A stretch of DNA of 64,000 bases from positions 1 to 64,000 of the forward strand of contig JAFGHJ010000048.1 of NCBI GenBank assembly GCA_016930175.1, in the 5' to 3' direction. Made by a program: the position numbers and the translations under genes. The stretch is from Caldifarciminota bacterium (lineage in GTDB: Bacteria; Hydrothermota; UBA3072). The notes below the pieces were generated by a model. That model saw only the letters and a list, made by a program, of their open reading frames with translations. It did not search any database and was not told where the DNA came from. Within the stretch, counting starts at the first letter, position 1; the number at the start of each line of letters is the position of its first letter. Shown here piece after piece: positions 1 through 64,000 of this stretch.

Positions 1-332
1 CCTCTGGCATCCAGGCATTTCAAGCGTGATAGTCCTTCCTGTATCAGGGCTTTACCAATACCCTTCCGCTGGTACTCCGGCAACACCGAAATAGGTCCGA
101 GTCCGTACCAGTCTTTTACGCCATCAGAAATCGTAACAGGTGAAAAAGCAATATGTCCGACAACCCTCCCATCGATTTCCGCCACAAGTGATAAAGTAAG
201 TGCGCCCGCGGCGCGTAACGCCTTGATTATGAACTGCTCGGTGTGATTGCTCACTCCAAGCGTCTTAAAGGCTTCTATCGTAACCTGGCTAATTGCATCA
301 ATATCTGATGTGGTTTCTTCTCTTATGATCAC
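1..332 (-). CDS. GNAT family N-acetyltransferase, C-terminus cut off by window edge
   Basis: About 110 codons of an acyl-CoA-dependent N-acetyltransferase; the rest lies beyond base 1. The reading frame contains VVGHIAFSPV (central beta strand), GLGPISVLPEYQRKGIGKAL (acetyl-CoA pyrophosphate loop, Q/RxxGxG/A pattern) and ends LKCLDA, all in GNAT order. The start is a GTG at 332; it follows a GGAG four codons upstream, and no ATG fits. The substrate cannot be told. It resembles the YhbS-like group in the way the GPISV strand is followed by the CoA loop. The base composition is richer in G+C than most of the window, like its neighbour, which suggests the two arrived together. Confident of the fold, not of the role. 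Confidence 0.85.
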   Translation of the reverse strand, partial: MIIREETTSDIDAISQVTIEAFKTLGVSNHTEQFIIKALRAAGALTLSLVAEIDGRVVGHIAFSPVTISDGVKDWYGLGPISVLPEYQRKGIGKALIQEGLSRLKCLDAR

Positions 333-377
333 CTGAATCTCCGGTTTATTTTTACTTTTTAGTTAATAGTTTTCGCC

Positions 378-1658
378 TCATTTAAAAAGAGACAAATCGA
401 CAGCTTCCGCTATCATACGGTGTCCTGCCTCATTCGGGTGGAGGTGATCTCCCGTGTCGGATTCCGGTAATAGTTTCTTCGGATTCTCAGGATCACGCAG
501 GGCTTCATCGAGGTCAATAACAGCATCAAAGCGGCCGCTGTCGCGTATCCATTCATTGACTTTTGTCCGGGCGGCTTCATGCTCAGGTGAATCATAAAAC
601 GAACCTCCGAAAGGCATAAGAGTCGCACCAAAAACACGGATACCACGAGCATGGGCACTATCTATCATCTGTTCGTACGCTACAATTAGATCATCCGCGA
701 TTTTTTCTGACCCTTCGGGTCCCTGTGCCTGACCAATATCATTTATCCCCTCAAAGATGATTAACCAGCGCACCCCGGTCGCCTCGATCACATCGCGATC
801 AAAACGGCTCAGTGCAGAGGGTCCCAGACATTCACGAAGCACGCAATTCCCGCCAATCCCCTGGTTTAAAACTGCCACAAGCCGGGTACCGGGATTTTCA
901 TGTAAGCGCCGTGCCAGCTCATCCGGCCAGCGATTTTGTTTGTTTGTTCCCGAACCTCTTCCATCAGTAATAGAGTTACCCAGTATAGCAACAGCTGCTG
1001 CAGATTCCATCGCCACTACATCGATACTATTGATTATGTACCAGTGATCAGTCGTGACAGCTCCGGAGAAATCTTCCGCAGAAACTTTGTTACCGGTCAG
1101 AATATACGAAGTAGTCCGTGAACCCGGATGACCGGTCACGTCCGGCGATGTATCGCCGAAGTAAATCGTGATTGCCAAATCGGACCGCGGCTCGACCACG
1201 AAATGAAAAGGATCCGACTTAACCACAGTGCCGGGCTCGATAGTAACTTCCGTCTTTCCATTAAATCTCAATCCCTTATCAGTAGTTGTGTCAATCGCAC
1301 CATCCCCGGCGGAGAGTGCCACCCTAACTGCGTTCATCGTTACCGGACTTTCACTGAATTCGTTTGAAAATCTTAAACGCAGGCTGTCTCCGCCAATTGA
1401 AACGCGAACTATCTGACGTAACGAGTTATTGCTCAATCCCGGCGAAGGCGGGTTATTGTGTGGCTCGACAAGCTGTGGTGCCGTGCTCCAGGTCCCGACC
1501 CACACTTTATCAGGGTTAGAAATGTCTTTCAAATAGGAGTCGCCACACGCGGCAAAAAAGAAAGTGAAGAGCAATATAGCCAAAGCAGTTAATACAATGT
1601 AAAAATACGGGAAATGCCTGGAAACGGTAATGTTATGCATAAAAGTTTTATTATACAT
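378..1658 (-). CDS. SGNH/GDSL-family hydrolase, probable lipoprotein esterase
   Basis: 426 aa. A hydrophobic N-terminus (residues 17-37) ends in AAC at Cys38, a plausible lipobox, so the enzyme is likely membrane-anchored outside the cytoplasm. After a GTWSTAP start and a beta-rich region (about 50-215) comes the SGNH domain: block I GNSITDG with Ser229, block II NQGIGGN near 265-271, block III FEGINDIG with Asn306, block V DHLHPNEAGH with Asp404 and His407. All four catalytic blocks are intact. Such proteins deacetylate or de-esterify plant or microbial polysaccharides; the exact substrate is not visible. GGAGG lies 9 bases before the ATG. G+C is near 50% or more in places, well above the window average, pointing to horizontal transfer. 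Confidence 0.88.
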   Translation of the reverse strand: MYNKTFMHNITVSRHFPYFYIVLTALAILLFTFFFAACGDSYLKDISNPDKVWVGTWSTAPQLVEPHNNPPSPGLSNNSLRQIVRVSIGGDSLRLRFSNEFSESPVTMNAVRVALSAGDGAIDTTTDKGLRFNGKTEVTIEPGTVVKSDPFHFVVEPRSDLAITIYFGDTSPDVTGHPGSRTTSYILTGNKVSAEDFSGAVTTDHWYIINSIDVVAMESAAAVAILGNSITDGRGSGTNKQNRWPDELARRLHENPGTRLVAVLNQGIGGNCVLRECLGPSALSRFDRDVIEATGVRWLIIFEGINDIGQAQGPEGSEKIADDLIVAYEQMIDSAHARGIRVFGATLMPFGGSFYDSPEHEAARTKVNEWIRDSGRFDAVIDLDEALRDPENPKKLLPESDTGDHLHPNEAGHRMIAEAVDLSLFK

Positions 1659-2022
1659 TATCGGATATCCTCCCTTTTGTTTAAAAAATTAGAATTATTT
1701 TGCTGCGACAGATCTGCGTCATACATCCGTACTATAAATAAAAATCACATTGTTGTCAACATTTACTGTTACAAAAATAAGCTTTCGGCCTTTGGCTTTT
1801 AGCTCTTAGCAAAAAACCAACGGAGAATATCTGTGCCTTCGTGGCTCTGTATAAGATTAATTTGGGTTGCGGGTTGAGTTTTAAACCATAAATAAAAATC
1901 CTTTCTAATCTGCGTTTATCTGCGTCCTATTATCCTAGTGCCTTCGTAGCTCTGTCTTTAATCAAAATAATAAATGGGGTGTGAGGGGGCTTTGTGTCCT
2001 TTGTGGACTTTGTGGTTCAATA
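1659..2022. repeat. intergenic gap with degenerate short repeats
   Basis: No gene seen. It holds the promoter of the SGNH gene, a stretch with repeated TTGGCTTTTAGCTCTTAG-like wording near 1790-1808, and three runs built from degenerate GTGCCTTCGTGGCTCTGT-type units (about 1832-1850, 1940-1962, 1991-2020). A TCTGCGTTTATCTGCGTCC block lies near 1909-1927. These are members of the window-wide intergenic repeat families. Confidence 0.6.
1731..1759 (-). promoter_or_regulatory. promoter of SGNH hydrolase
   Basis: On the minus strand TTGACA (1759-1754) and TATAGT (1736-1731) are separated by 17 bp, about 70 bases before the ATG. Confidence 0.6.
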
Positions 2023-2601
2023 TTACTTAAAAAGAAAAACTTTTATCAAAAACAAAATAAAAATAAAACTAACCGTAAGATAGGTACTGCTTTCCATACG
2101 CAGGGCATTTCTGCTTAAGAATTTACCAGACTTCCACTTGCGAAAATTCAGCCATATTGCGGGTGTGCTTTTGCGATACCTAATAAACCTTTCTCCGAAT
2201 TTCTCCTCGAGATAATTCTCTTCTTCGCGGACTATTAAAAAATAATATACAAAGAAGATAAGTGAATAAAACGGCAAAAGTAAGATAAGATAAAAGTTAG
2301 AAGCCAAAGTAAAACCAAAACCGATAAAAAAATTTCCCATATATAAAGGATGGCGCATAATACTGTAGGCACCCTCGTCAAGCATATAGGAAGCTTCCAC
2401 TTCACTTCCTCTCATCCAATCTCCAGCGAATCCCTGCGAGAAGAAACGTATTAGAAGCCCTAAAAGTACTATAAAGCTGCCTGTAAGAAAACTAAAGGGA
2501 TTAAATTCTATAACAATTAACAAAAACAAAAAATACGGTATGGGTAAGAATGACCTGTATTTAAAAAGAAATTTCCCCATAAATTTAAAATAAAATATCA
2601 A
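2023..2601 (-). CDS. isoprenylcysteine carboxyl methyltransferase (ICMT/PEMT)-like membrane protein
   Basis: 192 aa, about five hydrophobic segments. The signature of the ICMT/phospholipid methyltransferase fold is present: GAYSIMRHPLYMGNF (the RHP motif that binds S-adenosylmethionine) followed by a long helix and REEENYLEEKFGERFIRYR, which in this family closes the cofactor pocket. Bacterial members methylate small molecules or lipids and are mostly unassigned. No good ribosome-binding site precedes either the first ATG or the in-frame Met at residue 8 (2580), so the start is uncertain. It stands alone between two repeat-filled gaps. Confidence 0.75.
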   Translation of the reverse strand: MIFYFKFMGKFLFKYRSFLPIPYFLFLLIVIEFNPFSFLTGSFIVLLGLLIRFFSQGFAGDWMRGSEVEASYMLDEGAYSIMRHPLYMGNFFIGFGFTLASNFYLILLLPFYSLIFFVYYFLIVREEENYLEEKFGERFIRYRKSTPAIWLNFRKWKSGKFLSRNALRMESSTYLTVSFIFILFLIKVFLFK

Positions 2602-2813
2602 AAATTAAAAAGCAAAATAACAAACTGGGATTTAGGATTTTGGATTTGGCATCTAGTAAAAAAACAAAAAGAAAATCTTTGTGCTCTTTGTGAGCTTTGT
2701 GTGAGAATGATTCGTGGTTGGGGGTCGGGGGGAGAAAACACAATTTTCCTTTTTTCTCTGTGCCTCCGTGTGAGGTCATTTCTCTTTGTGCACTTTGTGG
2801 TTCAGATCGGTTT
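2602..2813. repeat. degenerate repeat block
   Basis: Consists largely of TTTGTGCTCTTTGTGAGCTT-like and CTCTTTGTGCACTTTGTGGT-like runs (2681-2705, 2757-2806). No gene; open frames here are repeat artefacts. Confidence 0.6.
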
Positions 2814-4721
2814 CTAAAATTCGATTCGCTCAACCTTGCTGTTGTTGCTTCTGTCAACAACTCTTATAGCACTGTATTTCTTTTTTTTATCAACCTTAAA
2901 GTAAAATTTTTCCTCTTTTTCATCAAACAGCTCATCGGCAGCCTGTGCTCTCTTCCAATGCAACTTCTGCATATCCGCAGTACTATACAAAACACTAATA
3001 ATGGATGAAAGCTCATCCTTTACAGTACCCGATACAAGCACACTGTCCCCTATATGTTTTTTTTCTATTCCCTGTAAAACCGGTGGAGTATGATCGACCA
3101 GGAAAGAAACCGTTTTCTCAGACTTTAAAGGATCAGACCGATCCATTTCATCACTTGCAACTATCCTTACATAATAAGTTCCATCAGGGTAAGCTGAAGT
3201 ATTAAGGAAATAATTGTTATCTGATAAACCTTCTTCCATCTTCTCCCAACTTTTCGAATCCCGGGAAACAAAAACATTGAACACCAATCGATCATTATCG
3301 GGATCATTCGCCTCCCAATATATACAGCGAACTCCTTCTCCGACAATATAGGCATCCTCCGGAATATAAAACCCCATTCTGCTAAGCCGTCCTTTTTCAT
3401 CCGGTGGGATAACCCCCATCATGGAAGCACCTTCGTTCATCTTTCCACTACCTATCTTGGGGGGTAAAACTTCTATTTTTTCTATCTCGGGAGGAGAATT
3501 TTTCTCACCATAGGAAACACTAACTCTCTTCAAATAAGTTTTATCTCCTCTTAAAACTGACTTCCACTGCATAAATGGCTCTTCTAATTCAATACGTCTC
3601 CCGATGCTTCTCCATTTGCTCCATGAAGAATCTACCTCTTGTTTCTTTCCTCCCCTAATGAAAAATTTTATATCCCCTTTACCTTCATACTCAAGGTTAC
3701 CCCATATAACAGAAACACCGCCCTTAAATACTGAAGAAGTATATTCTCCCTTTTCTAATTTTTTCTTTTCAAGTCTGTAAATCTTAGCCGGGTAACCAGT
3801 ACCAATCCAAATATCACCGTCAATATTATCCAAAGCAGTTATCCTTGATTCGTCTAAATCTGCGACAACCCTGAAATCACTTCGGTGAAATTCGCCTATT
3901 TGACCATCTTCGGACTCTCCTGCATAAAATTTACCGTTCGCTTCTTCTCCGCACAATGTAGGAGTACCCTTATAAGCGTCATATTCTCGGTTTTTAAGAT
4001 AAAACTTAATACCCCCCATACCCCCCAAGGATTCATCCTGTCGGGGAAGTAATCCCGAAACACATAAAGTATCTCCGAGGAAGCCGAGCCCGTTTATCTC
4101 CTCGAAACCGGGATCATAATAAATTTTTCCCTCATTTTTGGCATCTATTTTATATACAAGACCCGGATTACTCGTTCCTAAAAATAGATTCCTGTCTTTC
4201 ACGACCCATTTTGTAACGGAAGCCGATTGTGTCTTGAAGTATTCTTTAAATTCTTTGTCATTAACAAGTTTATAGACTTTGCCTTCCGGACCCGTACCGA
4301 TTAAAAAATTATCGCCAAATTCAAACATACAAAAAATGTTATCTGCGGGAACAGACAAGGAATCTGCAATTTTTGACCCTTTTATAAAGAGAAGTTTTCC
4401 TTCGGGAGACAAACCCGCCGCGAGAAGAGTTCCTTTTTTACCCAAGGAAATCAGATTCCCTTCTCTACTCAAAACAGTATCAATTGTCCCGTCATTTCGT
4501 ATTCTTGCAATTATACCGACATCGGATACGCTAAAATAAACATCTTTATCTATTCTGACGATATCGGAAACAAAACCGCTACTCTCCCATGAAAAATCTT
4601 CTATCTCATTTCCCAGGAAAACGGAATCCCTCGTGATTACAGTTCCTTCTGAAATACCTTTAAAAAGGGAATCCCCTTCATAAATCCATAAATAAGCAAA
4701 CGACATCACGAATAACAGCAT
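2814..4721 (-). CDS. exported beta-propeller protein with Ig/FN3-like C-terminus
   Basis: 635 aa, short N-terminal signal-like segment. Residues 40-320 are successive short beta repeats of the type found in propeller proteins (for example GNLISLGKKGTLLAAG, NFLIGTGPEGKVYKL, NLFLGTSNPGLVYKI, DIWIGTGYPAKIYRL). The centre (about 330-410) has a WSKWRSIGRRIEL strand region. A P-rich linker leads to an FN3/Ig-like domain with YWEANDPDNDRLVFNVFVS and FLVDHTPPVLQG. It starts one base after the stop of the S55 peptidase, whose terminal codons contain its AAGGAGG, so the two are co-translated. No enzymatic residues are evident; it may be a periplasmic scaffold or a partner of the peptidase. Function unknown. 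Confidence 0.7.
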   Translation of the reverse strand: MLLFVMSFAYLWIYEGDSLFKGISEGTVITRDSVFLGNEIEDFSWESSGFVSDIVRIDKDVYFSVSDVGIIARIRNDGTIDTVLSREGNLISLGKKGTLLAAGLSPEGKLLFIKGSKIADSLSVPADNIFCMFEFGDNFLIGTGPEGKVYKLVNDKEFKEYFKTQSASVTKWVVKDRNLFLGTSNPGLVYKIDAKNEGKIYYDPGFEEINGLGFLGDTLCVSGLLPRQDESLGGMGGIKFYLKNREYDAYKGTPTLCGEEANGKFYAGESEDGQIGEFHRSDFRVVADLDESRITALDNIDGDIWIGTGYPAKIYRLEKKKLEKGEYTSSVFKGGVSVIWGNLEYEGKGDIKFFIRGGKKQEVDSSWSKWRSIGRRIELEEPFMQWKSVLRGDKTYLKRVSVSYGEKNSPPEIEKIEVLPPKIGSGKMNEGASMMGVIPPDEKGRLSRMGFYIPEDAYIVGEGVRCIYWEANDPDNDRLVFNVFVSRDSKSWEKMEEGLSDNNYFLNTSAYPDGTYYVRIVASDEMDRSDPLKSEKTVSFLVDHTPPVLQGIEKKHIGDSVLVSGTVKDELSSIISVLYSTADMQKLHWKRAQAADELFDEKEEKFYFKVDKKKKYSAIRVVDRSNNSKVERIEF

Positions 4722-4722
4722 T

Positions 4723-6327
4723 CTACCTCCTTACTTCCAAAAACGAAGAGCTTTCACCGCTAAGAGGTCCATCAAATTTTATTTTCTCCTCAAGAAGAGG
4801 ATAGGAATCACTATATATTTTTCTTTCTCCTTTTCCGACAACCATTCTTAGACTGGGAGGAGGATTCTTTATTTCTCCGGCATCCGTAATTAAAGAAGAC
4901 TCCTTTTTATAAATCGAAAAGATAAGCTCATCCGGGGTTGGCATGGAGTTTAAAAAAGTTCTCCATTCATCGAAATAATCGAACTGAAAATTAAGCGGTG
5001 CCCGACCAAGCTCATAACCTATATACTCATTTGTCCCTGAAACTCTAAATAATAAATCACATGGATTCTGCGGCGCCTTGAAATTAAACGTAACAGTTGT
5101 ATCACTCTTTCGGTATCTACTCAATATTACATTAATACTAATTTTCTCATTCGTCTTAAATCTTTCCTTCTCAACAATCAAATTCTTAATAGAATATTCT
5201 CTTCTTCCCGGTTTACTCGACAAATCAACAGAGATGGAATCGACCCTTACTCCCTGAAATTCGTTTTCCTGTATTATCGTTAGAGGATCCTTTATCCACT
5301 GATATAAGTCTCTCTGAACCTCCACGCCGCTTAAAGCAAGCGGAATCAAAATATTTCCTTCATTGGTCCATATATTGATTTTACCTTTCACGGTAACACT
5401 TTTATACTGTCCCATCTCTTCAACCCAGTTCGAAAACACAAGAAAAGGCGGAATAGCGTTAAAAATACTCTCTTCAGTAGCTACCTTGTATCTTTTTACA
5501 ACATCCCCAATCCTAATCCTGCAACCAACCATCGGTGGTTTATCACCAATTACGGCTCTTATCCCCGCGCTTCCATCGAAGATAACTTTTCCAACTATTC
5601 CTCCCGGAGAGGCAAGATTAAATGAGCGAAAAAGAGAAGGAAAATATGTTAAAACGCTTCCTCCGCAAAGAGGCAAAACCGATGCACCTGTAGCATAAGC
5701 GGAGTGTCCGAAAGCAAATATTGTGTCCCCAATCACTTCGGTTATTGTCCCCATCGCGGAAATATTACCATCTCCCGAAACAAGAGTCACACCACAAACT
5801 CCACCGGGTACCAACTTCGTAACATCCTCAGTTTCCCCTCCCAGAACCGTCTCTAAAACGTTAAATTCGAACGGCAAAGAATCCAAATGAGAAACAGAAG
5901 AGGCGGGAAAACCTGCAACGGCAAGAATCGGCTTTATGGGAGTAAGGCTTGAAGAACCGACCGATTCCTTCTCATTCATCTTTTTCATTTCAGCAAAAGG
6001 AGTAATCCCGCAAATAGGTTCTTTTGAAAAAGTCCATCCAAAGGCGATTGCGCCTAAGAGTTTACCATCTATATAAACAGGGCTTCCGCTCATACCCGCA
6101 ACAACTCCAGCCTCGTCCACAACCTTACCTTTTAATCTCGCGATTATAAAATCTTTATCTAATTGATAATCAGGCATTATTCCTAAAATTTCTACCTCGA
6201 TGGTATCGATTTTATTTCCTTCAAAAGTACTCAACGCTATACCCCGCATACCTTTCTCAACGGATTGGGGATTTATAAGGTCGAATGCGCAAAAAATTTG
6301 AAAAAATAAGATAGAACCAATTAACAT
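4723..6327 (-). CDS. SpoIVB-type peptidase S55 domain protein, exported
   Basis: 534 aa with an N-terminal hydrophobic signal (4-15). The S55 domain is seen as GMRGIALSTFEGNKIDTIEVEILG (26-49, broken here only by description), VVAGMSGSPVYIDGKLLGA with the likely nucleophile Ser82, SKEPICGITPF, and later IFAFGHSAYATGASVLP holding the likely catalytic His. In Bacillus SpoIVB the His block precedes the Ser block; here the order is Ser then His. The remaining 250 residues are beta-rich and unassigned. Related proteins occur outside spore formers, so a role in sporulation is not implied; regulated proteolysis in the periplasm is the family expectation. AAAGGA precedes the ATG. Confidence 0.82.
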   Translation of the reverse strand: MLIGSILFFQIFCAFDLINPQSVEKGMRGIALSTFEGNKIDTIEVEILGIMPDYQLDKDFIIARLKGKVVDEAGVVAGMSGSPVYIDGKLLGAIAFGWTFSKEPICGITPFAEMKKMNEKESVGSSSLTPIKPILAVAGFPASSVSHLDSLPFEFNVLETVLGGETEDVTKLVPGGVCGVTLVSGDGNISAMGTITEVIGDTIFAFGHSAYATGASVLPLCGGSVLTYFPSLFRSFNLASPGGIVGKVIFDGSAGIRAVIGDKPPMVGCRIRIGDVVKRYKVATEESIFNAIPPFLVFSNWVEEMGQYKSVTVKGKINIWTNEGNILIPLALSGVEVQRDLYQWIKDPLTIIQENEFQGVRVDSISVDLSSKPGRREYSIKNLIVEKERFKTNEKISINVILSRYRKSDTTVTFNFKAPQNPCDLLFRVSGTNEYIGYELGRAPLNFQFDYFDEWRTFLNSMPTPDELIFSIYKKESSLITDAGEIKNPPPSLRMVVGKGERKIYSDSYPLLEEKIKFDGPLSGESSSFLEVRR

Positions 6328-6486
6328 ATCAGTCCTTTAAAAATAAAAAACAATAGAAAACTGATAATAGCCACTGATTTTCACGGATAATCACGGATTC
6401 CATTCTACCCCTTTTCTTTTCTATTTAAAACAAAAAAATTTTTTTTTAAATCTATGTATATCTGTGTTCATCCGTGGCTATTCTTT
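6328..6486. repeat. degenerate repeat gap
   Basis: Contains GATTTTCACGGATAATCACGGATT (about 6375-6399, described not quoted further) and, inverted, ATCTGTGTTCATCCGTGGCT near 6459-6478: an imperfect inverted pair of the window's repeat families between the peptidase gene and rpmA. Confidence 0.5.
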
Positions 6487-6738
6487 TTACCCGGAGATTA
6501 CGTTTATTATTTTTTTCCCGTGTCTTGTACCAAACTCTACTTTTCCGGATTTCAAAGCAAAAAGCGTATCATCTCCGCCCCTGCCGACATTCCAACCCGG
6601 GTGGTACTTGGTCCCTCTCTGGCGAATCAGTATGGTTCCTGCCAGGACCTCTTCACCTCCAAATCTCTTGACTCCAAGAAACTTCGGACCTGAATCTCGA
6701 CCATTTCGTGACGAACCAACTCCTTTCTTATGTGCCAT
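6487..6738 (-). CDS. rpmA: 50S ribosomal protein L27
   Basis: 83 aa, the usual length. Begins [16 protein letters not shown] and carries [22 protein letters not shown] and the [11 protein letters not shown] region, all diagnostic of L27, whose N-terminal tail reaches the peptidyl-transferase centre. The protein starts directly at MAHKKG, without the cleavable N-terminal extension found in Firmicutes. AAAGGAGG precedes the ATG. It follows rplU by 27 bp, the conserved rplU-rpmA pair. Confidence 0.98.
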
Positions 6739-6765
6739 CTCTAATCCTCCTTTATATTGCTTTCT

Positions 6766-7347
6766 TTATTTCTTTTCTTTCTTTGTTTTACTTGTTGTCT
6801 TTTTTGCTTTAGCAGAAGATTTTTTGGGCTTGGCAGCCGTTTTCTTTTTCTTAGTGGTTTCCTTTTTGGGTTTTGCTATTTTCTTAGTTGTTTTTTTAGC
6901 TGCAGTAGTTTTCTTCTTTGCCTTGCTTGTAGCCTTCTTCTCCTCCGCAGTTGCTTTCTTAATCTCAGCCTTAACTACCGGTTTCTTCTCTGCTTTCACT
7001 TCATCTTTTTTGCTTACTTTTTTAGTCTCCGCCTTTCCTCCGAGAATAATATCCTTAATTTCTATCTCGGTATAGGTTTGACGATGTCCCCGTGTCCTTT
7101 TATATCGGTTTCTTTTTTTAAACTTAAAAACAATTATCTTCTTATATCGACCGTGGTCAACAATTTTCGCTGCAATAGAAGCCCCCTCTATATAAGGTTG
7201 GCCGATTTTCGTATCACCATTCTTAACAAGTAAGACTTTGTCAAAAGTAACTTTTTCCCCAATTTCACTATCCAACCGGGGAATTTTCAACTTTTCTCCC
7301 GGACTTCCAAGATACTGGAATCCTTTAGCCTCAAAAACTGCAAACAT
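6766..7347 (-). CDS. rplU: 50S ribosomal protein L21 with long Lys/Ala-rich C-terminal tail
   Basis: 193 aa from the ATG at 7347, which has AAGGAGG five bases upstream; the longer open frame to 7413 has no such site and is not used. Residues 1-103 are a normal L21 ([43 protein letters not shown]). Residues 104-193 are an added low-complexity tail made of K, A, T, E with motifs such as [18 protein letters not shown], like histone-H1/AlgP-type tails. Such a tail would be disordered and highly basic at the ribosome surface. Its function is unknown; it nearly doubles the protein. Confidence 0.95.
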
Positions 7348-7369
7348 TAAAATCCTCCTTAAAGTTGTA

Positions 7370-7771
7370 TCAGTTGCTTCCCTCTGGAATCGTACTTTCC
7401 TCTGGAAGCACACTACCTTCTTCCGGAATTAAACCCTCTGAAGTACCCTCTTCCGGAATTCCCTGTTCAAAGGGTACTCCTACTCTCTCAGGTAATTTTT
7501 CTCTTAATCTTTCCTCTATACTTCCTTTATCGCTTCCAACCGACCTGGGTACTCTGATAGCTATTGTTGTCGAAGTAAGGAAAAACAGAATAGCAAGCAC
7601 TATGGTTACTTTCCGCAGAAGAATCGAAGCCCCTCTGCCTCCAAAGAAAGACCCGCCACCAGCTCCGCCAAAGACAGAACTCATACCTGCACCCTGAGAC
7701 TGCTGCATAAGAATAACTAAAATTAAAAGAACTGCAAAAAATACATGTAGCGTAACTAGAAAGCCTAACAT
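7370..7771 (-). CDS. secG: protein-export membrane protein SecG
   Basis: 133 aa. Two membrane helices (about 2-22 and 52-70) flank the typical loop QQSQGAGMSSVFGGAGGGSFFGGRG, residues 23-47. SecG helps the SecYEG channel during SecA-driven export. The last 60 residues are a Glu/Pro/Gly-rich tail (repeated IPEEG/LPEES wording), longer than in most SecG. The ATG overlaps the end of tpiA by 7 bp, with GGAG inside the tpiA terminal codons, so translation is coupled. Placement after tpiA is common in bacteria. Confidence 0.93.
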   Translation of the reverse strand: MLGFLVTLHVFFAVLLILVILMQQSQGAGMSSVFGGAGGGSFFGGRGASILLRKVTIVLAILFFLTSTTIAIRVPRSVGSDKGSIEERLREKLPERVGVPFEQGIPEEGTSEGLIPEEGSVLPEESTIPEGSN

Positions 7772-8514
7772 TTAATCTCCTTTGCTATATTTATCATATC
7801 CGAAAAACCATCAACATCAAGAGACGCACCTCCAATAAGAGCCCCGTCTATATTTTCCTGGCAAATAAAATCCTTAATGTTATGCGTTTTAACAGACCCG
7901 CCATACATTATTCTAATACTCTCACCTTTAGCGCCTAACTTTTCTCTGATTATCGAATGCATTTCTTCAGCATCTTCCGGATGGGGGGTCTTGCCTGTCC
8001 CAATAGCCCAAACTGGTTCATAAGCAACGGCAAGATTTTCAGCATCGTATTCAATGCCCAAGAGTCCCTCTTCTATCTGCTTATCCACTACTTCCTTTGC
8101 CTTGCCTTCTTCTCTCTCTTCTTCAGTTTCACCAACACATATAACAACTTTTAATTGTTTCTGCAAGGCCTTTTCTACCTTCTTCTTGACTCCGGCATTT
8201 GTCTCACCAAAATAGGTTCTCCTCTCGGAATGACCTATTATTACCCAATCTACACCAATTTCTTTAAGAAAAACCGATGATACTTCACCGGTATATGCGC
8301 CTTCATCTTCCCAAAAAAGATTCTGCGCCCCTACACTAATTCCGCTTCCCTTAAAGATCCTGACAGCATCCACAAGAGAAGTAAAAGGAGGCGCAAGGAA
8401 TACATCAACACCCTCCGTTGACACTTTCTTTTCTTTAAAAAGATTAGCAAATTTAATCGTCTCTTCAACACCTTTATACATTTTCCAATTACCGCCGATA
8501 AGCAACTTTCGCAT
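7765..8514 (-). CDS. tpiA: triosephosphate isomerase
   Basis: 249 aa from the ATG at 8514 (GGGAGG upstream); the frame can be read from a TTG one codon earlier but that is not needed. Interconverts dihydroxyacetone phosphate and glyceraldehyde 3-phosphate. Catalytic residues are all present: Lys11 in NWKM, His95 in IIGHSERR, Glu166 in AYEPVWAIGTG, and the phosphate loop YGGSV and GALIGGASL. It lies 11 bp after pgk in the gap-pgk-tpiA-secG run. Confidence 0.98.
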   Translation of the reverse strand: MRKLLIGGNWKMYKGVEETIKFANLFKEKKVSTEGVDVFLAPPFTSLVDAVRIFKGSGISVGAQNLFWEDEGAYTGEVSSVFLKEIGVDWVIIGHSERRTYFGETNAGVKKKVEKALQKQLKVVICVGETEEEREEGKAKEVVDKQIEEGLLGIEYDAENLAVAYEPVWAIGTGKTPHPEDAEEMHSIIREKLGAKGESIRIMYGGSVKTHNIKDFICQENIDGALIGGASLDVDGFSDMINIAKEIKC

Positions 8515-8525
8515 CAAAACCTCCC

Positions 8526-9716
8526 TTACATTACCTTAAAAGCCGCCAATTCTTTACCTGAAACAAATTCAAGAGATGCTCCTCCTCCGGTAGAAAGATA
8601 GCTTACGGAAATATCGGAATCTTCAAAAACTTTGTCAGTATCTCCGCCACCCACAACAGTAAAAACTCCCTTCTTCGTCAAAGCACCAATCTCTCTCGCA
8701 ATCTCCCAGGTTCCCCTATCAAATGGAGGAACTTCAAAAACACCAACAGGACCATTCCAAAACAAAGTCTTAGAATTTGAGATTATTTCTTTATACTTTG
8801 CAACAGTTTTGGGTCCTATATCAACACCCATCTTTCCGTCGGGAATCTCGAAGGCAGGAGAAACCGTCCAGGGGCTCGAAGATTCTACTTTCTCCATACG
8901 ATCTATAACTACAATGTCATCCGGCAAGTGAAGTTTTTTATCCTTTTCCCCGGTAATAGAAATCGCTTCTTCGACTTTATCGAATAAACTCATCTCAAGA
9001 ACGGAATCCCCTACGTTTCCACCTTTAACTTTAATAAAACTAAAAGACATAGCTCCGCCTATTAAAATATTATCCGCAATAGGAGCTAGACCTTTAATCA
9101 CAGGTATCTTTGTCTTTAGTTTTAAACCGCCAAGAACAACCGTAAAAGGTGATTCCGGTTTCTCCAAAAGTTTCGAAAGCTGTTCTATTTCTTTCATCAT
9201 TAAAAAACCCACAGCTTTATCATGGATAAATTCGGCAACACCATAAGTCGAAGCATGCGCTCTATGGGCAGTAGCAAAAGCATCATTCACATAAACATTG
9301 CCAAGATTCGCGAGAAGGTGCGAAAATTCCTTATCGTTTTCCTCCTCTTCCGGATAAAACCTGGTATTCTCAAGCAGTAATAAATCTCCACTCTCAAGGG
9401 ACTTGACTTTCTCTTCGACTTCCGGACCAACAGTCTTCCCATTAAATTGGACTTCCGTCCCTAAAAGTTCGGAAAGACGTTTTGCTACAGGACGAAGTGA
9501 AAATTTCTCGACTGCTTGCCCCCCGGGTCTTCCGAGGTGTGACATCATAATAACAGACCCGCCATTGTCAATTATATATTGAATCGTAGGCAAACTTGCC
9601 ACAATTCTATTATCATCCTCTATCTTTCCTTCCGAAAGAGGTACATTAAAATCAAAACGACAAAGAACTTTCTTATCCTTTACGTTAAGATCTTTGATAA
9701 AAGGAACTTTCTTCAT
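8526..9716 (-). CDS. pgk: phosphoglycerate kinase
   Basis: 396 aa from the ATG at 9716, which overlaps the gap stop codon as ATGA; the open frame extends to 9770 but that part lies inside gap. Transfers phosphate between 1,3-bisphosphoglycerate and ADP. Seen: KKVLCRFDFNVPL (N-domain), SHLGRPGG, LLLENTRFY, FVNDAFATAHRAHAS-type hinge (here VYVNDAFATAHRAHA), FTVVLGGLKLKTK, and the nucleotide loop FWNGPVGVFE with GGGDT near the C-terminus. Complete and conventional. Confidence 0.98.
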   Translation of the reverse strand: MKKVPFIKDLNVKDKKVLCRFDFNVPLSEGKIEDDNRIVASLPTIQYIIDNGGSVIMMSHLGRPGGQAVEKFSLRPVAKRLSELLGTEVQFNGKTVGPEVEEKVKSLESGDLLLLENTRFYPEEEENDKEFSHLLANLGNVYVNDAFATAHRAHASTYGVAEFIHDKAVGFLMMKEIEQLSKLLEKPESPFTVVLGGLKLKTKIPVIKGLAPIADNILIGGAMSFSFIKVKGGNVGDSVLEMSLFDKVEEAISITGEKDKKLHLPDDIVVIDRMEKVESSSPWTVSPAFEIPDGKMGVDIGPKTVAKYKEIISNSKTLFWNGPVGVFEVPPFDRGTWEIAREIGALTKKGVFTVVGGGDTDKVFEDSDISVSYLSTGGGASLEFVSGKELAAFKVM

Positions 9717-10723
9717 AGAGATTTTCCCATCATAATGGCTACATCTATCATTCTCATAGAAAATCCCCATTCATTATCGTACCAGGAAAGAACTTTAACT
9801 AATGTTCCCCCAATAACCTTGGTATACTCGGGATCAAAAATCGAAGAATGAGGATTACCTATAATATCCATAGATACAATCGGGTCTTTTGAATATTCAA
9901 GAACTCCCTTAAGCTCCCCATCGGCATATTTTTTGAAAGCCGCATTCACGGAATCAACAGAAGCTTCCTTCTTAACCTTACAAACAAAATCTACCACAGC
10001 ACCGTCTGGCACAGGTGCGCGAAGAGCAATAGCATCTAATTTCCCTTTCAATTCGGGAAAAACTTTAGTCGTAGCTATTGCAGCACCGGTTGTTGTCGGA
10101 ATAATGGAAAGCGAAGCTGCTCTGCCTCTCCTCCAATCTTTTGCAGGAAGATCGAGAACTTTTTGAGAAGAAGTATACGCGTGAGCAGTAGTCATAAGAC
10201 CCTGTTCTATAACAAATGTCTCGTGCAAAACTTTAACTACTGGAGAAAAGCAGTTTGTAGTACATGAAGCATTAGAGATAATATCATGTTTTGCCGGATC
10301 ATACTGATCATGGTTAACACCATAAACAATCGTAAAATCTCCATCGTCTCCCTTAAATGGCGCGGAAACTATAACTTTTTTAGCCCCTGCTTTCATATGT
10401 TTAGCTGCCATATCTCTCGTTCTGAAAATACCGGTGGCTTCTAAAACAATATCTGCTCCCAGGTCTTTCCATGGAAGATTTTCAGGCTCTTTTTCCTGTG
10501 TAAATGGGACCTTCTTCCCGTTTATGACTAGAGAATTCCCGGCCACCTTTACATCACCATCAAATCTTCTGTGAACAGAATCATACTTAAAGAGATACGC
10601 AAGATTATTAAGATCCGCAATATCGTTTATACCGACAATTTCTATATCCTTTCTATTTATAACTTCTCTTAAAACGCATCTCCCTATTCTGCCAAAACCG
10701 TTTACACCAACTCTAACTGCCAT
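9713..10723 (-). CDS. gap: glyceraldehyde-3-phosphate dehydrogenase, NAD-type
   Basis: 336 aa. Oxidises glyceraldehyde 3-phosphate with phosphate. Rossmann loop NGFGRIGR at 8-15, Asp34 in GINDIAD placing it with NAD-preferring enzymes, catalytic Cys154 in NASCTTNC, His181 in TTAHAYTSSQ, and SWYDNEWGFS near the end. AAAAGGAGG precedes the ATG by 8 bases. Starts 24 bp after the upstream barrel-protein gene and overlaps pgk by 4 bp (ATGA). Confidence 0.98.
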   Translation of the reverse strand: MAVRVGVNGFGRIGRCVLREVINRKDIEIVGINDIADLNNLAYLFKYDSVHRRFDGDVKVAGNSLVINGKKVPFTQEKEPENLPWKDLGADIVLEATGIFRTRDMAAKHMKAGAKKVIVSAPFKGDDGDFTIVYGVNHDQYDPAKHDIISNASCTTNCFSPVVKVLHETFVIEQGLMTTAHAYTSSQKVLDLPAKDWRRGRAASLSIIPTTTGAAIATTKVFPELKGKLDAIALRAPVPDGAVVDFVCKVKKEASVDSVNAAFKKYADGELKGVLEYSKDPIVSMDIIGNPHSSIFDPEYTKVIGGTLVKVLSWYDNEWGFSMRMIDVAIMMGKSL

Positions 10724-10747
10724 TTAAAAAACCTCCTTTTAAACATT

Positions 10748-12292
10748 CTACATTTTTACCCTAAACCCTAAACCAAAAGACAAATTATCCCATATATTTG
10801 AGCTGCCTCGCATGTTTATAACCACCTCTTCGTCTTCATTGTCCTCTAAAACATTGTTAAGAACTATCGAAGCTATATGAGATGCATCATACTTAACAGG
10901 CAAATAAAATCCAAGATAATCTCTTTCATAACTAAATGATAAACCAAAAGTCGCGGAAGGAATAAATATAAAATCATCAACTTCCGTACCACCGAGAAAA
11001 ATGCAATCCGCAGCAAGGCCTAAATCAACACCTATACCGGGAACAGGTAAACGGGAATATAAACACAACCCTAACTTATTCAAGCTATAGTCCGAAACAG
11101 GGAATCCTAAACGCCCGTTAAAACCAACCTTCAGCGGCATATCGAGTAAAAAACTAAAATTAAAACTGGACCCGCTGAATGTCAAACCGGAACCGGAATC
11201 CAATGTCGAGTCCCGAAGCATCTCGTCAATTACAATAACAGCAACGCCCGTAATCAATGAATCATCAATAATAGTCAGGTTGGATGAGTCAACACTTACA
11301 AAATCCTCAGTCAAGCTATCAACCCATGAAAAATTCCAGGAATAACCGCCAGAAAGATCGTAGTTTCCGCCGAAATCAAAACCCAGAGAAATTTTCATTC
11401 CGGGAAAATCAAAAAGCGTTCCAAGCGTTAAAACTGGATGCATGGTCGAAAGACCAGTGGAAGAAATCGTGCCGTTAAAAAGATCCTCATCCAGGTCTAA
11501 CTCGCCGGAAAAGTCTTCGATTATCCAGTCATCGCCATCTTCATCAATAACAACCGTATCCTCAACCCTAACAGCCAGACTATCTATCCTGGCAGAAAAA
11601 TTTCCTTCTCCCATGAGCCTGAAATTCTGGAACTTAAGTCCCATACCAACCGATAAAGGACCATAATTATAACCGCTTCCGAGAAAAATCGGAAAATCGG
11701 AATATTCCACTTTTAAAGGCACGGTATTAATTAAAGATACACCACCCGAAAATTCCGGGTTTACTCTTACAATTTCGCCTTCTTCTATCTCGGAAAAATC
11801 CTCATGAGTAAACTCAAAAGCTTCTTCCGACTGGAAGGTGCCGTAAATACTTCCGCTCAAACTAGCTTGAACACCCAATCTATAACCACCCCCGTAAGAA
11901 ATACCTACACCGAAATTTCCAAATCTTCTTGAAAAACCTATAAAATTAACTCCTCCTAAAGCACGATACTGCGCATATACCCGGCTCCCCGGATTAACAA
12001 AAATTGTATCTGTTATCGTACCATTATCCTGGTCAACTTCAAAAGAAAAAGTATCAACGTCGTTTGAGCTTATTCCCGGAAGAGATAAAGCGGTAAAAAA
12101 TTCAACGTAATCGCTTTTACCGAGAACGGCGGGATTTAAATCAGCTCCAACAATACCAAAACCGGCAGCCGGACTGAAAAACCCCTGCTCAAAAAAGAAA
12201 AGATCTATCTCGTTAGAGCTCCTATATAATTTAACATAATTCTCGCCATCGATGTAAAGAGCCGAAAATAGTAAAAATGATAAAAAAAGCAT
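10748..12292 (-). CDS. outer-membrane beta-barrel protein, family not recognised
   Basis: 514 aa. N-terminal signal peptide (about 1-15, LFLSFLLFSALY), then FFSPAAGFGIVGADLNPAVLG, a wording common in PorV/FadL-like and other FCB-group barrel proteins that start with a small plug. The rest alternates amphipathic strands (for example RRFGNFGVGISYGGGYRLGV, YNYGPLSVGMGLKF, KISLGFDFGGNYDLSGGYSW) and ends LSFGLGFRVKM. There is no enzyme motif. It sits 14 bp after asnS and 24 bp before gap, so it is transcribed with housekeeping genes, which hints at a constitutive envelope role. Specific function unknown. Confidence 0.75.
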   Translation of the reverse strand: MLFLSFLLFSALYIDGENYVKLYRSSNEIDLFFFEQGFFSPAAGFGIVGADLNPAVLGKSDYVEFFTALSLPGISSNDVDTFSFEVDQDNGTITDTIFVNPGSRVYAQYRALGGVNFIGFSRRFGNFGVGISYGGGYRLGVQASLSGSIYGTFQSEEAFEFTHEDFSEIEEGEIVRVNPEFSGGVSLINTVPLKVEYSDFPIFLGSGYNYGPLSVGMGLKFQNFRLMGEGNFSARIDSLAVRVEDTVVIDEDGDDWIIEDFSGELDLDEDLFNGTISSTGLSTMHPVLTLGTLFDFPGMKISLGFDFGGNYDLSGGYSWNFSWVDSLTEDFVSVDSSNLTIIDDSLITGVAVIVIDEMLRDSTLDSGSGLTFSGSSFNFSFLLDMPLKVGFNGRLGFPVSDYSLNKLGLCLYSRLPVPGIGVDLGLAADCIFLGGTEVDDFIFIPSATFGLSFSYERDYLGFYLPVKYDASHIASIVLNNVLEDNEDEEVVINMRGSSNIWDNLSFGLGFRVKM

Positions 12293-12306
12293 AAAACCTC
12301 CTTACA

Positions 12307-13599
12307 CTAAGGATATGCTCTTCCCAGAGTTCTGGGAAAAGGTATTGTTTGACGGATATGAGTTATCCCGCAAAGCCAGGCAACCGTCCTCTCAATTCCA
12401 AGACCGAAACCCGCATGCGGAACAGAACCGTATTTCCTTAAATCAATATACCATTTAAAAGCATCTTCACCTAATCCTCTTTCCTTTATCTCTCTCTTTA
12501 ACTTTTCTGCCTCAAATTCCCTTTCTCCTCCGCCCACTATCTCTCCATAGCCTTCGGGAGCGAGTATATCGAAAGAAAGAGTTAATTCCTCATTTCCAGG
12601 CTCTTTCCTCATATAAAAAGCCTTTATTTCTCGGGGGAAATGAGTTACCACAACCGGAGAATCGTAATTTTTTCCGATAACAGTTTCTTGGGGAGCTCCG
12701 AAATCTTCACCGAAATTCATTGACTCCCCTAATTCGTTAACTTTCTTTACCGCGTCTTTGTACCTTATTCTCGGAAAAGGAGATTTAATCCCTTCGAGAA
12801 GAGATATATTCCTTTCAAGAACCTCCAATTCCCTTTTTCTATTAATCAAAACTCTTTCAATTAAGTACTCAATCATTCCGCTCGCGAGCTCGATGGAATC
12901 ATCGAGATGAGCGTAAGCAATTTCCGGCTCCACCTGCCAGAACTCCGTCAAATGACGCCGGGTTTTTGATTTTTCAGCTCTAAACGCGGGACCGAAACAG
13001 TAAACTCTTCCAAAGGCAGAAGCAGTCGCTTCACAATATAGCTGTCCGCTTTGAGAAAGATAAGCCGGCTCCCCAAAATAATCAACCTCGAAAAGAGTCG
13101 TAGTTCCTTCGCAGGCAGAGGGTGTAAAAATAGGGGCGTCGAACCGCATAAATCCTCTTTCCCACAAATAATCCTCAACGGCTTTTACCACTTCTGCTCT
13201 TATTCGCAAGATTGCCCATTGTTTACTAGAACGAATCCATATATGTCTGTTCTGAAGTAAAAAATCAACACCATGAGATTTAGGAGTAATAGGATAATCC
13301 TTGCTTTCTCCCACGACTTCCAGAGAACCTATCGAAAGTTCATAGCCAATGGGAGCTCTTTTATCTTCTCTAACCCTCCCCCTGACAATCACAGAACTTT
13401 CCTGATCCAAATTATCCATAAGAGAAAAACTCTCGGGCTCAGTGTCTTTTTCTGTGGCAACACCCTGAATTATTCCCGTACCATCTCTTACCATCAGAAA
13501 TTGTATCTTTCCGCTGGATCTCTTGTTATAGACCCAACCCCGGATTTCTACCTCTTTGTCTACAAAATCCGCAATATTTTCTATATACGTATATTTCAT
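12307..13599 (-). CDS. asnS: asparagine--tRNA ligase
   Basis: 430 aa class IIb synthetase. Residues 15-100 are the OB-fold anticodon domain (EVEIRGWVYNKRSSGKIQFLMVRDG). The catalytic domain shows motif 2 FGPAFRAEKSKTRRHLTEFWQVEPE and motif 3 GFGLGIERTVAW, ending IPFPRTLGRAYP. AsnRS rather than AspRS is preferred from the IPFPRTxxRAxP end and the AsnRS-type length; the AspRS GAD insert is absent. The ending resembles the thermophile/archaeal-like branch of bacterial AsnRS. AAGGAG lies 12 bases upstream of the ATG, a little far. Confidence 0.93.
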   Translation of the reverse strand: MKYTYIENIADFVDKEVEIRGWVYNKRSSGKIQFLMVRDGTGIIQGVATEKDTEPESFSLMDNLDQESSVIVRGRVREDKRAPIGYELSIGSLEVVGESKDYPITPKSHGVDFLLQNRHIWIRSSKQWAILRIRAEVVKAVEDYLWERGFMRFDAPIFTPSACEGTTTLFEVDYFGEPAYLSQSGQLYCEATASAFGRVYCFGPAFRAEKSKTRRHLTEFWQVEPEIAYAHLDDSIELASGMIEYLIERVLINRKRELEVLERNISLLEGIKSPFPRIRYKDAVKKVNELGESMNFGEDFGAPQETVIGKNYDSPVVVTHFPREIKAFYMRKEPGNEELTLSFDILAPEGYGEIVGGGEREFEAEKLKREIKERGLGEDAFKWYIDLRKYGSVPHAGFGLGIERTVAWLCGITHIRQTIPFPRTLGRAYP

Positions 13600-14072
13600 A
13601 CTTTAATTATTACTCCTTAAAAAACATAATCTACTCTCTTTCCACTCTTCAAATATTAATTTAAAGTGGTTCTCAAGAGCGCTGATTTTATTATTATTTC
13701 TAATTCACGCAACTATTTTTACAATTATATTACGTTACAATCAAAAAAAGTCAACACCTTTTTATTGTAATTTTAGCCACAAAGACACCAAGACACAAAG
13801 AAAAATACCTCTGTTCTTAAAACCTAACTTTACCCCTAATTATCTCAAACAGAGACACGGAGACACAGAGTTCTCAGAGCCCACACAACACCATTCCGAG
13901 ATTTTTAAAACAGAGAATATTAAGAACACAAAGTAAGAAACAAGCAAATTTTCGGTAGTTTTTACACAATTCAAAAAGAGATAATGGGGTTTAGTGTGTT
14001 TTGAGTGTTTCGTGGTTTAAAAAACAAATAAAAAAATCAGTGTTAATCTTGTGTAATCTCGTGGTTCCTTTT
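13600..14072. repeat. intergenic region with asnS leader and degenerate repeats
   Basis: Nearest asnS lies a leader of about 120 bases that can form an imperfect hairpin (13635-13645 pairing with 13664-13679). Further out are an AGCCACAAAGACACCAAGAC block (13776-13800), an AGAGACACGGAGACACAGAG block (13850-13870) and GTGTTTCGTGGTTT-type runs (13995-14065). No gene seen. Confidence 0.55.
13724..13754 (-). promoter_or_regulatory. promoter of the asnS-gap-rpmA run
   Basis: Minus strand TTGACT (13754-13749) with TAATAT at 16 bp (13732-13727) or a perfect TATAAT at 19 bp (13729-13724). Lies about 125 bases before asnS. Confidence 0.5.
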
Positions 14073-15479
<1,407 letters not shown>

Positions 15480-16316
15480 TTATTTTTCTATCTTACAATT
15501 CTTATAGCTATTGAGTGCTTCTTTTTCCTGTTTTTCGTAAGTGGAAAGACGTTTTATTAGTAAATCGAAATTTACCTTATGCCCGTCGAATTCCGGGCCG
15601 TCAACACACGCGAATTTTGTTTCTCCATCGACCTCGACTCTACAGCCCCCGCACATACCGGTCGCGTCCATCATCGTCGAGTTAAGGGAAACAATCGTTT
15701 TAACATTATACTGTTTTGTCATTTCCGAAACTTTCTTCATCATTATTGCGGGACCGATAGCAATAACAAGATCCATCTTTCTGCCAGCGTTTTCCAATTC
15801 CTGTAATTCATCTGTGGTAAAACCTTTTTTACCGTAAGAACCGTCATCGGTCAAAATATAAAGTTCATCAGAACATTTCCTCATTTCTTCTTCTAAGATA
15901 ACATGGTCTTTATTTTTGAACCCTATTATGGAAATAACATAATTCCCGGCTTCTTTAAACGCTTTAGTTTCAGGATACACAATAGCGGTACCGACACCAC
16001 CGCCTATTGTTACCACAGTTCCGATTTTCTCTACTTTAGCGGGATGACCGAGCGGCCCGACCACATCGAAAATCGAATCTCCTGCTTTAAGCTCTCCGAG
16101 CTTATAAGTGGTCTTACCCACTTCCTGAACAAATATTGTAATTGTTCCTTTATCCTTATCCGCTTCCGCGATTGTAATAGGAATACGTTCGCCTACCTCA
16201 TCTACCTTTAAGATTACAAACTGACCCGGCTGGTAATTTCTCGGTACTAGCGGCGCTTCTATTACGAATTTATTCAAATTCGGTCCGATTCTTTCTTTCT
16301 TCAATATCTTATGCAT
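15480..16316 (-). CDS. nfnA: NfnA: ferredoxin-NADP transhydrogenase small subunit
   Basis: 278 aa, ferredoxin-reductase fold. N-terminal FAD barrel with GERIPITIAE, NAD-binding TIGGGVGTAIVYP (103-115), and a C-terminal [2Fe-2S] site with Cys222, Cys225, Cys237 (MCGGCRVEV, FACVDGPEFDGH); an Asp (217) nearby is a possible fourth ligand as known for NfnA. Homologous to dihydroorotate dehydrogenase electron-transfer subunit, but no pyrD adjoins and nfnB follows directly (TAA then ATG). GGAG lies 6 bases before the chosen ATG; a three-codon ORF starting 4 bases upstream overlaps it. Confidence 0.9.
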   Translation of the reverse strand: MHKILKKERIGPNLNKFVIEAPLVPRNYQPGQFVILKVDEVGERIPITIAEADKDKGTITIFVQEVGKTTYKLGELKAGDSIFDVVGPLGHPAKVEKIGTVVTIGGGVGTAIVYPETKAFKEAGNYVISIIGFKNKDHVILEEEMRKCSDELYILTDDGSYGKKGFTTDELQELENAGRKMDLVIAIGPAIMMKKVSEMTKQYNVKTIVSLNSTMMDATGMCGGCRVEVDGETKFACVDGPEFDGHKVNFDLLIKRLSTYEKQEKEALNSYKNCKIEK

Positions 16317-16395
16317 GCATAACTCCTATAATTGCTTATCTTTATATACCTTTTTTATTTTATATTACGGGATATAAAAGATTTTTAAGATTTTA

Positions 16396-16423
16396 AATAT
16401 ACGATATCCGATAAAAATGTCAA
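16396..16423 (-). promoter_or_regulatory. promoter of nfnAB
   Basis: Minus strand TTGACA (16423-16418), 16 bp, TATATT (16401-16396); leader about 70 bases. Confidence 0.7.
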
Positions 16424-16503
16424 TGGTGCTTTTTGAACCACAAAAATAGTCCTCAGCCGCCAGTCTTCAGTCGTGAGTCAAAAAAAGATAAATCAACGAC
16501 GAA

Positions 16504-17181
16504 CTACGAACTCTTTTTGATTACTTCCACCCCATTTCCCTTCCCCACAATAACAATATCGACAACATCCAGAAAAAGGCCGTTTTCGACGACGCCGGGA
16601 ATCATGTTAAGTTCAACTTCCAATTTATAAGCATCTTCGATCGCACCCAAACTTGCGTCAATTATATTATTACCGCTATCGGTAAGATATTTTTCTCCAT
16701 CTCTCATCCTGATTCTGGGATTATATCCCCGGGCTTCAAGTTTTTTAAAAACGTTTCCAAGCGCATAAGGAACGACTTCGATAGGTAATGGGAAAGCACC
16801 TAATTTATCAACCATCTTAGCGGAATTTACGACCCATAGATTTTTCTTTGAGGATTTTGCCACAACTTTTTCGAATAACAAAGCCCCTCCGCCTCCCTTT
16901 ATTCCGTTAAAATTTGGATCTACCTCATCCGCGCCGTCGATGGTTAAATCGATTGTCTCGACATCATCGATAGATAACAGAGGAATATTTAAAGACTGTG
17001 CTAATGTATCCGTGGAAGATGAAGTTGAGACCGCTTCTATCTTTAAACCATTCTTTACCATTTCACCTATTTTTTTTATAGCGTAATAAAATGTCGAACC
17101 TGTACCTAGACCTAAAATCATTCCGTCTTCAATAAAATCCGAAACCTTCGACCCGGCTAATTCTTTTTCTTTATCACTCAT
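16504..17181 (-). CDS. rpiA: ribose-5-phosphate isomerase A
   Basis: 225 aa, normal length. Interconverts ribose 5-phosphate and ribulose 5-phosphate. Seen: GLGTGSTFYYAI phosphate loop (24-35), TSSSTDTLA, DLTIDGADEVDPNFNGIKGGGGALLFEKVVA with the catalytic Asp/Lys, and PGVVENGLFLDVVDIVIVG near the end. Own promoter; AAGGAGG upstream with a rather long spacing of about 12 bases. The 16317-16503 gap behind it carries the nfnA promoter and CAGTCTTCAGTCGTGAGTC-type repeats. Confidence 0.97.
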   Translation of the reverse strand: MSDKEKELAGSKVSDFIEDGMILGLGTGSTFYYAIKKIGEMVKNGLKIEAVSTSSSTDTLAQSLNIPLLSIDDVETIDLTIDGADEVDPNFNGIKGGGGALLFEKVVAKSSKKNLWVVNSAKMVDKLGAFPLPIEVVPYALGNVFKKLEARGYNPRIRMRDGEKYLTDSGNNIIDASLGAIEDAYKLEVELNMIPGVVENGLFLDVVDIVIVGKGNGVEVIKKSS

Positions 17182-17432
17182 TCTTTAAATACCCCTCCTT
17201 AAATTTCATATTAATATAAATTAACAACTCCAAAACAAATATAACTAATGCTCATTGCATGTCAAGAATTAAAAAAATCTAACCACAGATTACACCCTGA
17301 ACGGTCGTTACTCCCTACAGGGCAGGCAGATTATCACAAGATAATTGCACCGCAAAGACGCAAAGAACGCAGAGAACACAGAGATTTTTACTGTTGGTCT
17401 GTTTATCGGTTAGTCGGTTAGGCTGTTTTTTA
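17182..17432. repeat. rpiA leader and degenerate repeats
   Basis: No gene. After the rpiA promoter come a CACCGCAAAGACGCAAAGAA block (17348-17384) and a CGGTTAGTCGGTTAGG run (17407-17423). An inverted counterpart of the first lies at 19980-20010. Confidence 0.5.
17238..17265 (-). promoter_or_regulatory. promoter of rpiA
   Basis: Minus strand TTGACA (17265-17260), 16 bp, TATATT (17243-17238). Confidence 0.72.
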
Positions 17433-17508
17433 CCCACCAACACACCAACCCACTAACTTTAGTAACTTTTTTGACTGGTGACTGTCGACTGAAGACTTGC
17501 GACTAAGT
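17433..17508. repeat. left arm of 76-bp inverted repeat
   Basis: Matches the reverse complement of 19600-19675 at 74 of 76 positions, starting CCCACCAACACACCAACCCA and ending GCGACTAAGT. Encloses the toxin-antitoxin pair and the esterase gene. Internally it is itself made of short imperfect repeats (CCAACACACCAACCCAC; GACTGGTGACTGTCGACTG). Confidence 0.9.
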
Positions 17509-17511
17509 TCC

Positions 17512-17547
17512 CTTTTCACAATTCAATGCTTGACCCTGTTAACACAC
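17512..17547 (+). repeat. left copy of direct repeat flanking the toxin-antitoxin module
   Basis: CTTTTCACAATT, an 8-base variable middle, then GACCCTGTTAA; recurs at 18201-18236. The copy ends exactly at the toxin stop codon (17548). Confidence 0.65.
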
Positions 17548-17814
17548 TTATTTGTTTCTGTAAACGGTTCTTCTATGTTCTACCCGGAGAATTATTATTG
17601 TTTCCTGCTCGAAAGCGATTGAATAAATCACTCTCCAATCTCCCACTCTATATCTGTACAAACCTGCAAATTCACCTCGCAAAGGAACTCCGAGGTCTGC
17701 CGGAGCTTTTATAAGATGCCGTCTTATCTTCTTCGTTATTCTCCCGGCAACTTCAGGCGCAAGCTTCTGCAGTTCTTTCCTTGCGTCTTCATGAATGATT
17801 ACCTTATAAGCCAA
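17548..17814 (-). CDS. RelE/ParE-family toxin
   Basis: 88 aa. Residues run YKVIIHEDARKELQKLAPEVAGRITKKIRRH, then GVPLRGEFAGLYRYRVGDWRVIYSI and ILRVEHRRTVYRN, the complete RelE/ParE fold with the conserved basic residues (LRGE, YRYRVGDWRVIY, HRR) expected of an mRNA-cleaving RelE. Start is a TTG at 17814 overlapping the last 11 bases of the antitoxin gene, so the two are coupled. The module sits inside direct and inverted repeats, suggesting acquisition as a unit. Target not proven; a ParE-like gyrase inhibitor is the alternative. Confidence 0.88.
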   Translation of the reverse strand: MAYKVIIHEDARKELQKLAPEVAGRITKKIRRHLIKAPADLGVPLRGEFAGLYRYRVGDWRVIYSIAFEQETIIILRVEHRRTVYRNK

Positions 17815-18013
17815 GGTCTTTCTCTACTTCTTCCAAAGTATAATATTTTGCCTTTTTGTCATACAGCCTCTCTAATGCGATATAACAACCTCTGGTTTCC
17901 GCCAGATACGCACTGAGAGCTTCTTTGAAAATATGAGTCTTCGTAACCCCGGTTTTCCGGGCGAATTCTTCTATTTCCGACTCTAATTTTTTTGGCAATC
18001 TTACACTGGTCAT
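17804..18013 (-). CDS. ribbon-helix-helix antitoxin (RelB/CopG type)
   Basis: 69 aa. N-terminal MTSVRLPKKLESEIEEFARKTG is a ribbon-helix-helix DNA-binding domain, and the C-terminal KAKYYTLEEVEKDLGL is the tail that would wrap the toxin. GGAGG lies 7 bases before the ATG. As usual for such pairs it precedes the toxin and probably represses its own promoter, whose start region carries a 17-bp imperfect palindrome. Confidence 0.88.
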   Translation of the reverse strand: MTSVRLPKKLESEIEEFARKTGVTKTHIFKEALSAYLAETRGCYIALERLYDKKAKYYTLEEVEKDLGL

Positions 18014-18049
18014 TCATTTCCTCCTTTTTCTTTTTAAATGTAATTCAAT

Positions 18050-18066
18050 GTAATATATTGTATTAC
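18050..18066. promoter_or_regulatory. candidate antitoxin operator
   Basis: GTAATATATTGTATTAC: 6-bp perfect arms (GTAATA/TATTAC) around 5 bases, one further near-match inside. It spans the expected transcription start, just downstream of the -10 box at 18073-18078, where a repressor would block initiation. Confidence 0.5.
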
Positions 18067-18072
18067 GTTATA

Positions 18073-18100
18073 AATATAATACTATTTATGATTCTGTCAA
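18073..18100 (-). promoter_or_regulatory. promoter of toxin-antitoxin operon
   Basis: Minus strand TTGACA (18100-18095), 16 bp, TATATT (18078-18073). Confidence 0.7.
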
Positions 18101-18200
18101 GTGGGCAGAAACACTAATTCACATGTAGAACCTGTAGTTGTTGTAGTTTTTTTATCGATTGACGCATGACGCTCGACGTTCAACTCATGACGCAGCTAAT

Positions 18201-18236
18201 CTTTTCACAATTAAAGGTCAGACCCTGTTAATACAT
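18201..18236 (+). repeat. right copy of direct repeat flanking the toxin-antitoxin module
   Basis: CTTTTCACAATT, variable middle, GACCCTGTTAA as at 17512-17547. Preceded by a degenerate GACGCATGACGCTCGACG run (18160-18195). Confidence 0.65.
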
Positions 18237-18260
18237 GCCTTGATATTACGTTGATATAAA

Positions 18261-18288
18261 TTGACAACAATAGATTTTACTATATATT
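18261..18288 (+). promoter_or_regulatory. promoter of secreted esterase
   Basis: TTGACA (18261-18266), 16 bp, TATATT (18283-18288); leader about 60 bases. Confidence 0.7.
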
Positions 18289-18355
18289 ATAGAAGTAATA
18301 GTTAAACAACAGGTGACGACAAAAAAATATTATAAAAATTTAAGGAGGCAATAAG

Positions 18356-19495
18356 ATGAAAAGGAGTTTATATCGAACAATCTTATTAAGTATATTTTTG
18401 TTATTCATTGTTTCTTTTGCACAATATGATACTCTGGATTATGACGGTATCGATAGAACATATCTCCTGCATGTCCCTTCATCATATGATGGACTTTCCG
18501 CTGTACCACTTGTTGTGGTTATACATCCTTACAATGGTTATGCCCCCGGCTTCGAAATTGAGACCGGTTTTAGTAACAAAGCGGATGCGAATGGCTTTAT
18601 TGCTGTTTATCCTGAGGGATTGGGAGATCCAAGAAGCTGGAATGCAGGTTCCTGTTGCGGTTATGCAGTGATGAACAATATCGATGATGTTGGATTCATT
18701 TCCGCACTCATAGATACACTTACAGCAAACTACAACATCGACTCGACAAGAATATTTGCCACAGGTTTTTCCAACGGATCGATGATGGCATACCGTCTGG
18801 CAGCGGAATTATCCAATAAAATTGCCGCTATCGCAGGAGCAGCAGGGCAAATGATGCTGGATGAATGTAATCCGGTTCGAGCGGTACCAATCATGCATTT
18901 ACATTCATTGAACGACGATATTTGCCTTTATGAAGGAAGCTCTGAAGGATTTATCTACCCGTCTGTTGAAGCCGTAATCGATATCTGGGTCGGAATAAAT
19001 GGTTGCGACACAGTGCCGGATACTGTTATCGATAATAGTGGTATACTCATGGTTAGAAAATGGACGGCTCAGACCAGTAATGCCGATATATTTTTATACA
19101 CCAGACCCACAGGTGGCCATACCTGGCCTACGGGTACCGTTTCGGCCACCGACTCGGTCTGGGATTTTTTCGTCGAACATCCAATGGACCCGGCGACCGG
19201 TGTCGATGATAATGACAACCCGGATGCCATCAAAAATTTTATCTTGAAGCAAAATTATCCCAACCCATTCGACGCTACAACAACAATATCTTTTTTGGCT
19301 CCGAACCGGGAGAAGGTGACTCTAAAAATCTTCGACCTGCTCGGTAACGAAGTTGCAATATTATTAAACAAAGAAGTAAGCGCAGGCGAACACAGAGTTA
19401 TTTTTGAATCTAAAAACTTACCTGCCGGGGTCTATTTCTACCGGCTTCAGGCAGGGGCATCCGTAGACGCAAAGAAACTCGTCATACTGAGATAG
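18356..19495 (+). CDS. secreted PHB-depolymerase/feruloyl-esterase-like hydrolase with T9SS sorting domain
   Basis: 379 aa. Signal peptide 1-22 (cleavage near FAQYD). Alpha/beta-hydrolase domain of the LpqC/poly(3-hydroxybutyrate) depolymerase group: PLVVVIHPYNGY (51-62), NAGSCCGYAV, DSTRIFATGFSNGSMMAYRLA with nucleophile Ser139 in GFSNG, and GGHTWP holding the catalytic His. Residues about 295-379 form a type IX secretion sorting domain: NYPNPFDATTTISF, VTLKIFDLLGNEV, LPAGVYFYRL, and a KKLVILR end. It would be exported by Sec, cross the outer membrane by T9SS and act on ester bonds in plant polymers or polyesters. AAGGAGG precedes the ATG. Enclosed by the 76-bp inverted repeat. Confidence 0.88.
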   Translation: MKRSLYRTILLSIFLLFIVSFAQYDTLDYDGIDRTYLLHVPSSYDGLSAVPLVVVIHPYNGYAPGFEIETGFSNKADANGFIAVYPEGLGDPRSWNAGSCCGYAVMNNIDDVGFISALIDTLTANYNIDSTRIFATGFSNGSMMAYRLAAELSNKIAAIAGAAGQMMLDECNPVRAVPIMHLHSLNDDICLYEGSSEGFIYPSVEAVIDIWVGINGCDTVPDTVIDNSGILMVRKWTAQTSNADIFLYTRPTGGHTWPTGTVSATDSVWDFFVEHPMDPATGVDDNDNPDAIKNFILKQNYPNPFDATTTISFLAPNREKVTLKIFDLLGNEVAILLNKEVSAGEHRVIFESKNLPAGVYFYRLQAGASVDAKKLVILR

Positions 19496-19599
19496 TTTCG
19501 GAATAAATAACCGTATAATTCGTCACGGATTAACACGGATATGCACTGTTTTTTTGACCAACGACTATGTTTGCTATAAACTAATACCTAAAACCAAGG

Positions 19600-19675
19600 A
19601 CTTAGTCACCAGTCTTCAGTCGACAGTCACCAGTCAAAAAAGTTACTAAAGTTAGTGGGTTGGTGTGTTGGTGGG
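19600..19675. repeat. right arm of 76-bp inverted repeat
   Basis: Reverse complement of 17433-17508 with two differences near its left end (ACTTAGTCACCAGTC here against the complement of GACTTGCGACTAAGT). Confidence 0.9.
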
Positions 19676-19771
19676 AAGTGTGCTAGGGGATGGTGCTTGA
19701 CCCCTTATGGAATAGTTCCACATTCCGTGGGGTAAACACTGTGACATTAGTATCAACAGGTCAGAATCCTC

Positions 19772-19814
19772 CCAAACTACACATTTTCTTCCGGGACGAA
19801 AGTGTGTAGTTTGG
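19772..19814. repeat. REP-like hairpin
   Basis: CCAAACTACACA (19772-19783) pairs perfectly with TGTGTAGTTTGG (19803-19814); the inner bases continue the stem with two mismatches to a very small loop at CCGGG. No T-run follows, so it is not a typical terminator. Confidence 0.65.
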
Positions 19815-20024
19815 CATTGAAAGGCAAAAAGAGTAACTGAGTTATGCGGCGTGTTTAAAAAAACTTTTCTCTCTGCGGACTTTGCGTCTTTGCGGTGTAA
19901 TTAGGATTTTGGATTTAGGGATTGGGACTTAGGAAAAAACAATAAAAATCACCGTGTGCTCTGTGTGAGATGTTGTTTTTCTCTGCGTTCTTTGCGTCTT
20001 TGCGGTGTAATTCCCCTTGAGATT

Positions 20025-20081
20025 GCTCGCCCTATGGAATAGAAGAGTTTCCTTGATGATAATTTATTCCATTGGGCAAGC
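20025..20081. repeat. REP-like hairpin
   Basis: GCTCGCCCTATGGAATA (20025-20041) pairs with TATTCCATTGGGCAAGC (20065-20081), 15 of 17 positions, across a 23-base loop. Confidence 0.6.
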
Positions 20082-20234
20082 TTGAGCATAGCATGCTGCC
20101 GAACTCGCAATGACAAATTTCTTCGTGTATTTTTTTAAACACGTATTTAATGAGGGTGGTAGGGTTTAGTGTATTTTGTGTGTTTCGTGGTTAAATAAAT
20201 CATTTCTATTTGTATCTTGCGGCTAAAAAAACCA

Positions 20235-20263
20235 TTGACTTAAGAGAGTGAATTCATTATACT
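20235..20263 (+). promoter_or_regulatory. promoter of 20294 gene
   Basis: TTGACT (20235-20240), 17 bp, TATACT (20258-20263). Confidence 0.6.
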
Positions 20264-20293
20264 TAGATATAAATCCGGATTAAGGGGGTAGTA

Positions 20294-21094
20294 ATGAAAA
20301 AAAGAAGTGTTATAATTTTGATTTTATTGGCTTTCGTCGCGGGGGTTGTGGTTGGGCATCTGTTGTCTCCGTATATTTCTATATTCGGTGAATCTTATGA
20401 ACAGGTAAGCGAAGCGATAACAATCGTATCCGTCAATGAAAATATGAAAACCATAGAAAAAGCAGTGAAGAAATTTTCCTGGGAAAACGGTCGCTACCCA
20501 AAAAATAGTGACGTTTCATGGATAAAAAAAGAAGTGGGAATAGCTCTCGAAAATCCGATCACTTATAAAACAGGAGAAGGCAAAGCTTACATGTCCGGAG
20601 AAGCAGATAAACCGGGAATCGTGGGATTCGAAAGTGATTCTCTGGGTAAGATTTGCAGGATTACAGGATACGGTGTCGATGATGCAATTGAACTTTCGAT
20701 GTATGAAAAAGTTTCTGAAAAACCTATGAGCGAAATAAAAGGAGAAAAATCCACGTCGGGCAGGATTGAAAGCGTAGAAAAAGACAAAGAAGAATCTACA
20801 TGGAATATTTTCGGAGCCAATATTAAAGTTACGGAAAGAGGCAATGAAAAATGGAATTTTTTCTGGGAATTCACGGTTTACAATCAGGAAAAAGAACCAA
20901 TTACTCTTACGGCTAATGTAGAATTTTCGGATCAAGAAGGTACCATCATAGCAGATGAAGCCCTTCAAAATCTGAACATCCCGGGAGAGGCATCCAAAGC
21001 TTTTAACGGTTATACCTTAATAAACGCGGATATAGCCGACAGAGTTCAGGAAATAAATATAAAAGCAAAAAGGGAAAAATTTGTAGAGGAGTAA
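20294..21094 (+). CDS. membrane-anchored protein with pilin-like central region
   Basis: 266 aa, not recognised as a named family. A single N-terminal membrane helix (6-28) is followed by NENMKTIEKAVKKFSWENGRYPKNS, wording very like the start of pseudopilin/GspG globular domains (N..T...A...F....GRYP), and PITYKTGEGKAY. After a charged linker (145-170) a second beta domain (175-266, ending INIKAKREKF) resembles FxLYD/immunoglobulin-like domains. There is no prepilin peptidase Gly-Phe site before the helix, so it is more likely a bitopic membrane protein than a pilin. GGGGG-rich site before the ATG. Stands alone. Confidence 0.6.
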   Translation: MKKRSVIILILLAFVAGVVVGHLLSPYISIFGESYEQVSEAITIVSVNENMKTIEKAVKKFSWENGRYPKNSDVSWIKKEVGIALENPITYKTGEGKAYMSGEADKPGIVGFESDSLGKICRITGYGVDDAIELSMYEKVSEKPMSEIKGEKSTSGRIESVEKDKEESTWNIFGANIKVTERGNEKWNFFWEFTVYNQEKEPITLTANVEFSDQEGTIIADEALQNLNIPGEASKAFNGYTLINADIADRVQEINIKAKREKFVEE

Positions 21095-21337
21095 TTTATT
21101 TTCATAAATAGCTCCTGGCTTTTAGCCTTTGGCTGTTGGCTTTAAAAATAAAAAACTCTGTGTTCTCTGTGTCTCTGTGTGAGATTAATTCTGTGGTGTG
21201 GTGAAGTGGTTTTTAAACACAAAAAAAATTTCCTCCGTGCGCTCAGTGAGTTTTTCTTTTCTCTGTGTACTCTGTGATTCAATTGTTTTAGGGGTGTGTG
21301 GTTGGGCTTTGTGTTCTCCGTGCCTTTGTGGCTATTA
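21095..21337. repeat. degenerate repeat block
   Basis: TAGCCTTTGGCTGTTGGCTT (about 21120-21140) then CTGTGTTCTCTGTGTCTCTG runs and TGTACTCTGTGATTCAATTG (21155-21325). No gene. Confidence 0.55.
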
Positions 21338-21907
21338 TTATTTAAACCCCATCACATAAAAATAATCATTCACAAAATATTCGATATTATTAAAACCCGA
21401 TTTAGTGAACATTTTGATAAAAGACTCTTTTTCGGGCAGTTGATGCTCGGCAACTTCCGGACCTACATCTTTATGCAATTGATTGATTTCTTTTGGAGTC
21501 ATCGAGTGTCCGACAATCAATCTTCCACCCTTTCTCAGGACCCGATAGCATTCCGAAATTGTTTTTTCTTTATCCATAAAGTGAGGAAAAGAATTAAAAA
21601 TTATAACCACATCGAATTTATCTTCACCAAAAGGAATATTTTCACCTTCACCCCTTAATGCCATTTCATCAGGATAGATTTCTTTTAAACCTTTAATCAT
21701 AGCGAAAGCTTTATCTACATAAACAACTTCAGCTTCCGGTAAATTAGAACACAAATAATCACGCAGAATCCCCTTACCACAAGCTAAATCCAGAATATAT
21801 TTTGAATTCTTACCGATTAGCTCTTTAACAAAGATTCCGGCAACCACCTTCGATTCCGCTGATACCTCCCAGTTCTCCGCCCATTTTTCAAAACAATCAA
21901 CGTCCAT
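21338..21907 (-). CDS. class I SAM-dependent methyltransferase
   Basis: 189 aa. Motif I ILDLACGKGILRDYL (about 38-52), an acidic residue at the end of strand 2 (VVYVDKAFAMI), FDVVIIFNSFPHF as motif post-II and RVLRKGGRLIVGHS as motif III, the order of Methyltransf_11/25 proteins. It overlaps the permease gene by 11 bp and is last in the TonB-receptor/metal-ABC operon, so its substrate may be linked to metal uptake, for example a metallophore or a metal-thiol species. That link is inference from position only. Confidence 0.85.
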   Translation of the reverse strand: MDVDCFEKWAENWEVSAESKVVAGIFVKELIGKNSKYILDLACGKGILRDYLCSNLPEAEVVYVDKAFAMIKGLKEIYPDEMALRGEGENIPFGEDKFDVVIIFNSFPHFMDKEKTISECYRVLRKGGRLIVGHSMTPKEINQLHKDVGPEVAEHQLPEKESFIKMFTKSGFNNIEYFVNDYFYVMGFK

Positions 21908-22703
21908 TTCTACCTCTCAAAATTAAAGAAATTATAAAGATAAGGGAAGAAATAATAATTATTGCTGCTCCTGCTGGTACTGCAAACAGATAAGAAAAAA
22001 TAAGACCCGTAAGGCATGAAATAATACCGAAAAGAATGGAAAGTAAATACATTTTAGAAAGATTGTGCGTCAGAATCCTGGCAGCTGAGGGAGGGTTTAT
22101 CAAAAGGCTGAAAATCAATATTCCGCCAATAGTGTTCAAATTAAGACAAATAACAAAGCCGGATAAGAAAAGAAGACTAAAAAAAATAAATTTCTCTGGT
22201 ATCCCGGATGCCATTGCAACTTCTCTGTTATAAAATACAGCTTTTATTTCTTTCCCGAAAATAACTAAAAAAACAATCACTAGAAAGGTTACTCCGGCAT
22301 TGATATAAATATTACTCCTCGAGAGAGTGAGGATACTTCCCCAGATAAGATTAAATGCTTCTGTTTTCGGACCCTGTATTAAGCCAAGCCCAAGAAAAGC
22401 AACTCCCAGTACAAGAGAAAAAATAATACCGATAATCACGTTTGCCTCGAGACCGGATTTCTCCGCGATAGGACCGATTAAAATCGAAGCTAAAAGAGAA
22501 AAAACTATTGCCATAATAATAGGATTAATACCTAAGAGAAGCCCGATTACAGAACCTGCAAAGGCGGCATGCGATATAGCGACTCCCACAAAAGGAATCC
22601 TAAGAAGTACCACCCATACACCGACGATACCAAGCCCTACACCCGCAAGAATGGAACCCATTAATGCATTCTGGAAATAATTATAACTTAAAATTTCCCA
22701 CAT
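21897..22703 (-). CDS. metal ABC transporter permease (ZnuB/MntB family)
   Basis: 268 aa, about eight membrane helices. Family ABC-3 features: GSILAGVGLGIVGVWVVLLRIPFVGVAISHAAFAG near the N-terminus, SGIPEKFIFFSLLFLSGFVICLNLNTIGGILIFSLLINPPSAARIL for the ATPase-contact region. Forms the inner-membrane pore for a divalent metal (Zn, Mn or Fe). The ATG lies inside the end of the ATPase gene (23-bp overlap). Confidence 0.92.
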   Translation of the reverse strand: MWEILSYNYFQNALMGSILAGVGLGIVGVWVVLLRIPFVGVAISHAAFAGSVIGLLLGINPIIMAIVFSLLASILIGPIAEKSGLEANVIIGIIFSLVLGVAFLGLGLIQGPKTEAFNLIWGSILTLSRSNIYINAGVTFLVIVFLVIFGKEIKAVFYNREVAMASGIPEKFIFFSLLFLSGFVICLNLNTIGGILIFSLLINPPSAARILTHNLSKMYLLSILFGIISCLTGLIFSYLFAVPAGAAIIIISSLIFIISLILRGRNGR

Positions 22704-23436
22704 ATTTCATCAAACTTTCTTCGTTAACATCGTAAAGCCGAGATAGAACTTTTGAATTAAAATCGCGGGGCGAAAAATCACTGAATACTCTTCCGTCCTT
22801 AAGTGCTACCACCCTGGTAATTTCCTCGGGTAAATATCTGAGAAGATGAGTCACAAAAACTATCGTCAATTTATGCTTTTTATAAATACCGGAAATCAGG
22901 CTGTTGATTTCCATCTGTGAAGCAGGGTCCAGATTCATAAGAATCTCATCCAACAAAAGAATCTCGATATCTCTTGCCAGTTCTCTTGCAATCGATACTT
23001 TTCTCTGTTCTCCTCCGGAGAGGAACCCTGCGGGTCTATCCTCAAGGTTCATGATACCAACCTCTCCCATAGCTTTCTCCACAGACGCAAAATCTTCAGC
23101 TGTAAGATTTTTAAAAAGTCCCTTAACCCCTACTCTTCCCACACAAACCACATCTTTAACCGAGAGAGGAACATTCTTCGCTATGAACTCATTCTGAAAA
23201 ATAAAACCGATCTTTTTTCTTACCGCGAGTCCGTTTTTATAAGGGTCAAGATCTAAAACTTCAACTTTTCCCGTATCCGGCAAAATAAGTCCGTTGATAG
23301 TCTTAAGCAACGTCGTCTTTCCCGCTCCGTTGGGACCTATTATCGCAACAAAATCCCGCTTTTTTATATCGAGAGAAATATCAGATAAAATTTCTTTGCC
23401 GCTAAAGTACTTACTAACTTTTTGTATCTTTATCAC
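22681..23436 (-). CDS. metal ABC transporter ATP-binding protein
   Basis: 251 aa. Walker A GPNGAGKTTLL (34-44), Q-loop GFIFQNEF, signature LSGGEQRKV, Walker B IEILLLDEILMNLDP, switch His in IVFVTHLL. Energises the ZnuB-like permease next to it. The start is a GTG at 23436 overlapping the substrate-binding protein gene by 23 bp. Unusual wording: the D-loop Glu region reads DEILMNLD rather than DEP-xxxLD, with Ile in place of Pro. Confidence 0.93.
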   Translation of the reverse strand: MIKIQKVSKYFSGKEILSDISLDIKKRDFVAIIGPNGAGKTTLLKTINGLILPDTGKVEVLDLDPYKNGLAVRKKIGFIFQNEFIAKNVPLSVKDVVCVGRVGVKGLFKNLTAEDFASVEKAMGEVGIMNLEDRPAGFLSGGEQRKVSIARELARDIEILLLDEILMNLDPASQMEINSLISGIYKKHKLTIVFVTHLLRYLPEEITRVVALKDGRVFSDFSPRDFNSKVLSRLYDVNEESLMKYVGNFKL

Positions 23437-24184
23437 TTAAGATTTCCATTAAAAGATTTATATTGCTCAGAAGAGTTGTCTTATAACCTCTTTCGTCCGG
23501 GAAATTTGAGAAAATTATATATTTACTCTCCAATTCATCCGCTATCGTTCTGCCAACCTTCTGCCCGCTCTGCAAATTATCTACAACCAACTGCACGTTT
23601 TCCTCCCTACCCACTTTAATCACCTCCGAGATTTCTTTAAGAGAGATATCATCTCCGGGCGAAAAAACGGCAAAAACTTCCGCGCCAAGAAAAAGAAGTA
23701 AATCCTTTTGATGTTCATTACAGATAACCTTAAGCCCTTTTATAGACTTTTTCTTCTCTGAAACTATAACGGAAAGAGAATCTATACTCGTCTTTAATTT
23801 TTTGTATTTTTTATTTATTTCGTCTATACGTATACTATCAGAACCGTACTTTTCTTTCAAAATGTTAGAAATTTCCAGAGCTCCTTTTAGATATACCTCG
23901 GGAACCATCCAGCTCCCATCGGTTTTTAAATCCACCATATCTATATCGAGCTCTAATTCTTCTATCTTTTTAAACCAGGATTCATAACCGTGGTATATAA
24001 TTAAGTCTGATAAAAAAATCAAATTTGCTTCGACAGGAGAAAGATCAAAATGTCCGGGACACATTCCGCCGGGCACGATGTTAACCACTTTAGCATCATC
24101 GGGAGCAAGCACTTCGACAACGGAAGATATATCGGTTGTCGACGTAACTATTCCCATGCTTAATATCAGAAAAAGCATATTCAT
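23414..24184 (-). CDS. metal ABC transporter substrate-binding protein (ZnuA-like), short form
   Basis: 256 aa. Signal-like N-terminus (1-14). Cluster A-I solute-binding pattern: VPGGMCPGHFDLSPVEANLIFLSDLIIYHGYESWFKK, where the usual D/SPHxYEP becomes CPGHFDLSP (Cys42, His45); second His158 in CNEHQKD; C-terminal NFPDERGY. There is no His-rich loop, and Cys42 beside His45 suggests an altered metal site. Length is below the 290-320 usual for ZnuA. Overlaps the TonB receptor stop by ATGA. Confidence 0.85.
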   Translation of the reverse strand: MNMLFLILSMGIVTSTTDISSVVEVLAPDDAKVVNIVPGGMCPGHFDLSPVEANLIFLSDLIIYHGYESWFKKIEELELDIDMVDLKTDGSWMVPEVYLKGALEISNILKEKYGSDSIRIDEINKKYKKLKTSIDSLSVIVSEKKKSIKGLKVICNEHQKDLLLFLGAEVFAVFSPGDDISLKEISEVIKVGREENVQLVVDNLQSGQKVGRTIADELESKYIIFSNFPDERGYKTTLLSNINLLMEILSDKDTKS

Positions 24185-25968
24185 CTTTCCAGAGCAATTC
24201 CTATCTTAAAAGTCCTGCCGGGCATACTATACAAACCTGTTGCACCAGGCACTTCAACATACCGCTCATAGTATTCATCAAATACATTATCGATACCTAA
24301 AGATAAAGATAAATAATCTTTCGGTTTAACATTTAAACGAATATCAAAAACGTAGTAGGAAGGAATTAAATCGGTATGATTGTCAGCCGCGTAATAGTCG
24401 GTCAAATATCTTCCGCTCAAGCGCCCCTCAAAAATATCTCTGTCGAATGTAATACTTCCACTCCACTTCTGACCGGGAACGCCCTGAGTTTTTTCTCCCC
24501 TATCGATGTAGGAATAAAATACTTTTAATTTTAACCAATCAACGGGATATAAACCGATAGAAGTTTCCAGCCCTTTCTCAATCAATGTATCTATATTTTC
24601 GAATTGACCTGCACCGTTCGAAAATCTGATGAAATTGTTTGTATTCATCCTGTAGAGAGCAATATCGAGGTCCACTATATCGGACAATTTTTGCCTAAAA
24701 CCTACCTCGTAACTCATCAGCAACTCAGGACTTAAAGATGGATTCGAAACGGGTAAAAGATAAAGGTCGCTGAAAGAAGGAAGCCTGAAACCTTTACCTA
24801 TCCTACCCCGTATTCTCGTATCATTATACTTAAGGACAATTCCTCCGTCATAGGAAAAAACTCCTTCTGAATCTCTTACGTAAGTATATCTCCCACCTCC
24901 CGAAAGATTAACAAACGAGGTTTTCTGCTCACTGTGAATAAACCCTTCATATACTGTCCTATCCCACTCTCCACCGGTAGATATCCGGTTACCGTATTGT
25001 TTATAAAATTCAAATCCGCCCTGAGTCTCATTTCCTTTTAAAAAAGATAATCTAACAGAAGGATTTAAACCATCGATTCTATCCTTCGACTCCCATCCGT
25101 CAGAAAATTCATGATAACCATAAGTCCTGTAGATTTTTGTCTGAAAATCGATTTTATCCATTTCTCCATAAACAGAAACATCAAAAGCGCTCCTTTCATA
25201 ATTCTGATAACCGTCGGGCGTGGAAGTATCACCTACGGTTGCCGGATCCTGCTTATATGCCTCAACGTACTTGGCATAATTTTCTATTCTCCAATCTCCA
25301 TTAATATTGTATACTAAATTACCCTGATAAGCATCAGTATTCGAAGCCGAATTCTCCTGGTAACCATCAGACGAATTCTTCTGTACCGTCCCCAGAAAAT
25401 CTAATTTCGAGAAAGATTCTTCAAAAGAACCGGTTAAATTGTAAGTCTTAAAACTTCCGTAGTCGCATTCGAAATTCAGATTATCACCACCGCCGGGCTT
25501 TCTGGTCAATATATTTACAACACCCCCCATTGCACCAGAACCATACAAAGACGAAAGAGGACCCTTAACAACTTCGATTTTTTTTACATTATGAAGGGGA
25601 AAAGTATGCGTTACAGCGCAACCGTATATAGCCATCTTCTCAGGTCGCCCGTCTACAAGAAATCCCAATTTCCTTCCGTTATTACCAACGCCCCTTATAA
25701 TCACATCAGCCCTTCCGAAATTCCCCGTCTTCATAACCTCCACACCCGGAACATCGGAAAGCAAATCCGGCGCAACATAGGAATTCATAAGCCCTATGTC
25801 TTTTTCACTTACAACCGAAACCGAAGCAGAAATATCCGAAACATCATCCTCATAACGGCTTACGGTAACTACAACACCCTCGGAAATATACATTTTAGTA
25901 TATGCAGTATCCACAACAGATTCAAAAGAATCAACGATCGAAAAGACAAACACCAAAATCAGAAACAT
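24181..25968 (-). CDS. TonB-dependent outer-membrane receptor
   Basis: 595 aa from the ATG at 25968 (GGGAGG upstream; a TTG one codon earlier is also open). Signal peptide 1-14; TonB-box-like EGVVVTVSRYEDD; plug domain SDVPGVEVMKTGNFGRADVIIRGVGNNGRKLGFLVDGRP to GAMGGVVNILTRKPGG; then a barrel with ARYRMNTNNF-type strands and NVFDEYYERYVEVPG near the end. Small for the family. With the ABC genes behind it the cargo is probably a metal or metal chelate taken across both membranes. No TonB/ExbBD in the window. Confidence 0.93.
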   Translation of the reverse strand: MFLILVFVFSIVDSFESVVDTAYTKMYISEGVVVTVSRYEDDVSDISASVSVVSEKDIGLMNSYVAPDLLSDVPGVEVMKTGNFGRADVIIRGVGNNGRKLGFLVDGRPEKMAIYGCAVTHTFPLHNVKKIEVVKGPLSSLYGSGAMGGVVNILTRKPGGGDNLNFECDYGSFKTYNLTGSFEESFSKLDFLGTVQKNSSDGYQENSASNTDAYQGNLVYNINGDWRIENYAKYVEAYKQDPATVGDTSTPDGYQNYERSAFDVSVYGEMDKIDFQTKIYRTYGYHEFSDGWESKDRIDGLNPSVRLSFLKGNETQGGFEFYKQYGNRISTGGEWDRTVYEGFIHSEQKTSFVNLSGGGRYTYVRDSEGVFSYDGGIVLKYNDTRIRGRIGKGFRLPSFSDLYLLPVSNPSLSPELLMSYEVGFRQKLSDIVDLDIALYRMNTNNFIRFSNGAGQFENIDTLIEKGLETSIGLYPVDWLKLKVFYSYIDRGEKTQGVPGQKWSGSITFDRDIFEGRLSGRYLTDYYAADNHTDLIPSYYVFDIRLNVKPKDYLSLSLGIDNVFDEYYERYVEVPGATGLYSMPGRTFKIGIALER

Positions 25969-26004
25969 CAATACCCTCCCTTTCTAAGTGTTACTTTTTT
26001 TTAA

Positions 26005-26032
26005 AAGATAGCACGAAATACTTTTTTGTCAA
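26005..26032 (-). promoter_or_regulatory. promoter of TonB/metal-ABC operon
   Basis: Minus strand TTGACA (26032-26027), 16 bp, TATCTT (26010-26005). No riboswitch or clear Fur/Zur palindrome is seen between it and the ATG. Behind it (26033-26183) lie CACACAAAGCCACAAAG and AACTACGAACTAGGAACC repeats. Confidence 0.65.
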
Positions 26033-26183
26033 GAGCCTCCAAAAGAAATTCTCACACAAAGCCACAAAGAAAAAGCTATGTTTTGTTGTTTTAACTACTT
26101 ACTACTCGCCAGGAGTGCAGAATAGAAACACGTAACTCGAAATTTTGTTAACTACGAACTAGGAACCAGGAACTAACAAAGAA

Positions 26184-28499
26184 CTACTTCTTCGTATATA
26201 TATTGCTATAATAAATCTCCGCGCCGTCGATTTCGGTTTCTTTTCCTTCGACTATAAAAGAATCATCTAGCCGTATGTCTTCTGAAGAACTGCCGATCAT
26301 GATTTTAATTTCTCCCGGTTCGACGACTTTTTTCATATCCTTATTATAAAAAGCCATAAGATTGACAGGCATTTCAACTTTAATTTCTTTTTCTTCTCCT
26401 TTCGCAAGATATATTCTCTTAAAACCCGCTAATTTTTTAACCGGTGGAGCGATACTCGCGACAACATCTCTAACATATAACTGAACAACTTCGCTACCGG
26501 AAACCTTGCCTTTATTTTTTAGAGAAAAACTCAGTTCTAAAGAACCGTTTGCTTTTACTTTTTTGTTTTTTATTTTCAACTTTGAGTATTTGAATTCAGT
26601 ATAACTTAAGCCATGTCCAAACGGATATAAAGGAGAAACAGGTAAATCAAAATACCGCGCACTGTGACGTGTTGCATCTTCGGTAGCCGGCCTGCCCGTT
26701 TTCTTATGATAATAAAAGCACGGAATTTGACCAACGCTCCTGGGTATGGTCACAGCAAGTTTACCTCCGGGATTATATACACCAAACAACACATCGGCGA
26801 TTGCATTTCCCGATTGAATCCCCAAAAACCAGGTTTCCAGAATTGCCGGAACATTTTCAGCTAAATATGGAATAGCAAGGGGTCTACCATTCATAAGAAT
26901 AACTACCACTTTCGTTCCGGTATTCAAAATTTCCTTCGCGAGTTCTTCTTGAACACCGGGAAGATCTATCTCAGAGCGGCTTCTCGCTTCTCCGCTCATA
27001 TCAGCCGATTCCCCCAAAACCAATACAACAACATCCGCCTGAGATGCAACTCTAACGGCTTCTTCGAATCCGCCTTTATCATCTCCGCTGGTTTCGCATC
27101 CTTCTGCGTACAAAACCTCTGTCTCTTCAGATACCGCGTTCCTTATCCCTTCCAGAACCGTTACAACATCTTTCTCCTCACCGCAAGCCTTCCAGGAACC
27201 AAGAGGCGTGTATGAATCATTCGCGAGAGGTCCAATAACCGCAATTTTCTTTGGATCTCTGGCTAAAGGAAGAATCCCATCCTCATTTTTCAGTAAAACA
27301 ATGGACTTACAAGCCATCTCTTTTGCGAACCCGATATGTTCTTCCTTTAAAATCACGGATTTTTCAACCTCAGCTTTGCAATATTGAAACGGATCGTCAA
27401 AGAGTCCGAGTTTATATTTAGCCTCGAGAATTCTCCTAACTGCTTTATCTACTAATGCTTCCGATATTTCATCTTTTTTTACAGACTTTAAAATCTCTTC
27501 ACCGAAAATTCCGCTGGTCATATCCATATCTATCCCTGCGGATAAAGCTTTTTTACCGGCATCCACCCTATCTTCTGCCACACCGTGATTCATAAGTTCA
27601 GCTATCGAGTTCCAATCACTCACAACAAAACCCTCAAAGCCCCATTTCCCTCTCAACACATCGGTCAGCAGTTCTTTATTACCTGCCATAGGCTCGCCAT
27701 TAATATCGTTAAATCCATTCATAAGAGAACCCGCGCCCGCTTTAACCGCGGCAAGAAAAGGCGGTAAATAAACCTCGTAAAGAGTTCTTCTGGAAACTTC
27801 CGCGCTATTATAATCCCTTCCACCTTCCGCCGCACCGTACGCAACATAATGCTTGGGACAGGCAAGAATAGTATTCTCAAAGCTTAAATCATCACCCTGA
27901 TAACCCTCGACTTGCGCTTTTGCCATAGCCGCACCCAGATAAGGATCTTCCCCCGCTCCTTCTACTATTCGACCCCATCTTGGGTCGAGCGCAATATCCA
28001 CCATTGGAGCAAAAGTCCAATGTATTCCACAAGCCGCAGCTTCAATTGCCGCGATTCTGGCTGCTCGCTCGACTGCCTCAGGTTCAAAACTGCAGGCAGA
28101 CGCGAGAGGTACAGGAAAAATAGTTTTTAAACCGTGAACAACATCAAGACCAAAAATTAAAGGTATGCCGAGACGGGACTCTTCGACCGCAATTTTCTGC
28201 AAGCCATAAAGAAAATCAGCACCCAGAACATGCAAAAAAGAACCAACCTTGCCTCTCCTTACTAATTCTTTCTTCTCATCATCTATCCTGGTATTAAAAC
28301 CCAAACTACCCCCACCCGCATACTGAGCCAGCTGACCCAATTTTTCTTCCAGCGTCATCTTGTTCATCAAAGAATCTATAAATTCGTCCATTGGCGGCTC
28401 AAGCAAACTTAATTCTTTTTCCGACTCCGCCAGCAAAATCACAGGTAAACCTAAAATTATCAGAAGAAAAAATTTGTCGAAAAATCCTAATTTTTTCAT
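26184..28499 (-). CDS. bglX: periplasmic beta-glucosidase, glycoside hydrolase family 3
   Basis: 771 aa. Signal peptide 1-24. GH3 N-terminal barrel: IFGLDVVHGLKTIFP, GIHWTFAPMVDIALDPRWGRIVEGAGEDPYLG, and the nucleophile Asp in GFVVSDWNSIAEL. The second alpha/beta domain with KIAVIGPLAND and VVLVLGESADMSGEARSRSEIDLPGVQ, and the C-terminal FN3-like domain (VVQLYVRDVVASIAPPVKKLAGF) complete the BglX layout. It releases glucose (or similar) from beta-linked oligosaccharides outside the cytoplasm. Own promoter and GGAGG. Confidence 0.95.
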   Translation of the reverse strand: MKKLGFFDKFFLLIILGLPVILLAESEKELSLLEPPMDEFIDSLMNKMTLEEKLGQLAQYAGGGSLGFNTRIDDEKKELVRRGKVGSFLHVLGADFLYGLQKIAVEESRLGIPLIFGLDVVHGLKTIFPVPLASACSFEPEAVERAARIAAIEAAACGIHWTFAPMVDIALDPRWGRIVEGAGEDPYLGAAMAKAQVEGYQGDDLSFENTILACPKHYVAYGAAEGGRDYNSAEVSRRTLYEVYLPPFLAAVKAGAGSLMNGFNDINGEPMAGNKELLTDVLRGKWGFEGFVVSDWNSIAELMNHGVAEDRVDAGKKALSAGIDMDMTSGIFGEEILKSVKKDEISEALVDKAVRRILEAKYKLGLFDDPFQYCKAEVEKSVILKEEHIGFAKEMACKSIVLLKNEDGILPLARDPKKIAVIGPLANDSYTPLGSWKACGEEKDVVTVLEGIRNAVSEETEVLYAEGCETSGDDKGGFEEAVRVASQADVVVLVLGESADMSGEARSRSEIDLPGVQEELAKEILNTGTKVVVILMNGRPLAIPYLAENVPAILETWFLGIQSGNAIADVLFGVYNPGGKLAVTIPRSVGQIPCFYYHKKTGRPATEDATRHSARYFDLPVSPLYPFGHGLSYTEFKYSKLKIKNKKVKANGSLELSFSLKNKGKVSGSEVVQLYVRDVVASIAPPVKKLAGFKRIYLAKGEEKEIKVEMPVNLMAFYNKDMKKVVEPGEIKIMIGSSSEDIRLDDSFIVEGKETEIDGAEIYYSNIYTKK

Positions 28500-28586
28500 T
28501 TTTTAATCCTCCTACTGTAAAAAAATTAAATTTTTTGGACTTAAGTTCTCGAAAAAAAGAGACATATTTCACTTTCATACTTTTTA

Positions 28587-28614
28587 ATTATACTGAAATT
28601 TAAGGATAATTCAA
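28587..28614 (-). promoter_or_regulatory. promoter of GH3 gene
   Basis: Minus strand TTGAAT (28614-28609), 16 bp, TATAAT (28592-28587). Confidence 0.65.
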
Positions 28615-28752
28615 GTACAAAAACCCAACCCCCAAGTAATTGGACGCAGATGAACGCAGATTAAGAAGGATTTATTTTTTGTTTTTACTAAATCTCAACC
28701 CCTAAATCCTAATTTTACTACAAATAACACAAATGTTTTTTTAGCCGTGAGC

Positions 28753-28888
28753 AGAGACTGTGCCAAAAGTCATATTTTTTTGCGTAGGGCAAACCTTTAG
28801 GTTTGCAAAACGGTTGAATACCAGTGTCTTAGCACGGCTAAAGCCGTGCCCTACGAGTTAAATTGGGAGTTTTGTCACAGCCTCAGCA
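28753..28888. mobile_element. 136-bp MITE-like element
   Basis: Flanked by GTGAGC at 28747-28752 and 28889-28894, a possible 6-bp target duplication. Near-terminal inverted repeats at 28751-28768 and 28870-28887 match at 15 of 18 positions (core CTGTGCCAAAA against TTTTGTCACAG). Inside is a nested structure: CGTAGGGC (28783-28790) with GCCCTACG (28848-28855), enclosing hairpins GCAAACCT/AGGTTTGC and GCACGGCT/AGCCGTGC. No coding capacity. Confidence 0.65.
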
Positions 28889-28999
28889 GTGAGCTGAAAG
28901 CTGTTAGCTGTTCTTCTCACCCAAATAAACAAAGAGCACAAAGACTCTATTTACTTTTTACTAATTAACCAATAAACTAATCAACCGATAAACTGAAGC

Positions 29000-29383
29000 T
29001 TACAGCTTCAACTCCTCCTCGTTAACCCATAAACCATGGATATTGCAGTAGGAAAAAGCGTAAATTGTCCCGGATTTTTCGGTCTTAAAAGTTAAAGTAG
29101 CATCCGGTTCGGTATAAACCGTGCTTGTATCGGCGCCTTCCGTTGAAGCTCCATGCGCAGCAAAATCCGCCTTTCCTATCATATAAGGAAACTTACTTCC
29201 TTCGCCCTTAAAATAAACTTCGATCCATACAATATGGTGTTCGGTTTTATTAGGATGAGCAATTTCTTTCCCAACAGAAACCCTAACTTTAACCTTTTTT
29301 CCCTTTTCTAAAACTTCGATAACAGGAACATGCTTCTCCGACTTCCAGTCTGCTCTCTGCAATAACTCATTAAACTTTCCCAT
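29000..29383 (-). CDS. superoxide reductase (desulfoferrodoxin class II, neelaredoxin-like)
   Basis: 127 aa from the ATG at 29383; GGAGG lies 5 bases before it, and the open frame's TTG five codons upstream is not a better start. Reduces superoxide to hydrogen peroxide without making oxygen. The iron centre ligands are present: His18 in EKHVPV (with the catalytic Glu16-Lys17), His43 and His49 in AHPNKTEHH, Cys113 and His116 in SYCNIHG. No N-terminal desulforedoxin domain, hence class II. A PerR-like palindrome precedes it. Confidence 0.95.
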   Translation of the reverse strand: MGKFNELLQRADWKSEKHVPVIEVLEKGKKVKVRVSVGKEIAHPNKTEHHIVWIEVYFKGEGSKFPYMIGKADFAAHGASTEGADTSTVYTEPDATLTFKTEKSGTIYAFSYCNIHGLWVNEEELKL

Positions 29384-29412
29384 ACTTACCTCCTTCAATT
29401 ATTTAATTCAAC

Positions 29413-29429
29413 TTTGTAATGATTACAAA
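29413..29429. promoter_or_regulatory. PerR/Fur-family box upstream of superoxide reductase
   Basis: TTTGTAATGATTACAAA, a perfect 8-1-8 inverted repeat, close to the PerR consensus TTATAATnATTATAA. It lies 20-35 bases after the -10 box, in the early transcribed region. Confidence 0.55.
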
Positions 29430-29447
29430 CCTAAAACCATTCCAATT

Positions 29448-29475
29448 AATATATATGTATTATCGGTTTTGTCAA
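29448..29475 (-). promoter_or_regulatory. promoter of superoxide reductase
   Basis: Minus strand TTGACA (29475-29470), 16 bp, TATATT (29453-29448). Confidence 0.72.
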
Positions 29476-29620
29476 GGTATAGTTTTTCCCTAATTTATAA
29501 TTTGTCGTAAAGACCCAAAGATAACGGGGCGCAGGTAAACGCAGATTCATATAATAAACAGGTTTCTTTTGTAAATTAACTTAATATGCTAACTACTAAA
29601 AAGCTATTATTGTTACGAGT

Positions 29621-30889
29621 TCAATATCCAGGCGTCGTTGATGCTTCACTATATATAAATAATGACATAATACTCACGCCATGAGTTATTATATAACTAA
29701 GAGCGAAAGCTCCCGTTTGGCTTTCCTTGGATGCCTTTCTATATTCATTAGTGTAGCTTTCAATATATTCAGGAGATTTACCTACGAATACTGACGGGTC
29801 GGGAGGCGGAGGATTTTTCAAATAAGACTGTATAACCCCTAGCAAACCCATCCCAAGGCAAGAGTAAAAATAATAGTCAGTCATCTCCGAAATTTCTTCT
29901 CCCGAAGAATAATAATTTGTCAAATCTACAATCATTCCTGCGCCGAGACTTACACAAGCAGTGCCTGCGCCGTTGAAAATCCATAGTGCCGGATTAAAAT
30001 CTTTTTCCGCATCTCTTCTTCCATTCCTTTTCCCTAATTTTCTATTAAGTTCTTCCATATATGTTTTATTATCATCTGATTTTGACGTATCGGTAGTTAT
30101 GGTGTCTATCAGTTCGGCATGTGCTTCACTTTCCCTGATTGTCTTTCCTGTTTTTTCATCTGATTCTTCTTCGGGGGTTTGCTCGTCCCTTAATTTTACC
30201 GTATCAACAGAAATTGTGGTATCTATCAGTTCTGTCCGCGCTTCGCTTATGTATAGAGAGATTAGATTAAAAGATTTTCCATAACTTTTTTCAAAGAGTT
30301 CTTCCATTTTTCGGGTTTTTTTCTCCTCTCCGGCTAATCCGGCAAAATCATAAAGGGGAGACGAATCACTTGTTAATGCCTCAGCTTTCAATTCTTTTAA
30401 CTTTTCCCTTTTAGAATCACGGATTTGTACGATGGTCTTTACTTTTGTATTTAATTGTGTGAGAGAGACTCCCGGTATACTACCCATTGTACAACCAAAA
30501 ATGCATGCATCAAGTAAAGTACTGTTTGTTTTAAAAGACAAATCGGGTATGATCTCTACGTCCATTGTTAGGTATGAGTTTTTTGGTTTTTCTTTTTCTA
30601 GGAATGAGGGATGGATTTCCTTAAATGTATTCCGACTTTTTATATATTCTATAAACATTTCTTCCATCTCTATATAGTCTTCTGCATTATAATTATATAC
30701 ATCCGGTAAGTCTAGCATTTTAAATTTAGAGATGAATAATTCAATATCCGAAAAATCACTTCGTTTTTCACATGGATCGGGGAAATCCGGAACCACTAAT
30801 AATTTTGGTTCACAACCGAGAAGACAAATAATTATTAGTATAATTCCAACAAAATTTTTATTTGAACGGTTAACGGCTTTAACCTTCAT
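29621..30889 (-). CDS. hypothetical lipoprotein
   Basis: 422 aa, not recognised. Signal peptide with lipobox LLGC (about residues 23-26) followed by EPKLLVVPDFPDP. The body is polar with Glu/Lys-rich stretches. Two related segments occur in the middle, ISEARTELIDTTISVDT and ESEAHAELIDTITTDTS, an internal duplication. Towards the C-terminus two hydrophobic helices appear (FNGAGTACVSLGAGMIVDL; GAFALSYIITHGVSIMSLFIY), which is odd for a simple lipoprotein and suggests insertion in a membrane. Preceded by its own promoter. Confidence 0.6.
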   Translation of the reverse strand: MKVKAVNRSNKNFVGIILIIICLLGCEPKLLVVPDFPDPCEKRSDFSDIELFISKFKMLDLPDVYNYNAEDYIEMEEMFIEYIKSRNTFKEIHPSFLEKEKPKNSYLTMDVEIIPDLSFKTNSTLLDACIFGCTMGSIPGVSLTQLNTKVKTIVQIRDSKREKLKELKAEALTSDSSPLYDFAGLAGEEKKTRKMEELFEKSYGKSFNLISLYISEARTELIDTTISVDTVKLRDEQTPEEESDEKTGKTIRESEAHAELIDTITTDTSKSDDNKTYMEELNRKLGKRNGRRDAEKDFNPALWIFNGAGTACVSLGAGMIVDLTNYYSSGEEISEMTDYYFYSCLGMGLLGVIQSYLKNPPPPDPSVFVGKSPEYIESYTNEYRKASKESQTGAFALSYIITHGVSIMSLFIYSEASTTPGY

Positions 30890-30896
30890 GCCTTCT

Positions 30897-30924
30897 AATT
30901 TATTGATTTAAGATCAAATGTCAA
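30897..30924 (-). promoter_or_regulatory. promoter of hypothetical lipoprotein
   Basis: Minus strand TTGACA (30924-30919), 16 bp, TAAATT (30902-30897), ending only 8 bases before the ATG: near-leaderless. Confidence 0.6.
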
Positions 30925-30997
30925 TAAACCTCTTAAAGAGAAAACCTTCTGGCTTTGTGTTTAAAAAATGGTGGGTAGAGGCTAATAGCCCTTCGGA

Positions 30998-31025
30998 TTG
31001 ACAGAGATAGGAATTCTATTATAAT
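30998..31025 (+). promoter_or_regulatory. consensus promoter of Cys-cluster membrane protein
   Basis: TTGACA (30998-31003), 16 bp, TATAAT (31020-31025), both perfect. Transcription should begin about at 31032, on the ATG. Confidence 0.8.
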
Positions 31026-31032
31026 GCAATAA

Positions 31033-31611
31033 ATGGGAAAAGGAGCAATGAGCCAGAAGAACTACGTGTATAAATGGTCTAAAAAAGACCGAATGCTGAG
31101 TTTATTGCCTGCCGTCCCTTTAATAGCTTTTTACATAGGCTCAACATATTTACTAGCTAGGAATTCCATAAATATAGCAGGTGTATTCCTATTGTTTTGG
31201 GTAGCAGTCAACGTCCCCATGGCGGGTATCTGTGCCGGATGTCCCTATCGTGGCGAGTACTGTCCTGGCTTATGCCAACTATACTTCGCACCTTTTCTAT
31301 CGACGGTGCTGTATAAAAGAAAAAAAAGAGAACCCGGTATTCATTCGTTCAAAATCCACCTGATTCTACTGGGAGTTTTCGGTATTGGAGGTTACATATT
31401 CGGCTTCTATTGGCTATTTCGCTTGTACTGGCAAGAGCATCCACTGGTCGTGATTGGGCTTTTACTATTCTTGCTCCTGCATATGCCTTTATCTTTCTTC
31501 ATACTGTGTCCTAAATGCAGCTATAATGATACCTGCCCTATGGCAAACGTGCATAAGGTATTTAAGAAAGTTAGCAATTCCGAAGAAGATGGGCCGGCAC
31601 CTTCAGATTGA
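31033..31611 (+). CDS. four-helix membrane protein with duplicated cysteine clusters
   Basis: 192 aa, family not recognised. Membrane helices about 23-43, 47-66, 108-128, 138-158. Each helix pair is followed by a Cys cluster: Cys67, 70, 77, 81 (ICAGCPYRGEYCPGLC) and Cys159, 162, 168 (LCPKCSYNDTCPM). The halves align as P-x5/6-C-x2-C-(P/S)-Y-x3/4-C-P, so it is an internal duplication. The clusters could bind Fe-S or another metal at the membrane face, as in NapH/CcoG-like proteins, but no standard ferredoxin motif is present. The perfect promoter puts the RNA start at the ATG (leaderless); an in-frame Met at 31048 has GGAG only 2 bases before it. Confidence 0.65.
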   Translation: MGKGAMSQKNYVYKWSKKDRMLSLLPAVPLIAFYIGSTYLLARNSINIAGVFLLFWVAVNVPMAGICAGCPYRGEYCPGLCQLYFAPFLSTVLYKRKKREPGIHSFKIHLILLGVFGIGGYIFGFYWLFRLYWQEHPLVVIGLLLFLLLHMPLSFFILCPKCSYNDTCPMANVHKVFKKVSNSEEDGPAPSD

Positions 31612-31969
31612 ATCTGCCTGCAAATCGCTACAGCAGACTTGGTTATCGTAAGTTTTCATTGGTGTGATTTTTTCTTCATTACTTTCAGGATTTTAGTGAA
31701 ATAGCTGTGTAATATAAGTGGGGATTTCCCCTGGGAAAGTGTTTTGTGAGTTCTGTACACACTGTGTTTTTTTTAAGCTGAATGATATGAGTCTCAAGCA
31801 ACAATACCTTTTTCTTTTGTAATCTTTGTGTGAAAAAACTTTGGTACGGAGAGGTGAGTTTTACGGCAAAAAATCTCCGTGTACTCAGTGTCTCTGTGTG
31901 AGAATCCCTTTTGGGCGGAGGTTGCCATCTTGACATATATTATACTGTTAATATGATAAACCTGGAAAA
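31612..31969. repeat. intergenic region
   Basis: No gene. Holds TAATCTTTGTGTGAAAAAAC, TGTACTCAGTGTCTCTGTGT runs (31818-31912) and the next gene's promoter. Confidence 0.5.
31930..31957 (+). promoter_or_regulatory. promoter of Ogg2
   Basis: TTGACA (31930-31935), 16 bp, TATGAT (31952-31957). RNA start about 31964, six bases before the TTG codon. Confidence 0.7.
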
Positions 31970-32623
31970 TTGAAAATTAATAAAAAAAATATTCCCAAAA
32001 TAAAAAAGGTATATTTAAAATTCAAAGAAGAAATTGAATCAAGGTTAAATTCTTTCAAAAAGATTGGGAAAAATGCAAGTCCGGAAGAGCTATTTGAGGA
32101 ATTAGCATTTTGCATACTGACCCCCCAATCGAAAGCAAAACTCTGCTGTGAAGCAATCATAGAAATGAGCAAAAAGAATATCCTCCTTAAAGGCACCAGA
32201 AAAGAGATAAATAAAGAACTGCAGAAGGTTAGATTTAAAAACAATAAAACGGAATATCTTTTTTCAGCCAGAAATAAATTTTTTTGCGGCAATAACTCAA
32301 TTTACAGTAACATAAAAAAAACAAAAAACCCAAAAGAATTACGCGAGTATCTTGTGAAAAATGTAAAAGGTATAGGATGGAAAGAAGCCAGCCATTTCTT
32401 AAGGAATATCGGATTCGGCGCAGACATTGCCATACTGGATAGACATATAATACGAAATCTAATAGAACTCAAGGTAATTGAAGAATATCCCAAAAACCTC
32501 TCAGAAAAAAAATATAAAGAAATAGAAAATAAAATGAAAAAATTATCAAAGGATTTGGATATTCCTATGGACACTCTCGACCTTCTTTTCTGGGCTAAGG
32601 AAACTGGAGAAGTGTTAAAGTAA
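31970..32623 (+). CDS. ogg: 8-oxoguanine DNA glycosylase/AP lyase, Ogg2 family
   Basis: 217 aa. Removes oxidised guanine and nicks the abasic site. Ogg2 wording: ELAFCILTPQSKAKLCCEAI (44-63), helix-hairpin-helix VKGIGWKEASHFLRNIG with the Schiff-base Lys138, and AILDRHIIRN with catalytic Asp157 (equivalents of Lys129 and Asp147 known in Methanocaldococcus). Start is TTG at 31970; the ATG at 31953 is out of frame and lies in the -10 box. The family is commoner in archaea and scattered in anaerobic bacteria. A/T-rich codon use compared with housekeeping genes here. Confidence 0.9.
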   Translation: MKINKKNIPKIKKVYLKFKEEIESRLNSFKKIGKNASPEELFEELAFCILTPQSKAKLCCEAIIEMSKKNILLKGTRKEINKELQKVRFKNNKTEYLFSARNKFFCGNNSIYSNIKKTKNPKELREYLVKNVKGIGWKEASHFLRNIGFGADIAILDRHIIRNLIELKVIEEYPKNLSEKKYKEIENKMKKLSKDLDIPMDTLDLLFWAKETGEVLK

Positions 32624-32646
32624 ACCCCACCCCAATAAAAAACTGC

Positions 32647-32675
32647 TTGACAAAACAGGAGAATTTTCATAATTT
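32647..32675 (+). promoter_or_regulatory. promoter of nucleotidyltransferase cassette
   Basis: TTGACA (32647-32652), 17 bp, TAATTT (32670-32675); RNA start about 5 bases before the ATG, no Shine-Dalgarno. Confidence 0.6.
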
Positions 32676-32686
32676 GAAATATAAAT

Positions 32687-32944
32687 ATGAAAACACAATC
32701 CCCGGATACAAATATAAAAGCTGAAAAAATACTTATTTCTTTGCTTCAAAAACAAAGCGCTTCAGAAAAATTCTCACATGTTCGTTCTCTATCAGAAATA
32801 GCAATCCGATTATCAAAACGCGCAATTAAGAGAGCCAACAAAAACTTAAACGAAGAACAAGTAAATTTGCTTTTTATAGAATATAATTACGGTAAAGATT
32901 TAGCCACTAAATTTCGCAAATTTCTAAATAAAATACAAAAATGA
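32687..32944 (+). CDS. small helical protein, partner of the nucleotidyltransferase
   Basis: 85 aa, basic, predicted all-helical (AEKILISLLQKQSASEKF; VRSLSEIAIRLSKRAIKRA). No known family. Its stop overlaps the next start as ATGA, so the two are translated together. Gene order (small protein then nucleotidyltransferase) is like toxin-antitoxin and AbiE-type pairs, but the protein has no clear DNA-binding or HEPN motif. Confidence 0.6.
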   Translation: MKTQSPDTNIKAEKILISLLQKQSASEKFSHVRSLSEIAIRLSKRAIKRANKNLNEEQVNLLFIEYNYGKDLATKFRKFLNKIQK

Positions 32945-33534
32945 ATTCGCCTGACATATTGTTAGCATTAAAACCATTAATAGCTTCTTTCAACGAACTA
33001 AAAATATCATACTATATAGGCGGTTCTCTCGCAAGTTCCGTTTACGGCATGCCACGTGCTACGCTCGACGCGGATATAGTAGCAGATATAACTTCAAATC
33101 AAATTAAAACATTAAAAAGTAAGCTCGAAAAAGAATACTATATAGACGAAAATACGATAAAGGACGCAATTAGAAATAATTCTTCATTTAATTTAATACA
33201 CTTTAAAACCTCTGTAAAAATCGACATATTTGTATACAAAAATGATGCATATCAACAAAACGCAATTGAACGCAGAGTCGAAGATACATTGGTTGAAGAC
33301 GACCGGAGCAGCAAATTCTGCTTTGCTTCACCTGAAGATATTATTATTAATAAATTAAATTGGTATAAGATAGGGAATGGGGTTTCCGAAAGGCAATGGC
33401 GGGATATTATCGGTGTTATAAAAATCCAGGGAAATTCCCTTGATAAAAAATATCTGAAAGAATGGGCTATAAAATTGAACCTTATTGAACTACTTAAAAA
33501 AGCATTTATTGATGCAGAAGTTAGATTTCAATAA
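32941..33534 (+). CDS. AbiEii/DUF6036-like nucleotidyltransferase
   Basis: 197 aa. N-terminal nucleotidyltransferase core: YYIGGSLASSVYGMPRATLDADIVADI (24-50), i.e. GGS...S...G...R-x-TxDxDI, then a strand VKIDIFVYKNDAYQ carrying a third acidic residue; residues CFASPEDIIINKLNWYK are typical of the AbiEii/DUF6036 group. Such proteins transfer NMP to RNA or protein and act as toxins or phage-defence effectors in pairs; a defence role here is inference. A/T-rich, overlapping its partner. Confidence 0.8.
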   Translation: MNSPDILLALKPLIASFNELKISYYIGGSLASSVYGMPRATLDADIVADITSNQIKTLKSKLEKEYYIDENTIKDAIRNNSSFNLIHFKTSVKIDIFVYKNDAYQQNAIERRVEDTLVEDDRSSKFCFASPEDIIINKLNWYKIGNGVSERQWRDIIGVIKIQGNSLDKKYLKEWAIKLNLIELLKKAFIDAEVRFQ

Positions 33535-33558
33535 TGCTTTGCAATAATAAGGAAGTTT

Positions 33559-34443
33559 ATGGGTAAATCGTTAAAAGCTCTTGAACATATTATGAAGCAG
33601 ATTTACACTGCTCAAAAAAATGAAATTACCGAATATCATATCTATTCCAATATAGCAAGATTAGTAAAAGAACAAAAAAATAAAAAAGTAATTCTCGATA
33701 TTGCAAACGAAGAATTGCGTCACGCGAAATTCTGGCAAACCATCACAAAAAAAGATATAAAACCAGACCGATGGCAAATTTTCAAATTCACCTTAATCGC
33801 CAGATTCTTGGGCTTTACCTTTGCAATAAAACTAATGGAAAAGGGAGAGGAACAGGCTCAGGTTAATTATATGGAAATCGCGGAATATATACCGGAAGCA
33901 GAACAGATCGCGGAAGAAGAAGAAAAGCATGAAAACGAATTGATTAATTTGCTCGACGAAGAAAGGCTCAACTATATGGGCTCGATTGTTCTTGGTCTCA
34001 ACGACGCTCTTGTGGAATTAACAGGAAGTCTTGCGGGTTTGTCCTTTGCTCTTCAAAAAACGCGTCTCATAGCGGCAGTCGGAATAATAACGGGAATTGC
34101 CGCCTCTCTTTCCATGGGCGCCTCCGAATATCTTTCAACAAAAGCCGAAGGAAACACGGAAAAAGCTCTTAAATCTTCACTTTACACAGGAGCAGCTTAT
34201 ATTATTACTGTTTTACTTTTAGTTTTACCGTATTTTATTTTTGACAACTATTTTTTTGCCCTGATGACAACTCTAATTGTAGGGGTATTAATAATATTTT
34301 TATTTAACTACTATGTTTCAATCGCTAAAGACTTACCTTTCAGAAAACGTTTTCTTGAAATGACATTTTTGAGCCTCGGCATCGCCGCCCTTTCTTTTGT
34401 GATAGGGATAGTAATAAGAGTTACTTTGGGAGCGGATATCTAA
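33559..34443 (+). CDS. ferritin-domain VIT1/CCC1-family iron transporter
   Basis: 294 aa. Residues 1-140 are a rubrerythrin/ferritin-like four-helix bundle with the metal ligands Glu21/Glu24 region (KNEITEYHIY), EELRHAKFW, and EAEQIAEEEEKHENEL. Residues 145-294 are a VIT1/CCC1 membrane domain: SIVLGLNDALVELTGSLAGL, GIAASLSMGASEYLSTKAE. This erythrin-VIT fusion is known to move ferrous iron out of the cytoplasm or into compartments using the soluble domain as an iron sensor. Lies 24 bp after the nucleotidyltransferase gene; it begins ATGGGTAAATCG after AGGAAG. Confidence 0.9.
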   Translation: MGKSLKALEHIMKQIYTAQKNEITEYHIYSNIARLVKEQKNKKVILDIANEELRHAKFWQTITKKDIKPDRWQIFKFTLIARFLGFTFAIKLMEKGEEQAQVNYMEIAEYIPEAEQIAEEEEKHENELINLLDEERLNYMGSIVLGLNDALVELTGSLAGLSFALQKTRLIAAVGIITGIAASLSMGASEYLSTKAEGNTEKALKSSLYTGAAYIITVLLLVLPYFIFDNYFFALMTTLIVGVLIIFLFNYYVSIAKDLPFRKRFLEMTFLSLGIAALSFVIGIVIRVTLGADI

Positions 34444-34685
34444 TAATAGGACGCAGATAAACGCATATTTAAAGGATTTTTTTTAAACACTAAACACTCT
34501 AAATACTCGAAACACCGCCATCCTTTTTTAATTTGTGTATAAAACACAAACGAAAAAAATAATTCTCACACAATGTTTTTTCTTTTTTTATCTTCGGTCA
34601 TCCGTTAACGGTCGTCTTCTTTCGTTTTTCCCATTTAACCATTTTACTATTTTGCTATTTAGCTGTACGAGAGTACTGTACTCCA
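34444..34685. repeat. degenerate repeat block
   Basis: AGGACGCAGATAAACGCATA (34448-34467), ACACTAAACACTCTAAATAC (34485-34506), TTTAACCATTTTACTATTTT (34635-34655). No gene. Confidence 0.5.
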
Positions 34686-34713
34686 TTGACTATATCTCAA
34701 CATAGATTATTAT
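34686..34713 (+). promoter_or_regulatory. promoter of 34741 gene
   Basis: TTGACT (34686-34691), 16 bp, TATTAT (34708-34713). Confidence 0.6.
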
Positions 34714-34740
34714 TCAAAATAAAAACTCGGGGGGGGTAAA

Positions 34741-35190
34741 ATGATAAAAAATTTTTTATTAGTAACTATCTTCATAATCTCTTTAAATTTAGCCGCACAC
34801 CACGGGATGGGCGTAGGAATAGTCGCGGGAGACCCTACCGGGATTACAGGAAAGTACTGGACAAGCAAAAACACCACAATATGCGGTGCGATGGGCTGGT
34901 CGTTCAGAGGTGAAGGATATCTTCATATAAACGGTGATTTCATTTATCATTATCCGAATTTGATAGAAGTAGAAAAAGGAGAATTGCCGCTGTATTTCGG
35001 AATAGGCGGCAGACTCGCCTTTAAAGACTCAACTGAAATCGGAATTCGATTTCCTGTCGGACTCGTATATCTCTTCCCTGACGCTCCTTTCGATGCGTTC
35101 TTCGAATTATCTCCCTATCTTAATATTTATCCTGAAACGGATATGTTCCTGTCAGCAAGCCTGGGCGGAAGATTCTTCTTCGAATTATAA
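34741..35190 (+). CDS. small outer-membrane barrel protein (BAPKO_0422-like)
   Basis: 149 aa. Signal peptide 1-18 (LNLAAHH), then a compact barrel: GVGIVAGDPTGITGKYW, LPLYFGIGGRLAFKDSTEIGIRFPVGLVYLFPDAPFDAFFELSPYLNIYP, ending LGGRFFFEL with a terminal aromatic-Leu pair. The GIGGRL...GIRxPxGLxYxF...PxDxFxExxP wording is that of the BAPKO_0422/DUF3996-type barrels known from spirochaetes and FCB bacteria. Function unknown. A run of eight G precedes the ATG. Confidence 0.75.
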   Translation: MIKNFLLVTIFIISLNLAAHHGMGVGIVAGDPTGITGKYWTSKNTTICGAMGWSFRGEGYLHINGDFIYHYPNLIEVEKGELPLYFGIGGRLAFKDSTEIGIRFPVGLVYLFPDAPFDAFFELSPYLNIYPETDMFLSASLGGRFFFEL

Positions 35191-35198
35191 AAAATAAT

Positions 35199-36260
35199 TT
35201 AAAAGCAACTTCCGGTTCTTTCTTTCCTGCAGTGTTCTTTAGAACCATACTCTGAACAGCGGTAACATATTTCATTCGGCAGTTTATTATCCTCAAAATA
35301 AAGTTTTATGTTATTAAGAGTTGTTTCGGCTATATTCCTCAGAGCTTCTTTCGTGAAAAACCCCTGGTGAGAAGTTATTAGAACATTCGGAAAAGTAAGC
35401 AGCCTGGCTAAAACATCATCACTGATGATTGTGCTCGAATAATCTTCGAAGAAATATTCCGATTCTTCTTCATATACATCTAAACCCGCACTGCCAACTT
35501 TTCCCTTTTTTAAAGCCGCAATTAAATCGACAGTATCTATAAGTTTTCCTCTACCTGTGTTTATTATCATTACCCCGTCTTTCATTTTCTTAACACTGGA
35601 TTTATCTATTATATGCATCGTCTCGGGTGTTAAGGGGCAATGCAGAGTTATAATGTCGGACTCCTTATATAGAGTATCCAAAGTCACATAAGTAAAACCA
35701 TATTTTTTATCATTATCCCTATCAGGAAATTTATCATAGGCTATAACATTCATATCAAAACCTTTTAGAATCTTAGCAACGAGAATCCCTATTTTCCCTG
35801 TGCCTATTATGCCGGCAGTTTTTCCAGCCATATCAAAACCCAAAAGACCGTTTATATTGAAATTGCTGTCCCTCGTTCTGTAATACGCTTTGTGGATTTT
35901 TCTGTTCAGAGAAAGCATCAGACCAACCGTATGTTCGGCAACAGCGTTGGGAGAATAAGCGGGAACTCTGACCACATGGATTCTTCCGAAGACAGCCTTC
36001 AAGTCCACATTATTGTACCCTGCAGACCGTAGAGCTATAAGAGTTATTCCATTATTATACAATTCATCCGCCACTTCCTTATTTATTGTATCATTTACAA
36101 AAGAACAAACAGAGTCCGCGTCTTTGGTAACGATAACGTTATTTTCCGAAAGACGGCTTTGAAAATATCTTATATCATATCCGTACTTCTTATTCGCTTC
36201 GTTAAAAAAATCTTTATCGTACGGTTTCGCGTCGAAAAAAGCTACTCTCAATTTTTTCAC
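35199..36260 (-). CDS. ldhA: D-lactate dehydrogenase-like 2-hydroxyacid dehydrogenase with Cys-rich tail
   Basis: 353 aa. Reduces a 2-oxoacid (pyruvate expected) with NADH. NAD loop GIIGTGKIGILVAKIL, catalytic Arg in NTGRGKLIDT, Glu in DVYEEES, His in ITSHQGFFT; IALRSAGYNNVDL marks the LdhA group. The last 22 residues add four cysteines (332, 335, 344, 352; C-x2-C-x8-C-x7-C), a possible metal or redox site at the C-terminus. Start is GTG at 36260 with GAGGG upstream. Last gene of the long sulfur/redox run, 8 bp after korB; convergent with the 34741 gene. Confidence 0.92.
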   Translation of the reverse strand: MKKLRVAFFDAKPYDKDFFNEANKKYGYDIRYFQSRLSENNVIVTKDADSVCSFVNDTINKEVADELYNNGITLIALRSAGYNNVDLKAVFGRIHVVRVPAYSPNAVAEHTVGLMLSLNRKIHKAYYRTRDSNFNINGLLGFDMAGKTAGIIGTGKIGILVAKILKGFDMNVIAYDKFPDRDNDKKYGFTYVTLDTLYKESDIITLHCPLTPETMHIIDKSSVKKMKDGVMIINTGRGKLIDTVDLIAALKKGKVGSAGLDVYEEESEYFFEDYSSTIISDDVLARLLTFPNVLITSHQGFFTKEALRNIAETTLNNIKLYFEDNKLPNEICYRCSEYGSKEHCRKERTGSCF

Positions 36261-36268
36261 GGCTTCCC

Positions 36269-37132
36269 TCAGCTTTTTTTTGATTCTATTAAAACTTTCA
36301 TTTTCTCAAAATCGACTTCTCTTTCATACAGGGGCTTTTTATTTTTTTTATAAGCAGGCAGTTGCTCCTCAAAAGGCTTCTTTTCTTTATTTATATAAAA
36401 TACACCCAAGGGAAGTTTTTCATCTTCCATTGCTTTCTTAAAAGCTTCATTTCTATCCGTCGGGTCGTAATTGTCATCTAAATAATAAGTGTTTTCTTTG
36501 AACCATTTCCTGTCATTAAGTTTATTATAAGTAACACAGGGGTGCAGCAAATCGACGAGCGCGTATCCTTTATGTTTTATTGCTTTTTTAATTATTTCTT
36601 TGGTTTCTTCAAAGTCATCTGAATAAGCGCGCGAAACAAAAGAAGCGCCGAGACTTATCGCTACAGCGAGAGGATTGAAAGGTTCGAGTATAACACCACC
36701 CGGCTGAACAGGAGTTTTAAAGCCTTCTAAACTTGTGGGAGACGCCTGTCCTTTAGTAAGCCCATATATCATATTGTTATGAACGATATGCGTTATATCC
36801 GGATTTCTTCTGATTGCATGCAGGAAATGATTGCCTCCCTCCCCATACATATCACCATCTCCGCCTTCCGCTATCACGACCAAGCTTTGATTTACAGCCT
36901 TTATGGCGGTAGCCGGAGGCAGAGATCTCCCGTGTAAACCGTTAAATACATTCGCCTTAAAATAATGAGGCGCCTTGGCACCCTGACCGATTCCGCAAAC
37001 CATAACAAGTTCTGAAGGAGCTATATCGAGTTCCGATAATGCGTCTTTTAATATCTTAAGGATGCTGAAATTTCCGCAGCCCGGGCACCAGGCGATATCT
37101 ATTTTACCCATATCATATGTTTTAGCATCCAT
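36269..37132 (-). CDS. korB: 2-oxoacid:ferredoxin oxidoreductase beta subunit
   Basis: 287 aa. Holds thiamine diphosphate and the [4Fe-4S] cluster: Cys16, Cys19 (WCPGCGNF), Cys46 (VCGIGQG), Cys199 (HPCVTYN); TPP motif [13 protein letters not shown] (91-103). Oxidatively decarboxylates a 2-oxoacid to acyl-CoA with reduction of ferredoxin. 2-oxoglutarate or branched 2-oxoacids are the family default for this two-subunit form; pyruvate cannot be excluded. Start codon shares a base with the korA stop (TAATG). Confidence 0.93.
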
Positions 37133-38835
37133 TATTTATCCTCCTTTTTTAAGATTGCTTTAAGCTTCCCTACTATCTCCTCCACCCCAAAAGGCAAGCC
37201 ATTGTACTTTAATATCGAGCCATCTACCTGTATCCCCGTTTCCATTTTAATTAACTTCGCAAACTGACCGGTGGCGTTGTTTTCCACAACAATGGTCTTA
37301 TCTGCCTTTTCGATATGTTTCCGGGTATCGGGATGAAGCGGATAAACCTGTTTATAATGCAAAAAAGCCATATTTTTATTATCCATTCTATCCAAGGCTT
37401 CTTTTATCCCGTAATAAGTAGAACCCCACCCTATTACCAGTGTTTTATAATTTTTATTACCGACAAGCTCCGTAGGTTCTATTTCCTTCTTAATTAAATC
37501 CATTTTCCTGAGTCTCTTATCGACTATCTCGGTCCTGAAATCGAGGTCTTCGGTTATATGACCCTCTTCGTCGTGCTCGTCACTGTCTACAACCACAAGA
37601 CCCTCACCGTAACCCGGAATACCTCTCGGGCTTACACCGTCTTTGGTTACTTTATAACGTTTATAATCTTTACCGGTTTTTACGAAATATTTTTTGTTTT
37701 TTAGCTTAGAAATGTCTATCGAAGAAACAAGAAACGAAGAATCAAGAAGATACTGATCAGTCATAATAATAGCCGGAACCTGAACCTTATCCGCAAGATC
37801 AAAAGCCTTCCGCGAAAGATTAAAAATATCTTCAGCTTTACCGGGTGCGAATATTACTCTCGGAAATTCTCCGTGTCCGGCAAACAGAGCAAAAAGTAAA
37901 TCACCCTGTTCACTTCTAGTGGGAAGACCTGTCGCCGGACCCGGTCTCTGGGCGAGATGAATCACTATCGGAGTCTCGAGCATTCCGGCAAGGCTTAATC
38001 CCTCAACCATCAAAGCAAAACCGCCTCCGGAGGTTGTCACCATTGCTCTCGCTCCCGCGTAGAAAGCCCCCAGAGACATATTGATAGCACATATTTCACT
38101 CTCCGCCTGCTCGGCTACTATTCCGAATTCCTCCTGCTGCTGTGATAGAAAAGTTAGAACTCCGGTCGAAGGAGACATAGGATAAGAGGAAATAAAATTA
38201 CATCCCCCTGCTATAGCTCCCAGAGACACTAATTCGGTCCCGTTCAACAGTAAATGTTCTTTAGCCTTTTCGTCTTTTTTCAGATCAAAGTCGATGCCTT
38301 TTGCTTCCACCATATCTTTTCCTATCTCATAACCTTTTTTAGCTGCTTCAATGTTATCCTCAATGATTTTTCTATCCTTTTTCTTAAAATATCCCCTTAT
38401 AAAATATTTAACTCTGTCAAAATCTACATCGAGCATACCCGAAAGTACTCCAACTGTAACGGTATTCGCGTAAAGTTTATTTCCCGCCTCTTTTGCCAGT
38501 TCTATAAAAGGAACTTCAAATGTCTTTTTAGATTTACCTCCTATAAATTCCTTTTCCCCGATTATTATCGTATCTTTACCTATTCTCCATCTAACATGGT
38601 CGAACGCCTTAGAATCCAGCGGGATTAAAACATCTATTTTTTCGACAAAGGAATTGACAGGGCTATCGGACACTCTAATTTCAGTGGAGTTACTCCCGCC
38701 TCTTATTCTGGACATGAACTCTCTTGCGGAAAACACGAAGTAACCGGAAAGCTTAAGGATGGAAACGAGTATATTCTCCACGGTTTGAATACCCTGACCG
38801 GCCTCACCGCATAAAACAATCGAAATATCTTTCAT
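37132..38835 (-). CDS. korA: 2-oxoacid:ferredoxin oxidoreductase, fused gamma-alpha subunit
   Basis: 567 aa. Residues 1-180 are the gamma domain ([34 protein letters not shown]). Residues 195-567 are the alpha (pyrimidine-binding) domain: [63 protein letters not shown], and the C-terminal transketolase-like part. The fused gamma-alpha plus beta form lacks a separate ferredoxin subunit and donates directly to ferredoxin. 50 bp after ptsI; AGGGGAGG before the ATG. Confidence 0.93.
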
Positions 38836-38885
38836 CTTACCTCCCCTAAGTCTGACTTAATATCCAACTCCTAATCTTTCGACAA

Positions 38886-40604
38886 TTAAAATATTCGCCT
38901 TTTAAAAAATTTTTCAATGTCATTTTTTTTAAGATTCTTATAGAATTCATCGAGATATGATTTACCGGGTTTTTCAAGATGCAGCAAGTTGCATTTTATA
39001 TCGCTAAGCTTAGATGCCTCCACACTAAAATTATTTATTCCAAGACTCAAGAACAGCGGATAAAATTCTTCGAAGCTTGCAATCTCACCGCATAAACAAA
39101 TTTCCTTTTTATATTTTCGGGTCTCCCCTATAACGATTTCCATAAGGCGAATCAGTGAAGGATGAAGTATATGATATCTCTTTTCTATTATCTGGCTGTT
39201 TCTGGAAGCGGCAAGTGTATATTCCAGAAGATCATTTGAACCGATGTTGGCAAAATCCACGTGCTTCAAAAGTATTCCTGCCATGACTGCCGCGGCAGGT
39301 GTTTCTATCATTATTCCTTCTTTTACATCTTTTTTATATTCTTTGCCTTCCTCGTCGAGTATAGATTTCGCTTCCTTAACAACTTCTCTGAAAGACTCGA
39401 TATCCGAGATATCCGATATCATAGGATACAACAATCTAAGGTTTCCGTGAGTAGAAGCTCTAAGTATCGCTTTAGTCTGGTCCAAATACATGTCATAAAA
39501 AATATTTATTGCCCTAGCACCTCGTATTCCGAGATCATTGTTTTCTCCCGAAGGCAATTGTAAATAAGCCGGCATTTTATCCCCGCTAATATCGAGTAAT
39601 CTTATGTCCACATTTTTTTCTTTGGCAGCTTTTGCAATATTTTTATAAACCTTGAACCATTCTTCTTCGGTGGGTGGTTTATCACGGTTCATGAATAAGA
39701 ATTCCGAGCGAAGAAGACCTACCCCATCATAATTCAATCCTTCGAGCAACTTTATTTCAGCCTGCAAACTTATATTAGCTTTAAGTGTAAGCCGTACCCC
39801 CTTTTTTGTTTGAGTGGGTTCTTCTTTTTTAATTACACAGAATTTCTTACGTTTTTCCGCTTCCTTTAACTTTTCATCATAATATTTTTCCGTTTTTTTA
39901 TCGGGATTAATAATAACTTTACCCAAAGATGCATCAACAATAACTGAATCTCCACAGTCTATATTTTCTGTAGCGTTTACACCAAATATTATGGGCACAC
40001 CGTAATTCTGAGCAAGAATAGTGGCATGAGAAGTAAGTCCACCTTCTTCGGTTACAAAAGCAAGTACATCACTCTGAGCTATGTTTAAAACCATGGAAGG
40101 AGTTAAACGTTTGGAAACGACAATCACAGGCTGTCTTTCATTTAAAGGACATTCAAACTGACCGGAAACGCCGTCAAAAGAAGAAAGCAGGCGATTTCTA
40201 ACATCGACAATATCATGGGTCATCTCCGAAAAATGATAGTCTTTTCGTTTGAACTTTTCCTGATAACTATCAAAAACATCATTTACCGCGTGTTCAGCGT
40301 TAATCAGTCTCTTCTTTATAAGAGCAACTATCTCTTCAAATAATGCTTCATCCTCTAAGATCGTGCCGTGCGCAGCGAATATCTCCTCGCCGGTTTTTCC
40401 GAATATTTCCTCGGATGCCTTCAACATATTTTCTATTACTTCTCTTGTTTTACCGTAAGCTTCTTTTAAACGAGCAATTTCTTTCTCTATCTTTTCTTCC
40501 TCGATCATATAATGAGGAATATTTTCTTCTACTTCTTCGGTATATACATTAGCAATTCCTTTTGCTAAACCTGAATTTGCGCTTATACCCTTTAGGATTT
40601 TCAT
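38886..40604 (-). CDS. ptsI: phosphoenolpyruvate-protein phosphotransferase (PTS enzyme I)
   Basis: 572 aa. Full-length EI: HPr-binding helical domain (about 25-140), phosphorylatable His193 in GGLTSHATILAQ, PEP-binding barrel with GVGLLRSEFLFM, DISGDKMPAYL, ICLCGEIA catalytic Cys. Transfers phosphate from PEP to HPr. In most EI the barrel motif reads GIGLxRTEFLFM and DxGGDK; here GVGLLRSEFLFM and DISGDK, slightly divergent. No HPr, HPr kinase or EII lies in the window, and it is placed among redox genes, so a regulatory or PEP-sensing role is possible. Confidence 0.9.
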   Translation of the reverse strand: MKILKGISANSGLAKGIANVYTEEVEENIPHYMIEEEKIEKEIARLKEAYGKTREVIENMLKASEEIFGKTGEEIFAAHGTILEDEALFEEIVALIKKRLINAEHAVNDVFDSYQEKFKRKDYHFSEMTHDIVDVRNRLLSSFDGVSGQFECPLNERQPVIVVSKRLTPSMVLNIAQSDVLAFVTEEGGLTSHATILAQNYGVPIIFGVNATENIDCGDSVIVDASLGKVIINPDKKTEKYYDEKLKEAEKRKKFCVIKKEEPTQTKKGVRLTLKANISLQAEIKLLEGLNYDGVGLLRSEFLFMNRDKPPTEEEWFKVYKNIAKAAKEKNVDIRLLDISGDKMPAYLQLPSGENNDLGIRGARAINIFYDMYLDQTKAILRASTHGNLRLLYPMISDISDIESFREVVKEAKSILDEEGKEYKKDVKEGIMIETPAAAVMAGILLKHVDFANIGSNDLLEYTLAASRNSQIIEKRYHILHPSLIRLMEIVIGETRKYKKEICLCGEIASFEEFYPLFLSLGINNFSVEASKLSDIKCNLLHLEKPGKSYLDEFYKNLKKNDIEKFFKRRIF

Positions 40605-40628
40605 TGATATTTCTCCTGATTCATTAAC

Positions 40629-41147
40629 TTAATATAAAAACTTCTCAAAGCGATCTTTTTTAGCCTTACAGATAGGACAAACTCCCGGCGGCTCGTCCCT
40701 CCCACAGAGATATCCGCAAACCTTACAACGCCATATGGGTTTAGACAACTTCGATTGCCCTATCTTATTTTCCCTCGACACCTCTTCGATTTTTTCTCTT
40801 ATCTCTTTAGGTGGTCTTCTCTCCGGTATCTTTCTAACTTCTCTTTCTCCGTCTACGACCGCCTGCGAAACATAAAGCCCGCAATAGCAGGTATCATAAT
40901 CGTTTATATCCGCGTCTCTGTAATCACATGGGCATATAATATCCAGGTCTTCATCCTTTTTCGCGGACGCGAGACGGCACGGACACGCCCAGTATCCGTA
41001 TCTTTTTTCATTAACGAGCAAACCTTCCACCAAATCTCTCGTGAATTCTTTCTCGGGATTTAAATGATAACCGGAAGCTTCCGCATCTTCATCTAATTTT
41101 TTATACAGTTTATCGATTTGCTCTTTTGAAATATCGATTTTATCCAT
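40629..41147 (-). CDS. ferredoxin:thioredoxin reductase catalytic subunit fused to rubredoxin
   Basis: 172 aa. Residues 1-95 are the FTR catalytic chain with three Cys pairs: Cys55/57 (ACPCR), Cys72/74 (CPCD), Cys87/89 (CYCG), supplying the [4Fe-4S] cluster and active disulfide. Residues 136-172 are a rubredoxin-like domain with Cys141, 144, 157, 160 ([18 protein letters not shown]). It would pass electrons from ferredoxin or rubredoxin iron to a disulfide partner, most simply the glutaredoxin-like protein encoded directly upstream with an 8-bp overlap. Confidence 0.92.
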
Positions 41148-41424
41148 TGTTTATCTTACCCCTTATTTCTTCTTCATCATAGCCTACCACACAATCTTTA
41201 TCATTAATAACGAGTGTCGGAAAAGAGCACAAAGGATTCCATTTAGTTACTTCTCCTTCGGCTTTTTCCTGGTCTTCCTCATTCAGAAGATCGACATCTA
41301 CATAGTGATAATCGACATTTAGGCTATTTAACAGTTTTTTTACTTTTTTACACCACACACATGTGGATATAGCATAGAGCATTATTTTCCCCTTTTTTTC
41401 TCCTTTGACATGCTTTACATCCAT
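41140..41424 (-). CDS. glutaredoxin/thioredoxin-like protein
   Basis: 94 aa. Glutaredoxin fold with active site Cys22-Val-Trp-Cys25 ([10 protein letters not shown]), cis-Pro in [10 protein letters not shown] and GYDEEEI near the end. The first 14 residues are an extension. Gene overlap with the FTR-rubredoxin protein makes it the probable substrate or electron acceptor of that reductase (NrdH/thioredoxin-like role), a known arrangement in several anaerobes. Confidence 0.9.
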
Positions 41425-41444
41425 TATTCCCCCTTTAAAAGTTT

Positions 41445-41843
41445 CTAGACATTACCGTTTATCAAGTCTTCTAAAGTAAAAGATTGTAATGTTTCTCGCA
41501 AGGTCACGCCGACTTTTTTCCACACATTTTTTGCCTTACATTGACTATACTTTTTACAAACCGATGGAGAATCTATACAAACTACCGGATTCAAAGAACC
41601 CTCGAGGACATCTACTATCTCTCCGCAATTTATATTTTCAGGAGCTCTGCCAAGAATATAACCCTCTTTTACTCTTACTATTAATCCCCTGGCCTTCAAA
41701 GATGATATAATATGGTCAAGATATTTCATAGAAACATCCAACCGTTCGGCTATCTCTTTCAAAAGGATCGGTCTATCTTTATAGCAAAGCGCGAGCTCTA
41801 TCATTGCTCTTAAACCATATCTTGTTTTCGATGAAAATTTCAT
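41445..41843 (-). CDS. Rrf2-family transcriptional regulator (IscR-like)
   Basis: 132 aa. N-terminal winged helix MKFSSKTRYGLRAMIELALC, LLKEIAERLDVSMKYLDHIISSLKARGLI and wing VKEGYILGRAPE. Three cysteines 89, 96, 102 (VVCIDSPSVCKKYSQCKAK) match the Fe-S ligand pattern of IscR (Cys-x5/6-Cys-x5-Cys). It probably senses Fe-S status and controls its own operon; the 28-bp palindrome at 44664-44691 is the obvious candidate site. Sits in the middle of the operon. Confidence 0.9.
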   Translation of the reverse strand: MKFSSKTRYGLRAMIELALCYKDRPILLKEIAERLDVSMKYLDHIISSLKARGLIVRVKEGYILGRAPENINCGEIVDVLEGSLNPVVCIDSPSVCKKYSQCKAKNVWKKVGVTLRETLQSFTLEDLINGNV

Positions 41844-41893
41844 TCTATAAAAACCTCCGTTTTCTTATTCACTCTTTCAATCATAATCTATCA

Positions 41894-42145
41894 CTAACTA
41901 ACAGCAACCACTTCTTTGACTTCTGCAATCTGCTGTTTCAGGTAACGTTCTATGCCGGATTTCAAAGTTATTTTAGATAACATACACCCCGAACAAGCTC
42001 CAGTCAACCGGACTTTCACAACTCCTTTCTGTGTAACTTCGAGGAGTTCAACGTCTCCTCCGTCAGCCCGGAGCGAGGGTCTGATATCTTTTATTGCTTC
42101 CTCGACCTTTTCTTTTATTTTACTTTCTTTTTTTTCTTTTATCAT
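41894..42145 (-). CDS. nfu: NifU C-terminal-domain (Nfu) Fe-S carrier
   Basis: 83 aa. Single Nfu domain: IRPSLRADGGDVELLEV and GACSGCMLSKITLKSGIERYL with cluster cysteines 51 and 54. Carries [4Fe-4S] clusters to target enzymes. 14 bp after iscU and 50 bp before the Rrf2 gene; AAAGGAG precedes the ATG. Confidence 0.93.
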   Translation of the reverse strand: MIKEKKESKIKEKVEEAIKDIRPSLRADGGDVELLEVTQKGVVKVRLTGACSGCMLSKITLKSGIERYLKQQIAEVKEVVAVS

Positions 42146-42159
42146 TTTTACTCCTTTTT

Positions 42160-42795
42160 TTAAACTGAAAAATTAACAATAACTTCATCTATATCCCACA
42201 AACTTTCCAACTTTTCCACTATTTCTTCCCTGATGTTGTTGGCGAACTGATGCTCTTCGGGAAGATTTACCGTAACCTCTGCGGTTCCATTTTCCACCTT
42301 AACACCAGTTATCAAATTGGTTCTTACAAGGTCTAAACCCGCAAGAGGATTCATGACATGTTTCAGCCTCTTCAGTACTATTTCTTTCGTTGTAGGAATT
42401 TTTTCCTTGATAAGACCGTGTTTTTCCTCATAATTGGCAATTGCAGCCCGCAGTCCGTCAACAGCCAGCACCGAACAATGAGTTTTTATTTTGGGCAGTC
42501 CTCCAAGCGCATCCGAAGCCTGCTTCCAGCTTATGTTTTTAGCTTCTTCGAGGGTTTTTCCCTTTGCCAATTCCGTTATTATGGAACCGGTTGCAATGTT
42601 CGAAGCACAACCATAGGATTCGAATTTTATATCCTTAATCTTCTTTGTATCTTCATCAACTTTAATATAAACCGAAACCATATCTCCGCATGCGGGACTG
42701 CCTTCTGTAGATTTCCCATCGGGATTTTCAATACTTCCTACATTTCTGGGATTCCTAAAATGCTCAAGAACTTTTTCACTGTATGGGAATTTCAT
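42160..42795 (-). CDS. iscU: IscU-type scaffold fused to a MIP18/DUF59-like domain
   Basis: 211 aa. Residues 1-127 are an IscU scaffold with Cys36, Asp38 (PACGDMVS), Cys63 (YGCASNIATGS) and Cys107 (KTHCSVLAVDGL), all ligands present. The LPPVK-type chaperone motif is replaced by LPKIK. Residues 133-211 (TTKEIVLKRLKHVMNPLAG, GTAEVTVNLPEEHQFA, WDIDEVIVNF) look like the MIP18/SufT (DUF59) domain used in Fe-S delivery. IscU is normally about 125-150 residues, so this is a fusion joining scaffold and delivery functions. Two bases after iscS. Confidence 0.88.
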   Translation of the reverse strand: MKFPYSEKVLEHFRNPRNVGSIENPDGKSTEGSPACGDMVSVYIKVDEDTKKIKDIKFESYGCASNIATGSIITELAKGKTLEEAKNISWKQASDALGGLPKIKTHCSVLAVDGLRAAIANYEEKHGLIKEKIPTTKEIVLKRLKHVMNPLAGLDLVRTNLITGVKVENGTAEVTVNLPEEHQFANNIREEIVEKLESLWDIDEVIVNFSV

Positions 42796-42797
42796 CT

Positions 42798-43973
42798 TTA
42801 CCTCACTTTCTCTCCTTTAAGAGGGCTAATTACTCTCAACTGTCTTACTATTTCCTTAAGAGCTTCTACCATCTTGTCTACATCTTCCTTTTTATTAAAT
42901 CTTCCGAAAGTAAAGCGAACAGAACCGTGAGCTCTCTCATGATCGCCTCCGATACCCAGTATTACATGGCTAGCTTCGAGAGATTTACTAAAACACGCAG
43001 AACCTGTACTCACGGCAAAACCCTTCATATCCAGATGTAGCGTTATAGATTCCCCCTCAACGTAGTGAAAAGTTATATTAGCATTATGCGGAATTCTTTT
43101 CTCCGGATGACCATTCGGAGTGGTATAGGGTATCTCATTCTGAATTTTTTCTACAAGATAGTCCCGCAAATTTCTAAGTGTTTCGTTTTCTTCTTTTGTT
43201 ACCAACTCGACTGCTTTAGCGAAACCAACTGCCCCGGGAATATTCTCAACGCCGGCTCTCAAATCAAACTCCTGAAATCCGCCGTCGATCCATTTAGCCA
43301 CGGGAACCCCTTCTCGCACAAACAGAGCTCCAATTCCCTTTGGTCCGTGAAACGTATGCGCGGACACCGTCAGCAAATCCACACTTAACTTGCTCAAATC
43401 AAAAGGAATTCTCATAAAAGAATGTGTAGCGTCAGAATGAAAAATTACATTATTTCTGTCGCATATTTCGCCAATCGTTTTTATATCCTGAATCGTTCCT
43501 ATCTCCTGATTGGCGTGCTGAATCGAAACCAATATTGTTTCTTTGCTTATTGAATCTTTAAGCTGATTCAGGTCAACAAGGCCATATTTATCTACGTCAA
43601 GGTAAGTAACTTTAATTCCATTCCTTTCAAGAGACTTTGCACTGTTCAGCACTGGGAAGTCCTCGATTTTGGATACAATTATGTGTTTCCCTTTTTTACC
43701 TGAAAGATTCCTGACAACTCCTTTAATAGCAATATTACTCGATTCCGTACTCCCTGAAGTAAAAATCAACTTTCCTTCGGGATTCCCCAACGCTGAAAGT
43801 ATTTTTGCTCTCGCTAAATCTAAAGCTTCCCTTGCTTCAATTCCAAGGGAATATCCGAATTCGGAAGTTGCTACAGCATAAACATCAAAAAAGTACGGTT
43901 TCATTGCCTCCAGAACCCTTTCGTCCATTCTGCTGGAAGCTGCGTTATCAAAATAAATCGTCTTTTTATCCAT
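42798..43973 (-). CDS. iscS: cysteine desulfurase (IscS/NifS-like), divergent subgroup
   Basis: 391 aa PLP enzyme that takes sulfur from cysteine. PLP Lys212 in SAHTFHGPKGIGAL, sulfur-carrying Cys327 in STGSACFSK with a short loop, and SVRFTFGRFNKKEDVD. Departures from IscS: the stacking His of the T/K-EH-AV motif is Asp105 (KIEDFPVL), and the Gln of DAxQ is His184 (SDATHSF). These may define a separate subgroup rather than loss of function, since the rest is intact. GAGGTGA precedes the ATG. Confidence 0.9.
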   Translation of the reverse strand: MDKKTIYFDNAASSRMDERVLEAMKPYFFDVYAVATSEFGYSLGIEAREALDLARAKILSALGNPEGKLIFTSGSTESSNIAIKGVVRNLSGKKGKHIIVSKIEDFPVLNSAKSLERNGIKVTYLDVDKYGLVDLNQLKDSISKETILVSIQHANQEIGTIQDIKTIGEICDRNNVIFHSDATHSFMRIPFDLSKLSVDLLTVSAHTFHGPKGIGALFVREGVPVAKWIDGGFQEFDLRAGVENIPGAVGFAKAVELVTKEENETLRNLRDYLVEKIQNEIPYTTPNGHPEKRIPHNANITFHYVEGESITLHLDMKGFAVSTGSACFSKSLEASHVILGIGGDHERAHGSVRFTFGRFNKKEDVDKMVEALKEIVRQLRVISPLKGEKVR

Positions 43974-43985
43974 ATCTAATCACCT

Positions 43986-44405
43986 CTAAATAAACAGAGT
44001 TACGTCTGACTCCATTGCCTCTTTAATGTAAGTACCCACACCGCAATAGTTACTTATCACATCAGTTCTTAAAGATTCCTTCTTTACGCCCATTATGTCC
44101 ATTGTCATGTCGCAGGCGAGAATTTTTCCTCCTAGCTCGACGAAATCGGAAAGCATTTTATCGAGAGAAGCGACACCAGCCCTCTTCATCTTACGTCTTA
44201 TCATCCACCTGCCGAGTCCGAACATGTTCATTCTCGAAAGAGGAGCCCTGTTCAATTGCCCTTTCCTAAGACGCATGAGCCCCCAGAAAGTAAAAAACAT
44301 TGAAACTTCCATACCCATGGAAAGAGCTCCCAGACCGATAATAAAAGCGCTGTACACTTTATCTAAATCTCCGCTGTGAACGATTAAAGTTGCCTTCTTA
44401 TTCAT
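43986..44405 (-). CDS. DsrE/DsrF/DrsH-like sulfur-relay protein
   Basis: 139 aa. KKATLIVHSGDLDKVYSAFIIGLGALSMGMEVSMFFTFWGLMRL is the DsrE_2-type start. A basic loop (LGRWMIRRKMKRAG) follows, then DMLSDF-like helix, ILACDMTMDIMGVKKESL with Cys98, and ISNYCGVGTYIKEA with Cys121. Members of this family accept and hand on persulfide sulfur, and commonly neighbour TusA. Lies 9 bp after tusA and 12 bp before iscS. Likely cytoplasmic or membrane-associated. Confidence 0.85.
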   Translation of the reverse strand: MNKKATLIVHSGDLDKVYSAFIIGLGALSMGMEVSMFFTFWGLMRLRKGQLNRAPLSRMNMFGLGRWMIRRKMKRAGVASLDKMLSDFVELGGKILACDMTMDIMGVKKESLRTDVISNYCGVGTYIKEAMESDVTLFI

Positions 44406-44414
44406 ATTATCCCC

Positions 44415-44636
44415 CTATTTACGAATCCTTATCGACCATACACCACCTTCTTCCTCGACCCCCAGAAGCTCAAGCCCCATAGACTTTACCGCCATAGGTA
44501 TTTCTTTCTTCGAAGATTGATGAGTTCCCGTAATTTCTACCACATCACCTTTAGAAGCTTTACGCAAAGCCTTTCTTGCTTCAACGAGAGGAACGGGACA
44601 CGTTTCATTTATGCAATCAATTTTTATTTCAGCCAT
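44415..44636 (-). CDS. tusA: TusA-family sulfurtransferase
   Basis: 73 aa from the ATG at 44636, which has GGAGG 5 bases upstream; the frame is open from a TTG four codons earlier but that overlaps the site. IDCINETCPVPLVEARKAL contains the persulfide Cys13 in CPxP, and GDVVEITGTHQSSKKEIPMAVKSMG is the rest of the fold. Moves sulfur between IscS-like desulfurases and acceptors such as DsrE proteins. First gene of the twelve-gene run. Confidence 0.93.
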   Translation of the reverse strand: MAEIKIDCINETCPVPLVEARKALRKASKGDVVEITGTHQSSKKEIPMAVKSMGLELLGVEEEGGVWSIRIRK

Positions 44637-44663
44637 TTTATCCTCCAATTTTAAATTGCCTTA

Positions 44664-44691
44664 TTCTACTAATTCTATAGAATTAGTAGAA
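44664..44691. promoter_or_regulatory. 28-bp perfect palindrome, candidate Rrf2 operator
   Basis: TTCTACTAATTCTA followed by its exact reverse complement, no spacer. It begins 8 bases after the -10 box of the minus-strand promoter, so a bound dimer would cover the transcription start of the tusA operon. Confidence 0.75.
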
Positions 44692-44699
44692 CTACCAAT

Positions 44700-44727
44700 A
44701 ATATACTACTATTCTTTATTTTGTCAA
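44700..44727 (-). promoter_or_regulatory. promoter of tusA-ldhA operon
   Basis: Minus strand TTGACA (44727-44722), 16 bp, TATATT (44705-44700). Confidence 0.78.
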
Positions 44728-44894
44728 GGGGGGAATTTTTTGCGAAGGAGAAAAATAGTAAATTAGTTAATTGTTTAAATAACTGATTGTAAAAATTTTA
44801 CTCGTGTTATTATTGGTATTTGCTGTTCAGAAAAGTAACAGCCGAAGAGGCAATACGCCGTGTAATCCAGAGTTAAAAAACCTGAATTCTTAAC

Positions 44895-45296
44895 TCAATC
44901 GAGCAGGCGTTTTTGTCCTTTTATTTTCTGAATATCCGTTATATTCTGAGTAACCTCGAGGCATCCTAAATATTTACCTGATTTACCTCTAAGAGCATAG
45001 TATTCGATAAGAATCTTTTGCTTGCCTTTACCCTCTAAAGGAAGGTCTATCCAGAATCTCGCCTTTTCCCTCTCCCCTTTTTTCATTTCTTGAAGTATTT
45101 TTTCCACTTTTTCCAGGCTTTTCTTGGGATGGCAATCTCGAACATCCCTGCCGACTACTCCAAGAGGTCTTTTAAACAACCTCGTTGCATGCTTGTTCCA
45201 GGCAAGAACTTTATCGTTTTCGTCCAACACCGAGAATTCAAACGGCACCGTGTCTAAAAGCGCCTGTAAAACATCACCGGTTAAATTACCTATCAC
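44895..45296 (-). CDS. PAS-domain protein (DUF438 C-terminal type)
   Basis: 133 aa, a single PAS domain and nothing else. VPFEFSVLDENDKVLAWNKHATRLFKRP, VVGRDVRDCHPKKSLEKVEKILQEMKKGE and YYALRGKSGKYLGCLEVTQNITDI. The GRDVR-CHPxKS wording is that of the PAS domain at the end of DUF438 proteins, here standing alone. It may bind a small ligand or heme; no output domain is attached. GTG start with AAGGAGG upstream. An imperfect GAGTTAA/TTAACTC inverted pair follows the stop. Confidence 0.85.
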   Translation of the reverse strand: MIGNLTGDVLQALLDTVPFEFSVLDENDKVLAWNKHATRLFKRPLGVVGRDVRDCHPKKSLEKVEKILQEMKKGEREKARFWIDLPLEGKGKQKILIEYYALRGKSGKYLGCLEVTQNITDIQKIKGQKRLLD

Positions 45297-45332
45297 TTAT
45301 GCCTCCTTATTGAAACGAATCAAGATATCAAT

Positions 45333-45360
45333 AATTTAACAAATAACAAAGACAAGTCAA
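45333..45360 (-). promoter_or_regulatory. promoter of PAS gene
   Basis: Minus strand TTGACT (45360-45355), 16 bp, TAAATT (45338-45333). Confidence 0.6.
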
Positions 45361-45552
45361 GCACCCCCAAAACAACAGAGCGACAACGAATTGCACGAAG
45401 AAATAAAAAGGGAATGATCAAATCAAAAAATCATTTGTTAAATCCGTGCTGTTTACTGTAAAAAAACGATGTACCAGGGACGGAACTTTTCCCCAATCTT
45501 TTCGTCTGTATGTATGGAACTTAAGTAAACAATCTTAAAAAAGGAGGAGTTT

Positions 45553-46002
45553 ATGATTAAGAAAGATTTAGTGAGTTACGATCCGTTAGATAGGTTTTTT
45601 AATATTAGAGAAGACTTTGACAGTGTAATGAAGGATTTCTTAAGGGGTTTCAGTGTCCCTGTATCAAACAGAGGAGTCTTTCCGCTGGCAGATGTCAAGG
45701 AAGACGAAGATAAGTATACGGTTACTGTAGAAGTGCCGGGAATCGAAAAAAAGGATCTAAAAATTAAAGTAAAAGAAAACAGCCTTCTTGTAGAAGGCGA
45801 AAAAAGGGAAGAGACTAAAGAAGAAGGCGAATCTTATCTGCGGGTAGAAAGATCCTATGGCAACTTCCGAAGGGCATTTAGCTTTGCATCTGATCTGGAC
45901 GAAAAAAAGGTTAACGCCGAGTTCAAAGACGGAATCTTAACCATTACACTGCCGAAAACAGAAAAAGAAAAACCTCAAGAGATTGAAATAAAAGTTAAGT
46001 AA
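45553..46002 (+). CDS. small heat-shock protein, Hsp20/alpha-crystallin family
   Basis: 149 aa. ATP-independent chaperone that holds unfolding proteins. Alpha-crystallin domain 45-140: PLADVKEDEDKYTVTVEVPGIEKKDLKIKVKENSLLVEGEKR, YGNFRRAFSFASDLDEKKVNAEFKDGILTITLPK (A-x-x-x-n-GvL motif as FKDGILTI), then an IEIKVK tail in place of the usual IxI. AAGGAGGAG before ATG; a strong terminator follows. No CIRCE element was seen; the promoter is not clear. Confidence 0.95.
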   Translation: MIKKDLVSYDPLDRFFNIREDFDSVMKDFLRGFSVPVSNRGVFPLADVKEDEDKYTVTVEVPGIEKKDLKIKVKENSLLVEGEKREETKEEGESYLRVERSYGNFRRAFSFASDLDEKKVNAEFKDGILTITLPKTEKEKPQEIEIKVK

Positions 46003-46026
46003 GAAAAACTAAGATAAAGACTAAAA

Positions 46027-46055
46027 GAGGGCTGTTTTCACAGCCCTCTTTTTTT
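46027..46055 (+). terminator. rho-independent terminator of hsp20
   Basis: GAGGGCTG (46027-46034), 6-base loop, CAGCCCTC (46041-46048), then seven T. The clearest intrinsic terminator in the window. Confidence 0.93.
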
Positions 46056-46193
46056 ATAAAAATTTCTTCGATTCTTCAATTTATCTACTCCAAATAAATT
46101 CTAAGACCTTATCTGCTCTTTCCTTACCCCAATATAAGGTTTTGTATTAGAACTGCTACACTAAGACTATGGAATCAAGTTATTTACTTGCTC

Positions 46194-46221
46194 TTGACAA
46201 TTAGGCAAAGCTTATTATTAT
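46194..46221 (+). promoter_or_regulatory. promoter of GH94 cluster
   Basis: TTGACA (46194-46199), 16 bp, TATTAT (46216-46221); leader about 70 bases. Confidence 0.6.
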
Positions 46222-46298
46222 TGACTGCTTAGCTCATGTGAGCGGTGCCTTAGTGATTTTTTTATATTTGACGCGTAAATAGAGAGAGGGGGTTTTAA

Positions 46299-48734
46299 TT
46301 GAAATTCGGATATTTCGATGACGAAGAAAGAGAATATGTAATTACTTCACCCAGAGTTCCCTACCCATGGATTAATTATCTTGGTTACGACGGTTTCTTT
46401 TCTCTGATTTCCAACACTGCCGGCGGTTATAGTTTTTATAAAGATGCGAGACTTAGAAGAATAACTCGATATCGCTACAATAATGTTCCCGTCGATGACG
46501 GCGGGAAATACTTCTATATCAACGATAACGGCAACGTGTGGTCTCCGGGATGGAAACCCGTAAAAGCAGAATTAGATAAATATGAATGCCGTCATGGTCT
46601 CGGTTATACAAAAATCACCGGAGTAAGGAACAATCTTGAAGCAGAAGTCATTTACCTTGTACCTCTTGGATTCAATGGTGAAGTTCAGAGGGTACGTTTA
46701 ACAAACAAATCAAATTCTACTAAAAAATTCAAACTTTTTTCATTTGTTGAATTCTGTCTTTGGAATGCTAATGATGATATGACAAATTTTCAGAGAAATT
46801 TTTCCACAGGCGAAGTAGAAATTAAAGATTCCGTCATATATCATAAAACAGAGTACAGGGAAAGAAGAAATCATTTCTCTTTTTATTCTGTGAATTCAGA
46901 AATAGAAGGCTACGACACACAGATGGAGAATTTTCTGGGTCTTTACAATGGATTTTCTTCTCCCGAGGCTGTAATTGAAGGTAAACCTCGAAATTCAGAA
47001 GCCCACGGATGGCAGCCAATAGGTTCCCACTGTATAACAGTTGATCTTAAAGCCGGAGAGACAAAAGATTATATATTTATTCTTGGCTATGTCGAGAATG
47101 ATATAAAAGACAAATGGGAAAGTCCCGGAATTATAAATAAGACGAAAGCGGAAGAAATGATATCCAAAATAAAAACTTCCGAAGAAGTAGAAAGGGAATT
47201 GGCTGCTATTAATAAGTACTGGGACGACCATCTTTCCGTCTACGAAATAGAGCATTCTGATGATAAGTTATCAAGAATGGTAAATATATGGAATCCTTAC
47301 CAGTGTATTACAACTTATAATATGTCGAGAAGCGCCTCATATTTCGAATCCGGTATCGGCAGAGGATTTGGTTTCAGGGATTCGAATCAGGATCTGCTGG
47401 GATGCATTCATCAAATACCCAAAAAATCAAAGCAGAGAATTCTCGATATTGCTGCTACACAGATGGAAGACGGAAGTGCTTATCATCAGTATCAGCCTCT
47501 TACTAAAAGAGGAAATGACGAGATAGGAGGAAATTTTAATGATGACCCTCTATGGTTGATAGCTTCGGTTTCCGAATACATGAAGGAAACAGGAGACTTT
47601 TCTATACTCGACGAATCGGTACCTTTCGACAATGATGGAAGTAAGTCAGGCAGCCTATTCGAACATTTAAAGCGCTCTTTTTATCACGTCGTTAACAACC
47701 TTGGTCCTCATAAACTGCCTCTTATCGGCAGGGCTGACTGGAATGACTGTCTTAACCTCAACTGCTTTTCCACGAATCCCGATGAGTCATTTCAGACGAC
47801 TGAAAATAAAGATGGAAGAGTAGCGGAATCTATTTTAATTGCGGGTATTTTTGTTTATTACGGAAGGGAATTTGAAGAAATATGCAAAAGCATAGGGAAA
47901 GAAAAGGAAGCAAAAGAAGCACATAAACATGTCAATAATATGATAGACGTTATAAACGAACATGGCTGGGATGGAAAGTGGTTCATAAGGGCTTATGATG
48001 ATAACGGAGATAAGGTAGGAAGTAACGAGAATGAAGAAGGCAAGATATTTATAGAATCTCAGGGCTTCTGTGTTATGGCGGGCATCGGAGCAAATAACGG
48101 CAGAGCAAAACAGGCTCTCGACTCCGTAAAAGAAAGACTGCTCTGTAAGTATGGTATCGTTCTCCAAAACCCCGCCTATTCGAAATATTATCTTAATCTG
48201 GGAGAGATATCAAGTTATCCCCCGGGATACAAAGAAAATGCGGGCGTTTTCTGTCATAACAATCCATGGATTATGATTGCCGAAACTGTTATAGGTAGAG
48301 GCAATGAAGCTTTCGATTATTACAGAAGGATAACTCCTGCATATCTGGAAGAAAGAAGCGAAATCCATAAGACCGAACCCTATGTATATTCCCAGATGAT
48401 ATCGGGTAAGGACGCATACAAAAGCGGTGAGGCGAAAAATTCCTGGCTTACGGGAACGGCAGCCTGGAACTACGTTGCGATAACTCAATTCATACTCGGA
48501 GTAAGACCGGATTATAACGGCCTCATTATCGACCCTTGTATACCTACAAATTGGGATTATTTTAGTGTAAAAAGAAAATTCAGGGGTGCGATTTACAACA
48601 TAAAAGTCAGCAATCCTGATAAGAAAAGTAAAGGAATGAAAATTTTGAAAGTTGATGGTAAAGAGATAAAAGGAAATAAAGTTCCTATATTTAGCGACGG
48701 GAAGAAACACGAAGTGGAAGTTACTCTCGGGTAA
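46299..48734 (+). CDS. cellobiose phosphorylase, GH94
   Basis: 811 aa. Splits cellobiose with phosphate into glucose 1-phosphate and glucose in the cytoplasm. GH94 layout: beta-sandwich (1-270: [23 protein letters not shown]), linker, (alpha/alpha)6 barrel with [11 protein letters not shown], general acid Asp483 in [30 protein letters not shown], and C-terminal [20 protein letters not shown]. The [17 protein letters not shown] stretch is that of true cellobiose phosphorylases. Start TTG at 46299 after GAGAGAGGGGG. First of a cluster of phosphorylases and transporters. Confidence 0.93.
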
Positions 48735-48782
48735 ATTTTTATTGAAACGAGATTTTATTAACAATTTTTATAAGGGGGTATT

Positions 48783-50594
48783 ATGAATATAGTTGATATA
48801 GGCATTATAATAGCCTATTTTATAATCGTAGTTGCCATCGGTATTGCTGTAAGGAAAATGGCTTCCCAGGATATCAGAGCTTACTTCTTAGGCGGTAATA
48901 AAGTCCCTTTTTATATTTTAGGTCTGGCTAATGCTTCCGGTATGTTCGATGTAACAGGCACCATGATGCTGGTAACATGGCTGTTCGTTTACGGAATAAA
49001 AGGAGCTTTTCTACCATGGGTGTGGCCCGTATTCAATCAGATTTTTCTTATGGTATTTCTTGCTAAATGGCTTAGACGTTCCAATGTTATAACCGGTGCC
49101 GAGTGGATAAAAACCAGATTTGGTCATGATATGGGAGCAAAACTTTCCGACATCAGTGTAGTCGCTTTTGCTATTATAAGTACAATAGGTTTTCTCGCAT
49201 ACGCTTTCCAGGGAATAGGTAAATTTTCTCAAATATTCCTGCCATGGGAACTTTCTGCGAATACATATGGAATAATTATAATGAGTGTCGCGAGTGTTTA
49301 TACTATCATGGGCGGCTTGTTCGCAGTTCTGGTTACCGATGTCTTTCAGTTTTTTATCATGACGGTTGTATCTGTATTTATTGCTTACATTGCAATTACT
49401 AATGTTACACGTGAAGCCATACTTTCGGCAATACCCGCCGGATGGGACAGCCTTACATTCGGGTGGACAAACCTTAGTATAGACTGGTCGAATTTAATGC
49501 CTACCATAAACAGCAGGATAGCCACCGACGGTTTTTCTTTAGCGGGTATTGTTCTTATGATGATGCTTTTTAAAGGCGTCCTTGTAAGCGGCGCGGGACC
49601 GGCTCCCAATTACGATATGCAGAAAATACTCGCCACCAAAACCCCCCGGGAAGCTTCTCTCATGAGCGGAGTTGTTACCGTCGTACTGTTCCTGCCTCGT
49701 TATCTGCTTGTAACTGGCATCTGTGTTCTGGGTCTGGTCTTTTTCAGCCCCCAGCTCAACTCCATGGGAGCAGCTGTCGACTTCGAGCAGATTTTCCCTT
49801 ATGTTGTTCATAACTTTGTTCCTGTGGGTCTTACCGGCTTGATACTAGCTGGACTTATTTCCGCTTTCATGAGTACTTATGACGGAACACTTAACTGCGG
49901 TGCTTCTTATATAGTCAACGATATTTACAAGCGGTATATAAATAAGGGAGCTTCAGAAAAAAAATACGTGATGGTAAGTTACCTGAGTACTTTTTTGCTT
50001 ATTATTCTGGGATTCATTTTCGGGATGCTTGGAAAATCGATACATCAAATAACAATGTGGATCGTTTCAGGGCTCTGGGGCGGATATGTCGCGCCCAATG
50101 TTCTCAAGTGGTACTGGTGGAGATTCAACGGCTACGGATTCTTCTGGGGTATGGTTTCCGGAATGGCGGCGGCTATGATATTACCTCTCGCTCTCGGTAA
50201 TCCCGACGTTTTATTCGGGATTCAAACAAATCTCGCTCTTTTCCCGCTCGTGCTTTTAATAAGTACCGCTGCCTCTATAATAGGAACTCTTACGACAGCT
50301 CCTGAAAAAGACGAGGTTTTAATGGATTTCTATAAAAAAGTACGGCCATGGGGTTTATGGAAACCTGTCTATGAAAAAGTGAAAAAAGCAGACCCCAATT
50401 TTGAGAGAAACAAAGATTTCTTCCGCGACACGGCAAATGTAATCGTAGGCACCGTCTGGCAGATGACTTTTGTCTTGATTCCCATATATCTTATAATAAA
50501 ACAATTTACAGGAATGTGGATAAACATCGGCGTTCTTGCAGTAACTTCAATCTTCCTTAAATTCAACTGGTACGATAAGCTGGAAAAAGCATAA
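48783..50594 (+). CDS. sodium:solute symporter (SSS family), probable sugar carrier
   Basis: 603 aa, about 13-14 membrane helices. SSS features: FLGGNKVPFYILGLANASGMFD, GAEWIKTRFG, ILAGLISAFMSTYDGTLNCGASYIVNDIYKR (Na-binding helix with Ser/Thr). 48 bp after the cellobiose phosphorylase gene, so it likely imports cellobiose or related disaccharides with sodium. GGGGG before ATG. Confidence 0.9.
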   Translation: MNIVDIGIIIAYFIIVVAIGIAVRKMASQDIRAYFLGGNKVPFYILGLANASGMFDVTGTMMLVTWLFVYGIKGAFLPWVWPVFNQIFLMVFLAKWLRRSNVITGAEWIKTRFGHDMGAKLSDISVVAFAIISTIGFLAYAFQGIGKFSQIFLPWELSANTYGIIIMSVASVYTIMGGLFAVLVTDVFQFFIMTVVSVFIAYIAITNVTREAILSAIPAGWDSLTFGWTNLSIDWSNLMPTINSRIATDGFSLAGIVLMMMLFKGVLVSGAGPAPNYDMQKILATKTPREASLMSGVVTVVLFLPRYLLVTGICVLGLVFFSPQLNSMGAAVDFEQIFPYVVHNFVPVGLTGLILAGLISAFMSTYDGTLNCGASYIVNDIYKRYINKGASEKKYVMVSYLSTFLLIILGFIFGMLGKSIHQITMWIVSGLWGGYVAPNVLKWYWWRFNGYGFFWGMVSGMAAAMILPLALGNPDVLFGIQTNLALFPLVLLISTAASIIGTLTTAPEKDEVLMDFYKKVRPWGLWKPVYEKVKKADPNFERNKDFFRDTANVIVGTVWQMTFVLIPIYLIIKQFTGMWINIGVLAVTSIFLKFNWYDKLEKA

Positions 50595-50645
50595 TATGGT
50601 AATACAAACAAAATTTAGAAAGATAAATCAAACAAGGAGAAAAAT

Positions 50646-52103
50646 ATGAGTTCGGTTAATGACAAACTATTAATGAGGGAAAAGATTAGTTACGGTTTCG
50701 GAGACCTCGCTTCGGTGCTGTACTGGCAGACCTTCATGTTGTACTTTACTTATTTCTATACAGATATATTCGTTATTCCGGCTGCTGCTGCGGCTACACT
50801 TTTTCTTATGAGCCGTATCTTCGATGGCATCAACGACCCTGTGATGGGCATGATAGCCGATCGAACAAAAACCCCGTGGGGAAAATTTCGTCCCTACTTA
50901 CTCTGGCTTTGCGTACCGTTCGCAGTCGTCGGAGTGTTGACTTTTACCGTTCCAAACTTCGGCGCAACAGGAAAAATTGTCTGGGCTTATATTACGTTCA
51001 ACCTTATTATGATGCTCTATACGGCTATCAACATTCCCTACACGGCACTGCTCGGTGTTATCTCAGCGGATTCAAACGAACGCACCACCGTCTCTTCGGT
51101 AAAATTTATCTGTGCGTTTCTGGCAGGCACTATCGTTTCATTCACCTTGCTGCCGATGACTAAAAAGCTTGGAGGAGGTAACGACCCGCGCGGCTGGCAA
51201 TTAACTTTTGTAATCTACGGCATCGCAGCCATTATCTTCTTCCTGATTACTTTTAAAGGAACCCGCGAGAGGGTTCAGCCACCCCCAACACAAAAATCAT
51301 CCGTCAAGAAAGACATACAAGAACTAATAACCAACGGTCCCTGGCTCATTCTTCTCGCTACCACCATCACGTTTATTCTTTTCGTTGCAGTAAGGAGCAG
51401 TGTTACCGTACATTACTTTAAATACGTTATCGGCTCACGGGAACTTTCTTTCCCGTTTTTCGGAAAACGCATTTATGATTTTAACACCATAACTTCTTTA
51501 TTTAACGGAGTAGGACAGATCGCGGCGCTAATTGGAGCATTACTTGTCAGCCTCGTTGCAAAAAAATTAGGTAAGAAAAGGACCTTTATAATCTTATTTA
51601 TTACCGCAATAACAAGCACAGCCGCTTTTTATTTGATGACTGCCGAACAAATCGGATTGATTTTCGTATTACAATTCACAGGTTCTATAACCGGCGGACC
51701 TCTCAGTGTACTACTATGGGCAATGTACGCTGATACAGCCGATTACGCTGAGTGGAAGCGCGGACGCAGAGCAACAGGTCTGGTCTTTTCCGCTTCCACC
51801 ATGTCGCAAAAAATGGGTTGGGCTATCGGCGCTTATATTGCGCTTATGCTTATGTCTCAGGTTGGATTCCAGCCTAATCAGGCACAATCTCCGGAGAGTT
51901 TGAAAAGTTTAATTATGCTGTTTAGTTTGATACCTGCCGGACTTGGTGTTTTTTCGCTGCTAATATTATCGTTCATATATCCTTTAAATGAAGAACGCGT
52001 AGAAGAGATCGGAGCAGAATTAAAAAGGCGGCGAGAAAAGAGCGAATCCGACAATCAAAACGGTACCCCAAAAGCCCGTAAGAGAAAAGGAAGTAAAAAA
52101 TGA
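50646..52103 (+). CDS. GPH-family (MelB-like) sugar:cation symporter
   Basis: 485 aa, twelve membrane helices. GFGDLASVLYWQTFMLYFTYFYTD, SRIFDGINDPVMGMIADRTKTPWGKFRPYLLW (the MelB loop with cation-binding Asp), and the inter-domain FKGTRERV. Imports oligosaccharides or glycosides with Na+ or H+. ATGA overlap with the GH130 gene downstream ties it to a beta-mannoside substrate. C-terminal tail is Lys/Arg-rich. AAGGAG before the ATG. Confidence 0.92.
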   Translation: MSSVNDKLLMREKISYGFGDLASVLYWQTFMLYFTYFYTDIFVIPAAAAATLFLMSRIFDGINDPVMGMIADRTKTPWGKFRPYLLWLCVPFAVVGVLTFTVPNFGATGKIVWAYITFNLIMMLYTAINIPYTALLGVISADSNERTTVSSVKFICAFLAGTIVSFTLLPMTKKLGGGNDPRGWQLTFVIYGIAAIIFFLITFKGTRERVQPPPTQKSSVKKDIQELITNGPWLILLATTITFILFVAVRSSVTVHYFKYVIGSRELSFPFFGKRIYDFNTITSLFNGVGQIAALIGALLVSLVAKKLGKKRTFIILFITAITSTAAFYLMTAEQIGLIFVLQFTGSITGGPLSVLLWAMYADTADYAEWKRGRRATGLVFSASTMSQKMGWAIGAYIALMLMSQVGFQPNQAQSPESLKSLIMLFSLIPAGLGVFSLLILSFIYPLNEERVEEIGAELKRRREKSESDNQNGTPKARKRKGSKK

Positions 52104-53092
52104 AAACAACAATTATTGGTAAACCCCTGCCGAATATGCCATGGCAGGAAAGAGGGGCGGGTTGTACCGATATTGTATGGAGATATGACAAGAATCCTGT
52201 GGTCGGAACAGATATCTTAAACGGTTTGAGAGTTTTTAACAGCGCTGTAATTCCCTATAAGGATGAGTTCATCGGAGTCTTCAGAGCTGACCACAGGAAC
52301 GGATATCCGAATCTGCATCTCGGCAGAAGTAAAGACGCAATTAACTGGAAGATCGAAGAAAAAATAATCAAATTTCAAAATGAAGACGGTTCTCCGGCAA
52401 AACCGATTCTATACGGTTACGACCCGAGACTGGTCGAAATAGAAGGGACCTATTACATTACCTGGTGTAATTTCTTTAACGGTCCGACGATAGGAATCGC
52501 TAAAACTAAAGACTTTAAAACTTTTATCCAACTCGAAAATGCTTATGTACCTTTTAACCGTAACGGCGTTTTATTTCCGAGAAAGATAAACGGTAATTTT
52601 GTTCTGCTTAACCGCCCGAGCGATAATGGTCACACGCCTTTTGGCGATATATATTTGAGCCAGAGTCCGAACATGACATATTGGGGTAAACACCGTCTTG
52701 TTATGAGCACAACTCATTACTGGTGGAAAAACGTAAAGCTCGGCGCCGGACCAATTCCCATAGAGACAACCGAAGGCTGGTTAATGATTTATCACGGCGT
52801 TTGCCAATCCTGCAGCGGATTCATATACAGTATGGGAGCGGCATTACTGGACATCGACGATCCCTCCAGAGTAATTGTTGACTGCGAAAATTATATATTG
52901 ACTCCGGAAGCGCCCTATGAGCGAACCGGATTTGTTGACAACGTCACATTCCCCTGCGCCACGCTTCACTGCGCGAAAAAAGGAAGAATAGCCATTTTCT
53001 ACGGCTCGGCGGACACTACTTGTTCACTTGCTTTTACCCAGGTGGATGAATTGATAGATTATATAAAAGCGCATCCCAATAAATCTGTGTAG
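52100..53092 (+). CDS. GH130 beta-mannoside phosphorylase (TM1225/UhgbMP-like)
   Basis: 330 aa five-bladed propeller. WRYDKNPVVGTDILNGLRVFNSAVIPYKDEFIGVFRADH, YGYDPRLVEIEGTYYITW with the catalytic Asp, NRNGVLFPRKINGNFVLLNRPSDNGHTPFGDI, GAGPIPIETTEGWLMIYHGV, and FYGSADT. The wording matches the GH130_2 group, whose members phosphorolyse beta-1,4-mannosyl-N-acetylglucosamine or related Man-beta-1,4 linkages, giving mannose 1-phosphate. Precise acceptor cannot be read from sequence. Coupled to the MelB-like transporter by ATGA. Confidence 0.92.
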   Translation: MKTTIIGKPLPNMPWQERGAGCTDIVWRYDKNPVVGTDILNGLRVFNSAVIPYKDEFIGVFRADHRNGYPNLHLGRSKDAINWKIEEKIIKFQNEDGSPAKPILYGYDPRLVEIEGTYYITWCNFFNGPTIGIAKTKDFKTFIQLENAYVPFNRNGVLFPRKINGNFVLLNRPSDNGHTPFGDIYLSQSPNMTYWGKHRLVMSTTHYWWKNVKLGAGPIPIETTEGWLMIYHGVCQSCSGFIYSMGAALLDIDDPSRVIVDCENYILTPEAPYERTGFVDNVTFPCATLHCAKKGRIAIFYGSADTTCSLAFTQVDELIDYIKAHPNKSV

Positions 53093-53104
53093 AGAGGAAA
53101 ATAA

Positions 53105-55501
53105 ATGCAATTCGGGTATTTTGACGATAAGAATAAGGAATATGTTATAGAGCGACCGGACACGCCAAAATCGTGGAGTAATTACCTTGGGTCGACAGAA
53201 TACGGTGCAATAATCACCAATAACGCCGGAGGCTATAGTTTTTTAAAATCTTCGGCTCAGGGGCGATTTATGCGTTTACGCTTTAATTCCATTCCCATGG
53301 ATCAACCGGGGCGTTATATATATATCCATGATAAGGAAAGTAAAGATTTCTGGTCTGCCTCATGGCAGCCTGTGGGTAAACCGCTTGACAAATATAAATC
53401 GGAATGCAGGCACGGCACTGCTTATACAAGCATATCTTCTGAATACTCGAAAATCAAAACCGAGACAACCTATTTTGTCCCATTAGACCGATATTTTGAG
53501 TGCTGGCTTTTTAAAATAAAAAACGAGGATTCTAAAAAGAGAAAACTTAGATTATTTACTTTTGTTGAATATTCGAATAACTGGTTCATGTGGCAGGATA
53601 CGGTTAATCTTCAATACACTCTGGGTATTCTCGGCATGGATGTTGTGGATAATATAATCGATCATGGAATAAACGTGTTACTTCCGGACGATACAAAAAG
53701 TGATTTTGAAAATCACGACGGTAACCGGCATACATTTCTCGGTATTTCCGGTGCAGAAGTTACGGGATACGATACAGACCGCGACATTTTTCTCGGTCCT
53801 TACCGCTCCTATCGCAATCCTCTGGTAGTTGAAAATGGCGAATGTAAAAATTCTCTTGCTAAAGGAGATAATGGCTGCGGTACGCTGCAAGTCGACGTCG
53901 ATTTGGAAGGGGGACAGGAAAAAGAATTTGCTGTTATTATGGGAGTCGGAAAGGCCTCCCCGGAAGGCAAAAAAGCCATCCGGGAGTTCGAAGATATCAA
54001 AAAGGTTCATAATGAATTCAATAAGGTCAAAAAATACTGGCATAGTCGCCTGGAAGGGATGACAGTCGAAACACCCGACGCAGAATTTAATAGCATGATG
54101 AATATGTGGAATCCTTTTAATTGTCTCATTACGTATACATGGTCACGAGCTGCCAGCCTGGTTTATAGCGGTGAACGTGATGGTTTAGGATATAGGGATA
54201 CAGTGCAGGACATTTTAGGTGTCCTGCATTTAATTCCAGAAGAAGCAGGTAAACGTCTCGAACTTATGATAACAGGACAGGTTTCCACCGGCGGAGCAAT
54301 GCCTGTAGTTAGACCCTGGGCACACCATCCGGGAGAAGAAGAACCTCCCGATGAGCATGATTACCGCTCGGATGATTGTATGTGGTTATTTAATACTATA
54401 CCCGCATACGTGAAAGAAACTGGAGATATCTCATTTTACGACAAAATACTTCCTTACGCAGATTGGGGCGAGGATACAGTACTCAACCATATGAGACAGG
54501 CTATTCAGTTCAGTTTGGACCACAGGGGCGAACACGGGCTTCCCTGCGGTTTGTATGCGGATTGGAATGACTGTCTTGAACTCGGGCACGAAGGAGAAAC
54601 TGTGTTTGTCGCGTTTCAGCTTCGCTATGCATTAAAAACCTATATTGATATTTGCACTATGCTTGGAAAGTCCGAAGAGGCAGAATGGGCAAAGCCCCAT
54701 CTTGAAACTCTCGATGAAAATCTTGAGAAACACGCCTGGGACGGAGATTGGTTTATACGAGCTTACAGGTATGACGGGACGAAATTCGGCTCAAAGGAAA
54801 ACGACGAAGGTTATATCTGGCTTAACCCGCAATCATGGTCTGTTCTGAGCGGTCATGCAAGTAAAGAACAGGGCAAAAAAGCAATGAAAGCAGTAAGAGA
54901 GAAGCTGGCAACCGATTATGGAATTATGGTCGTCAGTCCGCCTTACGAAAAAACTGATCACAGGGTTGTAAAAGCATCTCTTTTTAACAAAGGAATGAAA
55001 GAAAATGCTTCCATCTTTTGTCATACTCAGGGGTGGGCTGTTGCCGCCGAAACAATTCTCGGCAACGGAAATCAGGCTTATAAATATCTGCGTGCTTTTA
55101 TGCCGTCCGCCTTTAATACAAAAGCCGAAGTACGTCAAATCGAACCGTACGTTTATTGTCAATATACGCATAGCAAATACAGCCCAAGATATGGCGCATC
55201 GCGCCTGCCCTGGTTAAGCGGCTCAGCTACCTGGGCTTATTATACTGCAATGCAATACATCCTTGGCATACAGACGGATTACGAAGGACTGCGAATAGAT
55301 CCCTGTATTCCGTCTGTTTGGAAGGAATTCAAAGTAAGCAGAAATTTTAGAGGGAAAAAACTTAATATGACCGTTAAGAATGACTACGGTGTTCAAAAGG
55401 GAATAAAGAAAATAACCCTTAATGGAAAAGAAATCGAGGAAAATTTTATTCCGTTTAAGGAAATGAAAAAAGAAAATACTGTTCTTGTTGAGATGGGATA
55501 A
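53105..55501 (+). CDS. GH94 phosphorylase, specificity uncertain (chitobiose-/cellobiose-type)
   Basis: 798 aa, a second GH94 enzyme, clearly divergent from the first. NYLGSTEYGAIITNNAGGYSFL, GLGYRDTVQDILGVLHLIPEE, general acid Asp489 in YADWNDCLELGHEGETVFVAFQLRYAL, GMKENASIFCHTQGWAV, LPWLSGSATWAYYTAMQYILG. It lacks the NLNCFSTNP stretch of cellobiose phosphorylase and has a TGGAMPVVRPWAHHPGEEEPPDEHDYRSDD loop closer to chitobiose phosphorylases and other GH94. With the GH130 gene next to it, an N-glycan- or mannoglucan-derived disaccharide is possible. 12 bp after GH130. Confidence 0.88.
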   Translation: MQFGYFDDKNKEYVIERPDTPKSWSNYLGSTEYGAIITNNAGGYSFLKSSAQGRFMRLRFNSIPMDQPGRYIYIHDKESKDFWSASWQPVGKPLDKYKSECRHGTAYTSISSEYSKIKTETTYFVPLDRYFECWLFKIKNEDSKKRKLRLFTFVEYSNNWFMWQDTVNLQYTLGILGMDVVDNIIDHGINVLLPDDTKSDFENHDGNRHTFLGISGAEVTGYDTDRDIFLGPYRSYRNPLVVENGECKNSLAKGDNGCGTLQVDVDLEGGQEKEFAVIMGVGKASPEGKKAIREFEDIKKVHNEFNKVKKYWHSRLEGMTVETPDAEFNSMMNMWNPFNCLITYTWSRAASLVYSGERDGLGYRDTVQDILGVLHLIPEEAGKRLELMITGQVSTGGAMPVVRPWAHHPGEEEPPDEHDYRSDDCMWLFNTIPAYVKETGDISFYDKILPYADWGEDTVLNHMRQAIQFSLDHRGEHGLPCGLYADWNDCLELGHEGETVFVAFQLRYALKTYIDICTMLGKSEEAEWAKPHLETLDENLEKHAWDGDWFIRAYRYDGTKFGSKENDEGYIWLNPQSWSVLSGHASKEQGKKAMKAVREKLATDYGIMVVSPPYEKTDHRVVKASLFNKGMKENASIFCHTQGWAVAAETILGNGNQAYKYLRAFMPSAFNTKAEVRQIEPYVYCQYTHSKYSPRYGASRLPWLSGSATWAYYTAMQYILGIQTDYEGLRIDPCIPSVWKEFKVSRNFRGKKLNMTVKNDYGVQKGIKKITLNGKEIEENFIPFKEMKKENTVLVEMG

Positions 55502-55602
55502 GAATTCGGGACGCAGATAAACGCAGATTTACATAAAGTTCTTACCAATTAACTAATATACTAATTAACAAATTAGCAGATTCGTAGAATCCATAAAACA
55601 GC
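55502..55602. repeat. short degenerate repeat block
   Basis: GGGACGCAGATAAACGCAGA (55508-55527) and AATTAACTAATATACTAATT (55549-55568) between the phosphorylase cluster and larA. Confidence 0.5.
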
Positions 55603-55631
55603 TTGACAAAGGTATTTCAAAAGTTTAGTAT
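55603..55631 (+). promoter_or_regulatory. promoter of larA-like gene
   Basis: TTGACA (55603-55608), 17 bp, TAGTAT (55626-55631); RNA start about 9 bases before the ATG, no Shine-Dalgarno. Confidence 0.65.
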
Positions 55632-55646
55632 TGTTAAACAGATATT

Positions 55647-57038
55647 ATGGAAAAAGAATTAAAACTAACCTACGGAAATGAAAAAATAAGTATTTCAGTA
55701 CCGGAAAATTTTCTTGCCGGAGATCTGGTTAAACCCATAAAATCCTCTATCAATATGACAGAGGATGAAATGAAAGAAAAGATGGTTCACGCCATTAAAA
55801 ACCCTGTCGACTCTCCGGGAATCGAGAAATTGGTTACTGATAAGAAAGTGGGATTGGCGATAAGTGACGAATTCCGATCAGGGCTTCAAGAGTTGATTGT
55901 TGCTGTGATGATTGAGGAAATATTCAAAGGAAATCCAAAAAGTCTGGATATTTTTATTGCCAATGGTACTCATGCCCCAAAAGTTTACTGCGGAAATCTA
56001 GCCCGTAAAATAAAAGAAATATCAAAAGACCTTGATCATGAAGTTAATATTATTTTAAACGAATGTGATAGTGAGAATTATGTCAACCTGGGTAAAACTA
56101 CCCTGGGCACGGAAGCGGAAGTTTCAAAGGAGTGGACGAAAACAGAAGTAAGAATTTACGGGCATGAGTCTAAATATCACTATATGAACGGATACAGTGT
56201 TGTAGATAAGCAGGTCTGTCCGGGTCTTTGCTCACGGGACACTATAGCCTCGACTCATAAGCACGCTTTAAAGCATAATTTGAGTGCCGCGGGAAGAATT
56301 ATCTATCATAAAGACGCGTCGAGAAAAGAAAATCCTTTCGCTCAGGACAACAGAGATGTCAGAAAATTATCCGAGCGATTTATCTTGCGGAACGGTAAGT
56401 TAACGGAAGAAAATGTTCCTGTGTTCCTTTTAGATATGTTTTCTACAAAATCTACAATCGAGTGGATAGCTGCGGGCAATCCGGATAAAGTCTCCGCACA
56501 AATGACAGAGGCCGTCGATAAAATTGCTTCTTTTGTTTTACCACGCACCAAATATGTAGTAATATCACCGGGAGGTCCCCCCGCCTGCAATGCCATTTAC
56601 GGTGTCCAGAATTCCTTTGATATGGCACTTAAATACGCAATTAAAGAATGCGGAGAAGCTCTGATTTTGGCACCTTGTACAGGAAACCCCGGACAGAGCG
56701 AGGAAGTAAAAGGCCTTGCAACAAATGAGAAATCGAAAGCTTTGTTCTGGGATAATCTTGTCAGGTTACGGAAAAAACCTCTTGCCGAGGCTACTAACTG
56801 GATTGATAAAAATTTTGAATTATATCTCTGGAAAACCGATAGGGTTCTGAAGTTAATGCTCGAGCAGAAGATTAAACTTTATTTGTATTCTGAGCTCCCG
56901 GCAGAAAAAATCGAACCCGGAGGTTTTATACAGGTTACCGATCCTCACCGTTGGATTATTGAAAGAGCAAAACGTGGGGACGGAAAAATCCGGGTGATAG
57001 ATGAGGGAAATAAATTGTTGGTAATACCTTCAAATTAG
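55647..57038 (+). CDS. larA: LarA-family nickel-pincer racemase/epimerase
   Basis: 463 aa. Racemises or epimerises a 2-hydroxyacid, lactate in the type enzyme. Key residues fall at nearly the Lactiplantibacillus LarA positions: His109 in GTHAP (known 108), His173 in YGHESKY (174), Lys188 in VVDKQVCPG (184, covalent cofactor site) and His204 in STHKHA (200). The pincer cofactor needs LarB, LarC and LarE, none of which is in the window. LarA homologues with other 2-hydroxyacid substrates are known, so lactate is not certain. Own promoter, near-leaderless. Confidence 0.85.
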   Translation: MEKELKLTYGNEKISISVPENFLAGDLVKPIKSSINMTEDEMKEKMVHAIKNPVDSPGIEKLVTDKKVGLAISDEFRSGLQELIVAVMIEEIFKGNPKSLDIFIANGTHAPKVYCGNLARKIKEISKDLDHEVNIILNECDSENYVNLGKTTLGTEAEVSKEWTKTEVRIYGHESKYHYMNGYSVVDKQVCPGLCSRDTIASTHKHALKHNLSAAGRIIYHKDASRKENPFAQDNRDVRKLSERFILRNGKLTEENVPVFLLDMFSTKSTIEWIAAGNPDKVSAQMTEAVDKIASFVLPRTKYVVISPGGPPACNAIYGVQNSFDMALKYAIKECGEALILAPCTGNPGQSEEVKGLATNEKSKALFWDNLVRLRKKPLAEATNWIDKNFELYLWKTDRVLKLMLEQKIKLYLYSELPAEKIEPGGFIQVTDPHRWIIERAKRGDGKIRVIDEGNKLLVIPSN

Positions 57039-57305
57039 TTAGTAGAGTCCCGAATCGTGTGTCGCGAGTCTTAAGTCAAAAAATAGTTCCGCTGTGTGTA
57101 GTTTTTTGTTTTCATGATTGTTTTTTAAGTTTTTTTTCAAAAACACCCCTTGCGCGTTTTAAGATTATTTATATAAATTAAATCACGCCGGGGTGTCGGC
57201 AAATATATCACTACACAAATGTGATATACCTCCTTGTTCACTTAAAAAAGTGTGCCCACCCCGGTTCCTAAATATGTACTTAAACCAATATTCTATTCTA
57301 TTTGA
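57039..57305. other. gene-free gap with structured element
   Basis: Opens with CGAATCGTGTGTCGCGAGTC-type repeat wording (57050-57078). The rest is A/T-rich apart from the structured element at 57188-57264. No gene. Confidence 0.5.
57188..57264. ncRNA. compact two-hairpin element closed by an 8-bp stem
   Basis: CCGGGGTG (57188-57195) pairs exactly with CACCCCGG (57257-57264). Inside are TATATCAC/GTGATATA (57204-57211 with 57221-57228) and CACTT/AAGTG (57239-57252 region), giving a three-way junction. Alternative local hairpin GCCG/CGGC lies at the left edge. On the minus strand the joining segment contains AAGGAGG. Could be a structured RNA or the folded end of an IS200/IS605-type element; strand not decided. 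Confidence 0.5.
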
Positions 57306-58103
57306 TTATTCAAGAATAAAGTTATAATTATCTAAAACAGAATCACTGTTTACTACAACTCCTTCGTATAAAGTGTCAAACACTGTATAACCCTCTGCTG
57401 AAACGCTTACATCGTAAGTACCCTCAGGAATGAATAACGAGTATTTCCCTGTACTATCTGATAATGTTGTCATGGTGTCAGTTGAACTCACAGCGTGCAA
57501 GGTTGCAAATTTTACGGCTACTTCCGAGGTATCCTCTATTGTCTTCACTATTCCCCTTATAAATCCTGCAGTCGAACTCTGAAATATCCTGAAAGAAGGA
57601 ATAAGCTCATACGGCTCAGAATACCAATTTATTGATTTTGAAGCATCAAAATCAACGATAATTGTTCGGTACTCCCCGGGCAATACAGTGAAGGCTTCAT
57701 CAAGCTCATATTCTATTGGCACACCTTCGGGAATTAACAGTGAATCTGCCACACTGTCACCTTCCATCACCAAGGAATTTATCTCGGCCAACAACAACAA
57801 TACACCGGTATAATCTCCGGGCTCCACATCAACAAAATAGCTGCCGGTACTATAGTTAAAAGTAAGCGGTGCCGCAAATCCCCCCATAAGCCCCACAATG
57901 TCAACTGTATACGGATCGAGCTGAAGGGTTATGGCATCCCCTTCTGAATTTCTGATCCCAACTCCGACTACTGTTAAATATATGTGCTCAACTACTTGCG
58001 GCGGCGGAGCATCTATTAGCCAAATCCTGATTTTCCCCTTTTCCTGACCGCATCCCATCAGAAAAAGAAGAATAAAGATAAAAAACAATATTTCTCTTTT
58101 CAA
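57306..58103 (-). CDS. DUF4382 lipoprotein with carboxypeptidase-regulatory-like domain
   Basis: 265 aa. Lipobox FLMGCG (Cys18). Residues 24-175 fit the DUF4382 pattern: IRIWLIDAPPPQVVEHIYLTVVGVGI, then VDIVGLMGG, PGDYTGVLLLL, LPGEYRTIIVDFDASKSI. Residues 185-265 are a transthyretin-like CarboxypepD_reg domain (FIRGIVKTIEDTSEVAVKFATLHAVS, DSTGKYSLFIPEGTYDVSVSAEGY). A surface or periplasmic lipoprotein of unknown role. AAAAGGAGG-type site before the ATG. Confidence 0.85.
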   Translation of the reverse strand: MKREILFFIFILLFLMGCGQEKGKIRIWLIDAPPPQVVEHIYLTVVGVGIRNSEGDAITLQLDPYTVDIVGLMGGFAAPLTFNYSTGSYFVDVEPGDYTGVLLLLAEINSLVMEGDSVADSLLIPEGVPIEYELDEAFTVLPGEYRTIIVDFDASKSINWYSEPYELIPSFRIFQSSTAGFIRGIVKTIEDTSEVAVKFATLHAVSSTDTMTTLSDSTGKYSLFIPEGTYDVSVSAEGYTVFDTLYEGVVVNSDSVLDNYNFILE

Positions 58104-58408
58104 AAAACCTCCTTTTATTTTATACGACCCCCAACTTTGCTTTATGGTTCCAAAAAAAACAAAACTTATAATTCCCGCTCAATCTTATTTAATATAATTC
58201 CTTTTCTAAAATAGTCAAACCCCGGCGCGGCAAAGCCGCTATTAATTGCCACAAAGGCACTAAGACTAAAAGTCCCAACCCCCGGTTTCATTATATTTGC
58301 TCAAACCATATTCCACAACATCTTACAGAAATAACAAATTACATAATTACACAAGCTTTTTCTCTTTGTGCCTTGGTGCCTTAGTGGCTAATTTTTTATC
58401 AATTGTAC
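58104..58408. repeat. intergenic region
   Basis: No gene. Promoter of the DUF4382 gene, then GCCACAAAGGCACTAAGACT (58249-58268) and TGTGCCTTGGTGCCTTAGTG (58368-58387), an inverted pair of the same repeat family. Confidence 0.55.
58191..58218 (-). promoter_or_regulatory. promoter of DUF4382 gene
   Basis: Minus strand TTGACT (58218-58213), 16 bp, TATATT (58196-58191). Confidence 0.65.
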
Positions 58409-58436
58409 TTGACAAAAGATATATATGTCTTATATT
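58409..58436 (+). promoter_or_regulatory. promoter of dtxR-feoAB
   Basis: TTGACA (58409-58414), 16 bp, TATATT (58431-58436). Confidence 0.75.
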
Positions 58437-58452
58437 GTTAGAGAGCTCTAAC
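58437..58452. promoter_or_regulatory. palindromic operator at the feo start site
   Basis: GTTAGAGAGCTCTAAC: 7-bp arms GTTAGAG/CTCTAAC around AG, directly after the -10 box and over the expected transcription start. The first gene encodes a DtxR-type regulator, the natural candidate to bind it. Confidence 0.65.
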
Positions 58453-58466
58453 ATTGGAGGCTAAAA

Positions 58467-58865
58467 ATGGAACTAACGAAAAGCAGGGAGGATTATCTCG
58501 AAGCTATATGCGAGATTTGCGAAGAAGAAAAAGTCGCGAGGGTTAAAGACATTGCCTCGCACATGTCCGTATCTCTCGCAAGTGTCAATTATGCTTTAAA
58601 AGCCTTAAAAAGCGAAGGCTTAATAAAGCATAAGAAATACGGTTATATTGAATTAACCGAAAAGGGTAACGAAATAGGTCAAGCTATTTACAGAAAGCAT
58701 AAATTGATACGAAGCTTTCTCATAAATGTTTTGAACGTTGATGAAAATGTTGCGGATAAAGATGCCTGCGGTATAGAGCATGTGGTATCAGAAGAGACAT
58801 GTGATAAAATGAGTTCTTACTTAAAATCCAAAGAGGTTTTCGAAAATTATGATATCTCTTCTTGA
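58467..58865 (+). CDS. DtxR/MntR-family metal-dependent repressor
   Basis: 132 aa. Winged helix (LTKSREDYLEAICEICEEEKVARVKDIASHMSVSLASVNYALKALKSEGLI) and metal-binding dimer domain (GQAIYRKHKLIRSFLINVLNVDENVADKDACGIEHVVSEETCDKM): Cys and Glu-His pairs CGIEHVVSEE are the primary metal site. No SH3-like third domain, as in MntR and small IdeR types. With feoAB behind it, ferrous iron is the likely corepressor. GGAGG before ATG; overlaps feoA by 17 bp. Confidence 0.93.
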   Translation: MELTKSREDYLEAICEICEEEKVARVKDIASHMSVSLASVNYALKALKSEGLIKHKKYGYIELTEKGNEIGQAIYRKHKLIRSFLINVLNVDENVADKDACGIEHVVSEETCDKMSSYLKSKEVFENYDISS

Positions 58866-59133
58866 AGCGAAAAAAAACGTTCCGCTTAGAGTTAAATCCG
58901 TCGAGATAAGCGGAACAGTGATAACGGGTATGAGAGGTAGAGGTAGAAGAAGGGGAACGGGTAGAAAAAACTGGTGCAGGAGACTTTCTAATTTGGGCAT
59001 AAGAGAGGGCGTAATTATAAGAAAATTATCTGTGCATCCTTTTTTCGGTCCTGTTATCGTAAGAGTGGGAAATTGCGAAATTGCGGTAGGCAGAGGAATG
59101 GCTAGCGCAATACTTGTCGAAGAGGGAAAATAA
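58849..59133 (+). CDS. feoA: FeoA, ferrous iron transport accessory protein
   Basis: 94 aa SH3-like protein. SLLEAKKNVPLRVKSVEIS, then a Gly/Arg-rich insert GMRGRGRRRGTGRKNW (26-41), CRRLSNLGIREGVIIRKLS, GPVIVRVGNCEIAVGRGMASAILVE. Partners FeoB at the inner membrane. The G/R-rich insert is not in the short enterobacterial FeoA. Start ATG at 58849 with GAGG upstream; feoB follows at once after TAA. Confidence 0.93.
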   Translation: MISLLEAKKNVPLRVKSVEISGTVITGMRGRGRRRGTGRKNWCRRLSNLGIREGVIIRKLSVHPFFGPVIVRVGNCEIAVGRGMASAILVEEGK

Positions 59134-60852
59134 GTGAAAAGAATCTTATTATTTGGAAATCCTAACGTAGGTAAAAGCGCTATATTTACCAGACTTACCG
59201 GCGTTAGAGTTATTGCTTCTAATTATCCGGGTACAACTGTTGAATATCTTAGCGGTAAAACACGGATAGATAATAAAGATATTGCAGTGATTGATGTTCC
59301 CGGAACTTATTCTCTTTATCCCGACTCACCTGCAGAAGAAGTAGCAAAAAAAATCCTCGATAAGAGCAATCCAAAAGAAACTGTAATTGTAAACGTAGTC
59401 GACTCTACAAACCTTGAAAGGAATCTTCATCTCACACTTCAACTACTATCGACCAAATTTCCTGTTGTGGTTCTCTTGAATTTTTGGGATGAAACAAAAC
59501 ATAAAGGAATAACCATAGATTCAAATAATCTAAGTAATCTCTTAAAAGTTCCTGTGATACCAACTGTCGCTATTACAGGATACGGAATTCAAGAATTAAG
59601 GGAAAAGATTGGAGAAGCAAAAACTTCAAAATTTAAAATAAAAGAAAAAGATATCTGGAATTTTATTGGTAAAATTATTAGAGAAGTACAATCAATCGAA
59701 CACCATCACCACACTTTTCCTCAAATATTGGAAGAAATTTCCACCAATCCTTTATTAGGGATAGTTTTCGCAGGCATAGTTCTGGTTTTGTCCTTTATGA
59801 TAATACGTTTAATAGGTGAAGGCTTAATAGGTTTAGTTTTCACACCCTTATTCGAAAATTTATGGACGCCTGTTTTATTGAAATTCTCATCTTTTTTAGG
59901 TGACGCCACCATATTACATAAGATTCTTATAGGAGAACTAATTGAAGGGAAAATCGATTTTTACCAATCTTTCGGACTTTTGAGCACAGGTTTATTTATT
60001 CCTATAGCTGCCGTTTTACCTTATATTATAAGCTTCTATTTTGTCCTTTCCATTCTCGAAGATACCGGATATTTACCACGGTTGGCAGTGCTCGTGGATA
60101 GACTGATGCACCAGATAGGCATTCACGGAATGGGTATTGTGCCTATGTTCCTTTCTTTTGGATGTAATGTGCCGGGTGTTCTGGCTACTAGAATTATGGA
60201 AACAAGAAGAGAAAGATTTATAGCAGCAACAGTTATGTCTATTTCGATACCCTGTATGGCTCAAACCGCTATGATATTTGGTTTACTGGGCAAGTATGGA
60301 GTCAAAGGAATTGCCCCGGTTTTTCTGACCTTGTTTCTGGTATGGATAATTGTAGGCAAATTAATGGCCAGATACGTTTCCGGGGAAAGTCCTGAAATAT
60401 TTACTGAAATACCGCCATATAGAGTTCCCCATTTCCAGGTCTTGTTCAAGAAAGTATGGCTTCGAGTGGGATGGTTTATTAAAGAAGCCCTGCCGTTTGT
60501 GCTTATCGGTGTCTTGATTGTAGATTTATCCTATATCTTTGGTTTTATAGATTTTATGTCGAGAATTTTTGGCGGGCCACTCACGAAAATTCTGGGTATA
60601 CCAGCAGAAGCAATAGCAGCACTACTTATTGGTTTTCTGCGAAAAGATGTGGCAATAGGTATGCTTGCACCTTTAGGACTTTCAATGGGACAATTAATCA
60701 CCGCTTCTGTTGTACTTACAATGTATTTTCCATGTGTAGCAACCTTTGTTGTACTTTTTAAAGAATTGGGGTTCTGGGATACTCTCAAATCTTCCGCGAT
60801 AATGATTTCTTCCGCTTTTTTCGTTGGCTGGATTCTTAATTTGATATATTAA
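59134..60852 (+). CDS. feoB: FeoB, ferrous iron permease
   Basis: 572 aa, short for FeoB. N-terminal G domain: G1 GNPNVGKSAIF (8-18), G3 DVPGTYSLYP (54-63), G4-like NFWDE in place of NxxD as NL-N-FWDE. A HHHH run (about 189-192) stands at the G-domain/membrane boundary. Membrane domain with two gate motifs: YLPRLAVLVDRLMHQIGIHGMGIVPMFLSFGCNVPGVLATRIM and PAEAIAALLIGFLRKDVAIGML. GTG start. Moves Fe2+ inward, used under anoxic conditions. Confidence 0.94.
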   Translation: MKRILLFGNPNVGKSAIFTRLTGVRVIASNYPGTTVEYLSGKTRIDNKDIAVIDVPGTYSLYPDSPAEEVAKKILDKSNPKETVIVNVVDSTNLERNLHLTLQLLSTKFPVVVLLNFWDETKHKGITIDSNNLSNLLKVPVIPTVAITGYGIQELREKIGEAKTSKFKIKEKDIWNFIGKIIREVQSIEHHHHTFPQILEEISTNPLLGIVFAGIVLVLSFMIIRLIGEGLIGLVFTPLFENLWTPVLLKFSSFLGDATILHKILIGELIEGKIDFYQSFGLLSTGLFIPIAAVLPYIISFYFVLSILEDTGYLPRLAVLVDRLMHQIGIHGMGIVPMFLSFGCNVPGVLATRIMETRRERFIAATVMSISIPCMAQTAMIFGLLGKYGVKGIAPVFLTLFLVWIIVGKLMARYVSGESPEIFTEIPPYRVPHFQVLFKKVWLRVGWFIKEALPFVLIGVLIVDLSYIFGFIDFMSRIFGGPLTKILGIPAEAIAALLIGFLRKDVAIGMLAPLGLSMGQLITASVVLTMYFPCVATFVVLFKELGFWDTLKSSAIMISSAFFVGWILNLIY

Positions 60853-61052
60853 ATAGCCACAAAGACACCAAGACACGAAGTTTTTATTTTTGTTTTCCCG
60901 CTTTACCATTTAACGATTCAACCGAGCCAATAAATCCTACAATATCTAAATACCCTATTAACAAACTCGTGGGGATGAGTTTAAAACAACATAAATTTTA
61001 CCTCTGTGTGCTCTGTGGCGAAGATTTGGTTTGGTGTGGGGAACCTCTTCCC
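60853..61052. repeat. degenerate repeat block
   Basis: AGCCACAAAGACACCAAGAC (60855-60874), TTTACCATTTAACGATTCAA (60901-60920), TCTGTGTGCTCTGTGGCG (61002-61019). The first is nearly identical to 13776-13795. Confidence 0.55.
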
Positions 61053-61080
61053 TTGACTTCTGTTGGATAATTATTAATTT
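61053..61080 (+). promoter_or_regulatory. promoter of gpsA-purH operon
   Basis: TTGACT (61053-61058), 16 bp, TAATTT (61075-61080); RNA start about 5 bases before the gpsA ATG. Confidence 0.6.
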
Positions 61081-61091
61081 TCGAAAAACTT

Positions 61092-62123
61092 ATGAAATAC
61101 TCTAGTGTCGGAATAATAGGTGCAGGAAACTGGGGTACGACCCTTGCCTTACATATTAACAGGGAGGGAGTAGAGGTCACACTTTTTGAACCGGTCAAAG
61201 AGAGAATTGATTTTTTAAAGAATTACAGAGAAAACAAAGAATTCTTGCCCGGGCATAAAATACCGGAAAGTATACTGCTTACAGATAAACCAAAAGAGCT
61301 TACAGATAAATCAGACTTTATATTTTTCGTTCTTCCAAGCAATATATTAAAGGATATAGCGGGTGTTTTCGGAAAACATATAGATGAAGATAAGATTGTA
61401 GCAAGTTTTACAAAAGGTGTTGATCCTAAAACCTTGCAGAGAATGTCTGAAATAATAGAGGAAGAAATTCCATCACAAAGAAAAAAAATCGTAGCTGTTT
61501 CCGGACCTTCTATTGCAAGAGAGGTTATTAAGGGTATTCCTACTTCGCTTGTGGCTGCATCGGCCAATATGGAAAAAGCAGAAATTGTCCAGAAAAGACT
61601 TTCCGGCGAGAAAATACGAGTTTACACCTCTTCGGATATAGTGGGAGTAGAACTCGGCGGAGCTTTTAAAAATGTTTACGCAATTGCTTCCGGCATATGT
61701 GATGGGATGGAACTTGGAATGAATGCGAAGGCTGCCCTTATTACGAGATCAATGGCTGAGCTCTCGAAGCTCGGAGAAGTAATGGGAGGAAAGAGCGAGA
61801 CTTTCTCGGGACTTTCAGGCTTCGGAGATCTTATAGTTACTTCATTTTCTAAATTCTCGAGAAACAGAACTTTAGGAGAAAAGTTGGGCAAAGGATACAA
61901 ATTAGATGCTATTCTTGCTAACACAATAGAAGTTGTAGAGGGTGTTAGAACAACCGAATCAATTTGTAAGCTTTCGGACGAATATGGTGTGAATATGCCC
62001 GTGGCATGGGAAATTCATTCCATATTATATGACAATAAGAGTCCTTTAAATTCTATGAAAGATTTAATGAAAAGAGAATTAAAAAGGGAGAGAAAAAATG
62101 AAAAAAATGTTTTATACTATTAA
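61092..62123 (+). CDS. gpsA: glycerol-3-phosphate dehydrogenase [NAD(P)+]
   Basis: 343 aa. Makes sn-glycerol 3-phosphate for phospholipids from dihydroxyacetone phosphate. NAD loop GIIGAGNWGTTLAL (8-20), VSGPSIAREVIKGIPTSLVAA, catalytic Lys in GGAFKNVYAIASGICDGMELGMNAKAALITRSMAE, GLSGFGDLIVTSFSKFSRNRTLGE. Complete. No Shine-Dalgarno before the ATG, consistent with a near-leaderless RNA. Overlaps the MerR-type gene by 26 bp. Confidence 0.97.
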   Translation: MKYSSVGIIGAGNWGTTLALHINREGVEVTLFEPVKERIDFLKNYRENKEFLPGHKIPESILLTDKPKELTDKSDFIFFVLPSNILKDIAGVFGKHIDEDKIVASFTKGVDPKTLQRMSEIIEEEIPSQRKKIVAVSGPSIAREVIKGIPTSLVAASANMEKAEIVQKRLSGEKIRVYTSSDIVGVELGGAFKNVYAIASGICDGMELGMNAKAALITRSMAELSKLGEVMGGKSETFSGLSGFGDLIVTSFSKFSRNRTLGEKLGKGYKLDAILANTIEVVEGVRTTESICKLSDEYGVNMPVAWEIHSILYDNKSPLNSMKDLMKRELKRERKNEKNVLYY

Positions 62124-62382
62124 AGAAACCTCTGACCTCGTGGGTGAAAATGAATCGACTTTGAGATTCTGGGAGGGAGAATTTAAAGAAATTAGACCGA
62201 GAAGAAGCAGCGGAGGCAAAAGACTATATTCTAACGCTGATATTGAACTGCTGAAAAAAATAAAATATCTTTTGCGAGAAAGAAAAATCTCCATAGAAGG
62301 AGCGAAGGAACAATTGAGCGGCAAGAGCGAAGAGCTTGATCTAATAGGAAGATTAGAAGAAGTGAAGAGAGTCCTCGAATGA
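62098..62382 (+). CDS. small MerR-family transcriptional regulator
   Basis: 94 aa. FYTIKETSDLVGENESTLRFWEGEFKEIRPRRSSGGKRLYSNADIELLKKIKYLLRERKISIEGAK is the MerR DNA-binding domain of the type often found after gpsA or near infB (HTH with RFWE.EF motif). No effector domain; a short helix (79-94) may dimerise it. Overlaps gpsA before it and purH after it, so all three are co-translated. Confidence 0.9.
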   Translation: MKKMFYTIKETSDLVGENESTLRFWEGEFKEIRPRRSSGGKRLYSNADIELLKKIKYLLRERKISIEGAKEQLSGKSEELDLIGRLEEVKRVLE

Positions 62383-63944
62383 AGGAATTAAGATTAAAAA
62401 ACGCATTAATATCTGTTTATAATAAGGAAGGCATGGTCGAGCTTGCGCGTGAATTAGATAACGCAGGAGTCAACATTATTTCGACTTCCGGAACACACGC
62501 AAAACTCGCAGAAGAGGGTATTAAAGCCACAAAGGTTGAAGATATCGCTTCAAGTCCGGAATTGCTCGACGGTAGGGTAAAAACATTGCAGCCTGAAATT
62601 TTTGCTTCTATTCTTGTAAACAGAGACAAAAAGGAACATCTCGCCCAATTGAAGAGTTTGAAACTCGAACCGATAGATATTGTTGTCGTAAACCTCTATC
62701 CTTTCAAATCGGGACTGGATAAAAATCTATCAGATGACGAAATGATAGAATTAATCGATATCGGAGGAGCCTCTTTAATTCGCGCGGGGGCTAAAAATTA
62801 TAAAAGTTGTCTGGTCCTGTCCGATCCATCGGATTATAAGATTTTTATTCAAAAAATTAAAGAAGGTAAAGGAGTTATCTCGTTAGATTACAGAAAAAAA
62901 CAGGCGGAGAAAGCCTTCAGGCAACTTTCCTTCTATAATAAGATGATAGCGGACTATTATTTAAAATCACTCGGAGAAAAAAAAGAAGAATTCACCGATT
63001 TCTTATCACTTGATTGCAAAAAGATAATGGACCTTCGTTACGGAGAAAATCCGCACCAAAAGAGTTCGGTTTACAGATTTACAGACAGTAAAATAAGTTT
63101 ACTGGATGCAGAACAGCTCTGGGGAAAACCTATGTCTTATAATAACTGGATGGATACCGACGGCGCTGTCGGAGCAGTATCCGAGTTCGATAAAACCTGT
63201 GTAGCTATCATAAAACATGCTGCTCCCTGCGGTATTGGTGTCGCAGATAGTGTATTAGATGCATTTAAAAAGGCTCAAAGCTGTGATCCGCTTTCTGCCT
63301 TCGGAGGAATTATTTCTTCGAACAGAGAAATTGATTTAGATACGGCGGAAGCTATAGCAGAATCTTTTTTTGAGGTTGTATTAGCTCCGGCTTATACGGA
63401 GGATGCGCTTACTAAACTTAAAGAAAAAAAGAATTTGCGTATCCTGGAGGCTAAGGCGGAGCTATTTTCTCCTCTCGACTATATGAAATGTTATCCTATA
63501 ATCGGAGGGATTTTAATGCAACAAAGTGATTCTTCTAGTGAGGACCCTAACGGGTGGGATGTCGTGAGCAAAAAAGAACCGACTCAAGAAGAAGTGGAAG
63601 ATCTTGATTTTGCATGGAGGGTTGTCAAATGGGTAAAATCAAATGCAATCGTTCTGGCTAAAGATCTAAAAACAATCGGAATTGGTACCGGACAACCGTC
63701 CAGGGTTGATTCTGTTGAAATTTCTATTCTTAAAGCAAAAAAATACGGGCATGAAATAGCAGGGGCTGTCTTAGCATCAGACGCTTTTTTCCCTTTCAGG
63801 GATTCTATAGATAAAGCGAAAGAAGCAGGCGTAACTGCCATTGTAGAACCAGGCGGATCGGTAAGAGATAAAGAAGTTATTGATGCGGCAAACGAACACA
63901 ATATAGCCCTGTTATTTACAGGGAAAAGACATTTCAGACATTAA
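62379..63944 (+). CDS. purH: bifunctional AICAR transformylase/IMP cyclohydrolase
   Basis: 521 aa, normal length. Last two steps of IMP synthesis. N-terminal IMP cyclohydrolase: ALISVYNKEGMVELARELDNAGVNIISTSGTHAKL, SPELLDGRVKTLQP, IDIGGASLIRAGAKN. C-terminal AICAR transformylase: DLRYGENPHQKSSVYR, the K-H pair IIKHAAPCGIGV, SDAFFPFRDSIDKAKEAGV, ending GKRHFRH. Start ATGA overlaps the MerR gene stop. Complete. Confidence 0.98.
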   Translation: MKELRLKNALISVYNKEGMVELARELDNAGVNIISTSGTHAKLAEEGIKATKVEDIASSPELLDGRVKTLQPEIFASILVNRDKKEHLAQLKSLKLEPIDIVVVNLYPFKSGLDKNLSDDEMIELIDIGGASLIRAGAKNYKSCLVLSDPSDYKIFIQKIKEGKGVISLDYRKKQAEKAFRQLSFYNKMIADYYLKSLGEKKEEFTDFLSLDCKKIMDLRYGENPHQKSSVYRFTDSKISLLDAEQLWGKPMSYNNWMDTDGAVGAVSEFDKTCVAIIKHAAPCGIGVADSVLDAFKKAQSCDPLSAFGGIISSNREIDLDTAEAIAESFFEVVLAPAYTEDALTKLKEKKNLRILEAKAELFSPLDYMKCYPIIGGILMQQSDSSSEDPNGWDVVSKKEPTQEEVEDLDFAWRVVKWVKSNAIVLAKDLKTIGIGTGQPSRVDSVEISILKAKKYGHEIAGAVLASDAFFPFRDSIDKAKEAGVTAIVEPGGSVRDKEVIDAANEHNIALLFTGKRHFRH

Positions 63945-64000
63945 TCCACACCACCCGTTTTTTAACAACAAATAGCACAAATTACACAAATGAATTAATT

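Follow-up and report, generated by a model that had tools for sequence, protein, structure and literature searches.

A 76-bp sequence that recurs in near-perfect mirror image around 2.1 kb of DNA in a Caldifarciminota bacterium raises the question of whether its two arms mark the ends of a mobile or flipping cassette that carries the genes between them. Within the window analysed here (a stretch of 64,000 nucleotides of contig JAFGHJ010000048.1), the mirror-image repeat probably does not have this role. We consider it likely that the arms belong to a dispersed repeat native to the intergenic DNA of this genome, of which they are two oppositely oriented copies, and that they do not carry the intervening genes.

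The original prediction had described the repeat, its rank in the window, the lack of a transposase between the arms and an enclosed RelE-type toxin-antitoxin module and secreted esterase, all of which we confirmed. Positions 17433-17508 matched the complement of 19600-19675 at 74 of 76 bases (BLAST E 5e-30), with 65 bases identical in a row and similarity ending at both arm edges, and this was the top-scoring repeat pair of the window. The ORF list contained no transposase between the arms. The toxin and antitoxin form a type II RelBE pair (TIGR02385 and NF048017, both above cut-off) whose genes overlap at 17804-17814 as one operon, and the esterase carries a Por_Secre_tail domain. The features in and around the segment are as follows:

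16504..17181, minus strand: rpiA, the left flanking gene, common to congener G001
17343..17389, minus strand: CTCTGTG/CTTTGCG-type word (on the plus strand: CGCAAAGACGCAAAGAACGCAGAGAACACAGAG), ahead of the hairpin here and at other copies
17393..17432, plus strand: first hairpin arm, degenerate (GTTRGTCN)n, and T-run loop, both part of the left repeat element but beyond the 76-bp arm
17433..17508, plus strand: left arm, made up of the second hairpin arm CCCACCAACACACCAACCCACTAAC (17433-17457), a linker (17458-17472) and a GACTNNN array (17473-17508)
17512..17546, plus strand: further intergenic word (TTTTCACAATTCAATGCTTGACCCTGTTAACACA), with a second copy at 18201-18235
17548..17814, minus strand: RelE/StbE-family toxin (PF05016, TIGR02385)
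17804..18013, minus strand: RelB-like antitoxin, ribbon-helix-helix (NF048017)
18356..19495, plus strand: secreted esterase/PHA-depolymerase-like protein with a T9SS type A sorting tail (Por_Secre_tail)
19600..19675, minus strand: right arm, an inverted truncated copy without the loop and first hairpin arm, made up of a GACT array (19600-19635), a linker (19636-19650) and a half hairpin (19651-19675)
20294..21094, plus strand: right flanking gene, without a Pfam or NCBIfam family (G001 homologue, 49% identity)

Between the right arm and the right flanking gene, a 43-bp imperfect palindrome (CCAAACTACACA...TGTGTAGTTTGG) at 19772-19814 was also observed, which was missing from the terminator scan list.

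Searching the genome for the 76-bp sequence, as the original prediction had proposed, located full copies at this locus only (the two arms themselves), while partial copies and motifs were scattered: about 20 partial matches lay elsewhere, of which the weakest did not exceed chance. Two motifs accounted for these matches, one being CCCACCAACACACCAACCCACTAAC and the other a tandem array of GACTNNN, and each arm is a composite of both, joining an (ACYAACNN)n half-hairpin to a (GACTNNN)n array. CCCACCAACACACCAACCCACTAAC is in turn half of a hairpin of degenerate 8-mers, in which (GTTRGTCN)n is followed by an A- or T-run loop and (CACYAACN)n. A genome pattern search for three consecutive GTTRGTNN units gave 49 overlapping matches, split 21 to 28 between the strands and spread over about 29 loci; the reversed control pattern had 0 matches in the genome. 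A recurring order was found at several loci, namely a CACAGAG-type word, the hairpin and then sometimes the GACT array, and elements with this order on contigs C47, C13 and elsewhere aligned beyond the left arm's edge. The left arm thus sits within a complete, longer repeat element and the right arm is a fragment consisting of half hairpin and GACT array alone, so the arm edges are not the edges of the element. With many copies, an intergenic location and both orientations, the family has the properties of a dispersed intergenic repeat (REP/STRR-like). Similarity between the arms is far above chance for random DNA, yet such a pair is of the kind expected here because copies of these motifs abound in the genome. 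In a 464-kb genome sample, which together with pattern searches underlies our repeat statistics and in which genes were crude ORF calls, there were 393 similar intergenic pairs (198 direct and 195 inverted), and the repeats from those pairs covered 13.3 of 53.6 kb of sampled intergenic DNA, about a quarter. Degenerate tandem words of the CTCTGTG, CTTTGCG, CGCAGATAAA, CACGGATTAA and CACGAAATA types, common to other loci, were seen throughout the window's intergenic DNA (1871-2804, 13773-14024, 17342-17392, 19866-20012, 21118-21228, 28637-28963, 34443-34543 and 55507-55569). Two other candidate roles were rejected: an RNA family, as an Rfam search of the window gave zero matches, and a 3'-end element in fixed orientation relative to genes, as the word types had no clear orientation bias (in small numbers).

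This dispersal weakens the proposal that the arms delimit a unit able to move or invert, since they are pieces of a repeat whose other copies lie next to unrelated genes, most of them with housekeeping roles, such as glutamine synthetase, ATP synthase subunits, SufBD, signal peptidase II and YceG. In a non-autonomous cassette, the 76-bp arms would serve as terminal inverted repeats recognised in trans by a transposase, and RelBE and the esterase would be the cargo. The arms are nearly identical and the putative cargo is accessory and absent from G001, as such a unit would have it, and a homologous RelBE pair in relative G004 (contig C120) is likewise bracketed by inverted arrays. However, the flanks (TTTTTTA and AAGTGTG) contain no target-site duplication of more than 1 bp, and homology runs on past the left arm's edge into the hairpin and CACAGAG word of other copies. 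An inverted array pair on contig C13 of G004 encloses tsaB-rimI next to a MazEF-like pair (identities read from sequence), other RelE homologues (C12:113375 of this genome and contig C130 of G002) lack such brackets, the full arms occur nowhere else in the genome and a similar unit was not found in plasmid or phage records. We therefore regard a mobile cassette as unlikely. A genome-wide tie of the arrays to toxin-antitoxin genes was also rejected, as the 54 array neighbours included few of them among the families listed (25 of 97): the RelE gene, two AbiEii-type genes and one 23S IVP protein.

Long, near-perfect inverted repeats around 2.1 kb could also bound a segment that a site-specific recombinase inverts in a programmed manner, and inversion had been predicted to swap the promoters of rpiA and the 20294 gene. 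Promoter-like sites at the locus, which are consensus matches and whose total number was not above that of a shuffled control, were placed as follows:

17265-17238, minus strand: promoter-like site for rpiA
18100-18073, minus strand, and 18261-18290, plus strand: strong inner promoter-like sites, lying in the gap that separates the two inner transcription units and pointing towards them
20235-20263, plus strand: promoter-like site for the 20294 gene

Since both outer genes have their promoter-like sites beyond the arms, and the strong sites within face the inner genes, inversion would not exchange promoters. Moreover, no serine recombinase or resolvase was found in the genome, and its two tyrosine recombinases are both on other contigs, making a programmed switch very improbable. 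Inversion might also be unprogrammed: the 65 identical bases would permit occasional RecA-type flipping, with gene conversion keeping the arms alike, and both the length of perfect identity and the far greater likeness of the arms than of other copies are in keeping with it. Orientation is not comparable with G001, however, whose interval contents differ, and although rare inversion of the segment by homologous recombination is possible, we doubt that it accounts for the arms.

Among the relatives searched, only the congener G001 had a match to rpiA. There, rpiA and the homologue of the 20294 gene enclose a 2125-aa protein with a T9SS tail in place of RelBE and the esterase. Read from its sequence, this protein (L040:8051-14428) resembles a peptidase of the C25 type that carries a T9SS-like tail. 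Searches of G001 with RelE and with the esterase catalytic domain gave no match (the tail alone matches widely), and none of three word types occurred within the 16 kb of G001 examined, where the arms are absent too. With the same flanking genes and different contents, the interval is variable and the genes of the segment are accessory, as had been predicted. No empty site lacking the segment, which had been suggested as a check, was found among the relatives that would reveal the inserted part. Two observations had been named in advance as telling against a cassette, of which scatter without a link to cargo was seen for the motifs, while identical gene order was not seen in the relative. Outside this genome, the RelE homologue most similar to the one here (48% identity) is that on G004 contig C120, where the RelBE pair (L285:1970-2810) is bracketed by inverted 8-mer arrays arranged as in the window, the left at about the same distance. 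Clear array pairs were not seen around other RelE homologues where their surroundings were read, and G004 is very rich in arrays, so we take the bracketed pair as a lead and not as a pattern; it leaves room for some link of the arms to the toxin-antitoxin module.

We next considered how unusual a nearby inverted pair is under a null that placed about 29 loci uniformly and not confined to the gaps between genes. The probability that one or more array pairs would lie within 2.5 kb was 0.58, and four such pairs were observed against 0.84 expected (P 0.008), so the copies are somewhat clustered. Repeat loci less than 3 kb apart matched about twice as often as distant loci, an excess that came partly from one clustered family (c29a). 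The feature that stays unusual is the 97% identity of the arms, the most alike non-tandem pair in the 464-kb sample, compared to 88-94% in other dispersed pairs. That this value is clearly above those of other pairs, and that both arms hug one accessory segment, count against reading the arms as mere repeat copies, and the state before copying is preserved in none of the relatives.

The simplest cause of the 97% identity that we infer for two copies of a dispersed repeat is local copying or homogenisation. The element would consist of a hairpin, with arms of degenerate 8-mers and a loop that is a run of A or T, and behind it a 7-mer array that is likewise degenerate. The copy on the left would be complete, and the one on the right a shortened piece of its interior, produced when the left copy was duplicated nearby in inverted orientation. 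Alternatively, conversion or template switching may have homogenised the two copies. The intervening genes would then be ordinary accessory genes in a variable interval, independent of the arms. Template switching is known to homogenise the arms of inverted repeats and to invert the spacer, but documented events have short spacers (PMC8604942), so that its extension to a 2.1-kb spacer is our inference. The loops of the small hairpins occur in both orientations relative to their arms (10 T-run and 6 A-run), as would be expected from template switching between inverted repeats (PMC8604942). Reading the arms as dispersed repeats does away with a mobile-cassette call that is plausible yet misleading, and implies that dispersed repeats can give rise to near-perfect inverted repeats in genomes of this kind.

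Resemblance to known systems was partial. An inverted repeat around a short segment recalls a MITE or other non-autonomous transposon, whereas here there is no target duplication, the arms are internal to a longer repeat and the segment consists of ordinary genes. Like REP/BIME sequences with RAYT, the element is an imperfect hairpin, intergenic and present in tens of copies in both orientations, but its hairpin arms are degenerate 8-mer tandem arrays. Mobilisation of the arrays by RAYT seemed doubtful, as counts of Y1_Tnp genes do not follow array presence among relatives (one in this genome and two in array-free G001). Comparable short tandem arrays are the heptamer STRR sequences of cyanobacteria. 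Patchy heptamer arrays with no evident mechanism of spread have been described in Beggiatoaceae, cyanobacteria and Bacteroidetes, and most TAACTGA arrays of a Beggiatoaceae genome lie just upstream of a start codon (PMC4679880). The arrays reported here share with both TAACTGA arrays (PMC4679880) and STRR short 7-mer-type tandem units, an intergenic location and a patchy occurrence over distant lineages; they differ in that several degenerate words, with units of 7, 8, 9 and 10 nt, are joined in an order that recurs, and one of these words is built as a hairpin.

The repeat family is odd and patchily distributed among relatives, and this wider phenomenon is of more interest than the arm pair. 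Three consecutive GTTRGTNN units matched 49 times here, 106 times in G004, 11 in G015, 6 in G005 and once in G002, and 0 times in G001 and the remaining relatives searched. Similarly, CTCTGTGNNCTCTGTG had 136 matches here, 59 in G002, 89 in G004 and 0 in G001, with scattered counts further away. Both searched patterns therefore match other genera, yet neither matches the congener, and a repeat landscape this dense without matches in a congener raises the question of how such sequences originate and spread. The string CCAACACACCAACCCACTAAC was present in one Prevotella MAG, inside a similar array. Strings from the arms and words were not found in the open-access literature searched, with the exception of one string in one paper. 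Tentatively, the arms might be part of an undescribed system of intergenic word arrays, in which degenerate tandem words of 7-10 nt, one of which forms a hairpin, are combined into recurring composites. Such a system, abundant here and in some relatives and not found in the congener, would pass between lineages by an unknown route, and its arrays would be duplicated locally in opposite orientation, in some cases on either side of toxin-antitoxin genes. Arrays of CTCTGTG occurred in 112 stretches of IMG/VR contigs, which are putatively viral. On contigs C419, C513 and C541 of G030, several loci had CTCTGTG arrays in minus/plus pairs separated by 272-274 bp, a spacing and orientation that suggest a small element with inverted ends.

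Follow-up and report, generated by a model that had tools for sequence, protein, structure and literature searches.

Operons for Fe-S cluster assembly under the control of IscR, e.g., iscRSUA of Escherichia coli and the IscR systems of Thermincola potens and Rhodobacter sphaeroides, encode an Rrf2 protein with three ligand cysteines within the isc operon itself, carry a palindrome overlapping the start region, and share an iscS-iscU core. Fusions of FTR and rubredoxin are represented by the solved chain 4tpu (PDB name Rubredoxin), the ferredoxin:disulfide reductase of Methanosarcina acetivorans, in which the cysteine pairs typical of FTR are combined with the CxxC pairs of rubredoxin. The 2-oxoacid:ferredoxin oxidoreductase (OFOR) of Sulfolobus tokodaii, StOFOR, consists of a gamma-alpha fusion and a beta subunit, has a CxGC motif, and has no intramolecular ferredoxin domain (PMC5020499), and enzyme I (EI) of the phosphotransferase system (PTS) is exemplified by the E. 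coli protein (2hwg) with its three domains, phospho-histidine, and PEP-site residues. All of these features recur together in the current study in twelve genes of an uncultured bacterium that, judged by their sequence, probably form one switchable unit for Fe-S cluster building and protein thiol reduction. Searches of the open literature gave no precedent either for ptsI within an isc operon or for desulfoferrodoxin accompanying an OFOR.

The window, i.e., the whole analyzed DNA stretch of 64,000 nucleotides, contains all twelve genes of the original prediction as open reading frames on the minus strand, with the families as first assigned (Table 1). The gaps proved to be at most 50 bp throughout, as had been claimed; from tusA to ldhA, they amount to 9, 12, 2, 14, 50, 20, -8 (overlap), 24, 50, -1 (overlap), and 8 bp, and a purine-rich ribosome-binding site precedes every gene. 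The most likely start of tusA is ATG 44636, which has GGAGG ahead, rather than the upstream TTG 44648, and the gene run therefore extends over positions 35199-44636. Since long one-strand runs are common in the window (runs of 13, 7, and 7 when ORFs of at least 150 aa are counted), the length of the run is by itself unremarkable; the real signal of the locus is its gene content together with the operator. Neither GC nor GC3 of the individual genes allowed a distinction between added and native ones. A contig chimera was judged unlikely, because the nearest relatives of the run ends are found in the same family (tusA-dsrE-iscS, genome G005) and the same genus (ldhA, G001); contamination is 0.21%.

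Table 1. Genes and regulatory elements of the twelve-gene locus (positions in the window)
Feature	Position	Strand	Remark
tusA, sulfur carrier (PF01206)	44415..44636	-	78% in G005
dsrE-like sulfurtransferase (PF13686 DrsE_2)	43986..44405	-	74% in G005
iscS/nifS-type cysteine desulfurase (PF00266)	42798..43973	-	STGSAC loop; 69% in G005, 63% in G031
IscU scaffold fused to MIP18-type FeS_assembly_P domain	42160..42795	-	fusion in 16 other genomes, 57-70%
nfu (NifU C-terminal domain, PF01106)	41894..42145	-	
Rrf2/IscR-like regulator	41445..41843	-	Cys89-x6-Cys96-x5-Cys102
Glutaredoxin/NrdH-like thiol protein (grx)	41140..41424	-	CVWC
FTR catalytic subunit fused to rubredoxin	40629..41147	-	closest solved chain 4tpu
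Second PTS enzyme I (ptsI)	38886..40604	-	PEP site retained; Met at the position of HPr-contact Arg126
korA, 2-oxoacid:ferredoxin oxidoreductase gamma-alpha fusion	37132..38835	-	
korB, 2-oxoacid:ferredoxin oxidoreductase beta	36269..37132	-	
ldhA-like D-2-hydroxyacid dehydrogenase	35199..36260	-	Cys-rich C-terminal tail
Sigma-70-like promoter TTGACA-18-TATTAT	44698..44727	-	11/12 matches; same promoter in L066 (G031), L189 (G005)
Alternative promoter reading TTGACA-16-TATATT	44700-44727	-	
28-bp perfect palindrome TTCTACTAATTCTATAGAATTAGTAGAA	44664..44691	.	probable operator of the Rrf2 regulator

The promoter before tusA, predicted to be the only clear one, is indeed the sole sigma-70-like match of this quality on the minus strand; the remaining matches on that strand reach 9/12 and are near chance (36 found versus 27.2 +/- 4.8 expected on both strands), and terminator-like sites are likewise at chance (8 versus 8.4). 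The palindrome directly after the -10 box is the longest perfect one of the window, with an arm of 14, whereas 30 Markov simulations gave arms no longer than 10. A scan of 147 genomes of the phylum for the promoter-operator pattern matched only the present genome (G000), G031 from another family, and G005 from the same family, each time directly before isc genes, namely, rrf2-iscS-iscU-MIP18 in G031 and tusA-dsrE-iscS in G005, and the distances from the start of the -35 box to the palindrome are 36, 36, and 35 nt, respectively. The reversed control pattern gave one match each in three other genomes in the same scan, and no further operator copies with up to 3 mismatches were found in the bacterium's own genome. 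The regulator exceeds the curated cutoffs for the Rrf2 domain (PF02082, 98.4 bits versus 30; TIGR00738, 105.9 versus 73.3) and is named IscR-like rather than IscR because its score for the IscR equivalog TIGR02010 (83.0 bits) is under the cutoff of 207.55. The assumption of an Fe-S-type Rrf2 regulator in the middle of the run is supported by the spacing of its three cysteines, which resembles that of cluster ligands, and by the retention of the predicted operator at isc promoters of two other genomes. The closest Rrf2 protein in the phylum (49%) is the regulator encoded beside the G031 palindrome; none of this type was found in the assembly of G005, whose contig stops inside iscS. The palindrome is a predicted operator and very probably the binding site of the IscR-like Rrf2 regulator encoded in the operon itself.

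Conservation of the whole gene order was observed in none of the relatives examined. Recurring sub-modules are tusA-dsrE-iscS, iscS-iscU-MIP18, grx-FTR-rubredoxin, and korAB beside grx-FTR. IscS has the catalytic cysteine loop, IscU has three cysteines (PACGD, GCASN, HC), and a domain search detected no hscBA, fdx, or iscA among the twelve genes. The iscS-iscU-MIP18 arrangement occurs in 16 other genomes, in several of them with tusA or rrf2 adjoining, and G012 harbors nfu-tusA-iscS-iscU, desulfoferrodoxin, rubrerythrin, hydrogenase, and grx-FTR, all inside 12 kb. The FTR-rubredoxin protein matches 4tpu over its full length (E value of 1e-75) and contains the cysteine pairs of FTR and the CxxC pairs of rubredoxin (Cys55/57, 72/74, 87/89, 141/144, and 157/160); grx lies immediately ahead of its gene in 11 of the 60 nearest genomes, 4 times right after iscS-iscU.

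Both KorAB subunits pass their family models (TIGR03710 for alpha, 663.9 versus 482.75; TIGR02177 for beta, 372.2 versus 261.9). Cys16, Cys19, and Cys199 of KorB align with cluster cysteines of the Sulfolobus enzyme, but its cluster is not certain, because Gln50 occupies the position of the third cysteine; Cys46 lies four residues upstream. In family f36, korAB adjoins grx-FTR amid desulfoferrodoxin and rubrerythrin-like genes (G097, G099, and G100), and G097 additionally has hydrogenase and iscU, the latter forming a single one-strand run with korAB and grx-FTR. No orthologue of ptsI exists in the 147 genomes of the phylum. The KorA proteins of the window and of f36 form one clade (support 100/100), and outside the window, an FTR gene near korA is found in 3 of 4 members of this clade, compared with 1 of the 29 remaining loci (p = 0.003, with the genomes being related). 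Since korAB of the same clade adjoins grx-FTR in f36, it is reasonable to suppose that ferredoxin electrons derived from KorAB may feed the FTR-glutaredoxin pair.

The interpretation as a single operon and circuit is in agreement with the one promoter, the Fe-S-type Rrf2 protein, the grx-FTR-rubredoxin pair, and korAB with grx-FTR in a second family, and lacks the conservation of the full order. We consider it fairly probable that the locus is an IscR-type, self-regulated Fe-S/sulfur operon that, by extension, has become an operon for stress and redox functions as well. Transcription would begin upstream of tusA and be repressed by the Rrf2 protein, encoded mid-operon, upon binding to the palindrome behind the -10 box; loss or oxidation of its cluster, i.e., low Fe-S status or oxidants, would release the repressor, and all twelve genes would be made. 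TusA/DsrE and IscS could then deliver sulfur, while IscU-MIP18 and Nfu would build clusters and pass them on. The oxidation of 2-oxoacids by KorAB would yield reduced ferredoxin, whose electrons may be transferred by FTR-rubredoxin to glutaredoxin for protein disulfide reduction. The LdhA-like protein and the second enzyme I would act at the same pyruvate/PEP node, the latter being autophosphorylated by PEP as a specialized copy with another acceptor or a role in PEP:pyruvate sensing.

The same genes might also represent two abutting units, a conserved Rrf2-controlled isc-sulfur-thiol part from tusA to FTR and a pyruvate-node part ptsI-korA-korB-ldhA that would be transcribed from a separate promoter within or ahead of ptsI. 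The phyletic distributions of both halves differ, korAB and ptsI are missing from the loci with the operator in G005 and G031 as far as the contigs reach, and a weak promoter-like site is present at 38917-38888; however, only 24 bp precede ptsI, no promoter of at least 10/12 lies in between on that strand, and iscU, korAB, and grx-FTR form one run on one strand in G097, so that we regard this division as unlikely. A chance assembly, in which ptsI, korAB, and ldhA were inserted lineage-specifically behind a strong isc promoter and retained for this promoter, with no common circuit for electrons or phosphate, would explain why the whole order is not conserved and why ptsI and ldhA have no matching neighborhood elsewhere, and long directons are ordinary in the window; we nevertheless rate it as quite improbable, given that in a distant family, too, the grx-FTR pair is accompanied by korAB of this clade, and in an oxidative-stress setting. 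With respect to single genes, ptsI and ldhA are lineage-specific additions to the operon. The ldhA product passes only general 2-hydroxyacid dehydrogenase domains (197.3 bits for the D-LDH equivalog NF009127, below 579), and its gene is common only to the same genus among the 147 genomes searched, where it stands alone.

The window enzyme I had been described as lacking HPr, but HPr and a canonical enzyme I are encoded together on contig C26 of the same genome, so that the cell does not lack HPr. The window protein is a divergent second copy, 29-34% identical to enzymes of the phylum that share 37-75% among themselves. A search for its home outside the phylum in a single scan of genome contigs gave one unrelated locus (25%), and a plasmid collection gave only equidistant enzymes of at most about 37%, the best match lying in an ordinary HPr-EI-IIA sugar cluster. 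Recent horizontal import was not indicated by base composition, as ptsI (GC 0.365, GC3 0.316) is not distinct from the window (means of 0.395 +/- 0.033 and 0.360 +/- 0.044). To the possibility that the protein is a duplicated PTS enzyme of the ordinary kind, with the C26 HPr as its phosphate acceptor and with its operon position coupling PTS phosphorylation to Fe-S status, we assign somewhat less than even weight: the genome provides the partner, and the three EI domains and the equivalents of His189, Arg296, Arg332, Glu431, Asp455, and Cys502 are all retained. Its divergence from the phylum enzymes speaks against this, as does the presence of Met instead of Arg126, a residue that is in contact with HPr in the complex from E. 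coli (PMC3724859) and that is conserved in E. coli and all 16 other phylum enzymes compared; in addition, Tyr122 is replaced by His. The window enzyme is thus probably a poor HPr donor, which would fit the role of a specialized copy. Quite doubtful is the more specific idea of a PEP-dependent phosphotransferase outside the sugar PTS, which, with its PEP machinery kept and its HPr contact lost, would serve an Fe-S/redox partner by phosphate transfer or PEP/pyruvate sensing and would integrate carbon and Fe-S status in one operon.

If the favored model of an extended, self-regulated operon is true, Fe-S assembly would be combined with a low-potential electron source of its own in the form of a 2-oxoacid oxidoreductase and with a thiol reductase driven by ferredoxin, all controlled by one switch that senses Fe-S, in an anaerobic phylum of which little is known. 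The locus offers a concrete, testable candidate operator, and its natural Arg126-less enzyme I is a lead to PTS enzymes with non-HPr partners. In contrast to IscR-controlled isc operons, the regulator gene is the sixth and not the first, the operator has a sequence of its own, the run contains no hscBA, fdx, or iscA, IscU carries a fused MIP18 domain, TusA-DsrE is placed in front, and grx-FTR-rubredoxin, ptsI, korAB, and ldhA are appended. Unlike 4tpu, the FTR-rubredoxin protein is encoded directly behind glutaredoxin in a bacterial isc operon. Compared to StOFOR (PMC5020499), the window enzyme has YPMSP instead of YPITP and Gln50 at the third cluster cysteine, and its genes share an operon with FTR-Grx. 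Finally, enzyme I differs from its E. coli counterpart (2hwg) as a second copy beside canonical ptsHI in the genome, with Met in place of Arg126 and no adjoining HPr.

All twelve genes of the original prediction (tusA, dsrE, iscS, iscU-MIP18, nfu, rrf2, grx, FTR-rubredoxin, ptsI, korA, korB, and ldhA) are present according to sequence and family models, and their families had been correctly named. They are located on the minus strand with intergenic distances of -8 to +50 bp, each preceded by a ribosome site. The promoter claimed upstream of tusA (TTGACA-18-TATTAT) was confirmed as the sole near-consensus one on this strand, and the remaining promoter-like and terminator-like matches are at or near chance level. 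Translation of tusA probably starts at an ATG preceded by GGAGG.

Immediately downstream of the -10 box lies a perfect palindrome of 28 bp, the longest of the window (arm of 14 versus at most 10 in simulated sequences). Its degenerate pattern was found in 3 of 147 genomes of the phylum, i.e., in the own genome, in G031 of another family, where it precedes rrf2-iscS-iscU-MIP18, and in G005 of the same family, where it precedes tusA-dsrE-iscS (78, 74, and 69% identity; the contig stops within iscS). In all three, the palindrome starts 35 to 36 nt past the first base of TTGACA; the G005 spacing was taken from the sequence directly, and an overlapping upstream half-site is located there at 26. The window Rrf2 protein contains Cys89, Cys96, and Cys102 with a spacing like that of Fe-S ligands, and its nearest phylum relative is the Rrf2 protein whose gene adjoins the G031 copy (49% identity). 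By score it belongs to the Rrf2 proteins without reaching the IscR equivalog cut-off, and it is thus termed IscR-like. We conclude that the palindrome very probably serves this IscR-like protein, a product of the operon itself, as its operator, with binding and sensing as predictions.

Coordinates of the probable operon and of features in the window, the own genome, and relatives
Feature	Location	Strand	Remark
Operon	window 35199-44636	-	tusA ATG at 44636
Promoter	window 44727-44698	-
Palindrome	window 44664-44691		TTCTACTAATTCTATAGAATTAGTAGAA
ldhA-like gene	window 35199-36260	-	Cys-rich C-terminal tail CYRCSEYGSKEHCRKERTGSCF
korB	window 36269-37132	-	GIGQ
Lone PAS_10 gene	window 44895-45296		just upstream of operon
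Desulfoferrodoxin gene	window 29000-29398	-	5.8 kb past operon; 57% to G097 copy
Rubrerythrin domain fused to VIT1-type iron transporter	window 33559-34443	+	just past operon
HPr gene	C26:944-1183		own genome
Canonical enzyme I gene	C26:1206-2897		immediately after HPr gene
PAS-DUF438-hemerythrin genes	L081:7195-8328; L150:11751-12971		same PAS; near isc or grx-FTR genes
Two tandem korAB pairs	L233:5629-16870	opposite	G139 (f15); about 4 kb from iscS-iscU-grx-FTR
Congener ldhA	L230:8769-9845		G001; similar Cys-rich tail
Heavy-metal P-type ATPase, grx-FTR-rubredoxin	L154:464-3183		G005; grx-FTR-rubredoxin immediately downstream
Hybrid-cluster (prismane) protein, MarR regulator	L189:1494-3416		G005; directly upstream of operator-tusA-dsrE-iscS
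AbrB-like/PIN-like pairs	L190:3749-4356; L193:10782-11389		toxin-antitoxin type, judged by eye

The whole twelve-gene order was found in none of the relatives examined, but its sub-modules recur. iscS-iscU-MIP18 is present in 16 other genomes (IscU identity of 57 to 70%), with tusA or rrf2 adjoining in several, and nfu-tusA-iscS-iscU, desulfoferrodoxin, rubrerythrin, NiFe hydrogenase, and grx-FTR all lie inside 12 kb in G012 (family f7). In 11 of the 60 nearest genomes, grx and FTR-rubredoxin stand together in this order as an invariable pair, which in four f15 genomes comes directly after iscS-iscU. Two abutting transcription units are a rival reading that the single promoter and the short distances speak against. 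Chance accretion of genes behind a good promoter is another rival; long runs of genes on one strand are frequent within the window, so that the count of twelve is by itself unsurprising, but the placement of related korAB genes beside grx-FTR in another family speaks against it.

With respect to neighboring genes, the PAS-DUF438-hemerythrin fusions of relatives near isc or grx-FTR suggest that the lone PAS_10 gene is an oxygen/redox sensor of the same neighborhood. The P-type ATPase in G005 is a possible link to copper stress. In G099, the AbrB-like/PIN-like pair separates grx from FTR-rubredoxin; in G100, it is located beside FTR-rubredoxin.

Few genomes of the phylum encode a fused-alpha KorA (strong matches in 32 of 147, including the own). 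The closest relatives of the window KorAB belong to family f36 (KorA, about 50%; KorB, 63% identity), and a tree built from 42 KorA sequences unites both in one group with a support of 100/100. The f36 korAB genes neighbor desulfoferrodoxin, rubrerythrin-like, nitroreductase, or peroxiredoxin genes, desulfoferrodoxin being part of the korAB-FTR cluster; grx-FTR lies alongside in three of four genomes, and G097 has iscU within the same run and a hydrogenase next. With the window excluded, FTR is near korA in 3 of 4 group members versus one of the 29 remaining loci (P = 0.003), the four genomes being related and some contigs short. In f36 and G012, FTR-Grx is thus accompanied by an enzyme capable of generating low-potential electrons, which supports the predicted electron flow to FTR-Grx by association. 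The KorB subfamily shared with f36 has GIGQ versus GIGC in other KorBs, so that the third ligand of the cluster would be shifted in the window protein (Cys46) and missing from those of f36.

The premise of a PTS enzyme I without HPr was false, since the own genome encodes HPr followed by a canonical enzyme I, in the order and context of congener G001. The window ptsI is therefore a second copy, with 29 to 34% identity to phylum enzymes that share 37 to 75% among themselves; a closer relative was absent from the 147 genomes (≤36%) and the plasmid collection (≤ about 37%). It retains all three domains as well as residues equivalent to His189, Arg296, Arg332, Arg358, Glu431, Asn454, Asp455, Arg465, and Cys502, which would also fit an ordinary duplicate feeding HPr. 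Against this rival stand the substitutions Arg126 to Met and Tyr122 to His: Arg126 is invariant in Escherichia coli and 16/16 other phylum enzymes compared, both side chains touch the HPr Leu14 carbonyl in the E. coli complex (PMC3724859), and a classical study, to judge from its title as cited in PMC5537066, assigned Arg126 a role in phosphoryl transfer. The window enzyme is likely catalytically competent with altered or weak HPr transfer. The ldhA product is a D-2-hydroxyacid dehydrogenase (lactate-specific models score below their cut-offs) with one close phylum relative, of the same genus (66%) and away from isc genes; its Cys-rich tail may bind metal. A common PEP/pyruvate/2-oxoacid node is a possible reason for the grouping of ptsI, korAB, and ldhA.

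Overall, the best-supported reading is a self-regulated operon that would sense Fe-S status and co-produce sulfur-relay and cluster-assembly proteins, a thiol reductase driven by ferredoxin, and a 2-oxoacid oxidoreductase that reduces ferredoxin, with lineage-specific ptsI and ldhA at its distal end. In the open literature searched, no precedent turned up for this set of genes, for an IscR-like gene placed sixth, or for an Arg126-less enzyme I in an isc operon; these three features are apparently new, while every part of the operon is of a known kind.

Follow-up and report, generated by a model that had tools for sequence, protein, structure and literature searches.

A perfect 28-bp palindrome at the start of a WOR-3 Fe-S assembly operon as a putative double operator for the operon's own Rrf2 regulator

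Introduction

What recognizes a perfect 28-bp palindrome placed at the start of an operon for sulfur transfer and Fe-S assembly, and is its full symmetry the unit that matters? The question arises in a 64,000-nucleotide stretch of DNA, here called the window, from a genome of the phylum WOR-3 (Caldifarciminota). The operon has the gene order tusA-dsrE2-iscS-iscU-nfu-rrf2-grx-ftrB, and the palindrome lies at its predicted start. We compared the site with related promoters, and the encoded Rrf2 protein with characterized regulators of its superfamily.

Results

A loopless palindrome at the predicted transcript start

The features of the locus, in the order of transcription, are the following.

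44722 to 44727, minus strand: -35 hexamer TTGACA (sequence and promoter scan)
44700 to 44705, minus strand: -10 hexamer TATATT, 16-bp spacer (sequence and promoter scan)
44664 to 44691, no strand: 28-bp perfect palindrome TTCTACTAATTCTATAGAATTAGTAGAA, putative double Rrf2 operator
44641 to 44646, minus strand: ribosome-binding site GGAGGA before tusA (sequence)
44426 to 44636, minus strand: tusA-like sulfur carrier, PF01206 (profile match)
43986 to 44405, minus strand: dsrE2-like sulfur carrier, PF13686 (profile match)
42798 to 43973, minus strand: iscS/nifS cysteine desulfurase (profile match)
42160 to 42795, minus strand: IscU/NifU_N scaffold fused to a C-terminal FeS_assembly_P (DUF59) domain
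41894 to 42145, minus strand: Nfu-type NifU C-terminal domain protein
41445 to 41843, minus strand: rrf2, Rrf2 regulator and proposed ligand of the palindrome (PF02082, E=4.6e-28)
41140 to 41424, minus strand: glutaredoxin-like protein, same operon as rrf2
40629 to 41147, minus strand: ferredoxin:thioredoxin reductase catalytic-chain-like domain with a C-terminal rubredoxin-like domain

The sequence-only reading from which this work started had claimed a 28-bp perfect palindrome at 44664-44691, and the claim was borne out: the arms TTCTACTAATTCTA and TAGAATTAGTAGAA form 14 pairs with 100% complementarity and a 0-nt loop, and the site reads the same on both strands. It ranks strongest among the perfect inverted repeats of the 64-kb window and stands far above chance. 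Gapless palindromes with 14-bp arms are expected 0.0004 times per 64 kb and 0.016 times per genome, first-order Markov simulations of the window (n=60) never gave arms longer than 11 bp, and a simulated AT-rich intergenic stretch reached 14-bp arms in 2 of 20,000 cases. That the repeat is a product of chance, a terminator or a recombination site is hardly credible. The region is AT-rich, as a chance origin would favour, but the expectation per window is minute, the half-sites are conserved in other genomes (see below), and the scan found no terminator-like site.

The promoter scan scored TTGACA-16-TATATT on the minus strand at 11/12, confirming the promoter that had been proposed 8 bp before the palindrome; an alternative -10, TATTAT with an 18-bp spacer, also fits. 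The promoter points leftwards and the palindrome begins 8 bp past its end, so transcription is predicted to start no more than a few bases from the palindrome edge. Relative to this promoter, the site shows the geometry of Rrf2-type operators, namely an NAC-N7-GTN inverted repeat overlapping the -10/start region, 8 bp past the -10.

In the 2.34-Mb genome the palindrome is a single copy when up to 3 mismatches are allowed over its central 24 bp. At this threshold, the proposed genome scan for another copy beside Fe-S genes came up empty, and the sole other exact 12-nt half-site, on C17, lies inside coding sequence.

Two side observations concern the surroundings. The IscU-FeS_assembly_P fusion (42160-42795) is also seen in iscU of loci L061 and L057; the fused IscU of L057 is equal in length to that of the window, and its C-terminal part aligns by eye. 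Elsewhere in the window, a strong hairpin at 46023-46052 (13 pairs, one mismatch, ending in TTTT) sits directly after a small heat-shock-protein-like gene and resembles an ordinary terminator.

The conserved unit is probably a 19-bp box

Four sites were aligned: those of the window, of genome G005, of G031/L061 and of L058. G005, from the same family and another genus, carries TTCTACCAATTAGATAGAATTAATAGAA just past the promoter of a tusA-dsrE2-iscS operon, and an additional TTCTA 9 bp to the left extends its half-sites over 37 bp; no Rrf2 gene was found in G005, whose contig stops inside iscS. G031/L061, from another WOR-3 family, has TTCTACCAATTCAATAGAACAAGTAGAA 8 bp past a TATATT and before rrf2-iscS-iscU. 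As rrf2 comes first there and the site is kept, the site tracks the rrf2-iscS unit, not tusA. L058, from Aerophobetes, has TTCTACAAATATAATAGAAATAGTAGAA before rrf2.

In the alignment, TTCTAC (columns 1-6), ATAGAA (14-19) and TAGAA (24-28) are invariant, while columns 11-13 and 20-21 vary. These invariant half-sites define two boxes, A in columns 1-19 and B in columns 10-28, which in the window are as follows.

44673 to 44691, minus strand: box A, TTCTACTAATTCTATAGAA, TTCTA-N9-TAGAA, promoter-proximal
44664 to 44682, minus strand: box B, TTCTATAGAATTAGTAGAA, offset 9 bp from box A

The boxes read TTCTAC-N7-ATAGAA and TTCTAT-N7-GTAGAA, each with one T-A step replacing C-G beside the N7. Box A is exact in the three related operators as well (two WOR-3 genera, one Aerophobetes), which keep the outer TAGAA of box B; its inner TTCTA is exact in the window alone. 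These three promoters thus combine one exact box with an extra TAGAA exactly 9 bp on and a weaker left half of box B, and 4-5 of the 14 palindrome pairs are lost. The perfect symmetry of the window site arises from two exact boxes with matching spacers. Judged from these sequences, the conserved unit would be a 19-bp box (TTCTAC-N7-GTAGAA-like), present twice here at a 9-bp offset, and not the 28-bp symmetry.

The same alignment bears on two other explanations. One is a single Rrf2 dimer on the outer arms (TTCTAC-N16-GTAGAA), a new and longer operator in which the inner repeats are incidental. We regard it as unlikely: the outer TTCTAC and TAGAA are indeed invariant in 4 of 4 operators, but the inner TAGAA is just as invariant and the 19-bp spacing recurs in many related promoters. 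The other is a role in RNA, with a 12-bp hairpin at the mRNA 5' end that makes the message more stable or influences translation. The closeness of the predicted start to the palindrome and the strong fold of the window leader (-15.1 kcal/mol, z -4.1) speak for such a role. It is nevertheless very unlikely, given a fold of -12.6 kcal/mol in the window against -5.0, -3.0 and -1.8 kcal/mol in three related operators, the loss of 4-5 of 14 pairs in relatives whose DNA half-sites are invariant, and the absence of an Rfam match.

A phylum-wide search for the doubled pattern returned convincing promoter sites at three WOR-3 operators only; a candidate in G021 was rejected, as it lies in coding sequence. 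In a group of only six promoters, five (window, G005, L061, L058 and L083) have the TAGAA repeat at exactly 9 bp, compared with none of the other 75 Rrf2 promoters. Not every member of the group has the double layout: L059 has one box with the TAGAA repeat at 8 bp instead of 9, and L083 is without an exact left half-site. The Rrf2 proteins of the window, L059, L061, L083 and L058 cluster in a tree with moderate-to-weak support (80-88% bootstrap), and Bacteroidota Rrf2 sequences share the larger tree group.

The gene neighbourhoods in the group differ. In L083 and L059, rrf2-iscS is followed by an apparent quinolinate synthase gene (nadA), and in L083 then by iscU, unlike the window operon. In L058, two ORFs at 6563-8096 that resemble an IS element (transposase-like and accessory, named by eye) sit between rrf2 and a cysteine-synthase-like gene.

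The operon's Rrf2 protein has three cysteines and a shortened wing

The genome holds one Rrf2 gene over the Pfam cut-off, the operon's own, which is the sixth gene of the operon and lies 2.8 kb from the palindrome. The protein scores above the curated cut-offs for PF02082 (98.4 bits, cut-off 30) and TIGR00738 (105.9 bits, cut-off 73.3). Its three cysteines, C89, C96 and C102, occupy IscR-like positions, in agreement with what the sequence-only reading had claimed for the operon's Rrf2 protein, and are invariant among five aligned relatives. Scores fall below the NCBIfam equivalog cut-offs for IscR (TIGR02010, 83.0 bits versus 207.6) and CymR (NF047409, 91.3 bits versus 195), and the protein is therefore filed only as an Rrf2-superfamily regulator.

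The recognition helix, SMKYLDHI, places K40, D43 and H44 where IscR has S40, E43 and Q44 (PMC9338935, PMC9973013). In the IscR complex the wing glycines and Arg59 touch DNA (PMC9338935), and the canonical Rrf2 wing motif is Lx3Gx6Gx2GGx2L (PMC9338935). The window protein departs from this motif (LKARGLIVRVK---EGYIL) and still exceeds the curated superfamily cut-offs. An AlphaFold model (pLDDT 96), which matches CymR, IscR and NsrR structures, has a tight hairpin where the wing loop would be, strands 55-58 and 61-64 being joined by a turn of two residues. Three wing residues are missing in the window, L061 and L059 proteins; the L058 wing is full-length. The idea that a short wing is always paired with a double site was rejected, as L059 combines a short wing with one box and L058 a full wing with an extra half-site.

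Other rrf2 promoters carry one box with this geometry

For Rrf2 relatives from many phyla, the last 150 bp before rrf2 were inspected. A subset has a clear single box there, mostly TCCTA-N9-TAGGA, and one WOR-3 rrf2-iscS pair has the single box TCCTACTAAATAAGTAGGA. The features particular to the window group are the TTCTA half-site variant and the extra half-site. That the change from CC to TC is explained by E43 to D43 alone was rejected, as L087 combines D43 with TCCTA. Further N7-box variants, GTCTACCAATTTAGTAGAC and GTCCACTAAAATAGTGGAC, lie just upstream of rrf2 in L137 and L104 (Planctomycetota and Myxococcota), whose Rrf2 proteins have YLH in the recognition helix.

These promoters help to decide whether the palindrome might instead be the operator of another regulator, such as a cysteine or sulfide sensor, with rrf2 nearby by coincidence. 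The distance of 2.8 kb to a sixth-gene rrf2 in the window and the failure to recover an Rrf2 in G005 would agree with that explanation. Against it, the site directly precedes rrf2 in L061, L058 and L059, where the neighbours differ, and many Rrf2 genes have one box of this geometry in front; we consider it improbable.

The 19-bp box was also sought across the genome to which the window belongs. The 4 exact boxes found elsewhere all lie within reading frames and provide no second promoter copy, and boxes with one mismatch occur at 101 places versus 72 for the control, too near background to be informative. The missing second promoter copy counts against the operator reading, but it fits a purely local autoregulator.

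Discussion

Taken together, we think it likely that the palindrome is an autoregulatory operator, composed of two overlapping 19-bp boxes, for the operon's own three-cysteine Rrf2 repressor. The choice of ligand follows from comparison across genera and with another phylum, where promoters of related Rrf2 genes have the same half-sites in the same place. The earlier suggestion of a new Rrf2 operator therefore holds in part: the comparison supports the operon's own Rrf2 as ligand, but the unit is the 19-bp box, and as this box has a known Rrf2 operator spacing (the GAC-N7-GTC of RisR), the site is a variant and not a wholly new operator.

By analogy with RisR, a cluster-holding Rrf2 dimer, its cluster presumably ligated by the three cysteines, would bind over the start site and block RNA polymerase; under a shortage of sulfur, iron or clusters, apo-Rrf2 would release the site and the operon would be made. 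The signal might plausibly also be sulfur supply, given that the rrf2-iscS-iscU operon of C. perfringens rises under cysteine limitation (PMC2940859). The second box could be co-occupied with the first, giving cooperative and tighter shut-off, or offer an alternative register for one dimer.

Steric hindrance may make it difficult for two dimers to interleave with an offset of 9 bp. We put forward only tentatively the further idea of a distinct and partly short-winged Rrf2 lineage (WOR-3, Aerophobetes and unclassified bacteria) with half-sites every 9 bp and two dimers interlocked on overlapping boxes. No description of such a DNA-binding mode for Rrf2 proteins was found in the literature searched. 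For Fe-S assembly in an uncultured phylum, the locus offers a candidate regulator and operator that can be tested as a pair, and the rule TYCTA-N9-TAGRA is a simple way to find targets for related Rrf2 proteins. A structural question also arises: how does an Rrf2 protein without the usual contacting wing bind DNA, and do overlapping boxes compensate?

Comparison with known Rrf2 systems

CymR of Bacillus and Staphylococcus provides the best Foldseek match (2y75), its equivalog model scores best after the superfamily model, and the sulfur/cysteine gene setting is shared. In contrast to the window protein, B. subtilis CymR shows no cluster cysteines in the alignment, and its regulon differs.

E. 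coli IscR shares the Rrf2 fold, the three cysteines, the linkage to iscS-iscU and the autoregulatory position; the best PDB sequence match is Thermincola potens IscR (4cic). The IscR type 2 motif has the spacing CC-N13-GG, and the window box has the same spacing, with TC/GA instead of the CC/GG of the E. coli consensus. The sequence-only reading, which had found no match to the E. coli IscR type 1 or type 2 consensus, was thus correct for these letters; the spacing is that of known Rrf2 operators. The proteins differ as well, with K40-D43-H44 in place of S40-E43-Q44 and a wing without the RG..GG residues.

RsrR of Streptomyces venezuelae resembles the present case in that one promoter carries two full sites for an Rrf2 regulator. 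Its two 11-3-11 sites lie side by side, 1 bp apart (PMC5015018), and do not overlap, whereas the window boxes do. A literature search that covered only a minority of subscription papers found no overlapping double Rrf2 sites.

An experimental parallel in function and spacing is RisR of M. xanthus, an Rrf2 repressor of Fe-S assembly operons. Its footprint lies on an imperfect palindrome, GAC-N7-GTC, that spans the -10 and start site, and in its holo form it represses isc and suf (PMC9973013). The N7 spacing equals that of the window's TAC-N7-GTA, and the residues of RisR at the IscR base-contact positions also depart from IscR. The two systems differ in that one box per promoter has been described for RisR, with other half-site letters and two operons as targets, and in that RisR retains the canonical wing glycines and Arg59.
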